Positions 1-64,000 of a stretch of 64,000 nucleotides of DNA are shown one piece after another. The translations under genes and the position numbers were made by a program. The notes under the pieces are model-generated. The model did not search any database. It saw only the letters and a list, made by a program, of their open reading frames with translations, and had not been told where the DNA came from. Every line of letters starts with the position of its first letter. The stretch's first letter is position 1. Source of the stretch: an uncultured Clostridia bacterium (GTDB taxonomy: Bacteria; Bacillota; Clostridia; Christensenellales; UBA1242); NCBI GenBank assembly GCA_930979925.1, contig CAKNIB010000007.1, forward strand, positions 1-64,000, read 5' to 3'.

Positions 1-2
1 GC

Positions 3-182
3 TGTGTGTACAAAATAAACGGCGTAAAGGGTTATACCTTTACCGGCTACTCAGATACAACAGAGACAAACTATGTAATAGTAGACTATCTATCAGTCCC
101 AGTTCCAGCAGGACTATCTTGGCTAGCATATGGAGGCGAGCGAGCCACGCTTGCCGAGATAAAATCCTGGGCAAATAGTTAA
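3..182 (+). CDS. C-terminal fragment of an unknown protein (cut by window edge)
   Basis: An open frame runs from the first bases to a TAA at 180-182 (59 residues, ending ATLAEIKSWANS). The start lies outside the window. The visible part has no motif I recognise; its Gly/Thr/Ser/Tyr-rich beta-type composition (GYTFTGYSDTTETNYV) would suit the C-terminal repeat of an exported protein, but that is a guess. About 60 bases separate it from yqfC, which has its own ribosome binding site. The ORF track missed it because no start codon is visible. Confidence 0.5.
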   Translation, partial: CVYKINGVKGYTFTGYSDTTETNYVIVDYLSVPVPAGLSWLAYGGERATLAEIKSWANS

Positions 183-246
183 AAGAAAACCATGCTAAGC
201 AATATTAAATATCAAGTTAAACGCATATCTTACATTGGAGGGGTAT

Positions 247-507
247 GTGTTTAATTTTTTTGATGAGATAAAAAGCAAAGTTAATCTTGACCATAATTTG
301 CTCAATGACTACAACATAATAAATATCTCTGGGAAGTTGCTTTACGTAGAGGGACATCAAGGCGTGACCATAATCACCAAAGAAATGGTTGCCTTTAAAA
401 TCAAAAAGGGCAGAGTGGTTGTGGAAGGACAGGACATAATTTTAAATGAGCTTACAGAAAATACCCTTCTTTTGCAGGGTAAGATAACCAAGATGGAGAT
501 ATTTTAA
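247..507 (+). CDS. yqfC: Sporulation protein YqfC
   Basis: Small (86 aa) YqfC-family protein. In Bacillus the gene sits beside yqfD and is expressed in sporulation; its molecular role is not known. The sequence shows the usual beta-rich pattern (YNIINISGKLLYVEGHQGVTI and a LLLQGKITKMEIF end) and is directly followed by yqfD, which is the strongest support. The ORF track starts at TTG 235, but the GGAGGGG covering 237-243 is the ribosome binding site, so I place the start at GTG 247 (MFNFFDEIK). The stop overlaps the yqfD start by one base (TAATG), implying translational coupling. Presence of this pair suggests the organism, or its recent ancestor, forms spores. Confidence 0.85.
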   Translation: MFNFFDEIKSKVNLDHNLLNDYNIINISGKLLYVEGHQGVTIITKEMVAFKIKKGRVVVEGQDIILNELTENTLLLQGKITKMEIF

Positions 508-1628
508 TGTTTAAAAATAGAAGCAAGCTTAAAGTTAAAGGACTAAACCAAGAGAGAGCGTTAAACGAGATATCAAAAAATGTTAAAGTATACAACTATA
601 GACGGCAGGAGCAGAACTTAAGTGAGTTTGAGGTAGATTTTAAACATGCAAAGTCAGTAGAAGTCCATTTAGAAAACAAGGGTTTTGAAGTGCTCATGGT
701 AGCACATAGAGGGCTTTTTTATAGCACAAAAAATTTGCTTAAAAGCTATGGCATAATAGCAGGTCTTATAATAGTTTTAGCCTTTTATCTACTGCAATAC
801 AACTTTGTACTTAAAGTGGAAGTTTGGGGAGCAGAAAACGGACAAATTGAGACTATAAAGGACTTTGTGGAGGAAAATCTTCCAAGCCACTTCAAAAGTA
901 AGATATCAACAGAGGACCTCGAGCTTGATATTAGAAACAATTTTGATTTTGTAAGTTCGATAAGCGTAGCTATTATTGGTCAAAGCTTGGTTATAAATAT
1001 AAATCAAGCGGTTTTGCCCAATGAAATGGAAGGTGATTTTCAGCCCATAGTCAGTTCGTACGATGGACTTATTACCAAGATTAATCTAGTCCAGGGCACA
1101 CTAAATGTAAATGAAGGTGATATTGTACGTAAGGGCGATGTTTTGGTATATCCTTATACAACCGACTCTGATGGAGAACGTCATGCAGTGGAGGCAAAAG
1201 CTGAGATACTTGCAAATGTGTGGATAAACGAGACAGTCACTCATTATGATTACCGTATAGAACGAGTAAGGACGGGAAAAACTATTATTAAAAATCAAGT
1301 TTGCCTAGGCGGGCTTGTGATTTATGAGAATAAAACTGAGGTTGAGTTTACCGATTATGATGTCGAGAACACAGCTCGCGAGCTTACTAAAAATTTGATT
1401 TTGCCTTTTACTTTAAATAGAACTATATATTACGAAGTTGAAACAAAAGAGGTAACTGAAAATTTTGAAGACGTAAAAGATGAAATAATTGAAAAAGCTA
1501 GGGCAAAAGCCTTGATTTTTTTGGAGGAAAATGACATAATAATAGAAGAAAACTATACGTTAAACGAGGCAGGCGGTTGTCATGTTGTAAATTTTCTCTT
1601 GACAATCAGTAAAAACATAGGAGGATAA
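507..1628 (+). CDS. yqfD: Sporulation protein YqfD
   Basis: YqfD-family membrane protein (373 aa; family usually about 390-400). A soluble N-terminal region of about 80 residues is followed by a single membrane segment near residues 82-98 (IIAGLIIVLAFYLLQ) and a long extracytoplasmic region. The family is tied to spore formation; biochemical activity is unknown. It is coupled to yqfC by a one-base overlap and ends one base before ybeY. In Bacillus and most Clostridia phoH lies between yqfD and ybeY; here it is absent. The identification rests on the operon context plus the N-terminal soluble / one-TM / large external domain layout. Confidence 0.87.
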   Translation: MFKNRSKLKVKGLNQERALNEISKNVKVYNYRRQEQNLSEFEVDFKHAKSVEVHLENKGFEVLMVAHRGLFYSTKNLLKSYGIIAGLIIVLAFYLLQYNFVLKVEVWGAENGQIETIKDFVEENLPSHFKSKISTEDLELDIRNNFDFVSSISVAIIGQSLVININQAVLPNEMEGDFQPIVSSYDGLITKINLVQGTLNVNEGDIVRKGDVLVYPYTTDSDGERHAVEAKAEILANVWINETVTHYDYRIERVRTGKTIIKNQVCLGGLVIYENKTEVEFTDYDVENTARELTKNLILPFTLNRTIYYEVETKEVTENFEDVKDEIIEKARAKALIFLEENDIIIEENYTLNEAGGCHVVNFLLTISKNIGG

Positions 1629-2111
1629 ATGAAGATTAATTTTGAAAAAGTTCCACTGAGATACAGAGGGATGATAACAAAATTATATGATTTTGCACTA
1701 AATTACACTAAAAATGATACGGAAGATGCAATAATTTCGGTATCATTTACTGACGAGAAAAACATAAAAAAGCTAAATAATGAGTATAGAAAGGTAGATA
1801 AAGTTACCGATGTTCTATCCTTTCCAATGCTTGATATAGTATATCCACAAAAATTGCAGGATTTCACCCAGGAGTTTTCTCCTGATGGAACCCTTTACAT
1901 AGGTGATGTCGTAATTTGCAAAAATGTGGCAAAGAGACAGGCAAAAGAATATGGTCACAGCACTAAAAGAGAAGTTGCCTTTTTAGCTCTTCATGGACTT
2001 TTACACGTGCTAGGATATGACCACATCAAAGAGAACGACGAAAAGCTAATGCAATCTACAGCAAAAGAGATATTGGACAAGCTGAATATAAAAAGGAAGG
2101 GCGATGTTTAA
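1629..2111 (+). CDS. ybeY: Endoribonuclease YbeY
   Basis: YbeY is a zinc-dependent single-strand endoribonuclease used in 16S rRNA 3'-end maturation and ribosome quality control. The signature HGLLHVLGYDH is present with the three zinc ligands H122, H126 and H132, and the upstream conserved block KVTDVLSFP (residues 58-66) is intact. Length 160 aa is normal. The start has a perfect AGGAGG seven bases upstream. It overlaps era by 8 bases, the common ybeY-era coupling (dgkA/cdd, often between them, are absent). Confidence 0.96.
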   Translation: MKINFEKVPLRYRGMITKLYDFALNYTKNDTEDAIISVSFTDEKNIKKLNNEYRKVDKVTDVLSFPMLDIVYPQKLQDFTQEFSPDGTLYIGDVVICKNVAKRQAKEYGHSTKREVAFLALHGLLHVLGYDHIKENDEKLMQSTAKEILDKLNIKRKGDV

Positions 2112-2940
2112 AGCAGGGTATGTAGCAATTGTTGGACGAGCTAACGCAGGTAAAAGTAGTCTTGTCAATGCACTGGTAGGCGAGAAGGTGGCGATAATTT
2201 CTTCAAAACCACAGACGACGCGAGATAATATTTTAGGAATTGTTAACGGAGATAATTATCAGATTGTTTTGGTTGACACACCAGGTATACATCATTCTAA
2301 AAATGTACTCGACAAGCAAATGATGAAAAATGTCAGGTCGGCAGTCAATGGTGTTGATTTAATTTTGTATTTAATTGATGGAACGGCCTCACCAGATGAA
2401 GAGGAAAGAGAATATATTGCACATTTACAGTTGCCAACCAAGGTAGTAAAGACAAAAATTGACCTAAAGAATATCAAGGATTTTGATTGCGATATAGAGA
2501 TATCGTCAAGAACTGGACAAAACATAGATAAACTCAAAGAGTTAATCTTGCAAAATTTGCCAGAGTATGATAAGCCTCATTATATCTTTGATAAAGATTA
2601 CTATACCGATAAAAGTGTAAAGTTTTTAATTGCCGAAGAGATAAGAGAAAAGGCGCTTAATACCTTGCACCAAGAAGTTCCGCATGGAATAGCTGTTGAG
2701 ATTATAAGGTTTTACGAAGAGGAAAATATAGTATATATTGATGCCGACATAGTTTGCGAAAACGAAAGGCATAAGGGCATGATAATAGGCAAAAACGGCC
2801 AGGTATTAAAACAAATAGGCTCACAAGCACGAGAGTTTGCACAAGAACTTTTAGACAAAAAAATAATGCTAAAAATATTTGTCAAAGTTGAAAAAGACTG
2901 GCGCAACAAACCCGACAAAATCAAGAGCTTAGGGTATTGA
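2104..2940 (+). CDS. era: GTPase Era
   Basis: Era binds the 3' end of 16S rRNA and helps assemble the 30S subunit. Seen: G1 GRANAGKS (11-18), switch I region KPQTTRDN (35-42), G3 DTPG (58-61), G5 SSRTG (134-138), and a C-terminal KH RNA-binding domain with GMIIGKNGQ near 225. Length 278 aa is slightly short (usually about 295-300). Oddity: the G4 guanine-specificity motif, normally NKxD, reads TKID (117-120); TKxD occurs in some other GTPases, so the protein is probably still functional. Last gene of the operon; a good hairpin terminator follows. Confidence 0.96.
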   Translation: MFKAGYVAIVGRANAGKSSLVNALVGEKVAIISSKPQTTRDNILGIVNGDNYQIVLVDTPGIHHSKNVLDKQMMKNVRSAVNGVDLILYLIDGTASPDEEEREYIAHLQLPTKVVKTKIDLKNIKDFDCDIEISSRTGQNIDKLKELILQNLPEYDKPHYIFDKDYYTDKSVKFLIAEEIREKALNTLHQEVPHGIAVEIIRFYEEENIVYIDADIVCENERHKGMIIGKNGQVLKQIGSQAREFAQELLDKKIMLKIFVKVEKDWRNKPDKIKSLGY

Positions 2941-2982
2941 TTTATAGTATAAGAAACCTAAACCTAGTAATAGTTTATAAAG

Positions 2983-3020
2983 CAAATAGGTTAAATTACG
3001 ACCTATTTGTTTTATGTTTT
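2983..3020 (+). terminator. Intrinsic terminator of the yqfC-era operon
   Basis: Nine-base perfect stem CAAATAGGT / ACCTATTTG with a 9-nt loop, followed by TTTTATGTTTT. It lies 43 bases after the era stop. Confidence 0.8.
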
Positions 3021-3094
3021 ATTGTTTAATTTAATAAAATTAACAAAATTTTGCAAAAAATTAGCCAAAATAATTGATTTTTTATTAAATTTTA

Positions 3095-3676
3095 TTAATT
3101 TATTTTAAATTTACTAAAAAATTCTTCTGTAGATAGTAAACCAGTTCGGTTAATTCTTTTAAGGTGAGATAATACTGTAGGATCGCCTTTGTAAACCTTG
3201 TTTATACCTTCATTACAGGTTAAAAAAGCTTTAAAACCGATGTCTCTTAAAATATTCTCGCTTTCTTTGCTATATTTGCCAAAAGGGTAGGCAAAAACTT
3301 GAGAAGTAAAGCCACATTCTTGTTGAAGCTTGTTTTCTAGTTTTAATATGTCATTTGATAATGCCTTTTTATAATCTTCTTCACTTTCACTGCTGGCTTT
3401 TGCTATGCCAAATTTAGGCTTAAACTGATGCATTTTGTATGTATGATTCCCTATTTCAAAGAGACCTGAGTCATGCAAGGTTTTTATCTCGCTCCATGTT
3501 AGATAAGAATAATTAGGGTTATCTATATCGCCACTAGAGGTGCTGTACTCTGAAAAACATCCAATTACATTAAGATTTGCTTTAAAGTTGTACTTCTCTA
3601 TTATTGGATAGGCATAAAAATAGTTGTTATAGTGTCCGTCATCAAATGTTAAAACGACTGGCTTTTTGGGGTTCAC
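3095..3676 (-). pseudogene. Polysaccharide deacetylase (NodB fold), N-terminally truncated
   Basis: Family 4 carbohydrate-esterase domain that would remove N-acetyl groups from peptidoglycan or another cell-surface glycan. Motif 1 TFDDG (10-14) and motif 2 HTYKMH (zinc ligands) are present, as is a C-terminal FAYPFGKYSKES segment. Family members of this YHSI...FDDG type carry a signal peptide or membrane anchor plus about 60-80 residues before TFDDG; here only 9 residues precede it (MNPKKPVVL) and the start would be a GTG without a convincing ribosome binding site. The in-frame upstream sequence meets a stop inside the end of the adjacent radical SAM gene. It looks like a 3' remnant left when the rSAM cassette inserted. 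It could also be a short cytoplasmic variant, which would be odd for this enzyme class. Confidence 0.7.
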
Positions 3677-3693
3677 CCCATTTTGCTTGGACT

Positions 3694-4368
3694 TTATTTA
3701 TTTTCCCAAATTTTTTCAAACTCTTTTGGCATTTCTTGAATAAAGTTTTCAATGCCTACAATATCAATAAGTGAAGTTTTCATTGTGATAGGGATATTCT
3801 TTGCTTTTGCTTGATTTACAATATTTATAACCCATTCTTTTTTAGGAATGATTTTGCCTTTTCGGTTGCCCGTTTCTGCGCCAATCACAACCCAATCAAC
3901 ATTTTCTAAATCAAGTTCTCCCACATCTTCAAAAAGTGGTTCAAAAGTGATATGATAGTGTTTGGCTTTAACATTCTTTTTAAATTCGGTTATTCGTTTT
4001 GCTTCTTTTGCGGTGGTCACTGTCACGCCAAGCCAAACATTATCTAAATTTGTTGAATAATGACAAAATTCAGGGCGTTTTGTGAGTAAAATATACTCGT
4101 GCTGTGGATTATCTTTAAGTGCTTTGAAAATTTCATCACACCAAGAGTTTTTACACCAACTTGAAAAGTCGCTCATACTTGTGATTAACATAACTCGTGG
4201 CTTGCCTTTATAAAGCTGCGGAAGGCGTTGTTCCATAAGTGTTGGAACATTAAAATCTGGAATATGCTTAAAGCGTTGGTTGATTTTTCTTGCATAGCAA
4301 TAACTACAACCAATGTCACAACCCATAACAGGGTTAAAAGTTTTCACAAGTTTAATTTTATCTTCCAT
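3694..4368 (-). CDS. Radical SAM protein, mobile pair B type
   Basis: Radical SAM protein of the SPL-like / DUF5131 kind with the 4Fe-4S ligands in CDIGCSYC (C-x3-C-x2-C), plus YILLTKRPE and AETGNRKGK segments. It closely resembles the other rSAM gene of this cassette at 4789-5454, and the two flank a MarR gene: this is the arrangement called 'radical SAM mobile pair' in curated protein families. Substrate and product are unknown. The ORF track starts at 4389; I prefer ATG 4368 (MEDKIKLVK) because GGAGG lies 7 bases upstream, giving an 11-base overlap with the MarR stop. Third gene of the cassette. Confidence 0.82.
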   Translation of the reverse strand: MEDKIKLVKTFNPVMGCDIGCSYCYARKINQRFKHIPDFNVPTLMEQRLPQLYKGKPRVMLITSMSDFSSWCKNSWCDEIFKALKDNPQHEYILLTKRPEFCHYSTNLDNVWLGVTVTTAKEAKRITEFKKNVKAKHYHITFEPLFEDVGELDLENVDWVVIGAETGNRKGKIIPKKEWVINIVNQAKAKNIPITMKTSLIDIVGIENFIQEMPKEFEKIWENK

Positions 4369-4792
4369 TATTTTCCTCCAAATTTTCAATTATTTTTTTG
4401 AGAGTGTTTTCAAAATTTTCAATTTGCTTATCGGTAAAATTTTTATAAAAAATCTTTTCCATTTGTTTTGATACGTCAAGATAATTTTCTTTAAGTTCTT
4501 TTGCTTTATCTGTAAGAGAAACAATAATTTCTCGTTTATCTTCCTTACTTATAGTTCTTTTAATCAAACCTTGCAATTCCATTCGCTCTAGCATTGCAGT
4601 TAAAGTTGTTTTAGCAAGTTTTGTAAATTTTGAAATTTGCTTAATTGAGAGATTGTTGTTGTTCCATAAAATATACAAAATTCTACCTTGCGCACCATTA
4701 AATTCGTCAATGCCTTTCGTTTTTAAAATTTTCTCAAAGGTTCTGTCTGATAGTTGTTTTACTTGACTTATTAAAAATCCACCACTGCTCAT
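4358..4792 (-). CDS. MarR-family regulator of the radical SAM pair
   Basis: 144-aa winged-helix regulator: EFNGAQGRILYILW then a helix-turn-helix (SIKQISKFTKLAKTTLTAML) and the beta-wing with GLIKRTISKEDKREIIVSLT, typical MarR. Its ATG overlaps the stop of the upstream rSAM gene (ATGA) and its end overlaps the downstream rSAM gene, so all three are one transcript. A MarR member between two rSAM genes is the hallmark of the mobile-pair cassette. It probably represses the promoter at 5461-5489; ligand unknown. Confidence 0.88.
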   Translation of the reverse strand: MSSGGFLISQVKQLSDRTFEKILKTKGIDEFNGAQGRILYILWNNNNLSIKQISKFTKLAKTTLTAMLERMELQGLIKRTISKEDKREIIVSLTDKAKELKENYLDVSKQMEKIFYKNFTDKQIENFENTLKKIIENLEENNGR

Positions 4793-5454
4793 AAATTTTC
4801 TCCTAAAAATGATTTTGGCAATTCTTGAATAAATTCATTTTCATCAAAAATTCCAAGCAAATCTTCTTTCATAAAAACGGGGATTTTCTTCGCTTTTGCT
4901 TGGTTTATAATGTTTAAAACCCATTCTCGTTTCGATATTGATTTACCTTTTCTATTTCCTGTTTCGGTGCCAACAACAATCCAATCTATATTTTCCAAAT
5001 CAAGTTTGCCAACGTCTTCAAAAAGAGGCTCAAAAGTCAAATGATAGTGATTTGCTTTAACATTTTCAAACAGTTCACTTATCCTAACTTTTTCTTTTGC
5101 AGTTGTTATTGTCACTCCAAACCAAGCATTTTCGGGCGCAGATGAAATATTTAATTTTTCTGGTCGCTTTGTTAAAAAAATATATTGAGTTTTAGGATTT
5201 TGACGCATTTTTTCAAAAGTTTTATTTATCCAATTATCTTTCCACCCAGACAAATCACTTTGCCCAGTTAAAAGGTATGCCGAATGTTTATTATTATCAA
5301 GAAGTCTTAGTTTACTCTCAAAAAATGTTGGGATGCTAAAGTCGGGAATAGTCCTAAACCTTTTGCAATTATTTCGTGCATAACAATAACTGCAACCAAT
5401 GTCACAGCCAATAACAAGATTTATATTTTTAATTATATCTTTAATGTAATACAT
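4789..5454 (-). CDS. Radical SAM protein, mobile pair A type
   Basis: First gene of the cassette (221 aa). It carries CDIGCSYC for the 4Fe-4S cluster near residue 18, YIFLTKRPE, HYHLTFEPLFEDVG and TETGNRKGK, and is roughly 50 percent identical by eye to the pair B protein, pointing to an ancient duplication. Translation begins about 6 bases after the -10 box, so the leader is very short or absent. Function is not known for either protein; co-transcription with a MarR regulator suggests an inducible modification or detoxification reaction (inference). Confidence 0.82.
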   Translation of the reverse strand: MYYIKDIIKNINLVIGCDIGCSYCYARNNCKRFRTIPDFSIPTFFESKLRLLDNNKHSAYLLTGQSDLSGWKDNWINKTFEKMRQNPKTQYIFLTKRPEKLNISSAPENAWFGVTITTAKEKVRISELFENVKANHYHLTFEPLFEDVGKLDLENIDWIVVGTETGNRKGKSISKREWVLNIINQAKAKKIPVFMKEDLLGIFDENEFIQELPKSFLGENL

Positions 5455-5460
5455 AGATAA

Positions 5461-5512
5461 ATAATACTATATAGAACTAATTTTGTCAACTAATTGAAAC
5501 AAATTCATTAGT
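5461..5512 (-). promoter_or_regulatory. Promoter of the rSAM cassette with candidate MarR operator
   Basis: On the minus strand, TTGACA (5489-5484), a 17-base spacer and TATTAT (5466-5461) form a near-consensus sigma-A promoter. AACTAATT occurs twice as a direct repeat across the -35 and spacer, and an ATTAGT-type inverted element lies just upstream (to about 5512). Repeats overlapping the -35 box are where a MarR repressor would be expected to bind; the binding itself is inferred. Confidence 0.65.
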
Positions 5513-5669
5513 AGGACCATTTGACCCCATTTGCACAGAAATAGGCAGAAAAAGATAGAAAATTTTAGTCTTTGCACTTTTTATAAAAAATGGTTAAAAA
5601 ATTTCTATAATGACAATAGTTCAAAAATAAAAATGGCTCTATAAAATAAAAGTAAATTTTAGTAAAAAA

Positions 5670-5715
5670 TAAAACCCTTTAAAGTGGCTAAATGCCTTTA
5701 TTTTAAAGGGTTTTA
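5670..5715 (-). terminator. Hairpin terminator downstream of the tRNA-Thr remnant
   Basis: Perfect 14-bp inverted repeat TAAAACCCTTTAAA / TTTAAAGGGTTTTA. Read on the minus strand it is followed by TTTTATTTTTTA, fitting a terminator for the tRNA-Thr that used to end at 5722. The inner CCTTTATTTTAAAGG motif recurs after other tRNA genes in this window. Confidence 0.7.
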
Positions 5716-5721
5716 TGTGCT

Positions 5722-5775
5722 TGGAGCTAACGAGCAGATTCGAACTGCCGACCTTTACATTACCAAGAATGAGCC
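5722..5775 (-). pseudogene. tRNA-Thr 3' part, degraded (island left end)
   Basis: On the minus strand the sequence shows an anticodon loop TTGGTAA, variable loop AGGTC, an intact T arm (GGCAGTTCGAATCTGCT) and acceptor 3' strand CGTTAGC followed by TCCA. The anticodon 3' stem is broken and the 5' half is absent. It is the counterpart of the intact tRNA-Thr at 16091-16166 and most likely the far attachment site of the element lying between them. Confidence 0.75.
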
Positions 5776-5877
5776 CTATAATAAAAGTGTGTGAGCCCTA
5801 CACCTTAAAATTATAGATAAATAAAGGAAATTATAACATTGCAAAGAATATTTGCTGTATTTTACTATTTGATTTTG

Positions 5878-5900
5878 ACAGCAGTTGACAACAAATGTGA
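5878..5900. repeat. Two copies of the island-end repeat (TTGACAGCAGTTGACAACAAAT)
   Basis: TTGACAGCA and TTGACAACAAAT lie in tandem here and match the four TTGACAGCAAAT-type copies at the other end (15868-16003). Short direct repeats just inside an attachment site are typical arm-type binding sites for a tyrosine integrase; binding is inferred. The rest of 5776-6061 holds no gene that I can see. Confidence 0.6.
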
Positions 5901-6061
5901 TATTTTTGAGTAATTTAATCGTGTTAGAACTGCCTAAAACTAATAAAGTTGTTTATGAACTTAACTTAATTATTAAGTGTAAAATATTCTATTGAATACA
6001 GGATATTTTTATAAATTTTGAATAATTTTCACAAAATTTGAAATAATATTTTAAAAATGTA

Positions 6062-6090
6062 TTGACATTTTTATTAATAATGAATATAAT
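6062..6090 (+). promoter_or_regulatory. Promoter of the rloAB operon
   Basis: TTGACA, 17-base spacer, TATAAT: a perfect consensus sigma-A promoter 20 bases before the rloA start codon. Confidence 0.85.
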
Positions 6091-6110
6091 ACTAATGTGA
6101 GGTGATTATT

Positions 6111-7382
6111 ATGTTATTAAATTTTACATTTAAAAATTATAAGTCCTATGTAGATACTTGTGATTTTTCAATGGTGGCAAACAAGGATAAATCACACGAA
6201 GATAATTTAATTAATTTTGGGAAAGATAGAATTTCAAAAACAAGGATTATTTATGGAGCCAATGCTTCTGGAAAAACATCTTTTATAAATGCTATAGAAT
6301 TTATAAAAATCTTTTCTATGATGTCAAATAACTTAGTAGAAAATAATAGGATAGGAATTAGTCCATATAAATTTAGAGAAAATTCTTTGAGTGTTCCATC
6401 AGAATTTTCGTTAACATTTGTTAAAAATAATATTAAATATAGTTATAGTTTTAGTTGCACATTTGAAAAGGTTATCGATGAAAAACTTGATGTTTATAAT
6501 TCGGCTAAACCAACCAATATATTTACAAGAACGAACACTAATGATTACAAATTTAATACTGATGTGAGACAATTAAATGAAATTAAGACAAAGAATACTA
6601 AAAATAAATTATTCTTATTAACAGCAGCCACATGGAATTATGAAAAAGTAAAACCAGTTGTTGATTATATACTGAATGATATAATCATTTTACATGATAT
6701 TAGTCAGCCTACTAAGTATAACATAAGTTATATTATAGAAAACAATGACTTGGAAGAATATAAAAAGTTTTGTTTAGATTTTTTAAATAATGCCGATATA
6801 AGTATTAGTGATTTCCAAATAAATACACAAAAAATAAAAGAGTTAGGTAAACAGGCCGAATTAATGACAAAACTTATGAATGTCATCGTTAATAGTGACC
6901 CTGAGCAAATGAAGAAGTTTGGTAATTCAGATATATTTAATATTAAAACCATTCATAATATTAAAAGTGGAGAAAACTCATCTAATTATCCATTAGAGTT
7001 AATTGAAGAATCGGATGGAACACAACAGTTATTTCATTTTGCACCAGCATTATTTTACACATTTAAGGAAGGGAAAACTTTATTTATAGATGAAATTGAT
7101 AGGAGTTTACATCCTTTACTTGTGGAATACATTATTAAGAAGTTTTATGATAATGAATTAAATAAAAATAATGCTCAGCTGATTTGTAATACGCATGATA
7201 CAAATTTACTTAACCTTGATATATTTAGAAGAGATGAAATATGGTTTACAGAAAGAAATAATAATACTGCCACAACGGAAATGTATGCTCTTTCGGATTT
7301 CTCTCCAAGAAAAGATGAAAATATAGAAAAGGCATATTTGCTTGGAAGATATGGCGGTATCCCTTTTATTAAGGAGGGATAA
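6111..7382 (+). CDS. rloA: RloA-like AAA ATPase (AbiL-like defence pair)
   Basis: 423-aa ABC-type (AAA_21/OLD-like) ATPase. N terminus LLNFTFKNYKSY is typical for this class; Walker A is GANASGKTS near residue 54 and the Walker B/signature end is TLFIDEIDRSLHP, followed by CNTHDTNLL (H-loop-like). The ORF track starts at GTG 6102, but that GTG lies within the AGGTGAT ribosome binding site, so ATG 6111 is better. It overlaps the downstream RloB gene by one base. RloA/RloB pairs are found in restriction-modification loci, and the related AbiL pair is an abortive-infection system: the ATPase would sense infection and license the partner nuclease (inference from family). Confidence 0.83.
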   Translation: MLLNFTFKNYKSYVDTCDFSMVANKDKSHEDNLINFGKDRISKTRIIYGANASGKTSFINAIEFIKIFSMMSNNLVENNRIGISPYKFRENSLSVPSEFSLTFVKNNIKYSYSFSCTFEKVIDEKLDVYNSAKPTNIFTRTNTNDYKFNTDVRQLNEIKTKNTKNKLFLLTAATWNYEKVKPVVDYILNDIIILHDISQPTKYNISYIIENNDLEEYKKFCLDFLNNADISISDFQINTQKIKELGKQAELMTKLMNVIVNSDPEQMKKFGNSDIFNIKTIHNIKSGENSSNYPLELIEESDGTQQLFHFAPALFYTFKEGKTLFIDEIDRSLHPLLVEYIIKKFYDNELNKNNAQLICNTHDTNLLNLDIFRRDEIWFTERNNNTATTEMYALSDFSPRKDENIEKAYLLGRYGGIPFIKEG

Positions 7383-8005
7383 TGGTTAGGCATACAAAAG
7401 TCAAATTTTCAAAAAAACGAAATCCAATAATTGTCCTTATTTGTGAAGGAAGAAATAAGACCGAGACTAAATACTTTAATCATTTTATTAAAAGAGAAAA
7501 TCCATACAATTTAAAAATTGTTCCATCTGAAGCTACTGACCCTAAAAGTATGGCCAAGAAAGCTAGACAAGTTATTGATGATATGCAATTAGATAATAGA
7601 CTTGGTGATAGAGTTTTCTGTTTAGTAGATTTAGATTTATCGGATTCTCAATTTCAGAAAGTCGAAGACGAGAAAAAGAGAGTTAAAAAGAAATTCCAAG
7701 TGGAATTTATTTTATCAAATCCTTGTTTTGAAGTGTGGCTACTATATTATTTTACAAAACATCCTAAGCCAGAAATATCTTCACAAAAAGTAAAAGAACA
7801 ATTAAAGAAATATGTTCCACAATATACAGAGAGCTATGACATTGTTAAAGAATATAATTTACAAGAAAAGTTCGGTATAGCTATCAATAATTCAGATTTA
7901 AAAAACCAAATGTATGACAAAGAACAAAGCGCATTGGATAAAAATCCTTACACTGAAATTTCTGATTTATTAGATGTTTTATTGACATATAAAAAAGAAG
8001 AATAG
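7382..8005 (+). CDS. rloB: RloB-like protein (TOPRIM-type putative nuclease)
   Basis: 207 aa with the RloB hallmarks: basic N terminus, VLICEGRNKTETKYF (the Glu of a TOPRIM-like fold), CLVDLDLSDSQF (Asp pair) and FILSNPCFEVWLLYYF. Ribosome binding site AAGGAGGG overlaps the end of rloA and the genes share one base, so they are stoichiometrically coupled. The pair forms the first defence unit of the tRNA-Thr island. The nuclease role is inferred from the fold; no substrate can be read from sequence. Confidence 0.83.
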   Translation: MVRHTKVKFSKKRNPIIVLICEGRNKTETKYFNHFIKRENPYNLKIVPSEATDPKSMAKKARQVIDDMQLDNRLGDRVFCLVDLDLSDSQFQKVEDEKKRVKKKFQVEFILSNPCFEVWLLYYFTKHPKPEISSQKVKEQLKKYVPQYTESYDIVKEYNLQEKFGIAINNSDLKNQMYDKEQSALDKNPYTEISDLLDVLLTYKKEE

Positions 8006-8013
8006 CAAAGATA

Positions 8014-8040
8014 GCATTAGAAAAACCTAATGCAATTTTT
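8014..8040 (+). terminator. Terminator after rloB
   Basis: GCATTAG-AAAAAC-CTAATGC stem-loop followed by AATTTTT, 9 bases after the rloB stop. Confidence 0.7.
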
Positions 8041-8126
8041 ACAATAAAAATAATTTATAAATTAATTTTCTATTTACCAATAATTTTCATAAATTTTGTA
8101 GAAGAATAGTTAATTTTGAAAAATTG

Positions 8127-8137
8127 TATGGTATAAT
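8127..8137 (+). promoter_or_regulatory. Extended -10 promoter (TATGGTATAAT)
   Basis: TATGG directly precedes a consensus TATAAT 21 bases before the ATG at 8158; the -35 region is weak. The same TATGG-TAWAAT layout recurs before the retron RNA and the SPFH gene. Confidence 0.6.
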
Positions 8138-8157
8138 CGTTTTATGGAGATTTACTT

Positions 8158-8835
8158 ATGAACGATTTGGAGATAAAAAAACAAGCAAAAGAATTTGCAA
8201 ATTTTTGGGCTGATAAAGGTTATGAAAAAGGACAAAGCCAAGTTTTTTGGTTGACTTTATTAAATAAAGTTTTGGGTGTTGACAATCCGGAACAATATAT
8301 TTCTTTTGAAGATAAAGTTATGCTTGACCATACAAGTTTTATTGATGGCTATATTTCTGCTACACATGTTTTAATTGAACAAAAAAGTAGAGACCGAGAT
8401 TTAAGAAAAGCAATAAGACAAGCAGATGGAACTCTTCTTACTCCATTTCAACAAGCGAAAAGGTATTCTGCCGACCTTCCATACTCTAAAAGACCAAGAT
8501 GGATTATTACTTGTAATTTCCAAGAGTTTTTAATATATGATATGGAAAAACCTAATGGAGAACCTGAAAGCATATTGCTTAAAAATCTTCCAAAGGAATA
8601 TTATCGCTTACAATTTATTGTAAATAGTCAAAATGAAAATATTAAAAAAGAAATGGAAATATCCATTAAGGCTGGTGAAATTGTTGGTATTCTTTATGAC
8701 GCCTTGCTTAAACAATATAATGAAAAAGATGAACAAGAATTAAAAAGTCTTAACGAACTTTGTGTAAGACTTGTATTTTGTCTTTATGCTGAAGATAGTG
8801 CTTTGTTTGGCGGAAAGTTTGGCAGTTTTAAATGA
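8158..8835 (+). pseudogene. MmeI-like restriction/methyltransferase, 5' fragment only
   Basis: The 225 residues match the N terminus of class I / type IIL (MmeI-like) enzymes that join nuclease and adenine methyltransferase in one chain of about 900-1000 aa. Seen: the PD-(D/E)XK nuclease signature FIDGY...VLIEQKS, LTPFQQAKRYSADLPYSKRPRWIITCNFQEFLIYD, then the start of the helical linker (LCVRLVFCLYAEDSALFG). The methyltransferase and target-recognition parts are missing: after ALFG the frame runs 5 more residues into a stop. The next DNA codes, in another frame, for the C terminus of an unrelated protein (see findings). A deletion junction near 8812-8825 explains both. Ribosome binding site GGAG is present, so a nuclease-domain stub may still be made. 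Confidence 0.8.
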
Positions 8836-8885
8836 TGTTAAATTGCAGGTTGAAGAACTTGTCGACATCGTCAAAAGGAGGGAAA

Positions 8886-9167
8886 ATGAAGAAGAAATAT
8901 AAATCATACAGCTTTTGGACAGCTCTTTCTGGGGCAGTTGTTGTTTTATTGAATGCCTTAGGTGAATGTTTTGGCTTTTCTATCAACAATGATTTGGTAT
9001 CTGGGGTGATTATGGCTTTTGCTGGTGTCCTTGTTGTGCTTGGTATTGTGACTATGGATAAAAGTGAAGGAGATCAACCAGAAAGTGATTCACAACCTGA
9101 TGATACGGTTGAAGATGAGGAAAAACAAAACACAGAAGGGCAGGATGATAAAAATAAAACTGAATAA
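8886..9167 (+). CDS. Phage holin-like protein
   Basis: 93-aa protein with a basic start (MKKKYKSYSFWTALSGAVVVLL), two membrane segments (about residues 8-25 and 35-58) and a highly acidic, polar tail (DDTVEDEEKQNTEGQDDKN). This layout is typical of small holins of Firmicutes prophages, which make pores so that endolysin can leave the cell. The ORF track starts at 8832, but AAGGAGGG at 8875-8882 puts the start at ATG 8886. No endolysin or other phage gene follows, so it is a prophage relic. Confidence 0.6.
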   Translation: MKKKYKSYSFWTALSGAVVVLLNALGECFGFSINNDLVSGVIMAFAGVLVVLGIVTMDKSEGDQPESDSQPDDTVEDEEKQNTEGQDDKNKTE

Positions 9168-9177
9168 CACGACAAAA

Positions 9178-9262
9178 GGAGGCAAGAAAGGCTCTGTCCG
9201 AGCCTGAAAAGCTTTTGCTTTTCAAAGCAGGTTTGTTTCAAACCTGCTTTTTTCTTGCCTCC
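9178..9262. other. Perfect four-way-junction (cloverleaf) sequence
   Basis: An outer 12-bp stem GGAGGCAAGAAA / TTTCTTGCCTCC encloses three perfect hairpins placed back to back: GGCTC-TGTCC-GAGCC, GAAAAGC-TTTT-GCTTTTC and AAAGCAGGTTTG-TTT-CAAACCTGCTTT. Only one base (T at 9205 region) is unpaired outside loops, over 85 nt. It follows the holin stop by 10 bases and the last hairpin ends in a T run, so it can at least terminate transcription, but simple termination does not need the outer stem. 9263-9406 holds no gene. Confidence 0.7.
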
Positions 9263-9406
9263 AAGCAAACAACTTTAATTAAAGCCTCTTTAACCACCCC
9301 AAAAACTGATTTTAAGAACTTATACTTCCTTCCCAAAAATAATCAAAATAAGCTTTGTTTAGATAGTGCCAGTTTGAAAAGAGGGGAATAAATGTTTTTA
9401 ATAATA

Positions 9407-9439
9407 AAAAAAGCTCATGCGAGCAAAGTGAGCTTTTTT
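9407..9439. terminator. Bidirectional terminator
   Basis: AAAAAAGCTCA / TGAGCTTTTTT, 11-bp stem with an 11-nt loop and A/T runs on both sides. It serves the lipoprotein gene on the minus strand, which ends at 9513. Confidence 0.75.
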
Positions 9440-9512
9440 GTTTTTTATGAAATTTTTGTTGAAGCAAATCAGTTTTGTTTGTTGATTGAAAATCTTTTTA
9501 TGTTGGCAATTT

Positions 9513-11645
9513 TTAACTCATAACAGGCTTTTCATCAAGCATGATGTTTGCAATGCCTGTGTAGAACTTATAGTTTTTGTCAATGTTTCCAACTTCTTTA
9601 AGAACTTTGAATGTCACTTCAAGATAGTCACATCCATCTTCTCCGCTGAACATGTTTGGATTGAATCTTCCTGAGATGTAAGTGTAACCTTCTGGCAATT
9701 CATCTTGATCAAACTCTGGATTTGTCCCATATTCAACAACTTCATAATATTTTCTTACATCTGTTGTTCCAACAAGAACAAGTGGTTCGGTTGATACGAT
9801 AGGGTTGCCTTCATAGTTGCCTTCGCTTCCTACATCAGTCATAAGAATGCATTCACCAATGTTTGGGTTGAATGGATTTACATGCAAGTCTGGCAAACCA
9901 TCAAACACAACACCACTGCTGTGGTCATCAGGTGCAATGTAACCGTTGTCTGGGTCTGCAAGTGAGCCTTCTTGTCCTTCAAAGCCTCGCAAGTAGTTCA
10001 TATCATAAGAACCATCATAAACTCGAACTTGTTTTGAATCAATGACTGTCCTTGTGTTTGTTTCATGGTTGTAGTAGTTGAGGTCAACAATCACATCGAT
10101 GTATTCAGCATGCTCAGGGTCTTCTGCTGCGGCGGCGAGGTCTTCGGCTGTTGTTCCGTCAAGCCCTGCGTCATATTTGAGCGCAATCCATAAGCCACTG
10201 ACATAAACTTCATTTTTCATCATAAGTGCCACTGATTGATATTCAAGTGGTCTGATTGTTTGTGCACCTTCCACATAAACAGGGAATTGTGTGTCATCAG
10301 AAACTGCGTAAGTGTCGCCAGCATATTCAATGATTTCAGATGCGAGGAATCGGTCATCAATTGTGACATCTTCGCCGTCATCATCACCGATTTTAACCAA
10401 TGAGCAAACACCGTCGACAATGTTTCTTACAGCATTTTCATAATCTCTTCCAAGATCATGATTTGAAACAGATGCTTTGTCAAAATTGTATTTTACATAA
10501 GTCATTTGATTGTTTTCATCAAGAGTTACATAAGCTAAAACATCGGTATAATAATCAAAGAACATATCATCAGCATTGACTGCAGTTTCTCCAATGATGT
10601 TGTCTATGATCCAGTTTTCAATCTTAGTGATTTGCCTGTCAACAAGTCCTACATAAGAGCCTAAAATCTTGAATGTGTTTTTTGCTGAATTTAGTGCATC
10701 ATCCACAGATTGGAAATCTCCAATTCGGACTTCATAAGTTCCGTCTTTATTTGTTGTGACCGTGACTTCGGCAGGCTCTAGGTCAATTGCATAGCAATAA
10801 ATCACATATTCAAGAGTTTTTACATAATCGGAATAATGTTCAAAGTCTTTTGCGATTTCATCTGGGTTTGTGAATTCGCTACTTGATAGATAGAGTTCTT
10901 CATAATAATCACTATTAAAACGCACTGTTGTATAATAACTGTTTATTAAATCATTTGCCGATGCAGTTAAGTCTTCAGAATTTACATAAATATTATTGTT
11001 TTGATTTACAATATTTATTGCATCATTATTTTCATCAGCATAATATATATATGCTTTTATATTTTCTAAGGATGTGGTGTCGGGTTCAATAGTCCAATTC
11101 CATTTGACATTAGGGTTTGCACCTATAATATAAAAACTTGCGTCAACTGTTTCGCCATAACTTATAATATTGCCAAATGTATCCAATTCAACCAATTGCA
11201 TTTTGTTGACTTGTCCGATGGTGTTGACTTGATATCTTATGCTATCATATAGATATGGTATAAAATTTTCAATTGGGTGTGAGCTGTCTATCCATTCACT
11301 AGCAAAATCTGGTAAGTATATTGAGGCCGTTGCTTGTTGTGTTAGTCCGTAAGTTTGATAAAGCATATTCATAATATGATAGGCATACTGACCATAGTAA
11401 TCATTGGTTGTGCCTTCTTCAGCACCAGAACCTTGGTCATAGTCATAGTTGTCAGGGCGGTATAAGATTTTTGAACCTAACATATCTTCAGTGAAGCCAC
11501 CAACTTCTGGGAAGTCTGCTCCACCATCGCCGCCACCACCGCCGTCATCAGTGCTTGGCAAAAATATGCAACCTGTGCATGTGATTGCAAAACATACAAT
11601 CATAACAAAACTAAAAATTTTCAACCACAAACTTTTCTTTTTCAT
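9513..11645 (-). CDS. Large lipoprotein of unknown function
   Basis: 710 aa. The N terminus has a lysine-rich start, a hydrophobic segment and a lipobox ending TCTGC near residue 26, so the mature protein would be lipid-anchored on the outer face of the membrane. A Gly/Asp-rich linker (DDGGGGGDGGAD) follows. The remainder is acidic, rich in Asp, Asn and Tyr, with no enzyme motif that I recognise. It is flanked by terminators, so it is a single-gene unit, and it lies next to a second, proline-repeat lipoprotein. It might serve in adhesion or solute binding; nothing in the sequence decides this. Confidence 0.75.
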   Translation of the reverse strand: MKKKSLWLKIFSFVMIVCFAITCTGCIFLPSTDDGGGGGDGGADFPEVGGFTEDMLGSKILYRPDNYDYDQGSGAEEGTTNDYYGQYAYHIMNMLYQTYGLTQQATASIYLPDFASEWIDSSHPIENFIPYLYDSIRYQVNTIGQVNKMQLVELDTFGNIISYGETVDASFYIIGANPNVKWNWTIEPDTTSLENIKAYIYYADENNDAINIVNQNNNIYVNSEDLTASANDLINSYYTTVRFNSDYYEELYLSSSEFTNPDEIAKDFEHYSDYVKTLEYVIYCYAIDLEPAEVTVTTNKDGTYEVRIGDFQSVDDALNSAKNTFKILGSYVGLVDRQITKIENWIIDNIIGETAVNADDMFFDYYTDVLAYVTLDENNQMTYVKYNFDKASVSNHDLGRDYENAVRNIVDGVCSLVKIGDDDGEDVTIDDRFLASEIIEYAGDTYAVSDDTQFPVYVEGAQTIRPLEYQSVALMMKNEVYVSGLWIALKYDAGLDGTTAEDLAAAAEDPEHAEYIDVIVDLNYYNHETNTRTVIDSKQVRVYDGSYDMNYLRGFEGQEGSLADPDNGYIAPDDHSSGVVFDGLPDLHVNPFNPNIGECILMTDVGSEGNYEGNPIVSTEPLVLVGTTDVRKYYEVVEYGTNPEFDQDELPEGYTYISGRFNPNMFSGEDGCDYLEVTFKVLKEVGNIDKNYKFYTGIANIMLDEKPVMS

Positions 11646-11711
11646 AATTCTATTTTACCCCATTTCTATGCAAAAATCAACATATTTTGATATTATTTGC
11701 TTCAGCCAACA

Positions 11712-11740
11712 AAAAAAACGGACTTTAAGTCCGTTTTTTT
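11712..11740. terminator. Palindromic bidirectional terminator
   Basis: AAAAAAACGGACTTTAAGTCCGTTTTTTT is a near-perfect palindrome located just past the end of the 11750-13018 gene. Confidence 0.8.
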
Positions 11741-11749
11741 GCTTGTTTT

Positions 11750-13018
11750 TTATAATTCAATTTCAAATTCTTCAAATGTTCCATCTTCTTTTGGAAGAGA
11801 TACTTTTGCAACATATTTCACAGATTTCTTTGTTTGTGTTTGTTCTTTATCTATTTCAATTTCTTCCAAACGATCTTTTCCAGAATTTTCATCCAAGAAT
11901 TTACCTTCGTAAGTTGCAGATTTTTCTTCCGTAGTATAGAATTTTTCATCAAGTAAATTTTCAATTACAGTTTTTCCATTTGCAGATTCATTTAAAATAC
12001 GCAACTTGTATTCTTCGTGTCCGTTTTCTGATACATTTAATATTGTATACATATTTGCTGTTCCACCTAATGATGGATCTACAGTACTACCATCAACTTT
12101 AATGAATGATTGAACCTCGCCTGTCAACTCAGTTTTGATTTTTTCTTTGATTGCGTTGAGAAGTTCTTTTTGACTTTCTTGATCAGCCTTTTCACAATAG
12201 TATCCATGTTCTTCTTTATAAGAAGCTTTTGGATTGAAAGGATTTCCAACAGTAAAAGCATCCTCTAGTTTTTCAATATCTGGATTATACAAATCGCTTA
12301 ATGTTAGGACATCAGTTGTAGTCACAGATTGAACTGAATAACTAATATATTCATTGTCATCATGGAAATATCTAGCTCTTATATTTTTTATAGTTTTTCC
12401 GTCTTCTAAAGTACTAATTTCCCAAATTACATCTTTGGCATCTTCAACAGCAGCATTATTTCCTAGTCCTTTTTGAACCATATTATCAAGAAGAGTGCTG
12501 TTTAATGTTTCATAAATTTTTGCCTGTTTCTCTTGAGCTTCGTTGTATTCTCTTACTTCATTGTTATAGAATTCTTTATAGTTTGAGCCATACTTTTCTT
12601 CTGTAAATTCTTCAAGAACAGGGGCTTCTGTGCCATAAAGTTCTTCAATTGTATCAATTTCATCATACTCAGGCATTGGATCAGGTTCAGGTTCTGGATC
12701 TGGGTCTGGATTAGGGTCTGGATCTGGATCAGGATCAGGTTCAGGTTCTGGATCAGGTTCAGGTTCTGGATCAGGTTCAGGCTCTGGTTCTGGATCTGGG
12801 TCAGGTTCAGGCTCTGGATCTGGAATTGGGGCAACAATTGGTGGATTTGGATCTATTGGATCTTTTTCATTGTTACATCCAGTCAAAGTGAATGCTGTGC
12901 CAATGAATAATGCGGCACTAAGTACAACAGCAGAAGCTATTGTTGCGACTTTTTTTATAAATTTCATTCTATAAGGTGTTTTTGATTTCACTGCACCCTC
13001 GCTTTTAATTTTTTTCAT
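11750..13018 (-). CDS. Lipoprotein with Pro-Asp/Glu repeat stalk
   Basis: 422 aa. A signal segment ([20 protein letters not shown]) gives a classic lipobox with Cys at about residue 48. Directly after it comes a low-complexity stalk of about 60 residues built from PDPEPEPD units, then an acidic globular region of about 270 residues that I cannot assign. Pro-Glu/Asp stalks hold surface domains away from the membrane through the cell wall. The start at 13018 has GAGAGGG upstream; the internal Met18 lacks a site. The repeat is also repetitive DNA (GGTTCAGG/CTGGAT units), prone to slippage, so stalk length may vary between strains. Confidence 0.75.
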
Positions 13019-13125
13019 AAAAAATCCCTCTCTTTCAACCTAATTATAGCATACATAAAATAAAAATCAATACTTTTCCCAAAAAAATTATTTTTATATT
13101 ATGGTTTCGGCCCTTTTGGTCGGTG

Positions 13126-13210
13126 TTCCAAATCAAAAATGCGTCAACTTTGTGTCTAGGTCGATTTGGAAAGGTGAGAGCTTTATAATACCGACTTTTA
13201 TATTATAAAG
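13126..13210. repeat. Inverted repeats in the gap before the integrase
   Basis: TTCCAAATC (13126) pairs with GATTTGGAA (13163), and CTTTATAATA (13181) with TATTATAAAG (13201), the second being a perfect 10-bp stem with a 10-nt loop. I see no gene in 13019-13307. These could be binding sites or a leftover element end. Confidence 0.5.
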
Positions 13211-13307
13211 TTTGTCTTTATATAAAGAATAGCACAAAGAAAAAGAATATTGCAAAATATTTTGTAATTTTTTTTGAATTTGCTAAAATAACATAGACTT
13301 AGGCAAA

Positions 13308-14324
13308 ATGAAAGTTTATGAAATAGATAACTATGCTATACAAAAATTGGTTAATAATTTAATGGAACAAGGCTATAGCAATGACACTGTCAAAAAATGC
13401 AAACACTTATTAAACCAATTTTTTGAATATGCAATTGATAATAAATGGATACTTGTCAATCCTACACTAAAAGTAAAAATTAAAGGTAAACGGAATATTT
13501 ATCAAGCAAACGATGATGAAAAATATAAAGCAATGCCACCAGAGATTAGAGATAAATTTTTAAACGCATTAAATAAAGATGAAGCAAATTTTATCAAACC
13601 GCTTTGCATTACTCTTATGTTTGCGGGACTTCGCATTGGTGAGGCTCTTGCTTTAAAATGGAAAAATATAGACTTTGACAACAAGACAATAAAAGTTGAA
13701 AGAGCGATAACGCAAGTGCCTAAGTTTGATGAACAAGGTAATATTAAAGACCGAATAACAGTCATTGGCGATACGAAAACAACTTGCAGTGTAAGAGAAA
13801 TACCTGTTGCCGACATTGTTATAAAAACTTTAATACAGTGGAAGAATAAGCAGACGGATAGACAACAAAATAATCCTGATGTGTCTGCAATTTTAACATC
13901 TCCTACATCTTTTGTATTTGCTAATGATGATGGAAGTTATAGGACTTATTCGGGAACTAGAAAGATATTTGATAGGTTTAAACGAAGAAATAGACTGGAC
14001 AAATTCAATATTCACTTTCACGGATTAAGGCACACTTTTTCTAATATGCTTTTTGAAATGAACGAAAATCCAAAAGTTATTCAACAACTATTAGGACATA
14101 GAGATGTAAAAACAACAATAACTGTTTACAACTCTGTTAATAGTGATTATGTAAGAGAAGCAACCGATAGACTTAACACAAAAATTCAAGAAAAACAAAA
14201 AGAACAAGCCGAGGAATTCTCCAAATATGATATGACCGATGAAGAAATAGAACAAAGAATTTGTGAACTTGAAAGACTACAAGAGCAAAAGAAAAGGAAG
14301 AAAGAAAAAGATTTTGAGATGTAA
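13308..14324 (+). CDS. Tyrosine recombinase (integrase), N-terminally shortened
   Basis: 338 aa with all catalytic residues visible: Arg in AGLRIGEALALKW (about residue 105), the central Lys region, HGLRH (His-x-x-Arg, about 243), GHRDVKTT, and the nucleophile Tyr in TVYNSVN. Phage/ICE integrases of this type have about 380-440 aa with an arm-binding N-terminal domain; here only the last part of the core-binding domain (MKVYEIDNYAIQKLVNNL) remains and an in-frame stop lies just upstream. It lacks the domain that would bind the TTGACAGCAAAT arms. It ends QEKQKEQ...KDFEM, closely like the second integrase of this window. Probably the element's own integrase, now crippled. Confidence 0.85.
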   Translation: MKVYEIDNYAIQKLVNNLMEQGYSNDTVKKCKHLLNQFFEYAIDNKWILVNPTLKVKIKGKRNIYQANDDEKYKAMPPEIRDKFLNALNKDEANFIKPLCITLMFAGLRIGEALALKWKNIDFDNKTIKVERAITQVPKFDEQGNIKDRITVIGDTKTTCSVREIPVADIVIKTLIQWKNKQTDRQQNNPDVSAILTSPTSFVFANDDGSYRTYSGTRKIFDRFKRRNRLDKFNIHFHGLRHTFSNMLFEMNENPKVIQQLLGHRDVKTTITVYNSVNSDYVREATDRLNTKIQEKQKEQAEEFSKYDMTDEEIEQRICELERLQEQKKRKKEKDFEM

Positions 14325-14328
14325 AAAC

Positions 14329-14357
14329 TTGACTTTTTTAATCATTTATGGTAAAAT
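14329..14357 (+). promoter_or_regulatory. Promoter of the retron RNA
   Basis: TTGACT, 17-base spacer ending TATGG, TAAAAT: strong sigma-A promoter with extended -10. Transcription would start near 14364, inside an otherwise gene-free 330-base stretch, which is what a retron ncRNA needs. Confidence 0.75.
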
Positions 14358-14363
14358 TCTTCC

Positions 14364-14585
14364 ACTAATGCGATACGGTAAAATATAACTCCTGTTGTAA
14401 TTGGTTGATATTTTATATCAATGGACTTCTTTTGGGAAGGATTTCCCCTGGGCATCGTATCTGTGAGCATCTCTAGTATCAAGTCTCAAATGATTGTGAT
14501 GATGGAAATCTAGAACGATGTGCAGGAGTTGAGCACGGTTTCCGTGCTCATGAATAGATTGTGCTTTAGTTTATACCGTTATTAC
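14364..14585 (+). ncRNA. Candidate retron msr-msd RNA
   Basis: A gene-free, structured stretch between a strong promoter and the retron ORFs. Seen: TTGATAT-TTT-ATATCAA (14405-14421), GGGAA/TTCCC hairpin (14434-14447), a perfect 9-bp stem TGAGCACGG-TTT-CCGTGCTCA (14530-14550) suitable as msd hairpin, and a long-range pair ACGGTA (14375) / TACCGT (14574) that could be the a1/a2 stem. A competing GATACG/CGTATC pairing (14372/14456) exists. Exact ends and the branching G cannot be fixed by eye. Confidence 0.6.
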
Positions 14586-14656
14586 CTCAATTTTGTTATA
14601 TGGTGCAGGAGACCACTTAATGTGGGCAAATAACAAAAAAGGAGGTAAACCAAATT

Positions 14657-14869
14657 ATGAAGAAGAACAATAATTCATCTTCAACTGTTGTTAATATTAC
14701 AGGAAATAATAATACTGTAATAATTAATGACTCTACTAGATCAGTTAAAAAGACTGGCAAAAAGAAAAAGTCATTTAAGACTTGGTTAAAAGCATTAGGT
14801 AAACTTATTCGTTCCGCATTTGTAAATATTTCAGTTCTTCTAATAGAAATATTTGCAAAGTTGGGATAA
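14657..14869 (+). CDS. Small retron-associated protein (candidate effector)
   Basis: 70 aa with a strong AGGAGGT ribosome binding site. Three parts: a polar Asn/Ser/Thr/Val segment (STVVNITGNNNTVIIND) likely forming beta strands, a very basic patch (KKTGKKKKSFK), and an amphipathic to hydrophobic C terminus (LGKLIRSAFVNISVLLIEIF) that could enter a membrane. It sits between the retron RNA and the reverse transcriptase and overlaps the latter by 17 bases in another frame. Retrons act as guards of a toxic effector; a membrane-active small protein would fit that role, but this is inference and the protein matches no family I know. Confidence 0.7.
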   Translation: MKKNNNSSSTVVNITGNNNTVIINDSTRSVKKTGKKKKSFKTWLKALGKLIRSAFVNISVLLIEIFAKLG

Positions 14870-15869
14870 GCACAACCAATTCAAATATAATGAGGTTTAC
14901 CCTTTGGAATATAAAAATTGTTATTTGTATGGATTAAAATCCAAAAAGAAATTGTTAGAGCTTTTGCATATTGATAGAAAGGTATACTGCAAAAGTTCTT
15001 TTCTTAATTGTAAAATTAAGCCATATATTGATATTAATAAAAATAAGAAAAAAAGATTAGTAGAAGCTCCAGATGAAGATATAAAGAATATTCAATCAAT
15101 TATTTTAAGGGCTTTGCAAATGATAAAAGTGCCTAATTATGCCTTTTCAGGAATTAAAGGTAAATGTTATATAGACAATGCAAAAGTCCATTCTAACAAA
15201 AAATACTTATTTAAAATAGATATTTCCAAATTTTTCCCCAATATTGGAAGAAATAAAGTTTATAATTTTTATCTTAATAAACTTAAAACATCTCCAGATG
15301 TGGCAAATATTTTAACAAACTTATCAACAATAAACCTTGATTTAAAAAATCAAAATACTAAAACAATGTCAAAAGTAAATGAGTTTATAAACGATGCAAA
15401 TATCAAAAAAAGAAATCATTTAATTACGGGGTCTCCTTTAAGTTCTATAATGTCTTACTTTGCAAATGTTGATATGTTCGAAGAAATTAACAAAATAGCA
15501 TTAAAATATAAAATAACAATGACCGTTTATGTAGATGATGTTGTCTTTTCTTCTAATCACAAAATACCATACTTTTTTCGAAAAAATATTTTAAAGATTA
15601 TAAGTAAGAATTCTTATGATGTATCTGTGAAAAAATGCAAATGGTATAATGTGCCTGAAAATAAAAAAGTAACTGGTGTAATATTGGATAAAAACGGGAA
15701 GATGCAAGTTCCTAACAGACTAATGCTAAAAACTCATAATTATATTCAGGAAGTTAAGAATGGCGATAAAACTAATATTAATAAATTGCAAGGATGTTTA
15801 GTTGTTGCAAATTCAATAAATGGGAAATTGAAAGAACTTAGAGGACAACTAAAGAACATAAAAAATTGA
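14853..15869 (+). CDS. Retron reverse transcriptase
   Basis: 338 aa, right size for retron RTs (about 300-350). Features: fingers with KKKRLVEAPDE, the retron-specific NAxxH motif as NAKVH (109-113), first catalytic Asp in KIDISKFF (about 123), the YVDD active site (226-229), and the retron VTG motif in the thumb (KKVTGVILDK, about 273). No maturase or HNH domain, so not a group II intron. It makes branched msDNA from the RNA upstream. The start is uncertain: TTG 14853 overlaps the small ORF and has no clear ribosome binding site; a start at a later TTG or translational coupling is possible. A terminator follows. Confidence 0.9.
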   Translation: MQSWDKHNQFKYNEVYPLEYKNCYLYGLKSKKKLLELLHIDRKVYCKSSFLNCKIKPYIDINKNKKKRLVEAPDEDIKNIQSIILRALQMIKVPNYAFSGIKGKCYIDNAKVHSNKKYLFKIDISKFFPNIGRNKVYNFYLNKLKTSPDVANILTNLSTINLDLKNQNTKTMSKVNEFINDANIKKRNHLITGSPLSSIMSYFANVDMFEEINKIALKYKITMTVYVDDVVFSSNHKIPYFFRKNILKIISKNSYDVSVKKCKWYNVPENKKVTGVILDKNGKMQVPNRLMLKTHNYIQEVKNGDKTNINKLQGCLVVANSINGKLKELRGQLKNIKN

Positions 15870-16003
15870 CAGCAATTGACAGCAAATTTATCAGTTTTGG
15901 GTAGTTTTAGAACGATTTAGACCGATAGTTGAAATTTTGACTATCGGTCTATTTTTTTGAAAAAATTTTGACAGCAAATATTGATAAATTTGACAGCAAA
16001 TAT
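15868..16003. repeat. Four TTGACAGCAAAT-type repeats at the island right end
   Basis: TTGACAGCAATTGACAGCAAAT (tandem pair from 15867) and TTTGACAGCAAATATTGATAAATTTGACAGCAAATATT (pair near 15968-16003). The same motif, less perfect, occurs at the other island end (5878-5900). The position 90-220 bases from the tRNA-Thr 3' end fits integrase arm sites. Confidence 0.65.
15919..15958 (+). terminator. Terminator after the retron RT
   Basis: AGACCGATAGT / ACTATCGGTCT, perfect 11-bp stem, then ATTTTTTT. Confidence 0.85.
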
Positions 16004-16040
16004 TTTTTATTAGGAAAATTAATAAATATTTTAAAAAATG

Positions 16041-16085
16041 AAAAATCGCTAATCTCCTTTATTTTAAAGGGTTTTAGCGATTTTT
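16041..16085 (-). terminator. Terminator of tRNA-Thr
   Basis: AAAAATCGCTAA / TTAGCGATTTTT perfect 12-bp stem with an inner CCTTTATTTTAAAGG hairpin; it lies just past the 3' end of the minus-strand tRNA-Thr and ends in a T run on that strand. Confidence 0.75.
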
Positions 16086-16090
16086 ATTTG

Positions 16091-16166
16091 TGGAGCTAAT
16101 GACGGGACTTGAACCCGTGACCTCCGCCTTACCAAGGCGGTGCACTACCGACTGTGCTACATTAGC
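16091..16166 (-). tRNA. tRNA-Thr (anticodon GGU), CCA encoded
   Basis: Complete cloverleaf on the minus strand: acceptor GCTAATG/CATTAGC, D arm GCAC-AGTCGGTA-GTGC, anticodon arm CCGCC-TTGGTAA-GGCGG with anticodon GGT (DNA), variable AGGTC, T arm ACGGG-TTCAAGT-CCCGT, then T-CCA. 76 nt. It marks the right border of the defence island; its 3' part was probably supplied by the incoming element. Confidence 0.95.
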
Positions 16167-16228
16167 ATATTCAGTTTTCGAGTTAAATTTTGTTGTTTTT
16201 TTAAGTGGTAAAATTTGCCATTTTTTAT

Positions 16229-16267
16229 CTTACCAAGGCTGTGCGCTACCTGCTGCGCCACATAAGC
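16229..16267 (-). pseudogene. tRNA-Thr 5' half (relic of an earlier integration)
   Basis: On the minus strand GCTTATG-TG-GCGC-AGCAGGTA-GCGC-A-CAGCCTTGGTAAG: acceptor 5' strand, full D arm and anticodon loop with GGT, stopping right after the TTGGTAA loop. No T arm or acceptor 3' strand follows. It is a second, truncated tRNA-Thr gene, broken at the same point where the left-end remnant begins. Confidence 0.75.
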
Positions 16268-16511
16268 AAGAACCAAATGAAGGGCGATTTTTGAGAGTTG
16301 TTTGCTTTTAAAATGACATTTTCACCATATTAAGATTATTTGATTTTGCACTAAACAGGTATAAGTCAATTTTGAAATTTAATTTGTTGATATTTTGACT
16401 TTTACGGTGCCCGTAGATTGTACTTTTGTTGGTTTTGTCGTAATGTCGTTTATCAACTCTTAGAGTATACCATATCTTTGAAGCTATGTCAATTATTTTT
16501 GCTTTAAAGCT

Positions 16512-17897
16512 TTACTTTTTTAAATTGTAAGCAAGTTCTACTATGTCGCCAGCGCCCAAAATGGCAAATAAAACATCATTTTCGCAATATTTTTCAATAT
16601 AATCTTTACATTTTACAAAATTATTTAAATATTTAGCCTTCTTAAGTTTGCAATTTTTATCTTTTAGGTCATTAATTTTGTTATTAATATCTTTTGAAAG
16701 CTTGTAAGATGTTATCCCTTTAATAGGCTTTTCGCGTGCAGGGTAGATAGGTAAAAAACAAACCTCATCCGCCTGGTCAAAGCAATTAAGAAATTGATTG
16801 TAGAGGTCGCGAGTCCTCGAGAAAGTATGTGGCTGAAAGATGGCAACTAATTTTTTATAACCTAAACTTCGACAAAGAGATAAAGTAGCTTTTATTTCAT
16901 CCGGATGATGCGCGTAGTCATGGACAATAAGAGTATTTTTCTCTTTATAAATAATTTCAAAACGTCTTGCTATGCCTTTAAAGCTCTTTATGCCACACTT
17001 AAATTTATCAAAAGGTATACTCAGTGCGACAGCAACTGCCGCGCAGGCAAGTACATTGTATATGTTGTGATAGCCATAACAGGGCAGTTCTACATTCCCT
17101 AAATTTTCCCCTTTTAGGTGTAAATTAAAAGAAATATGCGCTTTATTATCAATTTTTATGTCTTTAGCCTGTAAATCGGCATAATTATTGATGGCAAAAG
17201 TAATTTTTTTACAATGAGTTTTAAGAAGACGCGATAACTTGTCGTCATTATTTATTATTACAAAGCCATTATCATCAGTATTATCAACAAACTTTTGAAA
17301 AGAAACAAATTCATTATCTATATTTTTAAAGTAGTCCAAATGGTCTGGCTTTATGTTTAAAACGATAGAAATATAATTTTTAAGGCTCAAAAAGCTATCT
17401 TTGTACTCACATGCCTCAGTTACAAGAATATCACTTTCTGACACATTGACATTTGAGTTAATATTCTTTAATATGCCACCTATATGTATATTGGGATTTA
17501 GACCATTTGCCAAAAGCATGGCGGAGATTAGTCCTGTAGTTGTAGTTTTTCCGTGAGTTCCAGCAATAGATATAGTTTTTTTATTTTTTGAAAGTTCTCC
17601 TAACACCTCAGCGCGACTTAGGATACTTTTACCAAGCTTCTCTGCTAGCAAAATATCGCTGTTATCTTGAGACACTGCTGCAGTGTAAAGTACGGCATCG
17701 CATATTTTTACAAACTCAGGCGCATAGCCCTGTTTGTAGTCAATAATATTATCTTTAACAAGTTTTTCTATTTCAGAATTAAAACTGATGTCAGAACCCA
17801 AAATTTTTATTCCTCGCGCGTGCAAAAAATAGGCAAGAGCTGACATACTTATCCCGCCAATTCCAATTATGTAAACAGATTTAAAATTTTCTAACAT
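16512..17897 (-). CDS. murC: UDP-N-acetylmuramate--L-alanine ligase
   Basis: MurC adds L-Ala to UDP-MurNAc in peptidoglycan precursor synthesis (cytoplasm, ATP-dependent). 461 aa, normal. Seen: N-terminal Rossmann motif YIIGIGGISMSALAYFL (9-25), the ATP-binding GTHGKTTTT (about 114-122), NIKPDHLDYF, and the C-terminal HDYAHHPDEIKATL and FQPHTFSRT signatures. It is the first gene right of the tRNA-Thr island and is divergent from murB (68 bases between starts), so the two share a control region. Confidence 0.97.
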   Translation of the reverse strand: MLENFKSVYIIGIGGISMSALAYFLHARGIKILGSDISFNSEIEKLVKDNIIDYKQGYAPEFVKICDAVLYTAAVSQDNSDILLAEKLGKSILSRAEVLGELSKNKKTISIAGTHGKTTTTGLISAMLLANGLNPNIHIGGILKNINSNVNVSESDILVTEACEYKDSFLSLKNYISIVLNIKPDHLDYFKNIDNEFVSFQKFVDNTDDNGFVIINNDDKLSRLLKTHCKKITFAINNYADLQAKDIKIDNKAHISFNLHLKGENLGNVELPCYGYHNIYNVLACAAVAVALSIPFDKFKCGIKSFKGIARRFEIIYKEKNTLIVHDYAHHPDEIKATLSLCRSLGYKKLVAIFQPHTFSRTRDLYNQFLNCFDQADEVCFLPIYPAREKPIKGITSYKLSKDINNKINDLKDKNCKLKKAKYLNNFVKCKDYIEKYCENDVLFAILGAGDIVELAYNLKK

Positions 17898-17965
17898 GGT
17901 TTTATATATGCAGAAAATTAACTATCTTTTACTCACATCTTACGAGTTTTATCATAAAAATTAAT

Positions 17966-18841
17966 ATGGACACAAGTTTTGATATTCTAGACATAGAACA
18001 TAAAGTAAGCGTCGACGCTGGAAGGGAACTTACATCTATGAAGGTCTCGGCGAAGGTTAAAGCTGTTTTTTATCCAAAGAGTGAAAGAGAATTAATATTT
18101 TTATACGATTATTTTACAAAAAATAAGCTTCCATTTAAAGTTTTGGGCAATGGTAGCAATGTGCTATTTAGCGAAAGCGCTAAGGACCTAATTGTTATTT
18201 CATGCAAAAAACTTGGTCAGAGACTGTCAAGAAAGGATGATGTGGTAACGATTTCTGCCTCCTGCAACCTTTCTCACATTTATAGATTTTGTCAGAAGAA
18301 TGGACTTTCTGGCTTTGAAAAACTGGCGTCAATTCCGGGGACACTTGGTGGAGCTCTTAAGATGAACGCTGGGGCATTTGGACAATGCATAAGTGACAAC
18401 CTACTTACCGTTCGCGTTTATAAAGAGGGCAGAGTTTGCAGCTTAAAGAAGGAAGCTCTTGGATTTGGCTATAGAACTTCAAATTTAAAAAATTGCCTTG
18501 TTTTATCTGCCAGATTTAAGCTTAAGAGAGAGGATAAATGCAAGATTGAACAAGATTATTATAGCTATTCTATAAGCCGAGCGCAAAAACAACCGAAAGG
18601 CCTGAGTTTAGGTAGTGTTTTTAAAAATCCTCATTTAGTATCGGCAGGCTTTTTAATAGATAAATGTGGACTTAAAGGGCTCCAATGTGGGGGAGCGAAA
18701 ATATCAGAAAAACATGGCAATTTTATAATTAATTTTAACAATGCGACATATAACGACGTAAAAAACCTCATAGAAATAATAAAAAAGGAAGTTTATGATA
18801 AATTTAAGATAAAACTCGAAGAGGAAATTGAGATTATTTAA
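17966..18841 (+). CDS. murB: UDP-N-acetylenolpyruvoylglucosamine reductase
   Basis: FAD enzyme that reduces UDP-GlcNAc-enolpyruvate to UDP-MurNAc with NADPH, the step before MurC. 291 aa. Seen: FAD-binding KVLGNGSNVLF, IPGTLGGALKMNAGAFG, the catalytic Ser in SLGSVFKNP, and a C-terminal GNFIINFNNATYNDV. The N terminus (VSVDAGRELTSMKVSAKVK) is a degenerate form of the usual TTFKIGG element. No clear ribosome binding site precedes ATG 17966. Divergent to murC: a cell-wall pair. Confidence 0.95.
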   Translation: MDTSFDILDIEHKVSVDAGRELTSMKVSAKVKAVFYPKSERELIFLYDYFTKNKLPFKVLGNGSNVLFSESAKDLIVISCKKLGQRLSRKDDVVTISASCNLSHIYRFCQKNGLSGFEKLASIPGTLGGALKMNAGAFGQCISDNLLTVRVYKEGRVCSLKKEALGFGYRTSNLKNCLVLSARFKLKREDKCKIEQDYYSYSISRAQKQPKGLSLGSVFKNPHLVSAGFLIDKCGLKGLQCGGAKISEKHGNFIINFNNATYNDVKNLIEIIKKEVYDKFKIKLEEEIEII

Positions 18842-18849
18842 AAACAGTA

Positions 18850-18881
18850 CTCGTTTTCTACAGCCTGATAATTTGTCCACA
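18850..18881. repeat. 3' copy of the CTACAGYCTGA intergenic repeat
   Basis: CTCGTTTTCTACAGCCTGATAATTTGTCCAC, starting 9 bases after the murB stop. It matches the right end of the larger repeat at 34331-34475 and weaker copies at 27957 and 46222. Confidence 0.6.
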
Positions 18882-18884
18882 CTC

Positions 18885-18907
18885 AAAGAGGTTTTTGCCT
18901 CTTTTTT
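18885..18907 (+). terminator. Terminator after murB
   Basis: AAAGAGG-TTTTTG-CCTCTTTTTT. The rest of 18908-19171 is AT-rich with no gene. Confidence 0.7.
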
Positions 18908-19171
18908 ATGTTTTTTATAGTTTTTCATGCATTTTTGAAGGTTTTTTCGCTTAATTTTGATATTTTTTCTTGTTTTAACCTTAAATTTTCAAATTTTAAA
19001 AATAATTGATTATGGAAAATAATTTATCGTTTTCGACAAAAAGAGACAAAATTTTAAATTATTTAAAATTATTTTGATATTTAATATCATTTTTTTACTA
19101 AAATATGTTATTATATAAATGATAGGATAAACTTGGTAATTCAAGTTTTTATGATAAGTGGTGAGGGGTTT

Positions 19172-22100
19172 ATGTTTTGTCAAAGACAAAAAATAAAAAA
19201 TATAATTTTGTTTTTATTTGTGACATGTTTGTTCGGCATTTTATTTTTTGGTTTCAGTGCTTTTTCAAACGATGCTTCAGCTGAAAGCACTGGTACTACT
19301 ATAGAAGACTTTTACGATTTTAAAAATGCGGTTAAAAATTTAACAGAAGCTGACTCTCAGCAGTTATCGCTGTCCAGTCTTTCAACAAATGAAAGCTCTT
19401 TAGAAGACTCAGTATATAAACTTAGAAGACTGATTGTAATCGGGGACATCAAAGAGGATTACGGTGCAGTTTATAGTATTGACTATGACAACATCCATAT
19501 TCTCTGCTATGATAGTGAAAGCTCTACAGCAAAGGCATACCAAAGTTTTTGTAAAGACAATACAAATGTAATCATTGACCAAGAAATCAAGGTCAATAGC
19601 TATGCTGACAATACATATAATTATGCAAGCGACTTAAACTGGGGTGGCGAGGCCATTGAGGTCAAAGGAATTAGAGACTATCTTCAGACAAATGGTAGCG
19701 ACGAAGAAATTGTTGTAGCCGTGCTTGACTCAGGGATAAATCCTACTCATCGACTTATTCAAGGTAGAATTTTGACTGACCAGGACGGCAACTTAGTTGG
19801 CAGTAGCTATGTCGATTCGACAGTGGCTGGTAGAGAATATGATTTTGAGGATGACAACAATCATGGCTCCAACGTTTCAGGTATTATAACCATGCTAACG
19901 CCATCTAATGTAAAAATACTGCCTATTAAGACTATGGGCGCAGATGGTAGCGGATATTTTTCATATATAACTGCAGCACTTAAAGAGATAGAGGATGTAT
20001 ATTCCAATCAATATAATATCTGCGCTGTTAACTTAAGTTTAGGCGGGGTTTATAGTCAATCGACCGCGAATGCCATGGACGAGCTATTTGACTCTTTGCG
20101 CGAAAAGAACATATTGACAGTTGTTGCTGCCGGCAATGACCAAATGGACACATCAGAATTTATGCCAGCTAGCAGTGATAGTGCGATAACAGTTTCGGCG
20201 CTAGAGGAGGCTAGCGACGGCATCTATCAGTTTGATAAGGATTATTCTAACTATGGCGCAAGCGTAGACATCTCAGCACCTGGCAGTAACATACGCTCGG
20301 CAAGCGCAAGAGACGAGTATGATACTATCAAGGATGGAACCTCTCAAGCAACTCCACATGTGTCAGCTGCAATCGCACTTTTGTGCCTTGATGGGAGATA
20401 TTGGTCAGGCTCAAACCCTACTTACACTGCCGACACAGTAGAGGCAAGACTTTACGACAATACCGTAGACCTTGGCAAACCTGGACGCGATAAATACTAT
20501 GGCGAAGGTATGCTAAACCTAAAATATTTTGATGTAGAGAACTCTCAAGATTTTCTTACCTTCCAAAATGGCAACGGTGAAACCATAGAAATAGAGCCTT
20601 ACATAGAGTTTAGCGGAAGTTACACATTAAACGTAATTGCGCCAGACTCAAGTTATGAGATTTACTATACAACTGATGGTACCGTGCCAAATAGGAACAC
20701 AGCAAATAGATACATATCAACTTTAAGAGTAACCGACTCAACTATTTATTATTTTATGGGCTATAAAATAGAAAATAATAGCATTACAGCCTCAACTGAC
20801 ATATATGTTGTCGACCTATTTGACTCAAGTGACGATATTAGCAAATTTTTTGTAAATAACAACGGCACATTGACAAACTATACCGGACATTTTACCGAGA
20901 TAACTTTGCCAAGCACCATTGATGGGCAAACCTTTACCGCACTTGGCGATTACTTGTTTGACGAGAGCGAGCTTGTCAGCATAACACTACCTGACAATTG
21001 CATAACCTTTGGCGTTCACTGCTTTGCAAACTGTAGTGACCTAACATACGTCGACGCTGACAAGGTTGTAAATATTGGCGCTTATGCATTTGAGAACTGT
21101 ACTTCTTTATCCTCAATTGATTTATATTCTGCTCAAGTTTTAGGTCAGAAGATAGAAGATGAAGCAATAAATGGTCACATATTTGTAAATTGTACAAGTC
21201 TAACCGCAGTAAATCTCCCTGATGTTACGTATATGGGAGAAGATTTGTTTGAAGGAAGTAGCGTAACAAGAGTGGGAATAGGTAGGAGTTTTGTCATATA
21301 TACAGAAACAGGCGAGAAAACCATACAAAATTATTATGGCAGACCTATTGCAAGTGGTGTTACCATATATGGATATTCTGGCTCTGACGCACAAACACTC
21401 GCATCAAATTATAGAAATACCTTTATTTCTATTGACTCTTTCTCAATCACAAACAATCTTTCATCGCAGGCGACAACCTCTAGAAACTCTAACTTTACAT
21501 TATCAATAGAGGTGAGCGGTTATGACCCAAAATATCAGTGGTATCAAACAGAGAATAACACATCAAACGGCACGCCTCTTGCAGGGCAAACCTCAAATAC
21601 CTTAAATGTTGATACAAGCCAAACAGGGGAATATAAATATTATGTTGTAGTAACCGACTGGGAAGGCAATACTCATACTTCAAACATCTGTACAGTGACA
21701 GTTGAGGGCTCAGTCGCTCAAATTTACCGCTATGGCGCGTGGGAGTATTACGGCTCGTTAGAGGACGCAATACTTCAAAGCCAAGCAGGTGATATAGTAG
21801 TGCTGACAGATGACTGCATAGTAAATAGCTACTTGATAATTCCACATGATATAACTCTTGTTTCAACCAATAACGCAAAATTGATAATTTCAAGCCTTCT
21901 TCAGACGCTAAGTCTTACAGATAGTAGACCAATTATAACACTCCAAGGTTCGCTAACTCTTGGCTACAACCAGCCAACCTATCAAGGTCTTACTTTAACT
22001 GATATAACAATAGAAGGTCAAATTTCAAACGGACTATTTGTACTCTTTTCGTCTAGTCAAAGCCTTAACTTGACAATAAACGCAAGAGCTCAAATTAGTA

Positions 22101-24544
22101 ATTTAACAGTAAACACATTGCTTGATGGTAACCTTTCGCTTGCTCTGCAAGGCGGTAAAATTACAAATGTGCAGGCAAATAACATTCTAATAAACGCAAA
22201 CGAAATCTATTTGACAGATGGTGAGATATCAAACAATAGCGCACAAGTCATTCTCTCTGCAACAGCTAGCCTTCAAATAGACAATGCTATCGTGTCACAA
22301 AATACAGCAACCGACCTTATACAGTCAAACGGTTGTGACATCACAATAAATGACGGAACTTTTTCAAATAACACACTTTCAAGGGCATTTATTTACTTCT
22401 CGGTTATTGATGATGGCACACTTAGTCAGCTAAACCTTGTCAGTGGCACTCTTTCTGAAAACCAAACAGTGTATGAGCTATACATAACTGACGAAAATTT
22501 CACAGGCACCCAAAAAAATCTAAATTGCGTATCACTAGGCGATTTTAATATATCAAATGTCTATATTAATAACAGTAAGTCAAACCCTGCAATCAATGTT
22601 ACATCTCAGATTGACCATACAATTAATATAGATGGCTATAATCTCTCAGCCTTCGAGGTAGGTGGTAGCCCAATTATAACTTATGATAGTCAATTAAACC
22701 TCGACCTAACTTATTTACGTAATGAAAAATATAATTTTGTAGATATAGACCAGTCTGGACAGGTTTATTTGCAGGAAAAGACTTCTCACATCTTAACATA
22801 TATCGTTTACGACAATTATACAATCACAGATAATTATTACGTTGACCAAGAAATAAAACTTATTTCAGACCCAGAACGCGAAGGCTACAACTTCCAAGGC
22901 TGGTTTACCGATGAGACTTACCAAACTCCATTTGCATTGACCTATATGCCAGACGAAGATGTCACAGTCTATGCAAAGTGGGAGATAATCACCTTTGTGA
23001 TAACTGTTGACCATAGCGAAAATGGCAGTATCTCTCAGTCGGGCAACGTCCAAGTAGATTATGGCTCTAGCCTTGTACTTACTTTTAGTCCAGATTTAGG
23101 CTATGAGGTTTCAAGAATTGTCGTTGACAACGTTGAGCTCTCAGCAGATGAGCTTGAGTTGTATAAAGAGGGTTATACTTTTGAAAATATCACCTCTGCT
23201 CACTCAATTTTTGTAGAGTTTGGCTTAAAAGATTTTAAGATTACCTATATGCTTGACCATCTCGGACTTGAAAATATGTCGCAGACCTATAAAATGGGCA
23301 ATACAATAACTCTTCCGCGAGCACCGTTTATCTCAAATTATCAATACTTTGAAGGTTGGTATGACAGTTTTGATGGTGAGTCTTATCAAGATAAACATCA
23401 ATTTAGCACAATGCCAGCGCAAGATATCACAGTCTATGGTAGATTTTTAGATAGACATTATATAATTAATGTCAGCGCAAACGCTCACGGACAAATTAAC
23501 ACTACCTCGTTTGATATAACCTATCCAAACTCTGCAATAGTTACCTTGACGGCGGACACTGGATACTATATTGGCAACATCACTGTGGACTCAAATGATA
23601 TCTCGCAAGAAGACCTTGCTGGTGCGGTTGAGACAAATAGCTTTGAGTTTTTAATAGACAAATACGGCTTTGCAAACATCGACAATAGCCCATCTGAGAC
23701 TCATGAAATAAACATTGAGTTCATGCCATATTTAAATAAGATAACCTTCCATCTTAACTATGAGGACGGTGGCAGTATAGAAGAGACTTTCTATACCGAT
23801 GAGACAATAACGCTTCCAAACACGCCAACACGCATAGGTCATACTTTTATGGGCTGGTTCTATGATGAGGCTTGCACAAACACCTTTGATTTAGAGTATA
23901 TGCCATATCAAAACATTGACCTCTATGCTAAATGGGAGATAAGTTCATACCGAATTACAGCTTCAGCGAGAGGAAATGGTAGTATATCTCCAGCCGGCGA
24001 GAACTTTGTGACCTATCAAGACCAACTGCTCTTTACATTTACGCCAAATACCGGTTATCATGTAGGGTCAATTATTGTTGATGGCAATCCTTTGACGGGG
24101 AGCGCACTTACAAACGCCATAGCAAGCGGATACACTTTTGCAGGGGTAGAAAATGACCATACAATAATAGTAGTGTTTGAAATTAACACCTATGTTGTCA
24201 ATTTAACAGTATCAGGCAATGGTCAGGTGCAAACTCAAAGCAACTTAAATATGGTGCGCTATGGAGATGACGTTATACTGACCTTGGTTTCGAATTTTAA
24301 CAAATATGGCGCTGATATTTATATAAATGGCTCAAAAGTGAAGTCAGAACGAGAGATTACTCTTGAAAATGTCGACAGAAATATGAGCGTAATAATATCC
24401 TTCTATGAAAAACCATTTATAGAGACCACAGCCGGCATTATCTCTATAACTGCAATAATCGTAGCGCTATTTATAATCATTATCCTTTGCGTGATAGGAA
24501 GCCTAAAACGCAAAAAGATGTATGAAGATATGGAAAACTACTAA
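19172..24544 (+). CDS. Giant cell-surface subtilisin-like protease with LRR, beta-helix and InlB-type repeats
   Basis: About 1790 aa. The upstream TTG 19133 is unlikely; GGTGAGGGG sits before ATG 19172. Order: signal peptide (IILFLFVTCLFGILFFGFSAF), prodomain, S8 subtilase with Asp in VVAVLDSGINPTH (about 186), His in NNHGSNVSG (about 230) and Ser in DGTSQATPHVS (about 391); a chitobiase-type YEIYYTTDGTVP segment; BspA-like leucine-rich repeats (ITLPDNCITFGVHCFANC); an Ig-like segment; an Asn-rich beta-helix; then alternating Listeria-Bacteroides repeats (GYNFQGWFTDETYQTPF, HTFMGWFYDEACTNTF) and GSISPAG...GYHVGSIIVDG domains; a C-terminal membrane helix and KRKK. It is membrane-anchored rather than sortase-linked (no LPxTG). 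Likely a processing or adhesion protein facing host or neighbours. Its composition is less AT-rich than its surroundings. Confidence 0.88.
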   Translation: MFCQRQKIKNIILFLFVTCLFGILFFGFSAFSNDASAESTGTTIEDFYDFKNAVKNLTEADSQQLSLSSLSTNESSLEDSVYKLRRLIVIGDIKEDYGAVYSIDYDNIHILCYDSESSTAKAYQSFCKDNTNVIIDQEIKVNSYADNTYNYASDLNWGGEAIEVKGIRDYLQTNGSDEEIVVAVLDSGINPTHRLIQGRILTDQDGNLVGSSYVDSTVAGREYDFEDDNNHGSNVSGIITMLTPSNVKILPIKTMGADGSGYFSYITAALKEIEDVYSNQYNICAVNLSLGGVYSQSTANAMDELFDSLREKNILTVVAAGNDQMDTSEFMPASSDSAITVSALEEASDGIYQFDKDYSNYGASVDISAPGSNIRSASARDEYDTIKDGTSQATPHVSAAIALLCLDGRYWSGSNPTYTADTVEARLYDNTVDLGKPGRDKYYGEGMLNLKYFDVENSQDFLTFQNGNGETIEIEPYIEFSGSYTLNVIAPDSSYEIYYTTDGTVPNRNTANRYISTLRVTDSTIYYFMGYKIENNSITASTDIYVVDLFDSSDDISKFFVNNNGTLTNYTGHFTEITLPSTIDGQTFTALGDYLFDESELVSITLPDNCITFGVHCFANCSDLTYVDADKVVNIGAYAFENCTSLSSIDLYSAQVLGQKIEDEAINGHIFVNCTSLTAVNLPDVTYMGEDLFEGSSVTRVGIGRSFVIYTETGEKTIQNYYGRPIASGVTIYGYSGSDAQTLASNYRNTFISIDSFSITNNLSSQATTSRNSNFTLSIEVSGYDPKYQWYQTENNTSNGTPLAGQTSNTLNVDTSQTGEYKYYVVVTDWEGNTHTSNICTVTVEGSVAQIYRYGAWEYYGSLEDAILQSQAGDIVVLTDDCIVNSYLIIPHDITLVSTNNAKLIISSLLQTLSLTDSRPIITLQGSLTLGYNQPTYQGLTLTDITIEGQISNGLFVLFSSSQSLNLTINARAQISNLTVNTLLDGNLSLALQGGKITNVQANNILINANEIYLTDGEISNNSAQVILSATASLQIDNAIVSQNTATDLIQSNGCDITINDGTFSNNTLSRAFIYFSVIDDGTLSQLNLVSGTLSENQTVYELYITDENFTGTQKNLNCVSLGDFNISNVYINNSKSNPAINVTSQIDHTINIDGYNLSAFEVGGSPIITYDSQLNLDLTYLRNEKYNFVDIDQSGQVYLQEKTSHILTYIVYDNYTITDNYYVDQEIKLISDPEREGYNFQGWFTDETYQTPFALTYMPDEDVTVYAKWEIITFVITVDHSENGSISQSGNVQVDYGSSLVLTFSPDLGYEVSRIVVDNVELSADELELYKEGYTFENITSAHSIFVEFGLKDFKITYMLDHLGLENMSQTYKMGNTITLPRAPFISNYQYFEGWYDSFDGESYQDKHQFSTMPAQDITVYGRFLDRHYIINVSANAHGQINTTSFDITYPNSAIVTLTADTGYYIGNITVDSNDISQEDLAGAVETNSFEFLIDKYGFANIDNSPSETHEINIEFMPYLNKITFHLNYEDGGSIEETFYTDETITLPNTPTRIGHTFMGWFYDEACTNTFDLEYMPYQNIDLYAKWEISSYRITASARGNGSISPAGENFVTYQDQLLFTFTPNTGYHVGSIIVDGNPLTGSALTNAIASGYTFAGVENDHTIIVVFEINTYVVNLTVSGNGQVQTQSNLNMVRYGDDVILTLVSNFNKYGADIYINGSKVKSEREITLENVDRNMSVIISFYEKPFIETTAGIISITAIIVALFIIIILCVIGSLKRKKMYEDMENY

Positions 24545-24608
24545 AATCAATAAAACTAATAAAAATAAAAAACACAAAAACAATTAACTTAAAAAATCCT
24601 AAAAATCA

Positions 24609-24648
24609 AAAAATCTCCTATAAATCACTTATTTTTAGGAGATTTTTT
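24609..24648 (+). terminator. Terminator after the surface protease
   Basis: AAAAATCTCCTA / TTAGGAGATTTTT with a 14-nt loop and T run. 24545-24939 otherwise holds no gene apart from the promoter at its right end. Confidence 0.8.
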
Positions 24649-24889
24649 TAGTCAATAGAGCAAAAATTATATAATTTTTTGATAAATTTATGTAGCTAAC
24701 CACCATTTTAGGCAGTTAGTAGTTTTTACATACTATGTGAGTCTAAATCAACATAGTGCGATGTCGTTTCAATATCAAAAGTTCTTTTGCTACACATATT
24801 GGTTTTGTCGCAAGTCTTGGCTAAGATTATTTTTTATAGTCACAAAATCATAAATCAAAACAAAATCATAATAATAGATATCTATTTAG

Positions 24890-24919
24890 TTGATTTTTAC
24901 CTAGTTTTTATGGTAAAAT
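24890..24919 (+). promoter_or_regulatory. Promoter of the SPFH/zinc-ribbon cluster
   Basis: TTGATT, 18-base spacer ending TATGG, TAAAAT, 20 bases before the start codon's upstream AAGGAGAT. Confidence 0.7.
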
Positions 24920-24939
24920 TCTTTTGTAAGGAGATAAAT

Positions 24940-25983
24940 ATGGGATTATTAAAGAACATAGAATGGACTGACACAAGCAGTAACTTGATTATATGGAAGT
25001 ATCCAATAAACAAAGACCATGTCAATAAAGGCTCAGCTCTGACAGTCAGAGAAAGCCAGGTGGCAATATTTGTAGATAAAGGTAGACTTGCCGACGTATT
25101 TTTGCCAGGTTTTTATAAACTTGACACACAAAACATGCCAATTCTCACCAAACTTATGTCATGGAAGTACGGCTTTGAAACGCCTTTTAAATCAGACATA
25201 TACTTTGTCAATACAAAACAATTTACCAATCAAAAATGGGGTACAACAAACCCAATTTTAGTCAGAGACAAAGACTATGGCGCAGTTAGAATTAGAGGCT
25301 TTGGTAACTATTCTTTTAAGGTAGACGACGTTTACGTTTTTATGCAAAACTTAAGCGGAACTAACACTAAGTTTGAGACCACTCAAATCTCAGACTATCT
25401 TCGTAGCATGGTTGTAAGCGGAATTTCAGATGCAATCGGCGAGAGCAAGATTGCTGTTCTAGACATGGCAGCAAACTTGCAAGAACTATCAAAGATTGTA
25501 GAGACAAAGGTAACAAGCGACTTTAAAGAGATAGGTCTTGAGCTTACAAACTTTGTTTTTGAAAGCTTTTCACTTCCAGAAGAGCTTGAAAAAGCACTTG
25601 ATAAGAACACTAGCCTTGGCATGATGAGGGGTAACATGGATGTCTACACTCAAATGGAGACACTTGAGGCAATGAAAGAGGCGGCTAAAAACCCAGGAGC
25701 AGCAGGCGGAACCATGGGTGCTGGCATGGGACTTGGCATGGGCATGGGACTTGGCAATATCTTTGCAAACAATATGCAACAGATGAGTAACATGAGCGCT
25801 CCAAAAGAGCAAAAGCCACAGGCAAGCACAAAAACATGTCCAAATTGCAATGCTGTTGTCAATGCAAACGCTAAATTCTGTCCAGAATGCGGGCAGAAAC
25901 TAAAACATGTTTGTCCTGATTGTGGCACAGAAGTTAAAGCAAATGCTAAATTTTGTCCAGAATGTGGAAGGAAACTTCAATGA
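24940..25983 (+). CDS. SPFH/band-7-like protein with double zinc ribbon (YdjI-like)
   Basis: 347 aa from ATG 24940 (AAGGAGAT upstream; the track's 24787 start is not supported). The first about 230 residues resemble the SPFH-type domain of Bacillus YdjI, a protein placed at the membrane in envelope stress (VRESQVAIFVDKGRLADVF, then a helical QISDYLRSMVVSGISDAIGES). A Gly/Met-rich linker (GAGMGLGMGMGLGN) leads to two CxxC-CxxC zinc ribbons (CPNCNAVVNANAKFCPEC, CPDCGTEVKANAKFCPEC). Head of a four-gene membrane cluster; the stop overlaps the next gene's start (ATGA). A role as a membrane scaffold is inferred from the family. Confidence 0.82.
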   Translation: MGLLKNIEWTDTSSNLIIWKYPINKDHVNKGSALTVRESQVAIFVDKGRLADVFLPGFYKLDTQNMPILTKLMSWKYGFETPFKSDIYFVNTKQFTNQKWGTTNPILVRDKDYGAVRIRGFGNYSFKVDDVYVFMQNLSGTNTKFETTQISDYLRSMVVSGISDAIGESKIAVLDMAANLQELSKIVETKVTSDFKEIGLELTNFVFESFSLPEELEKALDKNTSLGMMRGNMDVYTQMETLEAMKEAAKNPGAAGGTMGAGMGLGMGMGLGNIFANNMQQMSNMSAPKEQKPQASTKTCPNCNAVVNANAKFCPECGQKLKHVCPDCGTEVKANAKFCPECGRKLQ

Positions 25984-27068
25984 GTGAAAAATCAGTAGAA
26001 GAAAAATTATATAGTGACGATAACCTCGATGTAAGCACTTTTAAGTGCAAAAATTGTGGTGGCGAGGCTGTTTTCGACCCAAAAACACAGAAAATGAAGT
26101 GCCTATACTGCGGAAGCAGTTTTGACATAGATAACAGCACCGTTATAAAAGAGCGCGACCTAAGCGAGCTTATAGATGGTGGCGATGTCTGGGACGAGAC
26201 CGAGGTCTATCAGTGCAAAAGTTGCGGAGCTAAAGAGATACTATCAAACCAAGAGGTTTCAGTAAAATGTTCTTTTTGTGGTACTAGCAATATTGTCAAG
26301 ACTGAAGAGCTTCCAGGGCTTAAGCCTCAAGGTATAACGCCTTTTAAGATACCAAAGGAGCAGGCAAATCAAATTGCTGTAAAGTGGGCAAAACAGAAGC
26401 TTTACGCTCCACGTAGTTTTAAAAAGAGTGTAAAAGCAGAGGCACTACACGGAATTTACAACCCAGTTTTCACCTTTGATGCTCTTACAAAGAGTTCTTA
26501 CAACGGCACACTAGGAAAAAATTACACAAGATACAGATTTATTAACGGCAAACGCGTAGCCCAAACTGAAACACGCTATTTCAACATTAATGGTTTTCAA
26601 GATGTGACATTTGACGACCTTTTAGTCCAAGCCTCAAGCAAGATACCAACCGGTATAATTAAGGACATAGAGCCTTTTCCAACGAAGGTTGCGCTAGAGT
26701 ATAGGACGGAGTACTTAAGAGGCTATCCGGCGTCAACTTATGACAAGTCGGGGAGCGACTGCTGGAATGAATGCAAAAATATTATGGACAGCACCATTGA
26801 GCGACAGATTTTAAAGAGATATGACTATGACGTCAAAGTTAGACTTGCTGTCAATACCACTTATTTAAACGAGCAGTACAAATATGTTTTAGTACCAGTT
26901 TACGTTGGACACTATAATTATAAAAAGAAATTATATAATTTCTACATAAATGGCTTCAATGGAAAGATTGGAGGTAAAACTCCAGTTTCAGCCGTAAAAG
27001 TAACATTTACTGTATTTATAATTTTGGCATTAGTGGCTGGCGTGATAGCTGCCATAATGCTACTATAA
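25980..27068 (+). CDS. Zinc-finger membrane protein (YdjG-like)
   Basis: 362 aa. Two TFIIB-type zinc fingers near the N terminus (CKNCGG...CLYCGSSF and CKSCGAK...CSFCGTSN), a central globular region containing FKIPKEQANQIAVKWAKQKLYAP, and one C-terminal membrane helix (VTFTVFIILALVAGVIAAIMLL). Bacillus ydjG lies beside ydjI and encodes the same layout; the pair works with PspA-like YdjF in envelope stress. Start ATG 25980 has GGAAGG upstream and is coupled to the SPFH gene by a 4-base overlap; the track's earlier start (25953) would overlap further. Confidence 0.8.
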   Translation: MSEKSVEEKLYSDDNLDVSTFKCKNCGGEAVFDPKTQKMKCLYCGSSFDIDNSTVIKERDLSELIDGGDVWDETEVYQCKSCGAKEILSNQEVSVKCSFCGTSNIVKTEELPGLKPQGITPFKIPKEQANQIAVKWAKQKLYAPRSFKKSVKAEALHGIYNPVFTFDALTKSSYNGTLGKNYTRYRFINGKRVAQTETRYFNINGFQDVTFDDLLVQASSKIPTGIIKDIEPFPTKVALEYRTEYLRGYPASTYDKSGSDCWNECKNIMDSTIERQILKRYDYDVKVRLAVNTTYLNEQYKYVLVPVYVGHYNYKKKLYNFYINGFNGKIGGKTPVSAVKVTFTVFIILALVAGVIAAIMLL

Positions 27069-27078
27069 GGAGGGGAAG

Positions 27079-27486
27079 ATGAGCTGGAGCGAAATTGCAC
27101 TAATTTGCGTGGGAGCTGTTCTACTTGTTGTGATTATAGCTTGGGCGGTAACTGCAAAAAAGCCTAAGAATAGCGACAAAAAGGTCGACGACTTTGAGGT
27201 TATTGACGGCGTACGCTACACCAAGGATGACCAAGTTGTTGACGAAAAGGGTGAGGTTAAAATGACCTTGCGAAAAGGTGATATCATGCTAGAGCGTGGT
27301 AAGGTTTACAAGGTAGGCAAGGACCTTTTAGCCGGTAAATACACCGTTCTATCAGGAGATGAAAACATAAGCTCGATAAATATCAGAGTGGGCGGTTTGG
27401 TTCGCGATTATAAACATTTTTCTTCAATAATGCTTACTGATGGCGATGAGATATCAGCCCTTTCGGCAAACGTTATTTTAAGATAA
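27079..27486 (+). CDS. Membrane-anchored protein of unknown function
   Basis: 135 aa: one N-terminal membrane helix (IALICVGAVLLVVIIAWAV), a charged linker, then a beta-rich domain of about 90 residues (RYTKDDQVVDEKGEVKM ... GKYTVLSGDENISSI). The second half resembles the short beta domains that read out 'retention of a sensed state' in lipoproteins but I cannot assign a family. Ribosome binding site AGGAGGGG. Third gene of the SPFH cluster, 10 bases after the second. Confidence 0.75.
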   Translation: MSWSEIALICVGAVLLVVIIAWAVTAKKPKNSDKKVDDFEVIDGVRYTKDDQVVDEKGEVKMTLRKGDIMLERGKVYKVGKDLLAGKYTVLSGDENISSINIRVGGLVRDYKHFSSIMLTDGDEISALSANVILR

Positions 27487-27501
27487 TAAAAGGAGTAAAA
27501 A

Positions 27502-27951
27502 ATGGGAAGAAATATTTGGTATAAACTTTTAGGTGCACTTATTGTGCTAGTTGCTGCAGTGCTTTGGATACTTTCTCTTACTGTTCCAGAGGCCTTTGGC
27601 TTTTTCTCACTTGCATGGGCAGGCGTTATCATCTGCGGAGGCCTTGGACTTATTATGCTTTTGCAGGGTAGCTTGCAAAAAAATGTAACTACAATTAAAA
27701 AGCTTAAAATTTGGTTTGGCGTAGCTCTTATCATCTGTGCTATTCTTTGTCTTGTATCTGCAATTGCCATACCTGACAGCTTAGTCCTTCCAATAATTGC
27801 AATAGTTGTTGCTGTTGGACTTGTTATTGCCATTATTGCAACAGGCGGAGCAAGATGGGATGAAGGCGACAACCACAAAGCTGGATACAAAAACTATAAC
27901 CAGCGCAAGGCCGAAGAAGAGAAACAAGAACAAGAAAACAAAGAGGATTAA
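27502..27951 (+). CDS. Four-helix membrane protein of unknown function
   Basis: 149 aa with about four membrane helices (LLGALIVLVAAVLWILSL; FFSLAWAGVIICGGLGLIMLL; FGVALIICAILCLVSAIAI; LPIIAIVVAVGLVIAIIAT) and a charged tail (EEEKQEQENKED). Last gene of the SPFH cluster. No family recognised; probably a membrane partner of the SPFH and zinc-finger proteins. Confidence 0.75.
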   Translation: MGRNIWYKLLGALIVLVAAVLWILSLTVPEAFGFFSLAWAGVIICGGLGLIMLLQGSLQKNVTTIKKLKIWFGVALIICAILCLVSAIAIPDSLVLPIIAIVVAVGLVIAIIATGGARWDEGDNHKAGYKNYNQRKAEEEKQEQENKED

Positions 27952-27956
27952 TTTGA

Positions 27957-27990
27957 CACTTGTTTTTGCAGTCTAAAACTTTGTCTACAC
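27957..27990. repeat. Diverged copy of the CTACAGYCTGA intergenic repeat
   Basis: CTTGTTTTTGCAGTCTAAAACTTTGTCTACAC, 6 bases after a stop codon; aligns with the copies after murB and at 34442. Confidence 0.45.
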
Positions 27991-28026
27991 ATTTTAAATT
28001 TTAAAAATTTAGGCAAACAAAAAGAT

Positions 28027-28067
28027 AAAACCATGACAATAAAACTTATATGTCATGGTTTTTTTGT
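28027..28067 (+). terminator. Terminator of the SPFH cluster
   Basis: AAAACCATGACA / TGTCATGGTTTT with 12-nt loop, then TTTTTG. Confidence 0.8.
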
Positions 28068-28072
28068 TGAGG

Positions 28073-28110
28073 TGATTATTCTTTATTAAAATGATTATTC
28101 TTTATTAAAA
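28073..28110. repeat. Exact 19-bp tandem duplication at a gene end
   Basis: TGATTATTCTTTATTAAAA occurs twice back to back. On the minus strand it covers the last codons and stop of the 28095-28601 gene, so the gene's end is copied once after its own stop. Confidence 0.8.
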
Positions 28111-28601
28111 TGAGAGCCACAGTATGGACAAGTAAAACCACTTTCATCTGCTTGAAGAGAAGCTCCACAATTTAAACATTTGTTTGTAACAACTTTTTTC
28201 TTTGGCTTTTCTTTTTGATTAGGTACAAGCTTTGCTCCATCAAAGATGTACCCAGTGATATACTTTTTTCTTATACCATTTACTATATGGTCTCTAGCCT
28301 CTCTTTCTCTGATATGGAGTTGCCCGGCTATCTCTTGCAAAGTGGTTAAATTATCCTCCATTACAGCGTCAACAACATGCTTGAGGGTGCGCTTACTGCC
28401 ATAACTCGTCCACATCATAGGTGCACCGTAGAAACCAATAACAACACATGCTATGCCAATGCCTAGTACCGCCCAAATAGACTTTGTTGCTCCAACTATT
28501 ATCAGTGGAATTCCAATAACAAAAAGAACGCTAATTATTATCGCCCAATTTCTATGTTTTTTTAGGTCTTTATTGATATCAATTTCAGTTTTCTCTTTCA
28601 T
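28095..28601 (-). CDS. Membrane protein with winged-helix segment and zinc ribbon
   Basis: 168 aa: two membrane helices (WAIIISVLFVIGIPLIIVG and WAVLGIGIACVVIGFYGA), a winged-helix-like segment (LTTLQEIAGQLHIREREARDHIVNGIRKKYITGYIFDG), and a C-terminal zinc ribbon CLNCGASLQADESGFTCPYCG. This is the layout of small PCI/wHTH-zinc ribbon membrane proteins, likely regulatory. It is convergent with the SPFH cluster, which also ends in zinc ribbons; a shared envelope function is possible. Confidence 0.75.
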   Translation of the reverse strand: MKEKTEIDINKDLKKHRNWAIIISVLFVIGIPLIIVGATKSIWAVLGIGIACVVIGFYGAPMMWTSYGSKRTLKHVVDAVMEDNLTTLQEIAGQLHIREREARDHIVNGIRKKYITGYIFDGAKLVPNQKEKPKKKVVTNKCLNCGASLQADESGFTCPYCGSHFNKE

Positions 28602-28663
28602 ATAATAATTATATTATAAATTTCTATCAAAAGTAAAGATATTTTTAATAGTTTTCTAAATTA

Positions 28664-28697
28664 AAAACCTAAATGATATCGCTCTCATCTAGGTTTT
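28664..28697 (-). terminator. Terminator after mscL
   Basis: AAAACCTA(A)ATGA / TCAT(C)TAGGTTTT stem with one mismatch; on the minus strand followed by TTAATTT. Confidence 0.65.
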
Positions 28698-28703
28698 GTT
28701 TTT

Positions 28704-29405
28704 TTAATCTTTATTTTTAACTTCTTTCTTTTCTTCGCTTTGCTTTGCTTCCTGTTTTTCTTCGCTTGCCTCATCATTGCCTTCTTCTTGCTCTTTAGCC
28801 TCGCTTAACTTTAGACTATTTTGTTTTTCAAGCTCGGCAAGAATTTTGGCAAGTAATTCTTCCTGCGTAGGCTTAGGTGGCGTTGGTACAGGTTTGTTTT
28901 TCTCACGCAACTCGGCTGTAGCCTTGATAACAGCGTGATAGTCTTTCATGTTCACGCCTTGCTCTTTTAGAACTTTCTTTTCTGCCTTAGTTGGTCTTTC
29001 TTTAACTGATTTTTTCCATAGACCTTGGGCGTTCATCATAATTCTAAGTACTGTAAACAATACAAGGGCTACAAGAATAAAGTTTATAATAGCAGTAATA
29101 AAAGACCCCCAATCAATGTAAATGCTGTTGGTTAAATCAACAATCTTGTTGCCAGCCGAGTCCAATATGTAGGCGCCTGACGCGTCAGTTTGATATGCGG
29201 TTTTTAAGAAGGTGTAGGCAGAATCAAGTCCTGCTCCACCAAGTGATAGAAGCCAATTAATGCAAGGCATAATAATGCCGTTGGTAAGCGCGGTTACGAT
29301 AGCAGTGAAGGCACTAGCTACTATAACACCAATAGCCATATCAACAACATTTCCGCGACTTATAAACTTTTTAAAGTCAGCAAAGAAACTTTTAATTTTT
29401 TTCAT
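28704..29405 (-). CDS. mscL: Large-conductance mechanosensitive channel MscL
   Basis: Homopentameric pressure-release channel of the cytoplasmic membrane. The N-terminal amphipathic helix and TM1 are classical (KKFISRGNVVDMAIGVIVASAF, residues 12-33), TM2 is ITAIINFILVALVLFTVLRI. Two oddities: a long periplasmic loop (about 45 residues) and a C-terminal tail of about 100 residues, rich in Glu/Lys/Gln (LAKILAELEKQ ... EEKKEVKNKD), where normal MscL totals about 130-150 aa. The first part of the tail is the usual C-terminal bundle; the acidic extension is unusual. Confidence 0.95.
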   Translation of the reverse strand: MKKIKSFFADFKKFISRGNVVDMAIGVIVASAFTAIVTALTNGIIMPCINWLLSLGGAGLDSAYTFLKTAYQTDASGAYILDSAGNKIVDLTNSIYIDWGSFITAIINFILVALVLFTVLRIMMNAQGLWKKSVKERPTKAEKKVLKEQGVNMKDYHAVIKATAELREKNKPVPTPPKPTQEELLAKILAELEKQNSLKLSEAKEQEEGNDEASEEKQEAKQSEEKKEVKNKD

Positions 29406-29490
29406 AATTTTCCCCCACTTTTATGATAGTATTTTTTAAACAATAAATCAATAAAAATAAATAAAAAATTGACATTTTTTTACAAACCCC

Positions 29491-29518
29491 TTTACATTTT
29501 TAACAATGGTGCTATAAT
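29491..29518 (+). promoter_or_regulatory. Promoter (TTTACA-16-TATAAT)
   Basis: Near-consensus sigma-A promoter 17 bases ahead of ATG 29535, with GGAGG between. Confidence 0.75.
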
Positions 29519-29534
29519 CATTTTAGGAGGATTT

Positions 29535-29762
29535 ATGATATACACAATTCAAGACGTAAGAAATCTAGTAAAAAAAGGTTTTTCTTTTCATGACCCAATC
29601 GATCTTTTCTATATGATGAAACAAGCAAATGAAACACTCGAATATGAAATAAGGATAAATAGATCAAGAAAAACATTTGTTTTCCGCAAAATAGGAGAAG
29701 AGCTGGAAGAGGGAGATGAGGTCTATAATCCAGCTGAATTTGAAGAGAAAGAGCTCGATTAG
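29535..29762 (+). CDS. Small acidic protein, unknown
   Basis: 75 aa from ATG 29535 (AGGAGG upstream); the track's 29469 start lies before the promoter and is rejected. MIYTIQDVRNLVKKGFSFHDPIDLFYMMKQ then an acidic end (EELEEGDEVYNPAEFEEKELD). A strong promoter, good ribosome binding site and terminator say it is expressed. No family recognised. Confidence 0.7.
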   Translation: MIYTIQDVRNLVKKGFSFHDPIDLFYMMKQANETLEYEIRINRSRKTFVFRKIGEELEEGDEVYNPAEFEEKELD

Positions 29763-29805
29763 TTATATCTAATCGTTTTTGCTTAGATCATTACTAGAAA
29801 AGTAA

Positions 29806-29854
29806 AAAAACAAGGCAATAAATTAACTCATATGGTAAAATTTGCCTTGTTTTT
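29806..29854. terminator. Bidirectional terminator
   Basis: AAAAACAAGGCAA / TTGCCTTGTTTTT, 13-bp stem; lies between two convergent genes. Confidence 0.8.
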
Positions 29855-29889
29855 TATGTGAAATGATATTTTAATTATGTATATTTTTA

Positions 29890-31287
29890 TTATTTATTTC
29901 CTAGTTTTTCTAAGATATCTCTTGCAGCTACCAGTCCAGTTGCTGCCGCAACGACAATATTGCCTGCCTTGCCCGAGCCATCACCAATAAAATATAAGTT
30001 TTTGTCTTTAATCTTAAATTTATTGTCCGTTTCAATCTCATTTGAGAAAAATTTGATTTCAGGACCATAAAGTAATGTCTCATCATTGTTTACACCAGGT
30101 ATAATCTTATCAAGCTCTTCAAGTCCTTCAAGTATGTTGGTTATAATTCTATAAGGCATTATAAGTGCAAGGTCTCCAGCCACACAGTCCTTTAGCGTTG
30201 GCTCTATAAAGCCTTTGTTTATCCTGTGCCACTCACTGCGCCTGCCACTTCTTAAATCTTTAAGCGTCTGTATAATAGGCTTGTTGTCGCCAAGCACATT
30301 GGCAATTCTTGCAATAGACTCGCCGTAGAGACGGGTGTTAGTTGCTGGCTGAGTAAGATTTATCTTGCTGATAAACGCAAAGTTAGAGTTGTTTGACTTG
30401 ACATTTTTAAGCGCATGACCATTGACGCATATGTAGCCGTAGTAATTTTCTTTTGCAACGAAGCCACCAGGATTGGTACAGAATGTTCTTATCTCGTCGC
30501 CATATGTTTTAGTTTTAATAAATATGGTAGGGTCATATATGACATCAGTTATGCTTTGGAGTACCTCTTTACGCACCTCGACTCTCACACCAATCTCAAT
30601 GCTTTGGCTGTTATAGGGAATTTTGTGCCTATCAAGTAAACCTTGTAGCCAGCCCGCACCAGTTCGTCCAGGCGCTACAACCACGTACTTGCTTGTAAGC
30701 TCCACTTTTTTATTATCTTTTACATATGAAAGGGTGCACACATTGTTAGCGCTATCTATATCTTCAACCCTGCCGCTTTCAATGATACTCACTCCTTTCT
30801 CTTCCAGATAGTCGGTAAAATGTTTGATATATGTTGGTAACATATCAGAGCCCAAATGTTTCTGTTTTATAAGAAGAAGCCTTGCACCCTTAACAGTAAC
30901 TTCTCGCCGTATTGCCTCACTTTTCTCATCACTTTTTGGATAGACCTCAGCATCCATGCCAAACTTATTAAAGATTTCTTCAGTATCATCAATAAGCTTG
31001 TAAGCCTCACTTTCAGACATGTATTTAAAAAGGTCACTTTTGCCAAGTTTTGGTATAAAGTTGAGCTTTCCATCACTAAAAGTTCCTGCACCACCAAAAC
31101 CAGATAAAATGTTGCAAGGCTGACAATTAATGCATTTGCCTGTTTTTTTCATAGGACAAACGCGGTTTTCAGCCCGCTTTCCTTGGTCAATCAGACAAAC
31201 CTTAAGCGTTTTATCATGCTCAAGTAGCTCGTAAGCGGTAAACAATCCAGCAGGTCCAGCACCAACAATTATAACATCAAAATCCAT
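29890..31287 (-). CDS. FAD-dependent dehydrogenase (COG2509 type)
   Basis: 465-aa flavoprotein. Rossmann GAGPAGLFTAYELL at residues 8-21 binds FAD; a Cys-rich patch (VCPMKKTGKCINCQPCNILSGFGGAG, about 43-68) is typical of this group; the C terminus has the second FAD contact FIGDGSGKAGNIVVAAATG. Members are annotated as NAD(P)/FAD-dependent oxidoreductases of unknown substrate. Monocistronic with terminator. Confidence 0.88.
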   Translation of the reverse strand: MDFDVIIVGAGPAGLFTAYELLEHDKTLKVCLIDQGKRAENRVCPMKKTGKCINCQPCNILSGFGGAGTFSDGKLNFIPKLGKSDLFKYMSESEAYKLIDDTEEIFNKFGMDAEVYPKSDEKSEAIRREVTVKGARLLLIKQKHLGSDMLPTYIKHFTDYLEEKGVSIIESGRVEDIDSANNVCTLSYVKDNKKVELTSKYVVVAPGRTGAGWLQGLLDRHKIPYNSQSIEIGVRVEVRKEVLQSITDVIYDPTIFIKTKTYGDEIRTFCTNPGGFVAKENYYGYICVNGHALKNVKSNNSNFAFISKINLTQPATNTRLYGESIARIANVLGDNKPIIQTLKDLRSGRRSEWHRINKGFIEPTLKDCVAGDLALIMPYRIITNILEGLEELDKIIPGVNNDETLLYGPEIKFFSNEIETDNKFKIKDKNLYFIGDGSGKAGNIVVAAATGLVAARDILEKLGNK

Positions 31288-31386
31288 TTCTTCCCTCGCA
31301 TTAGACTAAAAAATCTACATAAAAAGGATATCAGTAAACAGTAGAAAAGTCAAGTAAATGTCGCTTTATAAATTTTTTTTAAATTT

Positions 31387-31415
31387 TTGACAATAATAAA
31401 TAGATAGGTTAAAAT
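31387..31415 (+). promoter_or_regulatory. Promoter of the M18 aminopeptidase
   Basis: TTGACA, 17-base spacer, TAAAAT; AAGGAGG follows before ATG 31433. Confidence 0.8.
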
Positions 31416-31432
31416 ATACTCAAGGAGGTTTT

Positions 31433-32812
31433 ATGAAAAAGGACGAACTATCAAATTTAGTTTATCATAAGAAAAATATCTATGAGAGCGCAAGTGAAGA
31501 GGAGTTAAAAAAGATTTTCAACTTTGCCGAAGGCTATAAAAGTTTTCTTAACAACTGCAAAACAGAACGCGAGTGCTGTAGTCAGGTTATTGAAGAGGCG
31601 AAGGTAAAGGGCTTTAGCGAGTTCCATTTTGGCGATAAGTTAAAAAGTGGCGACAAGAGGTTTTTTATCAATCGTGATAAAGGGGTAATACTTTTTAAAA
31701 TTGGCAAAAACCGCATTGAAAGGGAAGGCATAAGGATAATTGTCTCTCACATAGACGCGCCAAGAATTGATATAAAACAGGTACCTGTCTATGAAAGTGA
31801 CGGATTTTGTTTCTTTAAAACCCACTATTATGGCGGTATAAAGAAGTATCAATGGACGGCAATCCCTCTTTCTCTTCATGGCGTAGTCGTGTTAAAAAAT
31901 GGTGAGAAGATAAATATAAGTGTGGGCGATAAGCCAAATGACCCAATATTTTATATAACTGACCTTCTACCGCACTTAAGCCAAAGCCAGATGAGTGAGA
32001 AGGGCAAAGACATCATAAGCGGTGAGCAGTTAAATGTGGTAGTTGGTTCCATGCCGTATAAGGATGCAAAAACGGATAAGGTAAAAACAGGAGTGCTCAA
32101 GATTTTAAATGAGACTTACGGCATAGTAGAAGACGACTTTATAAGCGCCGAACTTAGCGCACTGCCTGCACTTGAGGCAAGAGATGTCGGCTTTGATAGA
32201 GCGCTGATAGGAGGTTACGGACAGGATGACCGAAGTTGCGCCTATCCAGCAAAAGAGGCTCTCTTTGATGTCCAAAATGAAAACACCAGCATGTGCATCC
32301 TTGTAGATAAGGAAGAGATAGGAAGCGAGGGCAACACCGGCATGAAATGTAAGGTATATGAGGACCTTATTGACGAAATTTGCTCAGCACTTGGCACGAA
32401 CTCAAGACAGGTTAGAGGAAGGTCGATATGTTTGTCTGCCGATGTGACCGCCTGCTATGACCCAAACTTTCCAAATGTGTTTGAAAAGCGTAACTCTGCC
32501 ATGCTCTCGTGTGGTGCATGCATAAATAAGTTTACAGGCACAGGAGGTAAAAGTGGCTCGTCTGACGCCTCAGCTGAGACAGTTGGCAGGATAAGACAGA
32601 TGTTTGATAGAGACAAGGTCATCTGGCAAAGTGCGGAGCTAGGCAAGGTGGACATCGGCGGTGGCGGAACTGTTGCCAAGTTTATCTCTCAACTCAACAT
32701 TGATACTCTTGACATAGGCGTGCCAGTAATATCTATGCACTCGCCATACGAATTGATATCCAAGGCCGACCTTTATAGCATGTATCAAGCATCACTTGCA
32801 TTTTTAAAATAA
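31433..32812 (+). CDS. M18 family aminopeptidase
   Basis: 459-aa cytoplasmic metallopeptidase that trims N-terminal residues from peptides; M18 enzymes are large homo-oligomers with two metal ions. Visible metal ligands and motifs: IIVSHIDAPRIDI (His-x-Asp), GGYGQDDRSCAY (Asp), DKEEIGSEGNTGMK (Glu-Glu), SADVTACYDP and the final VPVISMHSPYELISKADLY. Fits the longer bacterial M18 subgroup. Confidence 0.93.
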   Translation: MKKDELSNLVYHKKNIYESASEEELKKIFNFAEGYKSFLNNCKTERECCSQVIEEAKVKGFSEFHFGDKLKSGDKRFFINRDKGVILFKIGKNRIEREGIRIIVSHIDAPRIDIKQVPVYESDGFCFFKTHYYGGIKKYQWTAIPLSLHGVVVLKNGEKINISVGDKPNDPIFYITDLLPHLSQSQMSEKGKDIISGEQLNVVVGSMPYKDAKTDKVKTGVLKILNETYGIVEDDFISAELSALPALEARDVGFDRALIGGYGQDDRSCAYPAKEALFDVQNENTSMCILVDKEEIGSEGNTGMKCKVYEDLIDEICSALGTNSRQVRGRSICLSADVTACYDPNFPNVFEKRNSAMLSCGACINKFTGTGGKSGSSDASAETVGRIRQMFDRDKVIWQSAELGKVDIGGGGTVAKFISQLNIDTLDIGVPVISMHSPYELISKADLYSMYQASLAFLK

Positions 32813-32929
32813 TTTTGCTATTTAATTGCTATATGTCTTATTTTAGGCGGGTTATAGAAGATTTTTAGTTATTTTGTTAAAAGCGGAAAAATTATTAAAA
32901 AATTTAAAAATTTTTAAAAACTCATGTTT

Positions 32930-32974
32930 AATTGCTATAGACCTTATAAATAAAGGCTTATAGCAATTTTTTAT
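32930..32974 (+). terminator. Terminator hairpin with CCTT..AAGG core
   Basis: AATTGCTATA / TATAGCAATT outer stem with an inner CCTTATAAATAAAGG, then TTTTTATA. A second related hairpin (CGCTGTAACCCTTTAaaaTAAAGGTTAATAGCG) is at 33021-33053. 32813-33148 otherwise holds no gene. Confidence 0.65.
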
Positions 32975-33148
32975 ACTTTCAAAAAATGTCTAAAATTTTT
33001 AAAAATAACAAACAAAAAATCGCTGTAACCCTTTAAAATAAAGGTTAATAGCGTTTAGATAACAAAATTTAAGAAATTTTCAAATTTTACGTTAATTTAC
33101 TTGCATTTTATTATTATATTTGTTATTTTAAATACATCAGGGGGAAAT

Positions 33149-34330
33149 ATGGATATTTTTAACAAAGTAAAAGAAAAACACAATTATGATATAGCAAAGG
33201 AGAAGGGCGTCTATCCTTATTTTCATAAATTGTACTCAGGTCAAGATGTGGTTGTTAATATGGAAGGTCACCGAACCATTATGCTAGGCTCCAATAATTA
33301 CCTAGGACTTACCAATCATCCAAAGGTAAAAGAGGCAGCTATAAAGGCTATTGAAAAATATGGCACAGGTTGCTCAGGCTCACGATTTTTAAACGGTACA
33401 CTTGACTTGCACCTAAAACTTGAGGAGGAGCTCGCCCAGTTTTTAAACAAAGAAAGAGTAATGACCTTCTCTACCGGCTTTCAAAGCAATCTAGGAATTA
33501 TCAGCGCGATTGTTGGACGCAATGACTATATTATCTGTGATAAGGAAAATCATGCTAGCATATATGATGGTTGCAAGCTTAGCTATGGCAAAATGCTAAG
33601 ATATAACCATGACGATATGGAAGATTTAGAGCGCAAACTTCAAGCGGTACCTAAGGAGAGCGGTGCGCTTATAGTTACAGACGGCGTATTTAGTATGAGC
33701 GGTGACATTGCGAACCTGCCAGTAATTGTTGACCTTGCAAAGAAATACGGCGCAAGAGTTATGGTTGACGATGCTCACGGTCTCGGCGTTATAGGCAAGG
33801 GCGGAAGAGGCACTGCAAGCTACTATGGTCTTGAAGATGAAGTTGATATTTATATGGGCACCTTTTCTAAATCACTTGCCTCTCTTGGCGGATATATGGC
33901 TGCCTCAAAGGATGTGGTTGAGTATGTAAAACATACCTCTCGCCCTTACATATTTAGTGCCAGCATCACACCAGCCTCAGTTGCTAGTGCGAATGCCGCA
34001 CTTGACATATTAAAGGCAGAGCCAGAACGTGTTGAAAATCTTAACAATATTAGCGCTTATATGCGCCAAAAACTTAAAGAGAAAAACATTGATATTATAG
34101 AAAGTAAAACTCCAATCATCCCAATATACACCTATCAAGACGATAAAACCTTTATCGCCTGCAAATTACTACTTGAAAGGGGAGTTTATGTAAACCCAGT
34201 AGTATCTCCAGCTACACCAGTCGGACAAAGCCTGCTCAGAACTAGCTATACAGCAAATCACACCAAAGAGATTATAGACGAGGCGGCAGATAAAATCGCC
34301 GAGGTTCTTGACATAGTAAAAAATATGTGA
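33149..34330 (+). CDS. PLP-dependent alpha-oxoamine synthase (SPT/AONS/KBL family)
   Basis: 393 aa from ATG 33149 (AGGGGAAAT upstream). Family enzymes condense an amino acid with an acyl-CoA: 8-amino-7-oxononanoate synthase, glycine C-acetyltransferase or serine palmitoyltransferase. Seen: NNYLGLTNHPKV, GTGCSGSRFLNGT, VDDAHGLGVIGKGGRG, the PLP lysine in TFSKSLASLGGY, and the C-terminal RTSYTANHT. YPYFHKLYSGQDVVV at the N terminus is more like serine-palmitoyltransferase or acyl-oxoamine types than BioF, and no other biotin gene is near, so the exact substrate is open. Confidence 0.85.
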   Translation: MDIFNKVKEKHNYDIAKEKGVYPYFHKLYSGQDVVVNMEGHRTIMLGSNNYLGLTNHPKVKEAAIKAIEKYGTGCSGSRFLNGTLDLHLKLEEELAQFLNKERVMTFSTGFQSNLGIISAIVGRNDYIICDKENHASIYDGCKLSYGKMLRYNHDDMEDLERKLQAVPKESGALIVTDGVFSMSGDIANLPVIVDLAKKYGARVMVDDAHGLGVIGKGGRGTASYYGLEDEVDIYMGTFSKSLASLGGYMAASKDVVEYVKHTSRPYIFSASITPASVASANAALDILKAEPERVENLNNISAYMRQKLKEKNIDIIESKTPIIPIYTYQDDKTFIACKLLLERGVYVNPVVSPATPVGQSLLRTSYTANHTKEIIDEAADKIAEVLDIVKNM

Positions 34331-34475
34331 TTCAGACTGCATAAAAACTTCGCGATGCTGCGTTTACTGTAAAACGCCCAAAACCAGTCATTTAGGTTTA
34401 CTAAACTCCTGTCTTTGGGCATTTCCCGAGCACAAGCCTACGCTCGTTTTTCTACAGTCTGATGATTTGTTTGAC
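34331..34475. repeat. Structured intergenic repeat (TCAGACTG...CAGTCTGA)
   Basis: Outer 8-bp inverted repeat TCAGACTG (34332-34339) / CAGTCTGA (34455-34462), with an inner GCCCAAA...TTTGGGC and CAGTCATTTAGG/ACTAAACTCCTG pairings. It starts right after a stop codon; its right end recurs after three other genes. Confidence 0.65.
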
Positions 34476-34512
34476 TATGGAATATTTTATATGCAATAAA
34501 AGGATGTTCTAA

Positions 34513-34575
34513 ATGAAACTTAAACTTGATTTCACAGAAGCGGTAAACACATTAAAAACAAAACAATATGCTTGA
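34513..34575 (+). CDS. 20-residue leader-like ORF or frameshifted 5' end
   Basis: MKLKLDFTEAVNTLKTKQYA, then TGA; it overlaps the next ORF's ATG by 8 bases (ATGCTTGA). Either a small upstream ORF coupled to the next gene or, equally likely, the real N terminus separated by a frameshift. Confidence 0.35.
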   Translation: MKLKLDFTEAVNTLKTKQYA

Positions 34576-34876
34576 CGATAATATAAGTTGGGCATTTGTA
34601 GGTGTTAGAATGCATTATTATTTGTTCTCTATTTATGGAGATAATCTTTTTGTTGTTCCTTATAATGTATTTTCAGCGTCAAGCAAGCCAAAACTTGAAA
34701 AGACAAAAAAGATTGCAAAAGACCAAATCCAAGAAGTTAAATATAAAGGGCTATTAAAAGATAAAGCGCTAATCATATTAAAAAATGGTGAGAAAATAAA
34801 ATTTACACCATATCCATATGATAATGCCTGGGACTATATCCGCGCCTTATTTGCAAGACTAGGCTTTAAACTATAA
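34568..34876 (+). CDS. Small PH-like domain protein, unknown
   Basis: 102 aa, beta-rich (HYYLFSIYGDNLFVVPYNVF, DQIQEVKYKGLLKDKALIIL, GEKIKFTPYPYDNAWDYIRALF) with the look of bacterial PH-like domains that read a basal cell state. No membrane helix. Its start has no convincing ribosome binding site, supporting coupling to the 20-residue ORF upstream. Followed by a terminator. Confidence 0.6.
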   Translation: MLDDNISWAFVGVRMHYYLFSIYGDNLFVVPYNVFSASSKPKLEKTKKIAKDQIQEVKYKGLLKDKALIILKNGEKIKFTPYPYDNAWDYIRALFARLGFKL

Positions 34877-34915
34877 TATATGGTAATAAGTAAGAATGGT
34901 AATAAAATTATAGAT

Positions 34916-34954
34916 AAAAAGCTCTCAAGTTAATTTAATACTTGAGAGCTTTTT
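34916..34954. terminator. Bidirectional terminator
   Basis: AAAAAGCTCTCAAG / CTTGAGAGCTTTTT, perfect 14-bp stem, between convergent genes. Confidence 0.85.
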
Positions 34955-34986
34955 CTAATTTGAAGATATTTTATGTATGATAATTA

Positions 34987-35541
34987 TCAATAATATATCG
35001 TGCCTTTGTTTCTTTTTTCGTTAAGTGGGCTTAGTACAACTCGACCTTCTTTTAACGAGGCTTGTACGTCAATTATTCGTTGATTGCTTGAGCCTTTAAA
35101 ACGCAGGGTAATGTCTTTTAACTCCTCTTTAAACTCGCCGTCAACAAGGATGTCAATGTAGGAGAGAAATTCTCGTGTCCAAGGACATTTTGCCCGACTT
35201 TCGCCTAATAGCTCGCTGTCAAAAAGATATCCACTATAACACCAAATATTCTTCCTAGGGAACTTTTCTTTTACCTTTTTTACAAGGGGTAGGAGCGCTT
35301 TTTGGTTGGCAGGCTCCATAGGCTCGCCACCCAGCAGTGTTAGACCATTTACCACATCATTATCAAGCGACTTTAATATTTTATCTTCTACCTCTTGGGT
35401 GTAAGGCTTGCCATAATCAAAGTCCCAGGTCTCAGGGTTAAAACAGCCTTTGCAGTGATGAGTGCAACCGCTTACAAAAAGTGACGTTCTGACGCCTTCG
35501 CCATTTGCGATATCATAATATTTGATATTTCCGTAGTTCAT
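34987..35541 (-). CDS. nrdG: Anaerobic ribonucleotide reductase activating protein
   Basis: 184-aa radical SAM activase that installs the glycyl radical on NrdD. Seen: GEGVRTSLFVSGCTHHCKGC (Cys-x3-Cys-x2-Cys binds 4Fe-4S), NGLTLLGGEPM (SAM-binding), and the C-terminal RFKGSSNQRIIDV. It is read in the same direction as nrdD but separated from it by an oppositely oriented flavodoxin-like gene, unlike the usual nrdD-nrdG operon, so it needs its own promoter. Confidence 0.95.
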   Translation of the reverse strand: MNYGNIKYYDIANGEGVRTSLFVSGCTHHCKGCFNPETWDFDYGKPYTQEVEDKILKSLDNDVVNGLTLLGGEPMEPANQKALLPLVKKVKEKFPRKNIWCYSGYLFDSELLGESRAKCPWTREFLSYIDILVDGEFKEELKDITLRFKGSSNQRIIDVQASLKEGRVVLSPLNEKRNKGTIYY

Positions 35542-35614
35542 ACTTGCTCCTTTGTAACAAATTACTTTAAAAGTTAAAGTATTTGTGATATAATATTTTT
35601 AAAGGGGATTAAAA

Positions 35615-36217
35615 ATGAAATGTTTAATAATAAATGGTAGTCCAAAGAAAAATGGTAATACCGATAGAGTGCTTGATGCATTTAGAACAAATTTTGATGG
35701 TGACATTGAAGAAATTAATCCGTTTTCAATAAATGGTAAAGGTATTCAAAGTTGCCTTGATTGTGGAGGATGTACTAGACAAAAAGGTTGTGTTATTAAC
35801 GATGATTTTAACAAGCTAATAAAAGATGATTATGATATTCTTCTTATAGCTAGTCCCATTTATATGTCAAACTTACCTGGTCCCATGATAAATATTGTCA
35901 ATAGATTTAATTTTATTTTTAACAATAAAAATGTTTTGCATAGTAGTTTTGATTTTAAACATAAAAAGGGTGTTTTGATATTATTAGGTGGTGGCAGTGC
36001 TTGTAAAAAACTTATGGGTGATAGTAATCAATCAAATGCCATCAAACAATCTATGTATATATTTAGTAAACTTAATGCAGAAGTTGCCAAAGAAAATACT
36101 ATTGTGTATGTAGAAACTGATGCTCATCCAGTTGAAAATAATTACCTTTTGTTAGAGCAGGTTAAAGACATAGCATGCAGTTTAAACAAAGAAAATTTTT
36201 TTATTGAAGAAAGATAA
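35615..36217 (+). CDS. Flavodoxin-like NAD(P)H-dependent FMN reductase family protein
   Basis: 200 aa. Starts with the FMN phosphate loop CLIINGSPKKNGNTD, then SCLDCGGCTRQKGCVINDDF (Cys cluster of the iron-sulfur flavoprotein/NADPH-FMN reductase type) and DILLIASPIYMSNLPGPMINIVNR. Such proteins move electrons between NAD(P)H, FMN and iron-sulfur partners. The gene lies on the opposite strand between nrdG and nrdD. AAAGGGG before the ATG. Could supply electrons to the reductase system (inference) or be an unrelated insertion. Confidence 0.85.
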   Translation: MKCLIINGSPKKNGNTDRVLDAFRTNFDGDIEEINPFSINGKGIQSCLDCGGCTRQKGCVINDDFNKLIKDDYDILLIASPIYMSNLPGPMINIVNRFNFIFNNKNVLHSSFDFKHKKGVLILLGGGSACKKLMGDSNQSNAIKQSMYIFSKLNAEVAKENTIVYVETDAHPVENNYLLLEQVKDIACSLNKENFFIEER

Positions 36218-36232
36218 AAAATTTAGAAAATT

Positions 36233-36263
36233 AAGTGCGGAGCTTAGGTCCGCACTTTTTTTA
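36233..36263 (+). terminator. Terminator between the flavoprotein and nrdD
   Basis: AAGTGCGGA / TCCGCACTT stem followed by TTTTTT. Confidence 0.85.
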
Positions 36264-36268
36264 ATTAT

Positions 36269-38434
36269 TTACAAATGCAATACTCTATCTCTAATCTCTT
36301 GCGTTCTTCCTTGGTTCCAGAATTGACTGCCGATATAGCCACAGGTTCTTCTTGCAACGTTCATCTTTGTTTGGTCACGGTTGTGGCAGTGTGGACACTC
36401 CCAAACAAGTTTGCCGTCATCATCTTCTACAATCATTATCTCGCCATCATAGCCACAAGCTTGACAGTAGTCAGACTTGGTGTTAAGTTCGGCGTACATA
36501 ATGTTGTCGTAGATAAACTTGATAACTTGAAGAACGGCCTCAATGTTGTCTTGCATATTTGGCACTTCAACATAGCTAATAGCGCCACCAGTAGAGAGTG
36601 CTTGGAACTGACTTTCAAACTTAAGCTTATCAAACGCGTTAATAGGTTCAGTAACATGTACGTGATAGCTGTTTGTAATATAGTTTTTATCGGTAATTCC
36701 AGGAATAATACCAAACCTCTTTTGAAGACACTTAGCAAACTTGTAAGTTGTGCTTTCAAGTGGAGTGCCATAGATAGAGAAACCAATGTTAGTCTTTGCC
36801 TTCCACTTATTGCAGGCATCGTTCATTTTCTTCATGATTTCAAGTGCAAATGGAGTAGCCTCAGGGTCGGTGTGTGACTTGCCAGTCATATATTTAACAC
36901 ACTCATAAAGCCCAGCATATCCAAGTGATATAGTTGAGTACCCACCATAGAGTAGTTTGTCAATTTTTTCGCCAGGTTTAAGCCTTGCAATAGCTCCATG
37001 TTGCCAAAGAATTGGAGCTGCATCTGATAGCGTACCTTTAAGCCTGTTATGTCTACACATTAATGCTTCATAACAAATCTCTAGTCTTTCATCAAGTATT
37101 TTCCAGAACTTTTTCATGTCGCCGCCACTAGAAAGGGCAACATCAACAAGGTTGATTGTAACAACGCCTTGATTAAATCTACCATAGAACTTGTAATTGC
37201 CGTTTTCATCCTTCCAAGGAGAGAGTGCACTTCGACAGCCCATAACAGGGAAACAGTTTCCTTCTTTAAGCTCTTTCATCTTCTTTTCAGAGATATAGTC
37301 AGGAACAAGCCTCTTTGCCGTACATTTAGCAGCAAGCTCGGTCAGATAGTAATACTTGCTTTCTGGGTGGATATTATCCTCTTCAAGCACGTAAATAATC
37401 TTAGGGAAGGCAGGGGTGATAGCCACACCTTTTTCATTTTTAACCCCTTCATAACGTTGTTTTAAAGTTTCCTCTATAATCATAGCAAGGTCTTCACGTT
37501 CTCTTTCGTTTTTAGCCTCACCAAGATACAAGAACTCGGTCACAAAAGGCGCTTGACCATTGGTGGTCATAAGGGTGATAACTTGATATTGTATAGTCTG
37601 TACACCGCGGTTAATCTCAGCTTTAACCCGTTTTTCAGTGATTTTGTCTACCATTTCAGGGTCAGCATGTCCACAAGCCTCAATCAGCTCTTGCGTAACA
37701 TCTTTTTTGATTTTTTGACGAGAAATATCAACAAATGGTGCAAGATGAGCAAGACTTATGCTCTGTCCGCCATACTGGCTAGAGGCAACCTGCGCTACAA
37801 TCTGCGTTGCAATATTGCAAGCAGTCGAGAAGGAGTGTGGCTTTTCAATAAGAGTGCTAGAAATGACCGTACCATTTTGGAGCATATCTTCAAGGTTTAC
37901 AAGGTCACAGTTGTGCATTCTTTGAGCAAAATAGTCAGCGTCATGGAAGTGGATAAGACCTTCTTCATGAGCCTTCCAAACATTTTCAGGAAGCAAGAAA
38001 CGTTTTGTAAGGTCCTTGCTGACCTCGCCCGCCATATAGTCACGTTGTACGCTGTTGACGGTAGGGTTTTTATTGCTGTTTTCCTGCTTAACCTCTTCAT
38101 TTTGACAATCAATTAGAGAGAATATCTGCTTATCGGTAGTGTTTACCTGCCTTGCAAGCTGTCTTATATAACGATAGGTGATGTAGTTTTTAGCAACCTC
38201 ATAAGCGCCTTCGCCCATAATGCCGAACTCAACAAAGTCCTGTATCTCTTCCACGCCGACAGCTCGACCCATGGCGTTACATTCCTCTGTCACCTTAGCT
38301 ACAATTTTGTCAATTTGCTCTTCGTTCAGTCTTTTTGTGACATCGTCGACAGATAGGTTGGCCTTTGTAATAGCATTTTTGATTTTGCTTGCGTCAAAGA
38401 CCATCTCTTGACCATTACGTTTAATAATTTTCAT
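36269..38434 (-). CDS. nrdD: Anaerobic (class III) ribonucleoside-triphosphate reductase
   Basis: 721 aa from ATG 38434 (GGGAGG upstream; the track's 38467 start is rejected). Makes dNTPs from NTPs using a glycyl radical. Seen: N-terminal ATP cone (IIKRNGQEMVFDASKIKNAI), active-site region NCDLVNLEDMLQNGT, the zinc-binding CQACG...CPHC near the C terminus, and the glycyl radical loop RRTCGYIGSQFWNQGR. Confirms an anaerobic lifestyle. Transcribed away from the Crp/Fnr gene with a shared control region. Confidence 0.97.
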   Translation of the reverse strand: MKIIKRNGQEMVFDASKIKNAITKANLSVDDVTKRLNEEQIDKIVAKVTEECNAMGRAVGVEEIQDFVEFGIMGEGAYEVAKNYITYRYIRQLARQVNTTDKQIFSLIDCQNEEVKQENSNKNPTVNSVQRDYMAGEVSKDLTKRFLLPENVWKAHEEGLIHFHDADYFAQRMHNCDLVNLEDMLQNGTVISSTLIEKPHSFSTACNIATQIVAQVASSQYGGQSISLAHLAPFVDISRQKIKKDVTQELIEACGHADPEMVDKITEKRVKAEINRGVQTIQYQVITLMTTNGQAPFVTEFLYLGEAKNEREREDLAMIIEETLKQRYEGVKNEKGVAITPAFPKIIYVLEEDNIHPESKYYYLTELAAKCTAKRLVPDYISEKKMKELKEGNCFPVMGCRSALSPWKDENGNYKFYGRFNQGVVTINLVDVALSSGGDMKKFWKILDERLEICYEALMCRHNRLKGTLSDAAPILWQHGAIARLKPGEKIDKLLYGGYSTISLGYAGLYECVKYMTGKSHTDPEATPFALEIMKKMNDACNKWKAKTNIGFSIYGTPLESTTYKFAKCLQKRFGIIPGITDKNYITNSYHVHVTEPINAFDKLKFESQFQALSTGGAISYVEVPNMQDNIEAVLQVIKFIYDNIMYAELNTKSDYCQACGYDGEIMIVEDDDGKLVWECPHCHNRDQTKMNVARRTCGYIGSQFWNQGRTQEIRDRVLHL

Positions 38435-38507
38435 CTTTTTTCCTCCCTTGTAAGTCAAAATGAGCAAAATATTTTTTTTAACAATTTTTGTGCTTTGTTT
38501 GACTTTC

Positions 38508-38557
38508 TAAACGAATTATACTACACTTTTTATGAAAATTGTGTTGTTTTTACAACA
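38508..38557 (-). promoter_or_regulatory. nrdD promoter with FNR-like palindrome
   Basis: On the minus strand a TATAAT (38520-38515) lacks a good -35 box. The palindrome TGTTGT-TTTT-ACAACA (38542-38557) is centred about 41.5 bases upstream of the predicted start (about 38508), the class II position for Crp/Fnr activators, and has the same 5-4-5 layout as an FNR site. For the divergent regulator gene (ATG 38571) the same site would overlap its own promoter or leader, suiting autoregulation. Confidence 0.6.
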
Positions 38558-38570
38558 TTTTGAGGGGTTT

Positions 38571-39251
38571 ATGGAAAATTTTTCAGAAATAAAGAAGACA
38601 AAAATTTTTGCAGAAATCAGCGAAAACGATATGCAAGCTATGGCATATTGTTTGAAAATAAAGTTTAAAAATTATAACAAAAATACACTTATAATTGAGC
38701 AAGGACAGCCTGCCGAAGAGGTGGTAATCTTGCTAAAAGGTGGCGCCAAAGTAGAAAATATTGACACCTTTGGCGACATTTCGCTTATCACAAAGCTCAA
38801 GGCGGGTGATGTGTTTGGAGTGGAAAATTCTTTTCTCGGCGAGACTCAGTATAAGGACAATCTTGTTGCAACCGAGAATTGCCTCGTTATGTTTTTAAAT
38901 AGACATAGATTGATAACGCCCTGCGAAAATAAGTGTAAAAGACATGACCTTGTGGTAAAAAACTTAATGAGGGTGATTGTCGAGCGGAATAAGGCGCTCA
39001 TGGAAAAGCTAAAACTGCTTTCAAAGAAAAATATTAGAGAAAAAGTGCTTGCCTATCTACATAATCAAAGTATAAAAGCGGGATCGTCCTACTTTGACCT
39101 GCCTTACAACAAGACCGAACTTGCAAATTACCTCTCGGTTGACCGAAGTGCTCTCTCAACCACACTGTCAAAATTGCGAGAGGAGGGACTTATTGATTTT
39201 GATAAAAAACATTATCATATAAATAACAAAGCATTTGAAAAATTACAATGA
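38571..39251 (+). CDS. Crp/Fnr family transcription regulator
   Basis: 226 aa from ATG 38571 (GAGGGG upstream). N-terminal cyclic-nucleotide-type beta-barrel (LIIEQGQPAEEVVILLKGGAKV, AGDVFGVENSFLG), dimerisation helix preceded by a Cys pair (ITPCENKCKRHD), and a C-terminal helix-turn-helix (NKTELANYLSVDRSALSTTLSKLREEG). Clostridial members of this group commonly respond to redox or small ligands; the Cys-x3-Cys element is seen, its ligand is not. Divergent from nrdD, so a likely controller of anaerobic dNTP synthesis. Confidence 0.9.
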   Translation: MENFSEIKKTKIFAEISENDMQAMAYCLKIKFKNYNKNTLIIEQGQPAEEVVILLKGGAKVENIDTFGDISLITKLKAGDVFGVENSFLGETQYKDNLVATENCLVMFLNRHRLITPCENKCKRHDLVVKNLMRVIVERNKALMEKLKLLSKKNIREKVLAYLHNQSIKAGSSYFDLPYNKTELANYLSVDRSALSTTLSKLREEGLIDFDKKHYHINNKAFEKLQ

Positions 39252-39345
39252 TCAATTATAAAAATTATAATAAACATAGGATAAACAACAAAAATTCTAA
39301 ATTTAACAAAACTTTTGACAAATTTTTTAAAATATCGATTTTTAG

Positions 39346-39375
39346 TTGACAAATCGGTAGCTATGGGAGTAAAAT
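39346..39375 (+). promoter_or_regulatory. Promoter of the exported beta protein
   Basis: TTGACA, 18-base spacer, TAAAAT, with a leader of about 95 bases. Confidence 0.65.
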
Positions 39376-39475
39376 AAAAATAACTTAAAGAAGACTTTGC
39401 TAAAATTTTAACTTGTTATATAACTTATACGAATAATATTTTAATACCAACAAATACTATTTAAAAGGAGTGGCC

Positions 39476-40057
39476 ATGACATATAAAGCTAAATTGATAA
39501 CATCAATATGCGCGTTTTTCTTAGTGCTAGCATTGCTTGCAGCAGGCGTTTGGGCTGCTAAAACGATTAATATTAGCATAGGCGGAACGGTCAATTTCAC
39601 AGCCACAAGTGTGTATTGTACTGTAACAGGTGAGGTTGAGAACGCAAAAACAAACCCGACCCTACCTCAATTAGATTTTTCGGCAGATACAAATCCAACT
39701 GTAACATGGTCGCCAACCGACCTTTCATTCCAAGATGAAGGCACTAACATGGGGCAGGATATAAATATAGTTATAACAGTACAAAATAAAGCTGATAGAA
39801 GATTAGATGTAACCATTTCAGAAGGAGACGGCATGGTACCAGGCACAGGCTATGATATCCAAAACATTGTATACTCTCTTAGATATGGTGCTACAGAAAC
39901 AGCAGCTAAAGCTGCTAACCCAATAGCATTTGGCACAACTCAGCAAATTAGCAATTTAGGCACAGGTGTGTTTGTTATAACATTCCATATAGAGACAAAA
40001 AATAACCCTGCTTCATTAGATTATGATTTTGATGTAAACCTTGAAAATGCCGGTTAA
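39476..40057 (+). CDS. Exported beta-sandwich protein (TasA/camelysin-like layout)
   Basis: 193 aa. AGGAG spaced 5 bases from ATG 39476 decides the start over GTG 39470. Signal peptide KLITSICAFFLVLALLAAGVWA followed by a Thr/Asn-rich beta domain (INISIGGTVNFTATSVYCTVTGEVENA ... DINIVITVQNKADRRLDVTI). Signal sequence length and the beta-rich mature part resemble TasA/camelysin-type matrix proteins, but no signature residue proves it. Monocistronic, strong promoter and terminator: probably abundant. Confidence 0.7.
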   Translation: MTYKAKLITSICAFFLVLALLAAGVWAAKTINISIGGTVNFTATSVYCTVTGEVENAKTNPTLPQLDFSADTNPTVTWSPTDLSFQDEGTNMGQDINIVITVQNKADRRLDVTISEGDGMVPGTGYDIQNIVYSLRYGATETAAKAANPIAFGTTQQISNLGTGVFVITFHIETKNNPASLDYDFDVNLENAG

Positions 40058-40078
40058 TTGACATTTTAATAAAATAAG

Positions 40079-40102
40079 CCTTGCACAAAGCAAGGTTTTT
40101 TT
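40079..40102 (+). terminator. Terminator
   Basis: CCTTGC-ACAAA-GCAAGG followed by TTTTTTTG. Confidence 0.85.
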
Positions 40103-40279
40103 GTATAAAAATTATTATAAAACAAGATTGTTTTTTTTACAAAATACGACAAAATTTTACAAAAAGGTAAAAGGATAAAATCAAAACAAAAAAATGTCAA
40201 AAAAGTATAAAAAATTAGAAAATTAACCTTGTAAAATGAGAATAAATGTGCTATCCTAAAATTAATAAAGGAAAGAAAT

Positions 40280-43027
40280 ATGGGAAACAAAAGACAAGTC
40301 AAAGATATTATCAACGAAGAGAAGGTATTTAGGGCGGTAGCTCAAAACCCTGGTGACATTGTCACCATACAAGAGAGACTACTTAAACACAAAGTACTTG
40401 ACTCTCGGACGAAAATATCTAGGGCCATGCAGGAGCTTATCTCTGCTGGCAGGCTTGTTTTAAAAGGTAAAGATTTGCAGGTAAGTCCTTCTGCCATCTT
40501 TCATGGAAAGTATGTAGAGGAGGGCAGGGATAGCTACGTAATACTTGACGGCGATAGCAACCATTATTATATAGATAGAAGAGATACAAGTGGCGTTAGA
40601 AGTAATGACAGAGTGGAACTTGGCTTTTACTATTTTGTTACTAAACAGGGTACTAAAAAGGTGCCGTTTATAATAGGAAGAGAAAAAACCAAAGTTAGCA
40701 CTGCCGATGAGCTATTAAAGCCAATGGATACAAACATTGTCTATGGTAGAGTTATGAAGACAAGTCATGATGAGCTAGTCTTTATGCCAAACGACCACCG
40801 CAGGTTTTCTCATCCTATATTTATCAGTAACGATAAAAAGACAATTGCAAAGTATCAAGATAAAATTTGTACCATGCGTATTATAGATGATGAGCGTGAG
40901 GGCAAACAGGCGGTAGGAGTTTTGCTTGAAATCAAAGGTGATGCCGGCAACCCTATTGCCGAGTATGACGCTATTGCAGAAAGCCATGGCGCTAATATGA
41001 GCTTTTCAGACCCAGCCGTGCTTAGAGAGATTGAAAGAATACCAACAGAAGTTGACCTAAAAGAGTACAAACTTTGCACGCCTGAGGAGTTTAGCGGTCA
41101 GCCTGACCAGCTTGTAGACCTACGCGGACTTAACTTTACCACAACCGACCCTGCTACTTGTAAGGATATGGACGACGCCATTTACTCATGCGTAGAAGAT
41201 GGTCACTTGGTTGTCTATACTGCCGTTGCAAATGTCACCAAATATGTCAACCTAAACAGCGAGATAGGAAGAAGATATATTAAAGCCGGCTTTACAACTT
41301 ATGCGCCAAACAAGGCGTACAATATCCTGCCACCTGAGCTTTCAACAAACATATGCTCACTTAATCCAAATGTTCCACGCCTTGCCCTCGTTGTTAAAAC
41401 GGTTATTGACCAAAGAACTGGCAAGCCAATATCATCTACTATTATGGACGCTGTTATAGAAAGCAAGGAAAAGTTTAGCTACGAAGAGGCACAAGCGATT
41501 TGTGACGAGCACAGCGAGATTACCGCAAGTTATCTAAAAGATAAGTTTAAGAAGGGCGAGCCTCTTTCACGCGAAGAACAGGTTGTTATGAATAAAATAG
41601 CCTCCGATTTGCTTTGGAAGGGATTAAATAGCAGAAATCTTTTGCAGTTTGACTCAAACAACGAATACAATGTCACCTTTAACGAAGATTTTTCTGACAT
41701 TTTAGATATAAATAAGGAAGAAGATATCCCTTATCATAAGGTTATAGAGGCCTTCATGGTAACAGCAAACGAGGCAACAGCCGATTATGCTTTAAGATAT
41801 AACATACCAAATATCTATAGAGTGCATGACAAGCCAAATGAGAGCAAGATTGACCAGGCATACGAGTTTTTTGGCTTCTTAAATATACCATTTGAAGGCG
41901 ACCTCTCACCACGTGCAATACGAGGAATAATCGCAAGCGTGAAGGGCACCGAAAAAGAAAAGGTTGTCAATAACTTCTTAGTTAGGATGCAAAGCAAGGC
42001 TAAGTATAGCGATAGCCCAAATCCACAATCGCTTAGACTTATTGGCAGACCGGAACATAAGCACAAAAAGGTTAAATATCCATCAGAGCAAACTGAGAAC
42101 ATAGAGACTATGGTAGGCATGTTACAAAGTTTAGATAAAAATATCAGCCACTTTGGACTGCAGAGCGAGCATTACTCTCATACCACTTCACCTATACGCC
42201 GTGTAACTGACTATGTAACTCATTACAATGTCCTTGCTCATATAAAGGGCGGTAAAATGCTAGAAGACAACATGGTCAGAGATATCGCACTTTGGGCAAA
42301 TCAGATGGAAGATGCAGTTGACGGCGCAGAGAAGGAGTTTGACGAGCTTAATAGTGCTATTTACTGCGAGCATCATATTGGCGAGGTTATGCACGGTCAA
42401 ATTTGCTCCTTTAGAAAGCTGGTTGACAAGGGCGATATTACCTCTGACGAAGTCATGGTTATCGTTGAGAATGAGGACAAAGGCATAAGAGTGCAGATAC
42501 CTCTTACCGAAGTTCTTGCCAGCCGTGGTGGCACTACCAAAAATATCGCGATTTCACCATTTGGAAGCGCAGTAGTCAACAAGGAGTCAGGCGCACCTAT
42601 TCTTACAGTTTGCCAAGATGTTACCTTTAGAATAACTGAAAGCAATCGAGTAACTCGCTCAGTTATGGCAAGCATGGACTTGCATGGCGAAAGAGTATAC
42701 GACGGTCCTTTCCTTCCAAAAATAGACCTTAACCCACGCGCAACCACGCGAAAAAGAGAACGTATGCTTAAAAATCAAGAGTTCTTAAGGCAACATAGTG
42801 GTGATACAGAACTTCTAGAGGCAGAAGAAGAGATGCGCGGGCTAAAATTTAGAAACCAGATAAAATATGGTGACTACTCGGAAGATGTTACCTGTCGCGA
42901 AGCCCTTCATGCTAACCGCTCTAATAGCAGAAAGGTAAAAAGGAAGAAAGAGGAAGATAGAATAAGAAACAAAACTCAAGAGATATATTTTGATGACGAG
43001 CATGAAGACGAAAATGATAGGGATTGA
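40280..43027 (+). CDS. rnr: Ribonuclease R-type exoribonuclease
   Basis: 915-aa RNB-family 3'-5' exoribonuclease that degrades structured RNA and damaged rRNA. Seen: N-terminal winged helix, a cold-shock domain, the catalytic RNB block DLRGLNFTTTDPATCKDMDDAIY (metal-binding Asp residues, about 275-297), SHTTSPIRRVTDYVTH, and a C-terminal S1-type region followed by a basic tail (NRSNSRKVKRKKEEDRIRNK). About 100 residues longer than E. coli RNase R owing to the C-terminal extension. GGAAAG before the ATG. Confidence 0.92.
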   Translation: MGNKRQVKDIINEEKVFRAVAQNPGDIVTIQERLLKHKVLDSRTKISRAMQELISAGRLVLKGKDLQVSPSAIFHGKYVEEGRDSYVILDGDSNHYYIDRRDTSGVRSNDRVELGFYYFVTKQGTKKVPFIIGREKTKVSTADELLKPMDTNIVYGRVMKTSHDELVFMPNDHRRFSHPIFISNDKKTIAKYQDKICTMRIIDDEREGKQAVGVLLEIKGDAGNPIAEYDAIAESHGANMSFSDPAVLREIERIPTEVDLKEYKLCTPEEFSGQPDQLVDLRGLNFTTTDPATCKDMDDAIYSCVEDGHLVVYTAVANVTKYVNLNSEIGRRYIKAGFTTYAPNKAYNILPPELSTNICSLNPNVPRLALVVKTVIDQRTGKPISSTIMDAVIESKEKFSYEEAQAICDEHSEITASYLKDKFKKGEPLSREEQVVMNKIASDLLWKGLNSRNLLQFDSNNEYNVTFNEDFSDILDINKEEDIPYHKVIEAFMVTANEATADYALRYNIPNIYRVHDKPNESKIDQAYEFFGFLNIPFEGDLSPRAIRGIIASVKGTEKEKVVNNFLVRMQSKAKYSDSPNPQSLRLIGRPEHKHKKVKYPSEQTENIETMVGMLQSLDKNISHFGLQSEHYSHTTSPIRRVTDYVTHYNVLAHIKGGKMLEDNMVRDIALWANQMEDAVDGAEKEFDELNSAIYCEHHIGEVMHGQICSFRKLVDKGDITSDEVMVIVENEDKGIRVQIPLTEVLASRGGTTKNIAISPFGSAVVNKESGAPILTVCQDVTFRITESNRVTRSVMASMDLHGERVYDGPFLPKIDLNPRATTRKRERMLKNQEFLRQHSGDTELLEAEEEMRGLKFRNQIKYGDYSEDVTCREALHANRSNSRKVKRKKEEDRIRNKTQEIYFDDEHEDENDRD

Positions 43028-43086
43028 TTTTTTAAGGGTTTAATAGAAAATTTAATTATAAAACACAAAGTGTAGCCAATACAAAG

Positions 43087-43120
43087 AGACATTTAGGAAA
43101 ATCTTAAATGTCTTTTTTTG
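43087..43120 (+). terminator. Terminator after rnr
   Basis: AGACATTTA / TAAATGTCT stem with T run. Confidence 0.8.
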
Positions 43121-43216
43121 TTGCAATTAAGTGACAAAAAAGTTTTTCTTTTGCAAAAACCTTATCTTATTTGACTTTAGCCGAGTTTAAGTTTAAAATG
43201 TTTAATAGGAGAAAAA

Positions 43217-43804
43217 ATGAGCAAGTTATATTTCAAGTATGGCGCCATGGGCAGTAGCAAAACGGCGCAAGCGTTAATGTGCAAGTTTAATTATGAGCAA
43301 AAGGGCTTTACCGTCTACCTTTTTAAGCCAGTAGTCGACGACCGCCATGTAGAAGATGGTAAATCTATGGTTTATAGCCGTATAGGCTTAAAAAGTCCAT
43401 GTATAGAATTTACAAGAGAAGATAATTTTTTAAGCTTAGCTAAAGAGAAAGGTCTTATCGGCGAAAAGAGGGTAATAATTGTAGATGAAAGCCAGTTTTT
43501 AAGCAGAGAACAGGTAAACCAGCTTAAAGAGATTTCAACAAAAATCCCTGTCATATGCTACGGACTTTTGACTAACTGCAAGACAGAACTCTTTGAAGGC
43601 AGCAAACGCCTTGTTGAGATTGCCGAGTCGCTTATGGAGATAAAAAGCGTGTGCCGTTGTGGTCGCAAGGCAACCGTCAACGTCCGCTTTGTAAACGGAA
43701 AAGTGGCGACAGAGGGTGAAGAGATTTTGATCGGTGGCGATGAAAAGTATGAGAGCATGTGCTACAACTGCTATAAAAAACTGCTAGAAGAAAATAAAGG
43801 TTAA
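43217..43804 (+). CDS. tdk: Thymidine kinase
   Basis: 195-aa type II thymidine kinase of the dTMP salvage pathway. P-loop as YGAMGSSKTAQAL (8-20), Walker B IIVDESQFL, lasso/substrate loop, and the structural zinc ligands CRCG ... CYNC. AGGAG before the ATG. Together with nrdD this window holds two deoxynucleotide supply routes. Confidence 0.96.
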   Translation: MSKLYFKYGAMGSSKTAQALMCKFNYEQKGFTVYLFKPVVDDRHVEDGKSMVYSRIGLKSPCIEFTREDNFLSLAKEKGLIGEKRVIIVDESQFLSREQVNQLKEISTKIPVICYGLLTNCKTELFEGSKRLVEIAESLMEIKSVCRCGRKATVNVRFVNGKVATEGEEILIGGDEKYESMCYNCYKKLLEENKG

Positions 43805-43843
43805 TTGCTCGTATATAAAAATTTTTAATAAAAGGTTTAAAAA

Positions 43844-46186
43844 ATGAATTATAATAGTAAAAAATATTTAAATATTCTCGATAAATACTTTAGAGCTTGC
43901 AACTATTTGTCAACAGCTCAGCTTTACTTGCTTGACAACCCACTTCTCAAAAGACCGCTAGAGAAGAAGGATATAAAAAAGAAGATTGTAGGTCACTGGG
44001 GGACAGTCCCAGGGCAAAACTTTGTCTATGCTCATCTTGATAGGGTGATAAACAAGTATGACCTTAATATGATTTTAATCTCCGGACCCGGTCATGGCGG
44101 GAACTTTTTTCTTGCCAATAGTTATTTAGAAGGCAGATACAGCGAGGTCTATCCTGAGATAAGCCAGGACGAAAAGGGCATGAAAAAGTTTTGCAAGCAA
44201 TTTTCTTTTCCATGTGGTGTTTCAAGCCACGTTGCGCCAGAAACTCCAGGCTCAATACATGAGGGCGGGGAACTTGGCTACTCAATCCTTCATGCCTTTG
44301 GCGCCGTGTTTGACAATCCAGACCTCATAGCTACGGTAATTGTTGGCGATGGCGAGGCTGAAACAGGTCCTCTTGCTACTTCTTGGCAATCAAATAAGTT
44401 TATCAATCCAAAAACGGATGGGATAGTACTGCCAATTCTTCATTTAAATGGATATAAGATAAGTAATCCTACCATTCTTTCTAGAATAAGCCATGACGAA
44501 CTTAAAAAGTACCTCGAAGGTTGTGGTTGGCATCCATATTTTGTCGAGGGTAGCGAGCCTATGCTTATGCACAAAAAAATGGCAATGGCTATGGATAAAT
44601 GCATAAATGATATCAAAAAGATTAAAAACGATGCACAAAAGGATAAATTTAAAAATAACCGCCCAATTTACCCTATGATTGTTTTAAGAACGCCAAAAGG
44701 CTGGACTGGTCCAAAGATAGTGGACGGCAAGCAGATTGAAGGTACTTTTAGAGCCCATCAAGTCCCAATTTCAATGGAAAAAGAGGAGCATTTAGCTCAG
44801 CTTGAAGAGTGGCTAAAAAGCTACAAACCATGGGAGCTTTTTAACGATGACTACACCTTAAAAGAGGAGATAAGGTCAATTTTGCCAGTAAGCGACCAAA
44901 GAATAAGTGCCAACCCTGTTACAAACGGTGGACTTTTATTAAAAGAACTTAAACTGCCAGATATGCACGATTACGCCGTTAAAATCAGTCGTCCAGGCGC
45001 AGTGAAAGCTCAAGATATGTTGGTGCTAGGCGGATATATTCGCGACGTATTTAAACTCAATAAAGAAAACAAAAATTATCGAATTTTTAGCCCAGATGAA
45101 GCAATGTCCAATCGCCTCTATCAGGTGTTTGAAGAGGAGAATCGTGATTTTAACGCAAAAATGCTACCAAATGACGAATATTTGTCGCGTGACGGACGAA
45201 TTATGGACAGCTATCTTAGCGAGCACGCCTGTGAAGGCTGGCTAGAGGGCTATCTTTTGACAGGTAGACATGGCGTATTTGCAAGCTATGAGGCATTTAT
45301 TAGAGTGGTCGACTCAATGGTCTCTCAGCACGCAAAATGGCTTAAGGTGTGCCAAGAACTCTCATGGCGCAAACCAATTTCTTCATTAAATTTTCTTTTG
45401 ACCTCTAATGTTTGGCAACAAGACCATAACGGTTATACCCATCAAGAACCAGGCTTTCTCGACCATATAGCCAACAAAAAGTCGGAGATTGTAAGAATTT
45501 ATCTTCCACCTGACGCAAACTGCCTGCTCTCATGCTATGACCATTGCCAGGCGAGCAAAAATTATATAAACGCCATTATTGCATCAAAACATCCAAGTTA
45601 TCAGTGGCTTGACATCGATAGCGCTATTGCTCATTGCACAAAAGGTCTTGGCGTATGGGAATGGGCGTGCCTAAATGACTTTAATAACCCTGACATTATT
45701 ATCGCCTGCGCAGGTGATACTCCAACACTCGAGGCTCTTGCTCTTATGACGCTTATAAAAGAGTACTTGCCAAAACTTAATGTTAGGTTTATCAATATTG
45801 TGGATATCATGAAGCTTGAGCGTAACGACCTTCATCCTCATGGTCTTACGAATAAAGAGTTTGATGAGTATTTTACCAAGAATAAGCCGGTTATATTTAA
45901 CTTTCACGGTTATCCAAAGTTTATCCATGACATGATTATCACGCGTAATAACAGAAATATAGACGTGCATGGCTATCAAGAGGAGGGCACCATAACAACT
46001 GCTTTTGATATGCGCGTGCAGAATAAGATTGATAGATATCATCTTTTGCTTTCAGTAATAGAAAAATTAAAGATAAAAGATGATAATTTGGTCGCAGAAA
46101 TTAATAAAAAACTTGAAAAACATAAAAAATACATTGCCGAACATGGCGTTGATATGCCAGAAGTTGCAAACTGGAAATGGAAGTAA
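43844..46186 (+). CDS. xfp: Phosphoketolase (D-xylulose-5-phosphate/fructose-6-phosphate)
   Basis: 780-aa TPP enzyme cleaving xylulose-5-P (and perhaps fructose-6-P) to acetyl-P plus glyceraldehyde-3-P or erythrose-4-P, central to heterolactic and bifid-type fermentation. Signatures: KKKIVGHWGTVPGQNFVYAH, SGPGHGGNF, the TPP motif VGDGEAETGPLATSWQSNKF, HLNGYKISNPT, LTGRHGVFASYEAF and QDHNGYTHQEPG. Nearly full family length (about 790-825). Which sugar is preferred cannot be read from sequence. tdk and xfp are 39 bases apart. Confidence 0.96.
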   Translation: MNYNSKKYLNILDKYFRACNYLSTAQLYLLDNPLLKRPLEKKDIKKKIVGHWGTVPGQNFVYAHLDRVINKYDLNMILISGPGHGGNFFLANSYLEGRYSEVYPEISQDEKGMKKFCKQFSFPCGVSSHVAPETPGSIHEGGELGYSILHAFGAVFDNPDLIATVIVGDGEAETGPLATSWQSNKFINPKTDGIVLPILHLNGYKISNPTILSRISHDELKKYLEGCGWHPYFVEGSEPMLMHKKMAMAMDKCINDIKKIKNDAQKDKFKNNRPIYPMIVLRTPKGWTGPKIVDGKQIEGTFRAHQVPISMEKEEHLAQLEEWLKSYKPWELFNDDYTLKEEIRSILPVSDQRISANPVTNGGLLLKELKLPDMHDYAVKISRPGAVKAQDMLVLGGYIRDVFKLNKENKNYRIFSPDEAMSNRLYQVFEEENRDFNAKMLPNDEYLSRDGRIMDSYLSEHACEGWLEGYLLTGRHGVFASYEAFIRVVDSMVSQHAKWLKVCQELSWRKPISSLNFLLTSNVWQQDHNGYTHQEPGFLDHIANKKSEIVRIYLPPDANCLLSCYDHCQASKNYINAIIASKHPSYQWLDIDSAIAHCTKGLGVWEWACLNDFNNPDIIIACAGDTPTLEALALMTLIKEYLPKLNVRFINIVDIMKLERNDLHPHGLTNKEFDEYFTKNKPVIFNFHGYPKFIHDMIITRNNRNIDVHGYQEEGTITTAFDMRVQNKIDRYHLLLSVIEKLKIKDDNLVAEINKKLEKHKKYIAEHGVDMPEVANWKWK

Positions 46187-46221
46187 TAACAAAGTGGCAA
46201 CAAAAATAGAATAGCCTTATC

Positions 46222-46259
46222 TTGCTTGTTTTATACAGCCAGATAGCTTGCTTGCACAC
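46222..46259. repeat. Diverged copy of the CTACAGYCTGA repeat
   Basis: CTTGCTTGTTTTATACAGCCAGATAGCTTGCTTGCACAC, again shortly after a stop codon. Confidence 0.4.
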
Positions 46260-46300
46260 AAAAACACGATAGCTTAAATGCTGTCGTGTTTTTGTGTTTT
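46256..46300 (+). terminator. Terminator after phosphoketolase
   Basis: ACACAAAAACACGA / TCGTGTTTTTGTGT perfect 14-bp stem with inner AGC/GCT, then TTTT. Confidence 0.85.
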
Positions 46301-46339
46301 ACTTTTAAGTTTTTTATTTTTATTTTTAATATTGATTTT

Positions 46340-46822
46340 TTAATTATTTTGAGCTCCAATTTTTAATAGGGATTTTAGTAATATTAAATCATTTTCGCTT
46401 AGCTCACTTTCTTCAACCATAAAGGCGTTGATACTGTTGACATAGAGAAGCAAATAGCCATCGCGCTCTTTAATCTTTTTTATATCTTTATAATAGTATT
46501 TTACAGTCCCAATAATCTCGCCATTTTTTGAGGAAGAAGCATTAAAATAATCTTCTTCAAATTGGTAGTGATTGACAGTCGCATTGCCTTCTGCCTTTTT
46601 AATCATGTTGTTGACAGAGACAAGATAGACAAGCCCATACCCAAACGGTAGGGCAAATACAAGCATAACATCTAGGTACCCACTACTTACAAAACAGCTT
46701 GCAATAATATATCCAGCTATGCCCACACATCCAATTACAAGCATAATAATGGACACAAGTTTAATATTTTTAGAAAGCACCTTTTGCGCTTTTGTGTTAA
46801 TCTCAGTTTTGCACTCAATCAT
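46340..46822 (-). CDS. YcxB-like membrane protein
   Basis: 160 aa: two membrane helices (LVSIIMLVIGCVGIAGYIIA and VMLVFALPFGYGLVYLVSV) then a soluble domain with the YcxB-like pattern (YQFEEDYFNASSSKNGEIIGTVKYYYKDIKKIKERDGYLLLYV ... AFMVEESEL), a PH-like fold of unknown role. Monocistronic. Confidence 0.72.
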   Translation of the reverse strand: MIECKTEINTKAQKVLSKNIKLVSIIMLVIGCVGIAGYIIASCFVSSGYLDVMLVFALPFGYGLVYLVSVNNMIKKAEGNATVNHYQFEEDYFNASSSKNGEIIGTVKYYYKDIKKIKERDGYLLLYVNSINAFMVEESELSENDLILLKSLLKIGAQNN

Positions 46823-46970
46823 TTTTTCTCCTTTATTTATTGTATATAATAAATAATAATATTACAAATAAAACAAGTATATTTTTTATTTTGCTATGCT
46901 AAAAATATTTGTTGATGCCAAAATTTTCAAAATAATAAAATAAATTATTGTTTAATTAAACTTTATTAAT

Positions 46971-48116
46971 TTACTCAATTGCTCTACCGACTATTGCACC
47001 ACTTGTCCACGCCCATTGAAGGTTGTAGCCTCCGCAAATGCCGTCTACATCACAAACCTCACCACAAAAGAAAAGGTTAGACAGGGTTTTGCATTGCAAA
47101 CTCTCATCAAGCGCGTCAAGAAAAACTCCGCCACTGTAGACTTGATTATTAGGGTAGAAACCTTTGACCTCAAACGCAAGCTTTTTAATTACCTTACTCA
47201 AACTTTCAATTTCATTATCAGTCAACTTGACAGAGGTTCGTTTTTCGTCAATTTTAACTCTATTTAATATCTCGTACCCAAGCTCTCGCACAAAAAGACC
47301 ATCAAAAAATTGAGGAATAGGTAGACAAAGCGTTTTTCTATCAGTTAAAAGATTAAAAACCTCTTTTTCGCTCATATCAGGCAAAAGGTCAATATAAAGG
47401 CGACCATTGAAATTGTTATTTCGCGCATAGAATGAGGATAAATTAAAGGCTACAATTCCGCTTATCCCACTTTCTTTAAAAAGCACTTCTCCGCGCTCGG
47501 ACTTGCTCTCCACTCCATCGCTAACAGTCAATAGCGCATCATGTACTCTAACATTGGCAAGATTTCTTGTACTCCCAGTTTTAATCGAACATAAACTAGG
47601 GCAAAAATCTCTAAACTTTATATTATTTTCTTTTAAAAAATCAACCACGCTGTTACCACCACTTGCAACCACCAGCCTTCTGCAAGAAAAATCGTTTTTG
47701 TCCGTTTGGATATAAAAAACATTGTTTTTGTGTTCTATTTTTGTTACAGTATGCTCTAAGTAGACGGTGATTTGCTTTTTAGCAAATTGATTATCAATCA
47801 CATAGACCACGCTCTTAGCCGAGTTTGATAGGGGATAGACCCTTCCTTCTTCGTAAGACAATACAAGTCCCAAAGACTTAAAAAACTCTAGCGTGTCGTT
47901 TAAACTAAATTTATCTAAATACTTTTTTATTTGAGTATTATAAAACTTATCTTCAATATCAAGATTAGTTAAATTACATCTGCCGTTACCAGTTACCAAA
48001 AGTTTTTTAGCAACTTTGTTTGCCTTGTCAATAACAGCAAAATTTTTATTTTTTGTCATTAACGCACACATGCACCCACTTGCGCCAGCGCCTATAATAA
48101 TTGTATCGTAAAACAT
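46971..48116 (-). CDS. HI0933/BaiN-type FAD flavoprotein
   Basis: 381 aa. Rossmann IIGAGASGCMCALM (6-19), KKLLVTGNGRCNLTN signature, VVASGGNS, and the closing NLQWAWTSGAIVGRA that contacts FAD, all typical of the HI0933 family (NAD(P)/FAD oxidoreductases; BaiN members act in bile acid dehydroxylation, but this does not define the substrate here). Slightly short. Confidence 0.9.
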   Translation of the reverse strand: MFYDTIIIGAGASGCMCALMTKNKNFAVIDKANKVAKKLLVTGNGRCNLTNLDIEDKFYNTQIKKYLDKFSLNDTLEFFKSLGLVLSYEEGRVYPLSNSAKSVVYVIDNQFAKKQITVYLEHTVTKIEHKNNVFYIQTDKNDFSCRRLVVASGGNSVVDFLKENNIKFRDFCPSLCSIKTGSTRNLANVRVHDALLTVSDGVESKSERGEVLFKESGISGIVAFNLSSFYARNNNFNGRLYIDLLPDMSEKEVFNLLTDRKTLCLPIPQFFDGLFVRELGYEILNRVKIDEKRTSVKLTDNEIESLSKVIKKLAFEVKGFYPNNQVYSGGVFLDALDESLQCKTLSNLFFCGEVCDVDGICGGYNLQWAWTSGAIVGRAIE

Positions 48117-48282
48117 CTTTCTCCTTTGTAAAGTAGTTTACCAAAAATGAATTGATTTTCCAAATTTTTCAATAAATTTAATGTAATAACAAAAAATATT
48201 TCTTAAATTATTTTTAAATCTAACACTTAGTTTTTTGTACGGTAAACAAAATATATTTAAATTAGTAAAAATATAAAATAAA

Positions 48283-48311
48283 AAAGGATATGTTGTAATT
48301 CCATATCCTTA
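48283..48311 (-). terminator. Terminator of the four-helix membrane protein gene
   Basis: AAGGATATG / CATATCCTT stem, followed on the minus strand by TTTTATTTTAT. Confidence 0.75.
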
Positions 48312-48321
48312 CTTACTAAAA

Positions 48322-48885
48322 TTAATCTTTCTTTTCTTCGCTGGCTTGAGTTTCTTCTTCAGTCTTAACTTCATCTACATTTGCATTTTGTGGCTGTACA
48401 TTTACCTGAGCATTTGCATCAACTGGAGCATTTGCTTGTGTTGCGCTTGCCTGTGCCATGAGTTTAGGGTTTTTAGCGTAGTCGAGCATTATAAACACTG
48501 CTGCGCAAATGAGACATAGAGCCATGATAAATGATAAAACGTCAAATCCTGATGTGAGACCGATTATAGTGAAAACAATGATGATTATATCAAAGATGAA
48601 AGATGTAAGAACCATTCCCTTTCTTCTATTAAACTCAACAGGCGAAAGTTTAACTCTTGTGATACTTACTGCAGAGAAGACAAGTCCAAGCACGCAGAAA
48701 GCAAGAATTAAAAGATAAATTGCCATAACGAAAACGGCTGCGCCAGTGTCACTAGCATTAATATCACTTAAAACTTGAGCGGCTGCAAAGACTAAAACTA
48801 AACTTAGAATAGAAAGAATAGCAAAACATACTATGTTGATGATTAAACCAGCTAGTAAAAATGGTCTTTTTGTTTGTTGTTCCAT
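48322..48885 (-). CDS. Four-helix membrane protein with Ala/Gln tail, unknown
   Basis: 187 aa with four membrane helices (LLAGLIINIVCFAILSILSLVLVF; VFVMAIYLLILAFCVLGLVF; VLTSFIFDIIIIVFTIIGL; FIMALCLICAAVFIMLDY) and a low-complexity cytoplasmic tail (QASATQANAPVDANAQVNVQPQNAN ending in acidic residues). No family recognised; resembles the tail style of the 27502-27951 protein. Confidence 0.75.
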   Translation of the reverse strand: MEQQTKRPFLLAGLIINIVCFAILSILSLVLVFAAAQVLSDINASDTGAAVFVMAIYLLILAFCVLGLVFSAVSITRVKLSPVEFNRRKGMVLTSFIFDIIIIVFTIIGLTSGFDVLSFIMALCLICAAVFIMLDYAKNPKLMAQASATQANAPVDANAQVNVQPQNANVDEVKTEEETQASEEKKD

Positions 48886-49126
48886 AATTTAAAATTCCTT
48901 TTAATTATATTTCGTTTTTATTATAAACGTTTTAGCACTATAAAGTCAATTAAATAAGAGATATTTTTGTAAAAATTATAAAAAATTTTCAAAACTATTG
49001 TCAAAAAGAAGCTAATTTTTGTCAAAGGGTTATATTTTTGAAAAAAGTTAAATAAATATCTTATTATGCTATTGATTTTTAGTCGCTAATATGATATATT
49101 ATAAATATTCGTTTTAAGGAGCATTT

Positions 49127-49999
49127 ATGATAGACATTTATAGATATTTACAAAGGAAAAACAAAAAGGATGTAATTATTTTAGGTAGGGCATATGCAAT
49201 AGACAAGACAGGCTTTTCAAGGTTTGCTGAAAAAACTTGGCAGGATGACGAAAAACTTGTAAGAGCAGTAGTTTCAGTGGCTTATTTATTGTTTGATAGA
49301 AACGCCAAGAACGAAAAAGAGGTCATGAGACAGTTAGGAAATCTCTATAGTGATTTTGAAACAGAAAACGGCAACAAATTGCTGCAAGCAATAGTCAAGT
49401 TTTATGATAATGGTAGAGTGCAAGTATACAGAGGCATCAAATTACCATCCGTGCAGATGTTACTACTACAAAAGCTTAAAAATTATGAGAAGATAACGCT
49501 GTTGCAAACAGAGCTACGGAAGGTTGACCGCAAAGTAATACCTTTACTAAGTGATGATACAATTGCACTTTTGAAAAAATATGATGGCAAACCAGTAATA
49601 CTTTCAATGTATAAAAAGAAGAGGAAAACTCCTGAGAAGGTTTACCAAATAAAATTGAAAGGACAAAGACCTCATGAGTTTACTATATCTTTAAACGGAG
49701 GCAGTCCAGTACACCTCGTTAGCGAACTTGGTGGTGTAGCCATAATTAAAGACGCCGAAACTGGCAAGGTACTATTTGAAAATAATACTAAAAATATGAC
49801 CTTTGCAAACAGGCTCACAAAACTTGTCTACCTTTATGGCTATGATGATGCAAAAAGAATTGTTAGTAAAAGGATTGATTCGCTGTCAAGAGGAGACACA
49901 AAAGGCTATCTAAGCGAATCAGACATAAAAAATAAAGCTCAAATAGAGAGAGCAAAGTCTCAACTTAAGAAGTCAGATATAGACGAATTTAATCTATAA
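49127..49999 (+). CDS. Hypothetical protein, unknown
   Basis: 290 aa, soluble, basic, with AAGGAG before the ATG and a terminator after it, so a real gene. No motif I recognise; a central beta-rich part (VYQIKLKGQRPHEFTISLNGGSPVHLVSELGGVAIIKDAETGKVLF) is followed by a charged helical end (SDIKNKAQIERAKSQLKKSDIDEF). It borders the tRNA-Lys mobile region and may belong to either side. Confidence 0.65.
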   Translation: MIDIYRYLQRKNKKDVIILGRAYAIDKTGFSRFAEKTWQDDEKLVRAVVSVAYLLFDRNAKNEKEVMRQLGNLYSDFETENGNKLLQAIVKFYDNGRVQVYRGIKLPSVQMLLLQKLKNYEKITLLQTELRKVDRKVIPLLSDDTIALLKKYDGKPVILSMYKKKRKTPEKVYQIKLKGQRPHEFTISLNGGSPVHLVSELGGVAIIKDAETGKVLFENNTKNMTFANRLTKLVYLYGYDDAKRIVSKRIDSLSRGDTKGYLSESDIKNKAQIERAKSQLKKSDIDEFNL

Positions 50000-50015
50000 A
50001 AATATCAAAAATGGG

Positions 50016-50043
50016 CGTTAACATACAAGTTAACGTCTTTTTT
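50016..50043 (+). terminator. Terminator after the hypothetical gene
   Basis: CGTTAAC-ATACAA-GTTAACG stem then TCTTTTTTTT. Confidence 0.75.
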
Positions 50044-50156
50044 TTGTCGAAAAAACAAGAAAAATAAAAAATCGTGTCGATTAATGACGGCAAACTGACG
50101 CCACTACGAATACTTTTGTATTTTTAACAAACTATTATGGTATAGTGAAGTGCCAC

Positions 50157-50357
50157 ATGAAGAAAATATATCCAAGATACACATTAAGAGTATCAAATGT
50201 TCTTCTATTTAAATTAGCCTTTGTTGCAGATTTCTATGGGAGGTCGAAGAACCGTGAAATAGAAAATATCATCAAAAAGCATGTAGAAGACTTTGAGAAA
50301 AAGTACGGTGTAATCCCAGTTCCAGAGAACATCCAACAGGGCGACTCAGTCGAATAA
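50157..50357 (+). CDS. Small ribbon-helix-helix-like protein
   Basis: 66 aa from ATG 50157. The pattern YPRYTLRVSNVLLFKLAFVADFYGRSKNREIENIIKKHVEDFEKKYG (beta strand then two helices) fits an Arc/MetJ-type DNA-binding fold found on mobile elements. TATGGTATAGT at 50136-50146 is a likely extended -10, so the track's GTG 50145 lies inside the promoter and the mRNA would be nearly leaderless. Probably a regulator left by an earlier element. 50358-50700 after it holds no gene that I can see. Confidence 0.55.
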   Translation: MKKIYPRYTLRVSNVLLFKLAFVADFYGRSKNREIENIIKKHVEDFEKKYGVIPVPENIQQGDSVE

Positions 50358-50700
50358 AACAGAAGTCAAACTTTTCTTGTTTGAAGTGCGCTAATGGCGG
50401 ACTATGTTTTTCACACGATTTTTTTGGTAGCCATGTAATACAAGAACCTGCACAAGCTGTATTAAAAGCAATTAGTTTACTAGCAGAACCTTGTAGCCTT
50501 TCACCACGCTTTCTGTGAAATCGTTTTTGCTTGACATCAAAAATATTTTTGGTAGAAGATAAAAGCTTTTACTTGCGAAAGTTTTTTGAGAATAGCACAG
50601 CTTAGTTATTTTTATGGTAATAAAATTTTTTACATCAAACAGCCTGTAATATTATCCAAAATATTTTCTTACTAGAATTTATGAAAATAACGATAAACGG

Positions 50701-50729
50701 TTGACAAATAAGACTGTTTGTAGTATAAT
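50701..50729 (+). promoter_or_regulatory. Consensus promoter of the tRNA-Lys locus
   Basis: TTGACA, 17-base spacer, TATAAT: perfect sigma-A promoter 36 bases before the first tRNA-Lys piece; one transcript would carry both relics and the intact tRNA. Confidence 0.9.
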
Positions 50730-50764
50730 TTCACTTGTCAGCTAAAGAGTATTAATTGTATTGT

Positions 50765-50783
50765 GGACTGCTAGCTCAGTTGG
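50765..50783 (+). pseudogene. tRNA-Lys relic 1 (acceptor and D arm only)
   Basis: GGACTGCTAGCTCAGTTGG matches the first 19 bases of the relic at 50907. After it the sequence leaves the tRNA and enters a hairpin-rich stretch. Confidence 0.7.
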
Positions 50784-50881
50784 GGCGACGCGTAAAGAAA
50801 ATAAGCCTGTGTGCTTATTTTTAGCCAAAGCCAAGTCAAGTTACATCTTGACTTCGGAAGAGCTTGCTCTAGCAACTGAGC
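50774..50881. other. Nested hairpin structure inside the broken tRNA-Lys
   Basis: GCTCAGTTG (50774-50782, the tRNA D loop) pairs perfectly with CAACTGAGC (50873-50881), enclosing AAAATAAGC-CTGTGT-GCTTATTTT, AAGTCAAG-TTACAT-CTTGACTT and AGAGC-TT-GCTCT. Confidence 0.6.
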
Positions 50882-50906
50882 AAGATACAACTTAATAATC
50901 AAATAT

Positions 50907-50955
50907 GGACTGCTAGCTCAGTTGGTAGAGCATTCGACTCTTAATCGAAGGGTCC
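50907..50955 (+). pseudogene. tRNA-Lys relic 2 (T arm and 3' acceptor missing)
   Basis: GGACTGC acceptor, D arm and a perfect anticodon arm TTCGA-CTCTTAA-TCGAA (anticodon CTT), then GGGTCC, after which the T arm is replaced by GAAAAGACATAAAAC. 49 nt of a normal 76. Confidence 0.8.
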
Positions 50956-50979
50956 GAAAAGACATAAAACTATAAATAT

Positions 50980-51055
50980 GGACCAGTAGCTCAGTTGGTA
51001 GAGCAATTGACTCTTAATCAATGGGTCCAGGGTTCGAGTCCCTGCTGGTCCACCA
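50980..51055 (+). tRNA. tRNA-Lys (anticodon CUU), CCA encoded
   Basis: Complete: acceptor GGACCAG/CTGGTCC, D arm, anticodon stem ATTGA/TCAAT with loop CTCTTAA (CTT), T arm CAGGG-TTCGAGT-CCCTG, then A-CCA. 76 nt. It is the attachment gene of the element to its right. Confidence 0.96.
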
Positions 51056-51061
51056 GAAACT

Positions 51062-51085
51062 CCTTTATTTTAAAGGGGTTTATTT
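51062..51085 (+). terminator. Terminator of tRNA-Lys
   Basis: CCTTTATTTTAAAGG hairpin then GGTTTATTTATTTTT; same core as the tRNA-Thr terminators. Confidence 0.65.
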
Positions 51086-51103
51086 ATTTTTATATAACTA
51101 TTT

Positions 51104-51233
51104 TTGCCTAATAAAATTTTTGAATTGCCTAATAAATTTGTGTTTTTATATTAAATTTTTGACTGCTCAAAAAAATATAAAAATGCAAATTTTTTATAAA
51201 AAATAGTGCCTGCCTAATAAATTGCCTAATAAA
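51104..51233. repeat. Four TTGCCTAATAAA repeats beside the attachment site
   Basis: Copies at 51104, 51125, 51210 and 51222, arranged as two pairs about 85 bases apart, 50-180 bases from the tRNA-Lys 3' end and next to the integrase gene. Typical for integrase arm-type sites. Same 2+2 layout as TTGACAGCAAAT in the tRNA-Thr island. Confidence 0.7.
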
Positions 51234-51239
51234 AATATA

Positions 51240-51278
51240 AAAAATGGACTATGAGTTTTTATCTCATAGCCCATTTTT
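51240..51278. terminator. Bidirectional terminator at the integrase end
   Basis: AAAAATGGaCTATGAG / CTCATAGcCCATTTTT, 15 pairs with one mismatch. Confidence 0.8.
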
Positions 51279-51279
51279 C

Positions 51280-52596
51280 TTACATCTCAAAATCTTTTTT
51301 TTGCTTTTCTTTTTGCTTTTTCCACTCTAAATATTCTTCATCTTCTTTTTCTGCAATTATATTTTTCAACCTTTCTATCTCCTGTTCAAGCTCTTGGGTC
51401 TTGTCAGTTTTTTCTTCCTTTTCTTGAGTTTGAGAAAATGCAAAAACATTTGTCATTGTGTTTGCACTGTTTAATTTTGTAGAATAATCAAGATGTGAAT
51501 AAATGTTTGCGGTGGTGCTGAAATCTGCATGACCAAGCCATTCTTGAATTTGCTTCATAGGAACACCGTTAGATAGCATAATACTCGCACAAGAGTGCCT
51601 TAAATCGTGAAATCTTATCTTCCTTAAATTGTTTCTTCGTAAAATTTTAATAAAGTTTTTTGTCAACCTGTTAGGGAGTATCAATCTTCCAAGATTATCA
51701 ACACAAACATAGTCTAAATAACGGTTATCATAATTTTTCCCAAGCAAAATCTTATTCTTTTCAATTTCATTCTTTTTGTCTAACAGCAATTGTTCTGCTT
51801 GTAGCAAAAGTGGTAATGTGCGGTTGCTTGTTTGATTTTTCAACTTGTCCGAAAGATAGATTTCTCTTTTCCCATCAATCTTCGTTTCCAAAACTTTGTG
51901 CTGAACAGAAATCAATTTATTTTCAAAATCAATTGCATTCCATTTCAAACCTAGCACTTCACTCCGCCTAAAACCATACATAGCAGTAAGCATAATAGGA
52001 AGTTTACATTCGTTATCTTGTATAACCTCAAACAATTTTTCAATCTCTTTAATATCATAAAAACTTGCTTTAAATTTTTCGACTTTTGGTCGTTTGACCT
52101 TGTCGGCAACATTGACTAAAACTAAATCATTTATAAAAGCATATTGCAAACACTCTCTAATCAAGACGTGATATTTTAAAACTGAGTTGCTTGACAGGCC
52201 TCGTGCATATTCGCTTTTATAAAATCCTTCAATGTGATAAGGTTTTAAATCTTTTAGTTTTAATCGCATATTTTTACAATATTTTGAAATATTCTCGGCA
52301 AGTTTGTTATACATATTGATTGTGACAGGCTCAATTGTGTTTTTCTTTATAACAAGAAAGTTTTTCAAGAAATCAACAAACAAAATATCTTCATTTGAAT
52401 TAGGTTCATTATTTAAATTTTGATTTATCTCAAAGGACTTTAAAATCTCTTTCATTTTTTGCTTTGCTTTTGTCTTATTGCCTTTTTCTCTTAATTCTGT
52501 TGAAATCCATTTTTGTTTAGGTTTACCATATTCATCTTTGTAATTCACGACAACATAGTATGTTCCGTGACTGACTTGTAAACTTCCTTTAATCAT
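51280..52596 (-). CDS. Tyrosine integrase of the tRNA-Lys element
   Basis: 438 aa. N-terminal arm-binding part (GSLQVSHGTYYVVVNYKDEYGKPKQKWI), SAM-like core-binding domain, catalytic domain with Arg in MYGFRRSEVLGLKW, FHDLRHSCASIML, GHADFSTTANIYSHLD (Tyr nucleophile). The track starts at 52611, but GGAGG at 52611-52605 fits ATG 52596; the start overlaps the excisionase stop by 8 bases. Directs insertion at the adjacent tRNA-Lys. Its C terminus (QKKDFEM) matches the island integrase at 13308, so the two are relatives; this one is complete. Confidence 0.93.
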   Translation of the reverse strand: MIKGSLQVSHGTYYVVVNYKDEYGKPKQKWISTELREKGNKTKAKQKMKEILKSFEINQNLNNEPNSNEDILFVDFLKNFLVIKKNTIEPVTINMYNKLAENISKYCKNMRLKLKDLKPYHIEGFYKSEYARGLSSNSVLKYHVLIRECLQYAFINDLVLVNVADKVKRPKVEKFKASFYDIKEIEKLFEVIQDNECKLPIMLTAMYGFRRSEVLGLKWNAIDFENKLISVQHKVLETKIDGKREIYLSDKLKNQTSNRTLPLLLQAEQLLLDKKNEIEKNKILLGKNYDNRYLDYVCVDNLGRLILPNRLTKNFIKILRRNNLRKIRFHDLRHSCASIMLSNGVPMKQIQEWLGHADFSTTANIYSHLDYSTKLNSANTMTNVFAFSQTQEKEEKTDKTQELEQEIERLKNIIAEKEDEEYLEWKKQKEKQKKDFEM

Positions 52597-52807
52597 CAAC
52601 ATTTCCTCCATTGTTCAAAAAATCAATAACACTTTGTTTTGGTATCAAAATAAGATTTCCAGATTTAACACTTTTGATTTTGTTAGTGGCAATAAGCTCA
52701 TAGGCGGTATTTCTTCCAATGCCTAACATTTTTTGCAAGTCCTTAACCTTTACAACATCAGCAAAGTTAGTAAAGATATTTTTTGTATTTAAGTTTAATT
52801 CGTTCAT
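52589..52807 (-). CDS. Excisionase (MerR-like HTH)
   Basis: 72 aa with VVKVKDLQKMLGIGRNTAYELIATNKIKSVKSGNLILIPKQSVIDFL, the standard excisionase/DNA-binding domain of Gram-positive elements: helix-turn-helix followed by a short wing. Overlaps the integrase start; GGAG precedes the ATG. Controls excision direction. Confidence 0.85.
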   Translation of the reverse strand: MNELNLNTKNIFTNFADVVKVKDLQKMLGIGRNTAYELIATNKIKSVKSGNLILIPKQSVIDFLNNGGNVDD

Positions 52808-53071
52808 TGTAATCTCCTCAAAAAATTAAAATTTCTTTTCTATATTTAAAAAATTTTCTATTCTAAATTTTTGAGAAAATGTATTTCATTTTCCGTTTGT
52901 TTTCTATATCTATTCTTTAAAATGTGGCTTGCAGATATGGGCTCCCGAAAAGTTTAGTAAACTTTTTGGGTAAAGGAAAAGTTAACCGTAAGTGGCAAGC
53001 AAATTTTGCTTGCAAAATTTCAAGCCCAAAGGTTGCACTTTGACGTGAAAATGGGTTTTCCCATTTGTCGA

Positions 53072-53172
53072 GATAAAGGAAGAAAACGAGTCAAAAAATG
53101 TATCATAAGAAAATGCTTGTAAAACAAGTGTTTTCTTAACATTTTTGACCAAAAGCGTTTCTTCCGCTTATC
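53072..53172. other. 101-nt nested hairpin in the gap between relaxase and excisionase
   Basis: From outside in: GATAA/TTATC, GGAAG..AACG/CGTTTCTTCC, GTCAAAAA-TGT/ACATTTTTGAC, AGAAAATGCTTGT/ACAAGTGTTTTCT, loop AAA. Smaller hairpins precede it (CCCGAAAAGTTTA/TAAACTTTTTGGG near 52949; GCAAGCAAA/TTTGCTTGC near 52998; AAATGGG/CCCATTT near 53050). 52808-53182 has no gene. Confidence 0.6.
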
Positions 53173-53182
53173 CTGTATATCG

Positions 53183-53341
53183 TCAAAGCAAAATCTGACT
53201 CATTCGAAAACACAAAATTCTTTGTATTTTCTCATTCCAACGATTTGCTTTTCCTCTTCCAAAAAATTCTTGCAAGCAAGTATTTTCGGGAACCCTTTTA
53301 GATATAATTTCGTCATAGCAAACACTACATTTCGTATTCAT
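53183..53341 (-). CDS. Possible small zinc-ribbon protein
   Basis: 52 aa from ATG 53341, overlapping the relaxase end by 17 bases. MNTKCSVCYDEIISKRVPENTCLQEFFGRG resembles small CxxC proteins next to relaxases in Firmicutes elements. The expected second CxxC is not in frame (one reading frame over it gives KYKEFC), so the gene may be frameshifted. Confidence 0.35.
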   Translation of the reverse strand: MNTKCSVCYDEIISKRVPENTCLQEFFGRGKANRWNEKIQRILCFRMSQILL

Positions 53342-54503
53342 TTCTTTCTCTATAAGCTTCAAGTTTTTCAAGAAATCTTTGGAATTCCATCATCTCATAT
53401 TGCTCCTGCTGTTTGTAATAATCTAAACAAGAAAACAAATATTCAAGTTGTCTTTTTCGTTGTCGTTTCTTAAAAAATCTATCTCGCTTTGTATGCGTTG
53501 TTGTGCTATCTAAGTTATCTTTAATCTTTCCAATTTCAAGTGCAGTTTGAATTGTTTTGTTGCCAAGCCTTCGCAGTAAATCTTTGTGATAAATCTCTGG
53601 GCCATATTTGTCAGGAATATGTTTGTAGTTTTTGTTTTGCCAAATTTTAAGATTTGAAATTTGAGTTTTGTAGTCAATATATTTCAGCTTCATTTCTTTG
53701 TTTGAATAGATAATGCTTTCTGTCAGTTTATCAACTTCATTTTTCAAAAACTCCATATTTTCACTGTCATAACTTACTCTTCCTGTTTTTGGTATTTGCA
53801 AATACAACTTCAAAAACTTTCTTTTGAGCGACCGTGTCATTTCAAAAATATTAGTGCTTCCATTAATCTCTTCTCTTAAATCTTTTCGCAGTTTGACAAT
53901 CTCGGCAGTCTTGTTTGTGAGTGCTTTTTCAAAGATGATTTTGCTTGTGATTAAAACATCTTTCGCTATCTTTCCAGAGTGATAGGAGAGTGTTTTATTG
54001 TTCTTCATAAACTGTGGCTCTTTCTCGAAGAATGATATGTGGATATGCTTGTTCTCGGTGTTCTCGTGAAGTCCTGCATACCAAACAATATTGTCTTTGT
54101 CAAGTCCTGCACGAGTAAAGAATTTTGGTAATTCTTTCTTTAAAAAGTTATAGGCTTGTTTATAATCTCTACAATATTCATCTCCAAACTCTTCACGAAA
54201 AGAAATCACACAATCCCATATACAACTTTGAGTGTTCCTTAACATTTCCCTTAACTCTTTCTTCTCATCATCATTTAAAAGACCTTTCGCACTAAACATG
54301 CCACAAGACTTCTCGCTGTTACCAACATATTCGGTGTAGTCTTTTGGCACGCTTGTCACACTTCCCGTGTCAACATAACTGACATAGTTATAACTGCCAT
54401 TGCAACTTAAAAATTCACGCTTGCGAATTTTATCTTCCTGCTTTGTGTTGTATTTATCACTTGGCTTGTAATACTTGCAAATAAACACAATGTTATCTGT
54501 CAT
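53325..54503 (-). CDS. Relaxase of the MobP/MobL kind
   Basis: 392 aa. The histidine motif WYAGLHENTENKHIHISFFEKEP supplies the metal-binding HxH of a mobilisation relaxase, which nicks oriT and leads single-stranded DNA into a recipient. The N-terminal third carries the fold (FLSCNGSYNYVSYVDTGSV; Tyr residues available as nucleophile) and the C-terminal part is helical. Overlaps the upstream RHH gene by 4 bases (ATGA). No mating-pair genes are seen, so the element is mobilisable rather than self-conjugative within this window. Confidence 0.78.
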   Translation of the reverse strand: MTDNIVFICKYYKPSDKYNTKQEDKIRKREFLSCNGSYNYVSYVDTGSVTSVPKDYTEYVGNSEKSCGMFSAKGLLNDDEKKELREMLRNTQSCIWDCVISFREEFGDEYCRDYKQAYNFLKKELPKFFTRAGLDKDNIVWYAGLHENTENKHIHISFFEKEPQFMKNNKTLSYHSGKIAKDVLITSKIIFEKALTNKTAEIVKLRKDLREEINGSTNIFEMTRSLKRKFLKLYLQIPKTGRVSYDSENMEFLKNEVDKLTESIIYSNKEMKLKYIDYKTQISNLKIWQNKNYKHIPDKYGPEIYHKDLLRRLGNKTIQTALEIGKIKDNLDSTTTHTKRDRFFKKRQRKRQLEYLFSCLDYYKQQEQYEMMEFQRFLEKLEAYRERNEYEM

Positions 54504-54730
54504 CTTTTCACGCTCTCATAGATTGCATTAACAACATCTTTGATTTCATCAATTCCTTCCAAAATCTCATCTTCTTTGCTTTCTCTTTCTGCAAATTGCT
54601 TTAAACACGCGTTTAGAAACTCGTTAATTGACTTGTATCGGCTTTTTTGATAAATCTCTTGTAATTTATCGACAAGCTTCAAATCGTGAATTCTGAGCAT
54701 ATTCTCACACTTAATCTTGTCTGACTTCAT
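54500..54730 (-). CDS. Ribbon-helix-helix relaxosome protein
   Basis: 76 aa: ENMLRIHDLKLVDKLQEIYQKSRYKSINEFLNACLKQFAERE is a ribbon-helix-helix fold, followed by a coiled segment (ILEGIDEIKDVVNAIYESVKR). Such proteins bind near oriT and assist the relaxase, with which it is coupled. Good AGGAGG upstream. Confidence 0.78.
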   Translation of the reverse strand: MKSDKIKCENMLRIHDLKLVDKLQEIYQKSRYKSINEFLNACLKQFAERESKEDEILEGIDEIKDVVNAIYESVKR

Positions 54731-54800
54731 ACTTCCTCCTTTTTAGTTTTAGATTTTGAGTTTAAATTTTAATTTTACATTTCACACCTCCTTTTAAATG

Positions 54801-54956
54801 ATTTTACTATTCTCGCGTTATCACCATTTGATAATGCGGAAATAGTTTTCGCAAAGATTTTAGCATTGTCGCTGCACATACATTGTGTGCAGCGGGAAAT
54901 ATTTTTTATTTACTTTAACATTATCGCGGGGACAGCATTTGTCCCTGCGGAAAAAT
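54801..54956. repeat. Three tandem hairpin units with conserved frame and compensated stems
   Basis: Units at 54801, 54857 and 54912 (period 55-56). Each reads TTTWRNCATTNTCGC - stem - (C)ATT(T)G - stem - GCGG(G)AAAWW. Stems differ yet pair: CGCGTTATCA/TGATAATGCGG, CGCTGCACA/TGTGTGCAGCG, CGCGGGGACA/TGTCCCTGCGG. Position upstream of the RHH-relaxase operon fits oriT or an operator array. Confidence 0.7.
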
Positions 54957-54992
54957 TTGTTAAGAAAAAATATCTCTGCACCGCAAAGATAT

Positions 54993-55080
54993 TAGTCCCT
55001 CTACTTATATAACCACACAAAACTTAAAATCGTCAGGGTATTTTTGGCTATTTTTACAAAAAAAATTTAAAACTTTTACC
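54993..55080. repeat. Left copy of the cassette-flanking direct repeat
   Basis: TAGTCCCTCTACTTATATAACCACACAAAACTTAAAATCGT... about three-quarters identical to 60333-60420 in the same orientation. It bounds the MoxR-vWA-RT cassette. Confidence 0.65.
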
Positions 55081-55151
55081 TTTTGTTATTTCTACACTAT
55101 GAAGAAATTCATATAACCTATGAAATCTTAAACCGTGACAGTGTTTTTATA

Positions 55152-55182
55152 AAAAAGTCAACATATTTTATGCTGACTTTTT
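55152..55182 (-). terminator. Terminator overlapping the vWA gene stop
   Basis: AAAAAGTCA / TGACTTTTT with inner CATA/TATG-like pairs; the stop codon is in the stem. Confidence 0.75.
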
Positions 55183-56695
55183 ATAATGAAAGTTCTGGCT
55201 CTGCCAAATCTCTTTCTGCATTGATCATATTTTGCAAATCTTTTGGATAAACATCAATAACCTTGCCACAGCATGGATGAAAATCCCTATTGCTATATAC
55301 AAGCCAAATAACATTTATTCCTTTTAAATCTTCTTTTGGCATAGTTCCCGGACAAGGCTCGCCGTCTGTGAAAACAATTTTATTTACTTCACGCCTTTTA
55401 GAAAATGAGCGAACTGCTAAGTCCCAATCTTCCGTCCAAGCAGAATTTCCACGTGCTTGTGACGGGATTTTAAAATTGTCAATATCTCTATTAGACTTGA
55501 TTTCGACCATACCCCAAAATCTTTCATTAAAGCAACCAACTTTCAACTTAGACTCTTTAAGAATAGGTTTAAGTTGTCTTAAAAAGGCTTTTACCATTTC
55601 AAGAGAAACTGAGCCAGAAACATCAATCATAACTTCGGTTTCAGCTTCATCTTCAACATCATTTTCTTCAAGTCTGTATGCATAGTTATTTTCTACAATT
55701 GACCTGCGTTGTGACCAAATCGTTTCTGTTTTTTCAACTTCTCGCCTTAAAAGCAATTTCCAATCAAGTATAGGTTTTGCCTGTCCAACATCTCCAAGTT
55801 CAATGTTTCCGCTTTGTGATTTTTTTAATTCCTGTTCTCGCAAACCTTCCATATTTCGTTTTGCACGTTCACGTCTTTCTTGACGATTTTCTTGAAACTC
55901 AGTTTTTTCATCAAATTGCGCCTTATCAAATTCAGGAATTTGAGCATTAGGGTCTAACTTACTATTTTCTGCAACTTGGCTCGACTGTCCATTTTGTTCG
56001 GCTTTGTTCATTTGTTTATTGTCTTGTTTTTTGCTTTCTTCAAATGCTTTTTCCCAAAGGCTGTGGTCATCAGCGAATTGTTCACCACTATCAGTACCTT
56101 GCTCTTGATTATATTGGCTTTTTGGTTGTCCGTCAAAACTATCTTGGCCATTCTTTTCTTGACTTTCTTCGCCACTTTGGGCATTGCCTTGACCGTTTTG
56201 TTTATTTTGTTTTTCGTCACCATTTTGACTTTGATTTTGTTCATTCTTAGATTGCTGTTGCTGCTTGGTTTGTTTTTCTTTTAAAAGTTTATCATAAAAC
56301 TCTTCAGCACTATAATTCAAAGCTTCTGGCATATTGACATATCCATTCTTTATTTTAAATCCATCTCTCTCTAAATTTGCATTGATTATGGCATCAGTTG
56401 CAATATTCCAAAGTTCTTGATCTCGTTGTTGACCGTTTCTATCCATAATTCTATACATGTGCTCAAATTTCACATGCATAAGTTCATGTGCAATGATGAA
56501 AAGTTTGTCATCATCACTTAAACTTGCAAGATAATCGGGGTCGAAATAAATATTTTTTCCGTCAGTTGCTGCAGTATGATATTTTAAATCTGTTCTGTAT
56601 TCCAAATTAGCACCAGCAATTTGTGCACCAAAGCGAGGATACCTTGCAATCATTAATCTTTTGACATCTTGCAAAAGTTTTCTGTCATATTCCAT
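55181..56695 (-). CDS. Metallopeptidase-vWA protein (DUF2201 type)
   Basis: 504 aa. N-terminal domain with IIAHELMHVKFEH (HExxH, H70/E71/H74), as in DUF2201 putative metallopeptidases; a long Gln/Asn/Glu-rich linker (about 150-270); then a vWA-like domain with MIDVSGSVS (MIDAS DxSxS) and KIVFTDGEPCPG. Such proteins pair with MoxR AAA+ ATPases: the ATPase remodels or triggers the vWA partner. Here it is last in a four-gene run with the ATPase 10 bases plus one small gene upstream. The peptidase is the probable effector (inference). Confidence 0.85.
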   Translation of the reverse strand: MEYDRKLLQDVKRLMIARYPRFGAQIAGANLEYRTDLKYHTAATDGKNIYFDPDYLASLSDDDKLFIIAHELMHVKFEHMYRIMDRNGQQRDQELWNIATDAIINANLERDGFKIKNGYVNMPEALNYSAEEFYDKLLKEKQTKQQQQSKNEQNQSQNGDEKQNKQNGQGNAQSGEESQEKNGQDSFDGQPKSQYNQEQGTDSGEQFADDHSLWEKAFEESKKQDNKQMNKAEQNGQSSQVAENSKLDPNAQIPEFDKAQFDEKTEFQENRQERRERAKRNMEGLREQELKKSQSGNIELGDVGQAKPILDWKLLLRREVEKTETIWSQRRSIVENNYAYRLEENDVEDEAETEVMIDVSGSVSLEMVKAFLRQLKPILKESKLKVGCFNERFWGMVEIKSNRDIDNFKIPSQARGNSAWTEDWDLAVRSFSKRREVNKIVFTDGEPCPGTMPKEDLKGINVIWLVYSNRDFHPCCGKVIDVYPKDLQNMINAERDLAEPELSL

Positions 56696-56704
56696 AGAGC
56701 ACCC

Positions 56705-57088
56705 CTAAAAAGCCACAACCGCAAAATGATATAGGTCTTGAGATATATTCTTTAAAGTAGACCTATCTTTCACTGTAAAAACTATAATACAATTCTTTGG
56801 AAGATAGTATCCATTTAGTTCTCTATCTTTAACAAGACTAACATATCTATTTTGTTGTTCAGTCGAAATTTCGTCAATTCCTTTAATTACGAAATAACAT
56901 AATTTATTTTTTTTGCATTTTTCATCAATCTTGTCTGCATATGGTGGAATGCTTCCTGTGAGAAGAAATTTGTCGCTCACATTTGCTTTCATAGAAACGA
57001 TTGGAGATAATTTTTCACTATCTATATTTTCAATTACAACACAAGTAGCATTTGAATTGCGCTGTAAATCTATTAATTCTTTTATCAT
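56705..57088 (-). CDS. Small AAA-like partner protein without Walker A
   Basis: 127 aa. LCYFVIKGIDEISTEQQNRYVSLVKDRELNGYYLPKNCIIVFTVKD reads like the Walker B to sensor 1 part of an AAA+ domain (hydrophobic strand, acidic pair DE, second strand with NCIIVFT), but no P-loop exists, so it cannot bind ATP in the normal way. It overlaps the MoxR gene by 4 bases and precedes the vWA gene by 9, so it is a structural or regulatory third subunit. Family not recognised. Confidence 0.7.
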   Translation of the reverse strand: MIKELIDLQRNSNATCVVIENIDSEKLSPIVSMKANVSDKFLLTGSIPPYADKIDEKCKKNKLCYFVIKGIDEISTEQQNRYVSLVKDRELNGYYLPKNCIIVFTVKDRSTLKNISQDLYHFAVVAF

Positions 57089-59403
57089 CTAATCATCCCT
57101 CCTTCATCTTCAAGCTGCATAGCCGAGATTTCTCTTAACTCTGCTATTTTTTCCATACGCTTTTCATCATTACCAGCCCAATAGATGTCGTAGACAGACA
57201 AATATTCTGGATCGCAATGTTTGCGTATAAATTCTCTACAAACGCCAACTTGTTCGGGGGTTGCATTTAGAAGCCCTGCCATAGTTGCGAATTTTTCGTT
57301 AATATCAGTTGGAAGGTCTGCTTGAGTGTATCTCTTTTCAACTATTTCTTCAACGGTAAGGGTAGGGTGATTATAAAAATCAAAAAACTCTTCCGCCCAT
57401 TCTTCACGCAGTTTTGAGCCAATTGAAGCTTTAAGTAGCGCCTCAACATCTTTTCCTACGAATTTACCATTTTTTAAATCTTCTTCAAAGGCATAAAGAG
57501 TTCTTGAAATAGATTCCCAACCACGAGGGTCATTTGTTCTTCCACGGCAACCATTTCGGTCAAGATGATTTTCTCCAACTTCTGGTTCTTCATAGAAATA
57601 TCCCATATCTTCTATTTCTTCACTACGTCGATTTTCTTGATATTTTGAGAAAATATAGCCAATAACAGAAGGGTGTATTTTTGAAGGAATTGCAAACTCG
57701 TATATCCATTCGCCAACTTTTGGTTCCATATCTAAAATGTGGTCAAATCTCTTTTCAAGAGGCTCTGCCAAATCTTCGGCAACATTAGAATATTTTTTCT
57801 GGTTTCCCGTTGCAACCACAACAGTGTTTGCAGGAAGTTTTAGTCCTTTTCCCGTTTCAACAAGTTTGTTAAGAACAAGAGTGTAGACAAGTGATTGAAC
57901 AGCAGGTTTAACGTTCAAAAGTTCATCAAGCATAATAACAACTTTGCCCTTCGCTGTTTTTGAACGCTCGTAAATTGTGTCAGCAAGGTCATAAAGATTT
58001 TGAATGTTCTCTTGAATAAGTTTTCTTTCATCATCTGTTGCACAAGCCATAAGTGCTTGTTTGGCAAAATCTGGCGGAATAGATTGTCCCGTCTGTAAGT
58101 TCATAGAACCCACAACCTTTTCAGGGAACATATTGTTTGTAAGTTTTATATAAATCAAGTCTGGATACAGCTTTTTAATTCTTTCGGTTTTACCAATTCC
58201 AGAAGGACCACGGAGCAAAACAGATTGCCCAGCGTCAATCCAACTTTCAATCATTTCGGTATCGGTCATTCTTCTGCGCTGATTTTGAGGAGTTTTATCT
58301 GGATTCAATTTTTCAAGCCTTGACCTGCGAACTTGTGGCTCAAATGTGAGTTCTTTTTCATCTTCTTGTGTGATAGCGGAAGAAATACTCAAAGAACTAT
58401 CAAGCGCTTCTTGTAGAAATCCTTTACCTTTGAAACAATAATTTTTATCCGATTTATATCTTTTATTTCCGTTTCCCTTACTCAATTCTTCGTGTAAATC
58501 ATAGCCATTAAAAATCGCACGCAATGGACTGTTTTGCCACATTGTATGTTCTGTTTCGCCATATTCTGGATAGAAAGGAATTCCTGACATAATTCCTTCT
58601 TCCGATTTTACATAAATAGTTTTAGCAGTTCCATTTCCATTAGGATTGATAGACCTTGGAAGTTCATCCCAATTTTTTATTTTCCATTTGATTGGTTGAA
58701 CTTCGGCCCACATAGGAGTTCCGTCTTCTGGTGCTTTCGTTTTGTCCTTATATTCAGAGTCATTGTCATATTTTTTTGAAATAACTCGAACATATTTTTT
58801 GCCACCATATTCGAACTCTTGATTTTGCTGGAAACTGCCGTCTTCTTTCATATATCCGGTGTAGGTTTTACCGGTTGGAGTTAATTTATGTGCATTAAAA
58901 AGTCTTTCTAATTCTCCGCTATTTTTTGCTTTATCTTGTGGATAAGAGCCAAATTCAATAGTGTAATATAAAATTTTGCCACTTTTATCCTTAAAAGACT
59001 CAATTTTAAAGTCGCTCGACGCGCTTCGCGCGGAGATTACAGATGAGAGATTAAGGTGTAAAGCTGGACACAGCCCAGCGCTCTTTCTGTCTGCATGTTT
59101 ATAGTCGAGCGAGCCATCACTTCTAACATAGTACACATGACTCCTAGAGTTGGCCGAGCGCAGCCAATACCAAGTCGATTGTCTATCCTTAGGACCTTTT
59201 CTTTCTCCACCAAGGAAGGCCCCATTCATAACAGCGTAATCTGAAGCGTAAACATAACATTTATCTGAATCTATGCCTTTCACTTCATCATAAGTTTCAA
59301 AGAACACAAAATCTTGGGTATCAAACGCAGAGTTGCCTGTTTTTTGATTTTCGTCAGTATTGTCAAGACGTGTTCTTACAATAAAATCTTTTAATTCTGC
59401 CAT
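57085..59403 (-). CDS. MoxR-type AAA+ ATPase fused to an N-terminal DGR-style lectin-fold (DUF6273-like) sensor
   Basis: 772 aa. Residues about 28-130: C-type-lectin/FGE-like segment with TWYWLRSANS, YVRSDGSLDY and SAGLCPALHLNL, the signature of DUF6273 domains and of DGR variable regions in Firmicutes. Residues about 145-305: a second, complementary half (YYTIEFGSYPQ, QPIKWKIKNW, TMWQNSPLRAIF). Then a linker and the AAA+ core: Walker A GPSGIGKTE (399-407), Walker B KVVIMLDELLNV, sensor VVVATGN, a GRTNDPRGWESISRTL segment and a helical C terminus. MoxR ATPases drive vWA partners. The lectin fold at the N terminus would sense a ligand. Codons of residues 78-119 are the putative variable region. 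First operon gene after the RT. Confidence 0.85.
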   Translation of the reverse strand: MAELKDFIVRTRLDNTDENQKTGNSAFDTQDFVFFETYDEVKGIDSDKCYVYASDYAVMNGAFLGGERKGPKDRQSTWYWLRSANSRSHVYYVRSDGSLDYKHADRKSAGLCPALHLNLSSVISARSASSDFKIESFKDKSGKILYYTIEFGSYPQDKAKNSGELERLFNAHKLTPTGKTYTGYMKEDGSFQQNQEFEYGGKKYVRVISKKYDNDSEYKDKTKAPEDGTPMWAEVQPIKWKIKNWDELPRSINPNGNGTAKTIYVKSEEGIMSGIPFYPEYGETEHTMWQNSPLRAIFNGYDLHEELSKGNGNKRYKSDKNYCFKGKGFLQEALDSSLSISSAITQEDEKELTFEPQVRRSRLEKLNPDKTPQNQRRRMTDTEMIESWIDAGQSVLLRGPSGIGKTERIKKLYPDLIYIKLTNNMFPEKVVGSMNLQTGQSIPPDFAKQALMACATDDERKLIQENIQNLYDLADTIYERSKTAKGKVVIMLDELLNVKPAVQSLVYTLVLNKLVETGKGLKLPANTVVVATGNQKKYSNVAEDLAEPLEKRFDHILDMEPKVGEWIYEFAIPSKIHPSVIGYIFSKYQENRRSEEIEDMGYFYEEPEVGENHLDRNGCRGRTNDPRGWESISRTLYAFEEDLKNGKFVGKDVEALLKASIGSKLREEWAEEFFDFYNHPTLTVEEIVEKRYTQADLPTDINEKFATMAGLLNATPEQVGVCREFIRKHCDPEYLSVYDIYWAGNDEKRMEKIAELREISAMQLEDEGGMIR
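59020..59032. other. GC-only hairpin 14 bases after the variable region
   Basis: CGCGC-TTC-GCGCG inside the ATPase gene (coding strand CGCGC-GAA-GCGCG). GC-only in a gene of about 35-40 percent GC. DGR target genes carry such a hairpin/cruciform just after the variable region. Confidence 0.65.
59047..59172 (-). other. Putative DGR variable region (VR)
   Basis: Codes for residues 78-119 of the ATPase, from the first WYWLRSAN Trp to HLNL. Conserved frame residues (WLRSAN, V, DG, L, PALHLNL) alternate with S/R/H/Y/D/K codons of the kind produced when adenines in AAY codons are replaced. No matching template was found in the window. Confidence 0.6.
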
Positions 59404-59473
59404 ATTTTAACTCCTTTGATGAAACGAGTATAACATAATTTTGTTATAAATGCAATACTAAAGCAATGTAATT

Positions 59474-60094
59474 TTATATTTTGTATTTTGTTCTAAGAGT
59501 TATAAGTAATTTTTTTGAATTTGAATGGCATAAATGCCCCTTAAAGGCATTTAATCTGACATCAATGTATTCTTTATCAACAAGGTTGTTATTGCGTAGT
59601 TTTGACAGTGTTTTCACATTTTTTCTTAACCTTAATTTTGCTTGTCCGCGTAGAAATGTTTTAATTTTACCTTTTTCACAGAGTATATGTCTAAATCCTA
59701 AAAAATCAATTTCGTTTTTAAGCCTGCCAATTTGTGTTTTGCTGTTAAGGGATAAATCAAGTTCTTCCTTTACACATTTTTCGATTTCTTGTTTGCAGAA
59801 TTTAAGATATTCTTTATTGTTATGAACTAAAATCATGTCGTCCATATAGCGAACGTAATACTTTATTCGTAGTTTTTCTTTAATCAATCTATCAACCTTG
59901 TTCAGATAAAATAATGCAAACCATTGGCTTGTTTGATTGCCAATAGGAAGCCCAACTTTTGTGTCATTGTTTTTGCTTTGTAATATGGTGTTTATAAACC
60001 ATAAATCTTCTTCATCAAGTGATGTTTTTGCCAGATTTTTAAGTAAAATTTCGTGATTTATGCTTTGAAAATATTTTTTAATATCACATTTCAA
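59474..60094 (-). pseudogene. DGR-class reverse transcriptase, N-terminal part missing
   Basis: 206 aa. GLPIGNQTSQWFALFYLN (DGR-type xGxxxSQ motif, residues 49-65), KYYVRYMDDMILV (YMDD at 83-86), SLNSKTQIGRLKNEIDFLGFRH, and a C-terminal GHLCHSNSKKLLI as in DGR RTs. DGR RTs are about 330-400 aa; the fingers and first motifs (about 120 residues) are gone. The frame opens only after a TGA at about 60128; a TTG is the first start. At about 60100 the DNA changes to an unrelated plus-strand fragment. It lies directly upstream of its presumed target gene. Probably inactive as written. Confidence 0.8.
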
Positions 60095-60101
60095 AAAATA
60101 T

Positions 60102-60335
60102 CCAGATGTTTTAGTTGCTGGCGATGAAACATATCACAAAAAAGATTTGCTAAAAGTTGCAAAAAGATATGGAAAATTTTATTTGTTGCAAGATTACGAT
60201 AACAAAGATATTAGCATAATAAAAATTGCAGATGGGAAAATGGAGTTTTATATAGAAAATAATGGAAAGATTTGGGAAGCAGATAGTGACGTTAACCTAA
60301 TCGTAAACGAAAAACAAGAAGAAAAAATTAAATAG
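60102..60335 (+). pseudogene. 3' fragment of an unknown gene
   Basis: Open frame PDVLVAGDETYHKKDLLKVAKRYGKFYLLQDYDNKD... to TAA 60335, with no start codon upstream and an RT junction on its left. Reads like an intact C-terminal 78 residues of a protein I do not recognise; the remainder is missing. It shows that two broken genes were joined head to head. Confidence 0.5.
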
Positions 60336-60420
60336 TTCCTCTACTTATATAACTACAAAAAATCTTGAATCGTGGGGCCATTTTTAGCAATTTTCTTAAA
60401 AATAATTTAAAAAATTTTTA
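60333..60420. repeat. Right copy of the cassette-flanking direct repeat
   Basis: TAGTTCCTCTACTTATATAACTACAAAAAATCTTGAATCGT... same orientation as 54993-55080. Confidence 0.65.
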
Positions 60421-60548
60421 CACAACAAAAAAAGAAGCAAGCAAAAACTTACTTCTAACAATGCAAAAGAAAACTTTTCTTTATTTTAATTTCTTTTGAA
60501 AGTATATTTTTCAACACAAACAAAAAATAATATTATTATATAAAAAAT

Positions 60549-60590
60549 AAAAGAGTGTTATAGCAATTTGCCTTTAACACTCTTTTTGTT
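60549..60590. terminator. Bidirectional terminator
   Basis: AAAAGAGTGTTA / TAACACTCTTTT stem; ends the minus-strand fusion gene. 60336-60600 has no gene. Confidence 0.8.
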
Positions 60591-60600
60591 GTTTGTTAAT

Positions 60601-61899
60601 TTAATACTTATATAAATCTTTTCTCAAATTCTTTAAATAGTTCATATTGTAATCATCACAATTTTTGGATAGATTTAAAGTTCCGTAAAGTAGAGCATCG
60701 TGGTTTGAAAATTTACGTTCGTTTTTGCCAGTGCTGTTAATTATGTTAGATTGCCCAACAAAAGTAAATTGCGAGTCCTTACCTACATAGTTACAATAAA
60801 CAACAGGGATAGAATTTTCTATTGCTCTTGATATAATACACATTTTGTGTAAGTTGTCATAAGGTTTCATATTCGCCGAAATACAAATAATCATTTCAGC
60901 ACCATTAAGCGCCAGCATTCGTGCAGTTTCTGGAAATTCTAAGTCATAACAAATCAACAATCCAATTTTGCCAAAAGACGTGTCAAAAACTTTTAATTCA
61001 TTCCCAGCTGAAAAATATAGTTTTTCATCTCCAAATAGGTGTGTCTTATCATATAGGCCAACCATTTCGCCATTTTTATCAATAAAGCAAGCACTGTTGA
61101 AAATTTTAGATTTTTCTTTTCTTGGGAAGCCAAAAACACAAGCAATATTGTTTCTTTTGCAAACACTTTGCAAATCCTTAATTAAATCATCAGTCTTTGT
61201 AATACCAATTGTTTTTGTCTTTTCTGTGGCAACATAGCCTGTCAAAAACATCTCAGGAAATATGATTAAATCACAACCTTTTTTAGTCGCTTTTTCTATT
61301 GTGTTTTTCGCAAAAGTCAAGTTTGATTTTATATCTTGCTTCGATTGACATTGAACAAGACAAATTTTCATATATAGTTCCTTTGGATTTAAAAGTCTTT
61401 CTTTCGTAAGTTCTGTGACTATTTCCTTCGCTTCTTTTTTAAGTGCGGGGCAATAGTTTGTTTTCTCTCCAACGATTTCATAACCTATTTTTTGTTGCAT
61501 TTTCCAAGAGTTTTCATTAAAGTCAAAATATCCATTTTCGATTTTATCAAATTTTAAGTCTTCGAAAATATATTTTGCTCGTGCTTTCATAACTTCTGTG
61601 CCAAAACCTTGATGTTGATATTTTTTGCCAATCCAAATTCCGCCTTTAACTTTATTATCTTTAAATTCAATGCTTGTTCCACCAATTAGTTTATCACTAT
61701 CTTTCAACACTATTGCAAGATAATAATCTTTTTTATTTTGTTTAACAAAATTGAGAAATTGTTTTGCATTTTCTTTGGTATAAGAGAATGGCACTGTCAA
61801 ATTTTTTGCGGTGTCAAAATCGTTCAATCCTTCAACAATATCATCAACATCTTTCAATTTGTATGGTCGCATTAAAAGTCTTTCAGTTTCAATTTTCAT
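60601..61899 (-). CDS. GNAT acetyltransferase fused to a nitrilase-family amidase
   Basis: 432 aa from ATG 61899 (GGTGAT upstream; the track start 61920 is possible). N-terminal half: RimJ-like GNAT (ETERLLMRPYKLKDVDDI, IGKKYQHQGFGTEVM binds acetyl-CoA). C-terminal half: carbon-nitrogen hydrolase with the full Glu-Lys-Cys triad: LIIFPEMFLTGY, YDKTHLF, LLICYDLEFPE. The join at about residue 180 is a single open frame. The GNAT partner could deliver or modify the amine that the hydrolase cuts. Next to a second GNAT gene with which it is coupled; substrate unknown, possibly resistance to an amine compound. Confidence 0.85.
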   Translation of the reverse strand: MKIETERLLMRPYKLKDVDDIVEGLNDFDTAKNLTVPFSYTKENAKQFLNFVKQNKKDYYLAIVLKDSDKLIGGTSIEFKDNKVKGGIWIGKKYQHQGFGTEVMKARAKYIFEDLKFDKIENGYFDFNENSWKMQQKIGYEIVGEKTNYCPALKKEAKEIVTELTKERLLNPKELYMKICLVQCQSKQDIKSNLTFAKNTIEKATKKGCDLIIFPEMFLTGYVATEKTKTIGITKTDDLIKDLQSVCKRNNIACVFGFPRKEKSKIFNSACFIDKNGEMVGLYDKTHLFGDEKLYFSAGNELKVFDTSFGKIGLLICYDLEFPETARMLALNGAEMIICISANMKPYDNLHKMCIISRAIENSIPVVYCNYVGKDSQFTFVGQSNIINSTGKNERKFSNHDALLYGTLNLSKNCDDYNMNYLKNLRKDLYKY

Positions 61900-61919
61900 A
61901 ATATCACCACTTTTAAACA

Positions 61920-62423
61920 TTAAATTTTCTTCACATAGACATCTTCAACAAAATCAAGTTTATCGTGATTTCTAACAGAATTTTTGCTATGAGAATAAAC
62001 AAATCCTAATTTCTTTGCAAGTTCAATTGAAGCAATATTTTCGTGAAAAGCAGAGTATTCAACAGTTTTAATATTATGACTTTTACAATAGTCCAAAAGT
62101 GCAGTCAAAACTTGTTTTCCATAACCTTTACGAATATAATTTTTCCCTATGCAAAGGCCTATGTTTTTTATTGTGTCATTTTCTTGTGAAAAGGTCAAAA
62201 AGCCAATAGGAATGTTGTTTGCTTTCTCATAAACAAAATACAAATCCACATTGGATTCTTGCCACGATTTAAGTCGCTTTTTAGTCCACTCTATTTCATT
62301 ACTCGCTCTCCAGAGCATATATTTTGCAGTTTCGTTTTGACTAAAAACATTTTGATGTATTTTTTCTATATCCTCTTTTGAAATGTATGTCTTTAAAATC
62401 AAGTCTTTTGTTTCAATTTTCAT
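61920..62423 (-). CDS. GNAT family N-acetyltransferase
   Basis: 167 aa from ATG 62423: GGAG at the track's TTG start is actually the ribosome binding site. IETKDLILKTYISKEDIEKIHQ, CIGKNYIRKGYGKQVLTALLDY (acetyl-CoA loop) and NIASIELAKKLGFVYS are standard GNAT. Its stop shares a base with the upstream start option of the fusion gene, so both are one operon. Substrate unknown. Confidence 0.85.
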   Translation of the reverse strand: MKIETKDLILKTYISKEDIEKIHQNVFSQNETAKYMLWRASNEIEWTKKRLKSWQESNVDLYFVYEKANNIPIGFLTFSQENDTIKNIGLCIGKNYIRKGYGKQVLTALLDYCKSHNIKTVEYSAFHENIASIELAKKLGFVYSHSKNSVRNHDKLDFVEDVYVKKI

Positions 62424-62604
62424 AAACTTCTCCAATTTGCACCGAAAAGGTTGTTTAAAAAAACATAAAAGTTTAGTTTTACTATTTAATTTTTAGAGTT
62501 TATTCTATTCTCTTCACTAATATATCAAATTATAAAATTGTCATTATTATTAAATTTTTTATACCAGACATGCTGGTAATATATTGTTTATTACAACAAT
62601 ATAT

Positions 62605-63810
62605 TTATATTTTCCAATTTTTTATTTCCTCCTTATATTTAGCTAGTTGACTATATATTTGGTTCGTCCAAGAAGCTAAATTGTTTATTTCATTTTGTCC
62701 TATCCCAACATTATGAGCTATATTAATTCTAATTTGATATAATTCATCCAATCTAATTTTTATAAAATCTAAATTTTTAAAATCATCTTTAAATAATTGA
62801 AAATTGGTATTATTTGTTATCAAGCCACTTAAATCACCAAAGTCCACATAAAAAATTATCGTTTCACCTCTAGGCACTTTCCAACCTTGTTTCACGTCAT
62901 CTTGCATCCTACTTTCTGCTTTTTTATGTGCATTTTGGCAATTTTTAAACAATTCAGTAAGTTCATAATTCCCATATTTTTTAAAATATTTTATATTAAC
63001 ATAAATTCTGATAAAATTTTCAAATTCAAACAAATCAATATAGGGCTGTAAATTATTCCTTGCTATATCTTGTAAATTTTTTGGAATAATATCAAACAAA
63101 TGCAGTGCATTAGTCTTTAGGGTTGAAATTTTACCATTCTTAATCATAAAAGCCTTATATATTTCTTCAATGATAGATAAGAGAATATTATTTAATTTTT
63201 CATATTGTTCACTATAAAAATTTTTTATCTTTTGGCAGTTATTTTTATCTCTATAATCAACACTATTTTGAAAAGAAAGAACCAAATCTCTATAATTCTG
63301 ACAAAAATTATTTAATTCAAAATATGTAGACTGATTAATATTAATATTTGTTTGATCTTTTATCTCAATAAATTTATCATTTAATCTCTTTCTGATATTA
63401 TTTAAATTCTCAATAAATTTATCGTTTTCATTTTTAAAATCCGGACTTATGGTAGGATATATTATCAATTTCTTTAAAAAAGAAAAAACTCTTTTTTCAT
63501 AATTTTTATTATGCCTTTCTCTTCTCTTTTTAGCCCTATCCTCTTTTGTTACATACATATAGTATATAATAAAAATTATTATACATACAAATATTACCGA
63601 TGCTATGATAATTAACATAAACTTCCATGACCAGAAAATAAACCCATAAAGAATGCTAAAAAGAGCAATAATCCCTAACCACCATATCCAAACCAATTCA
63701 TCAGTAAACCAGCTTCTTAAATCTATAGGTTCAGAGAAAAAATAGTGGAGTATAGAAAAAATCACTAAAATTACAATAAAAACAATTAAGAAAATAATTC
63801 TTGCATCCAT
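62605..63810 (-). CDS. Membrane protein with helical cytoplasmic region, unknown
   Basis: 401 aa: three membrane helices in the first 85 residues (IIFLIVFIVILVIFSILHYFF; LVWIWWLGIIALFSILYGFIFW; FMLIIIASVIFVCIIIFIIYYMY), then a basic stop-transfer (KEDRAKKRRERHNKNYEKR) and about 310 helical, Asn-rich residues facing the cytoplasm. AT-rich codon use (AAT, ATA, TTT) is stronger than in core genes, pointing to recent acquisition. No family recognised; 63811-64000 holds no gene. Confidence 0.7.
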   Translation of the reverse strand: MDARIIFLIVFIVILVIFSILHYFFSEPIDLRSWFTDELVWIWWLGIIALFSILYGFIFWSWKFMLIIIASVIFVCIIIFIIYYMYVTKEDRAKKRRERHNKNYEKRVFSFLKKLIIYPTISPDFKNENDKFIENLNNIRKRLNDKFIEIKDQTNININQSTYFELNNFCQNYRDLVLSFQNSVDYRDKNNCQKIKNFYSEQYEKLNNILLSIIEEIYKAFMIKNGKISTLKTNALHLFDIIPKNLQDIARNNLQPYIDLFEFENFIRIYVNIKYFKKYGNYELTELFKNCQNAHKKAESRMQDDVKQGWKVPRGETIIFYVDFGDLSGLITNNTNFQLFKDDFKNLDFIKIRLDELYQIRINIAHNVGIGQNEINNLASWTNQIYSQLAKYKEEIKNWKI

Positions 63811-64000
63811 ATTTATATATTAACATACTTCAACATAAAAAGCAAACTATTACAACTTTGCACTTATTTTGTTGCAAAAGAAATTTAGTTGCACTAAAAT
63901 ATTGTTATTAGATGTAAAGATGAATATTTTATAACGAATCCAACCAATTTAACCTTTGAAATAGAGAATGACGCCCATAAAAATTGAGAATTAATGATTA

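Follow-up and report, generated by a model that had tools for sequence, protein, structure and literature searches.

The 85-nt sequence at 9178-9262 of the window (the whole stretch of 64,000 nucleotides analysed here, which belongs to the uncultured Clostridia genome termed G000) probably belongs to a genus-specific class of palindromes that are dispersed between genes, conserve their shape, spread in a MITE-like manner and, at this locus, serve as a terminator. The class is present in many copies at unrelated sites, its arms covary and its copies are biased in orientation. The host genus comprises small-genome Clostridia and, according to the best reading, the class is specific to this genus. 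Elements of the class are 85-120 bp long and consist of an outer stem around exactly three hairpins, with hardly any linker bases, and almost all of their copies are intergenic. We infer from anatomy, without sequence homology, that the subclass found after holin and hslU genes, a second family of the own genome (family A) and the elements of genome G055 constitute one class.

Fold of the element downstream of the holin gene

The four-way junction that the preliminary description had claimed at 9178-9262 was confirmed by RNAfold. The minimum free energy is -51.5 kcal/mol vs a mean of -22.8 (sd 3.1) for 200 dinucleotide shuffles, none of which was as low (0/200; z -9.3), and the minimum free energy structure is identical with the centroid structure. 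In this fold an outer stem of 11 bp encloses exactly three hairpins, H1 (6 bp), H2 (7 bp) and H3 (12 bp), which is equivalent to the partition of 12/5/7/12 bp proposed earlier, and the only unpaired base outside the loops, also anticipated, is position 9251. The 5′ arm of the outer stem, GGAGGCAAGAA (9178..9188, plus strand, as all arms given here), begins 10-11 nt downstream of the holin stop codon and together with 9189 contains the class motif GGCAAGAAAG, which is common to other holin- and hslU-site elements. It pairs with the 3′ arm TTCTTGCCTCC (9252..9262), so that GGAGG (9178-9182) is joined to CCTCC (9258-9262), in agreement with the suggested pairing of the holin-side AGGAGG with its complement. 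Between these arms lie H1 (AGGCTC / GAGCCT, loop TGTCC; 9189..9205), H2 (GAAAAGC / GCTTTTC, loop TTTT; 9206..9223) and H3 (AAAGCAGGTTTG / CAAACCTGCTTT, followed by TTTCTT; 9224..9250). The complementary strand of the element folds equally well.

Among the sites of the region, H3 with its TTTCTT is the most terminator-like: it is a GC-containing hairpin (9224-9250) with a T-run behind it on the transcribed strand, and it resembles an intrinsic terminator of the holin operon. The window copy probably terminates a decayed late operon of phage-like type, while the outer stem may additionally sequester the Shine-Dalgarno-like AGGAGG.

Versions of the element after holin and hslU

The 260 nt that follow the holin stop codon were compared in all fetched genomes. 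At most holin loci of the genus only an ordinary single-hairpin terminator is present in the place of the cloverleaf. Four-way junctions with three hairpins occur at the holin 3′ end in at least eight independent versions, i.e., that of G000 and G119 (identical), that of the second G000 holin, and those of G032/G060, G008, G055, G115, G109 and a MAG contig in L092. In each of them 80-86% of bases are paired and the outer stem contains the motif AAGAAA...TTTCTT, the inner arms resemble one another no more than shuffled controls do (mean identity 0.49 vs 0.44), and neither arms nor loops hold a recognition sequence conserved across the versions. The outer stem and the three hairpins are kept at homologous positions with compensating changes, which was the outcome looked for when other copies and covariation were to be checked. 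A search for GCAAGAAAG-(52-82)-CTTTCTTGC in 101 genus genomes gave eight matches, all of them cloverleafs, of which four are located after holin, four (two sequences) after hslU and none elsewhere.

Alternatively, the element might be just an elaborate intrinsic terminator, kept by selection at the RNA level (3′-end formation or mRNA protection), with the extra hairpins as tolerated decoration and the element never having moved. In all eight holin-site versions, read in the direction of the holin gene, a T-run follows H3 or the outer stem, the 12-bp H3 of the window is terminator-like, and a plain terminator occupies the same place at most other holin loci. Nevertheless, this explanation is unlikely. 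No T-run follows the stem in the hslU-site elements, in family A and in most of the G055 elements; exactly three hairpins within a closing stem are not needed for termination; and family A is found at 14 sites with unrelated flanks. The earlier proposal that the sequence is more than a terminator holds inasmuch as the whole cloverleaf is conserved as a unit, although a terminator role is likely for the window copy.

Family A and the elements of G055

With a scanner that considers shape only (exactly n hairpins with short linkers inside an outer stem of 8 bp or more), applied to 1.09 Mb of the own genome, family A was found, whose members are 111-119 bp long and closed by the outer stem GAGGCTTGC/GCAAGCCTC. 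A profile search established 14 copies in the own genome, none of them inside an ORF (a fifteenth row was a palindromic self-match and was removed from the count), and the outer stem GAGGCTTGC was absent from all 60 other genus genomes searched. For ten copies, 97.5% of cells are paired vs 88.9 in shuffled alignments, two-sided changes affect 18 of 49 pairs vs 7.2, double-change cells number 44 vs 11.2 and the covariation score is 0.312 vs 0.128; in slid-partner controls at most 4 pairs and at most 7 cells had double changes. Since these copies were found via the outer stem or sequence similarity, the way in which they were searched for does not itself produce the covariation of their inner arms. 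Counts of G:U vs A:C, meant to tell which strand folds, comprised too few cells to compare. The flanks of the copies are mutually unrelated (identity 0.26-0.33), which implies that copying does not extend beyond the outer stem, and no direct repeat that could represent a target-site duplication was seen in the flanks of nine copies. Family A thus consists of many discrete copies with unrelated flanks and, when the outer stem is taken as such, terminal inverted repeats, as is characteristic of MITEs. Its orientation is biased: when the copies are read in the direction of the family, 13 of the 14 are antisense to local genes (p ~0.002).

A scan of 480 kb of G055 returned 27 three-hairpin matches (~25 clear), two of which overlap an ORF call or are contained in one, vs ~1 in the two-hairpin scan, none in the four-hairpin scan and one per shuffle. 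Twelve of these elements have a loose common framework (mean identity 0.55) and differing arms, and all twelve are antisense to local genes (p ~0.0005). Some G055 copies sit inside larger repeated leader regions, which indicates that larger duplications also contribute and that not every copy moved alone. Cloverleafs of other sequence were detected in other genomes of the genus as well, and 609 kb of control DNA from other genera or more distant sources contained a single weak match. A pattern scan of the genome collection yielded 33 matches; those among them that form a three-hairpin cloverleaf all belong to uncultured Clostridia MAGs and the remainder look like chance. The pattern matches in viral contigs were rejected, as none folds as a cloverleaf, and an apparently conserved three-hairpin match in L229 and L275 was dropped because it overlaps a tRNA in L229.

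The compensatory changes described above are typical of structured RNA, and some G055 copies reside in a 5′ leader, just downstream of a poly-G promoter, so one may ask if the element acts as RNA (as a small RNA, as a leader or as a processed 3′-UTR RNA), with a protein or the ribosome reading its shape. We consider this improbable, more so than the terminator explanation. The versions lack a conserved recognition sequence in loops or arms, the orientation in two families is fixed antisense to the neighbouring genes, both DNA strands fold equally well, and when the window and 12 element-bearing loci were compared with Rfam 15 only tRNAs scored above the gathering score. The processed RNA that had been listed among the early suggestions finds no particular support in the analysis.

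Several promoters and further palindromes were also noted. The own genome contains 22 strong sigma-70-type promoters with a G7-G10 run between -35 and -10 (TTGACAAAAAAGTCGGGGGGGGTACAAT), e.g., L219:8636(-), L218:7098(-) and L195:18801(+); some of them precede TasA/BspA-like surface proteins, and they are candidates for phase-variable promoters. G055 has a comparable promoter set with the run GCGGGGGGGTATAAT. In L223 two near-identical three-hairpin palindromes (8919-9002 and 9057-9140) with the outer stem GCTATGTGATG are located 55 bp apart.

Relation to known repeats

REPINs and the intergenic stem-loop repeats of Borrelia (PMC2674063) are the nearest known ideas. Like REP, REPIN and BIME sequences, the elements are short, palindromic, intergenic, present in many copies per genome, orientation-related and able to fold single-stranded. 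They differ in shape and size, with 85-120 bp folded into a four-way cloverleaf where REP-type sequences have one or two hairpins of 20-40 bp; their ends are GGAGGCAAG or GAGGCTTGC and not those of a GTAG/CGTC-tagged 20-40 bp palindrome; and, unlike in REP/REPIN-RAYT systems, the arms are not conserved in sequence and there is no RAYT-type Y1 gene in the own genome or in G055. A Y1 transposase as the mobiliser was rejected on this ground, as Y1_Tnp (PF01797) was detected in 6 of 61 genus genomes and in neither of these two key genomes. The Borrelia plasmid repeats are likewise dispersed and intergenic, and compensatory base-pair changes preserve their stem-loops, whereas they belong to spirochaete plasmids and have recognisable sequence homology, and a closed three-hairpin cloverleaf does not figure in the abstract on them (PMC2674063).

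The resemblance to other systems is more limited. MITE-like repeats (ERIC, BOX, Correia, RPE) are short non-coding units with terminal inverted repeats, located between genes and defined by conserved sequence. The elements described here are also short non-coding inverted-repeat units scattered between genes, but the junction is conserved in place of the sequence, and no partner transposase, target-site duplication or pair of occupied and empty sites came to light; of the features that define MITEs, the class shares only those of distribution. The nearest relative compared for empty sites was G119, whose groEL is ~77% identical and whose sequence beyond the holin block has diverged too far for such a comparison. 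Integron attC sites are imperfect palindromes as well, with structure conserved above sequence and species-specific families, yet attC identity was ruled out, as the outer arms are devoid of the RYYYAAC / GTTRRRY core boxes; moreover, there is no cassette array and the elements lie beside housekeeping genes. With Rho-independent terminators the window copy shares H3 and its T-run, and all holin-site copies share a T-run, whereas the outer stem closes three hairpins and the hslU and family A copies have no T-run. A literature search retrieved no description of a shape-conserved dispersed cloverleaf class, and multi-branched elements are not mentioned in the text of a 2026 inverted-repeat survey (PMC13155455).

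Proposed mechanism

For the dispersed palindromes of conserved shape that we favour, it can be proposed that copies spread as discrete short units, similarly to MITEs, and probably through a single-stranded folded form. The paired arms may stay perfect via selection for the junction or via templated palindrome (quasi-palindrome) repair. The orientation bias of family A and of the G055 set fits insertion or folding tied to the direction of replication or transcription. Several lineages would have recruited the cloverleaf at the holin 3′ end to terminate a phage-like late operon intrinsically.

A further-reaching version of this model, which is possible but which we put forward tentatively, assumes that the four-way junction itself is heritable and recognised. 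The class would then be a Holliday-junction-like DNA cloverleaf that forms single-stranded at the replication fork and is copied or maintained by a shape-reading enzyme. With such an enzyme the arms would be free to turn over, but always in pairs. A high-copy element with unconstrained arm sequences and a strict three-hairpin shape would point to recognition of junction geometry (in DNA or RNA) or to repair that rewrites both arms at once, in contrast to the dispersed bacterial palindromes of REP type, which are recognised by sequence. Differing sequences at one site in related species constitute a natural experiment on palindrome evolution, and such a class would escape every sequence-based repeat finder.

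The holin gene and its surroundings

The holin-like gene upstream of the cloverleaf (8886..9167, plus strand) encodes a 93-aa protein that matches holin phrog_297 in PHROG (E 2.7e-11) and Phage_holin_1 in Pfam (E 5e-4, slightly below the cut-off). Of 60 other genomes of the genus, 56 contain the gene, usually as a single copy, and the own genome contains it twice. In G119 (L249) it closes a compact phage-like cluster with genes for portal, scaffold-like, major capsid, connector, tail and BhlA-like proteins, which is deleted upstream of the holin gene in the window, where the cloverleaf is still present. What is left is the 3′ remnant of a BhlA/UviB-like gene (8817..8902, plus strand), recognised by alignment with the intact L249 locus (the intact protein matches phrog_2429) and fused by the deletion to a truncated MmeI-like gene (8158-8835). 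The region 8158-8902 is an illegitimate deletion junction, with the fusion at the microhomology TTTGGCGGAAAG.

It is very improbable that the element serves this cluster as a site peculiar to a phage or satellite (for packaging, recombination or resolution): it does follow the cluster's last gene directly, and its versions recur at that position at least eight times, but the same subclass is found after hslU and the same anatomy in many ordinary intergenic regions all over the chromosome, most holin loci have no cloverleaf, the element persists where the cluster of the window is lost, and a comparison of element DNA with phages and plasmids gave no match. The phage link suggested at the outset is retained for the window copy, which ends a phage-like late operon, and not for the class, which is neither holin- nor phage-specific; the analysis gave nothing in favour of a packaging or recombination site in particular.

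Portal, scaffold, capsid, connector and tail genes and the second holin gene are retained in the own genome on contigs 15 and 19. The phage-like cluster with two holin-like genes spans L249 2573-9700 in G119, occurs in L027 (own contig 19) and lies near the holin gene in most genus genomes; it is possibly a domesticated or GTA-like element. The window region 8806-10455 is ~97% identical to L249, yet groEL of the own genome and of G119 are ~77% identical, and, judging from this alignment, the block of holin gene, cloverleaf and lipoprotein gene looks recently exchanged as a whole. The exact element of the window is common only to G119, within this 1.6-kb block. The alignment also revealed ~38 nt that are extra in the window (9261..9299) and begin at the 3′ border of this element. 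The truncated MmeI gene is adjoined by an AAA ATPase and RloB pair (6102-8005), an RloAB-like defence module. Further downstream, at 13308-15869, a tyrosine integrase, a small 70-aa ORF and a reverse transcriptase (RVT_1) stand in a row, which is a candidate retron-like or other RT element.
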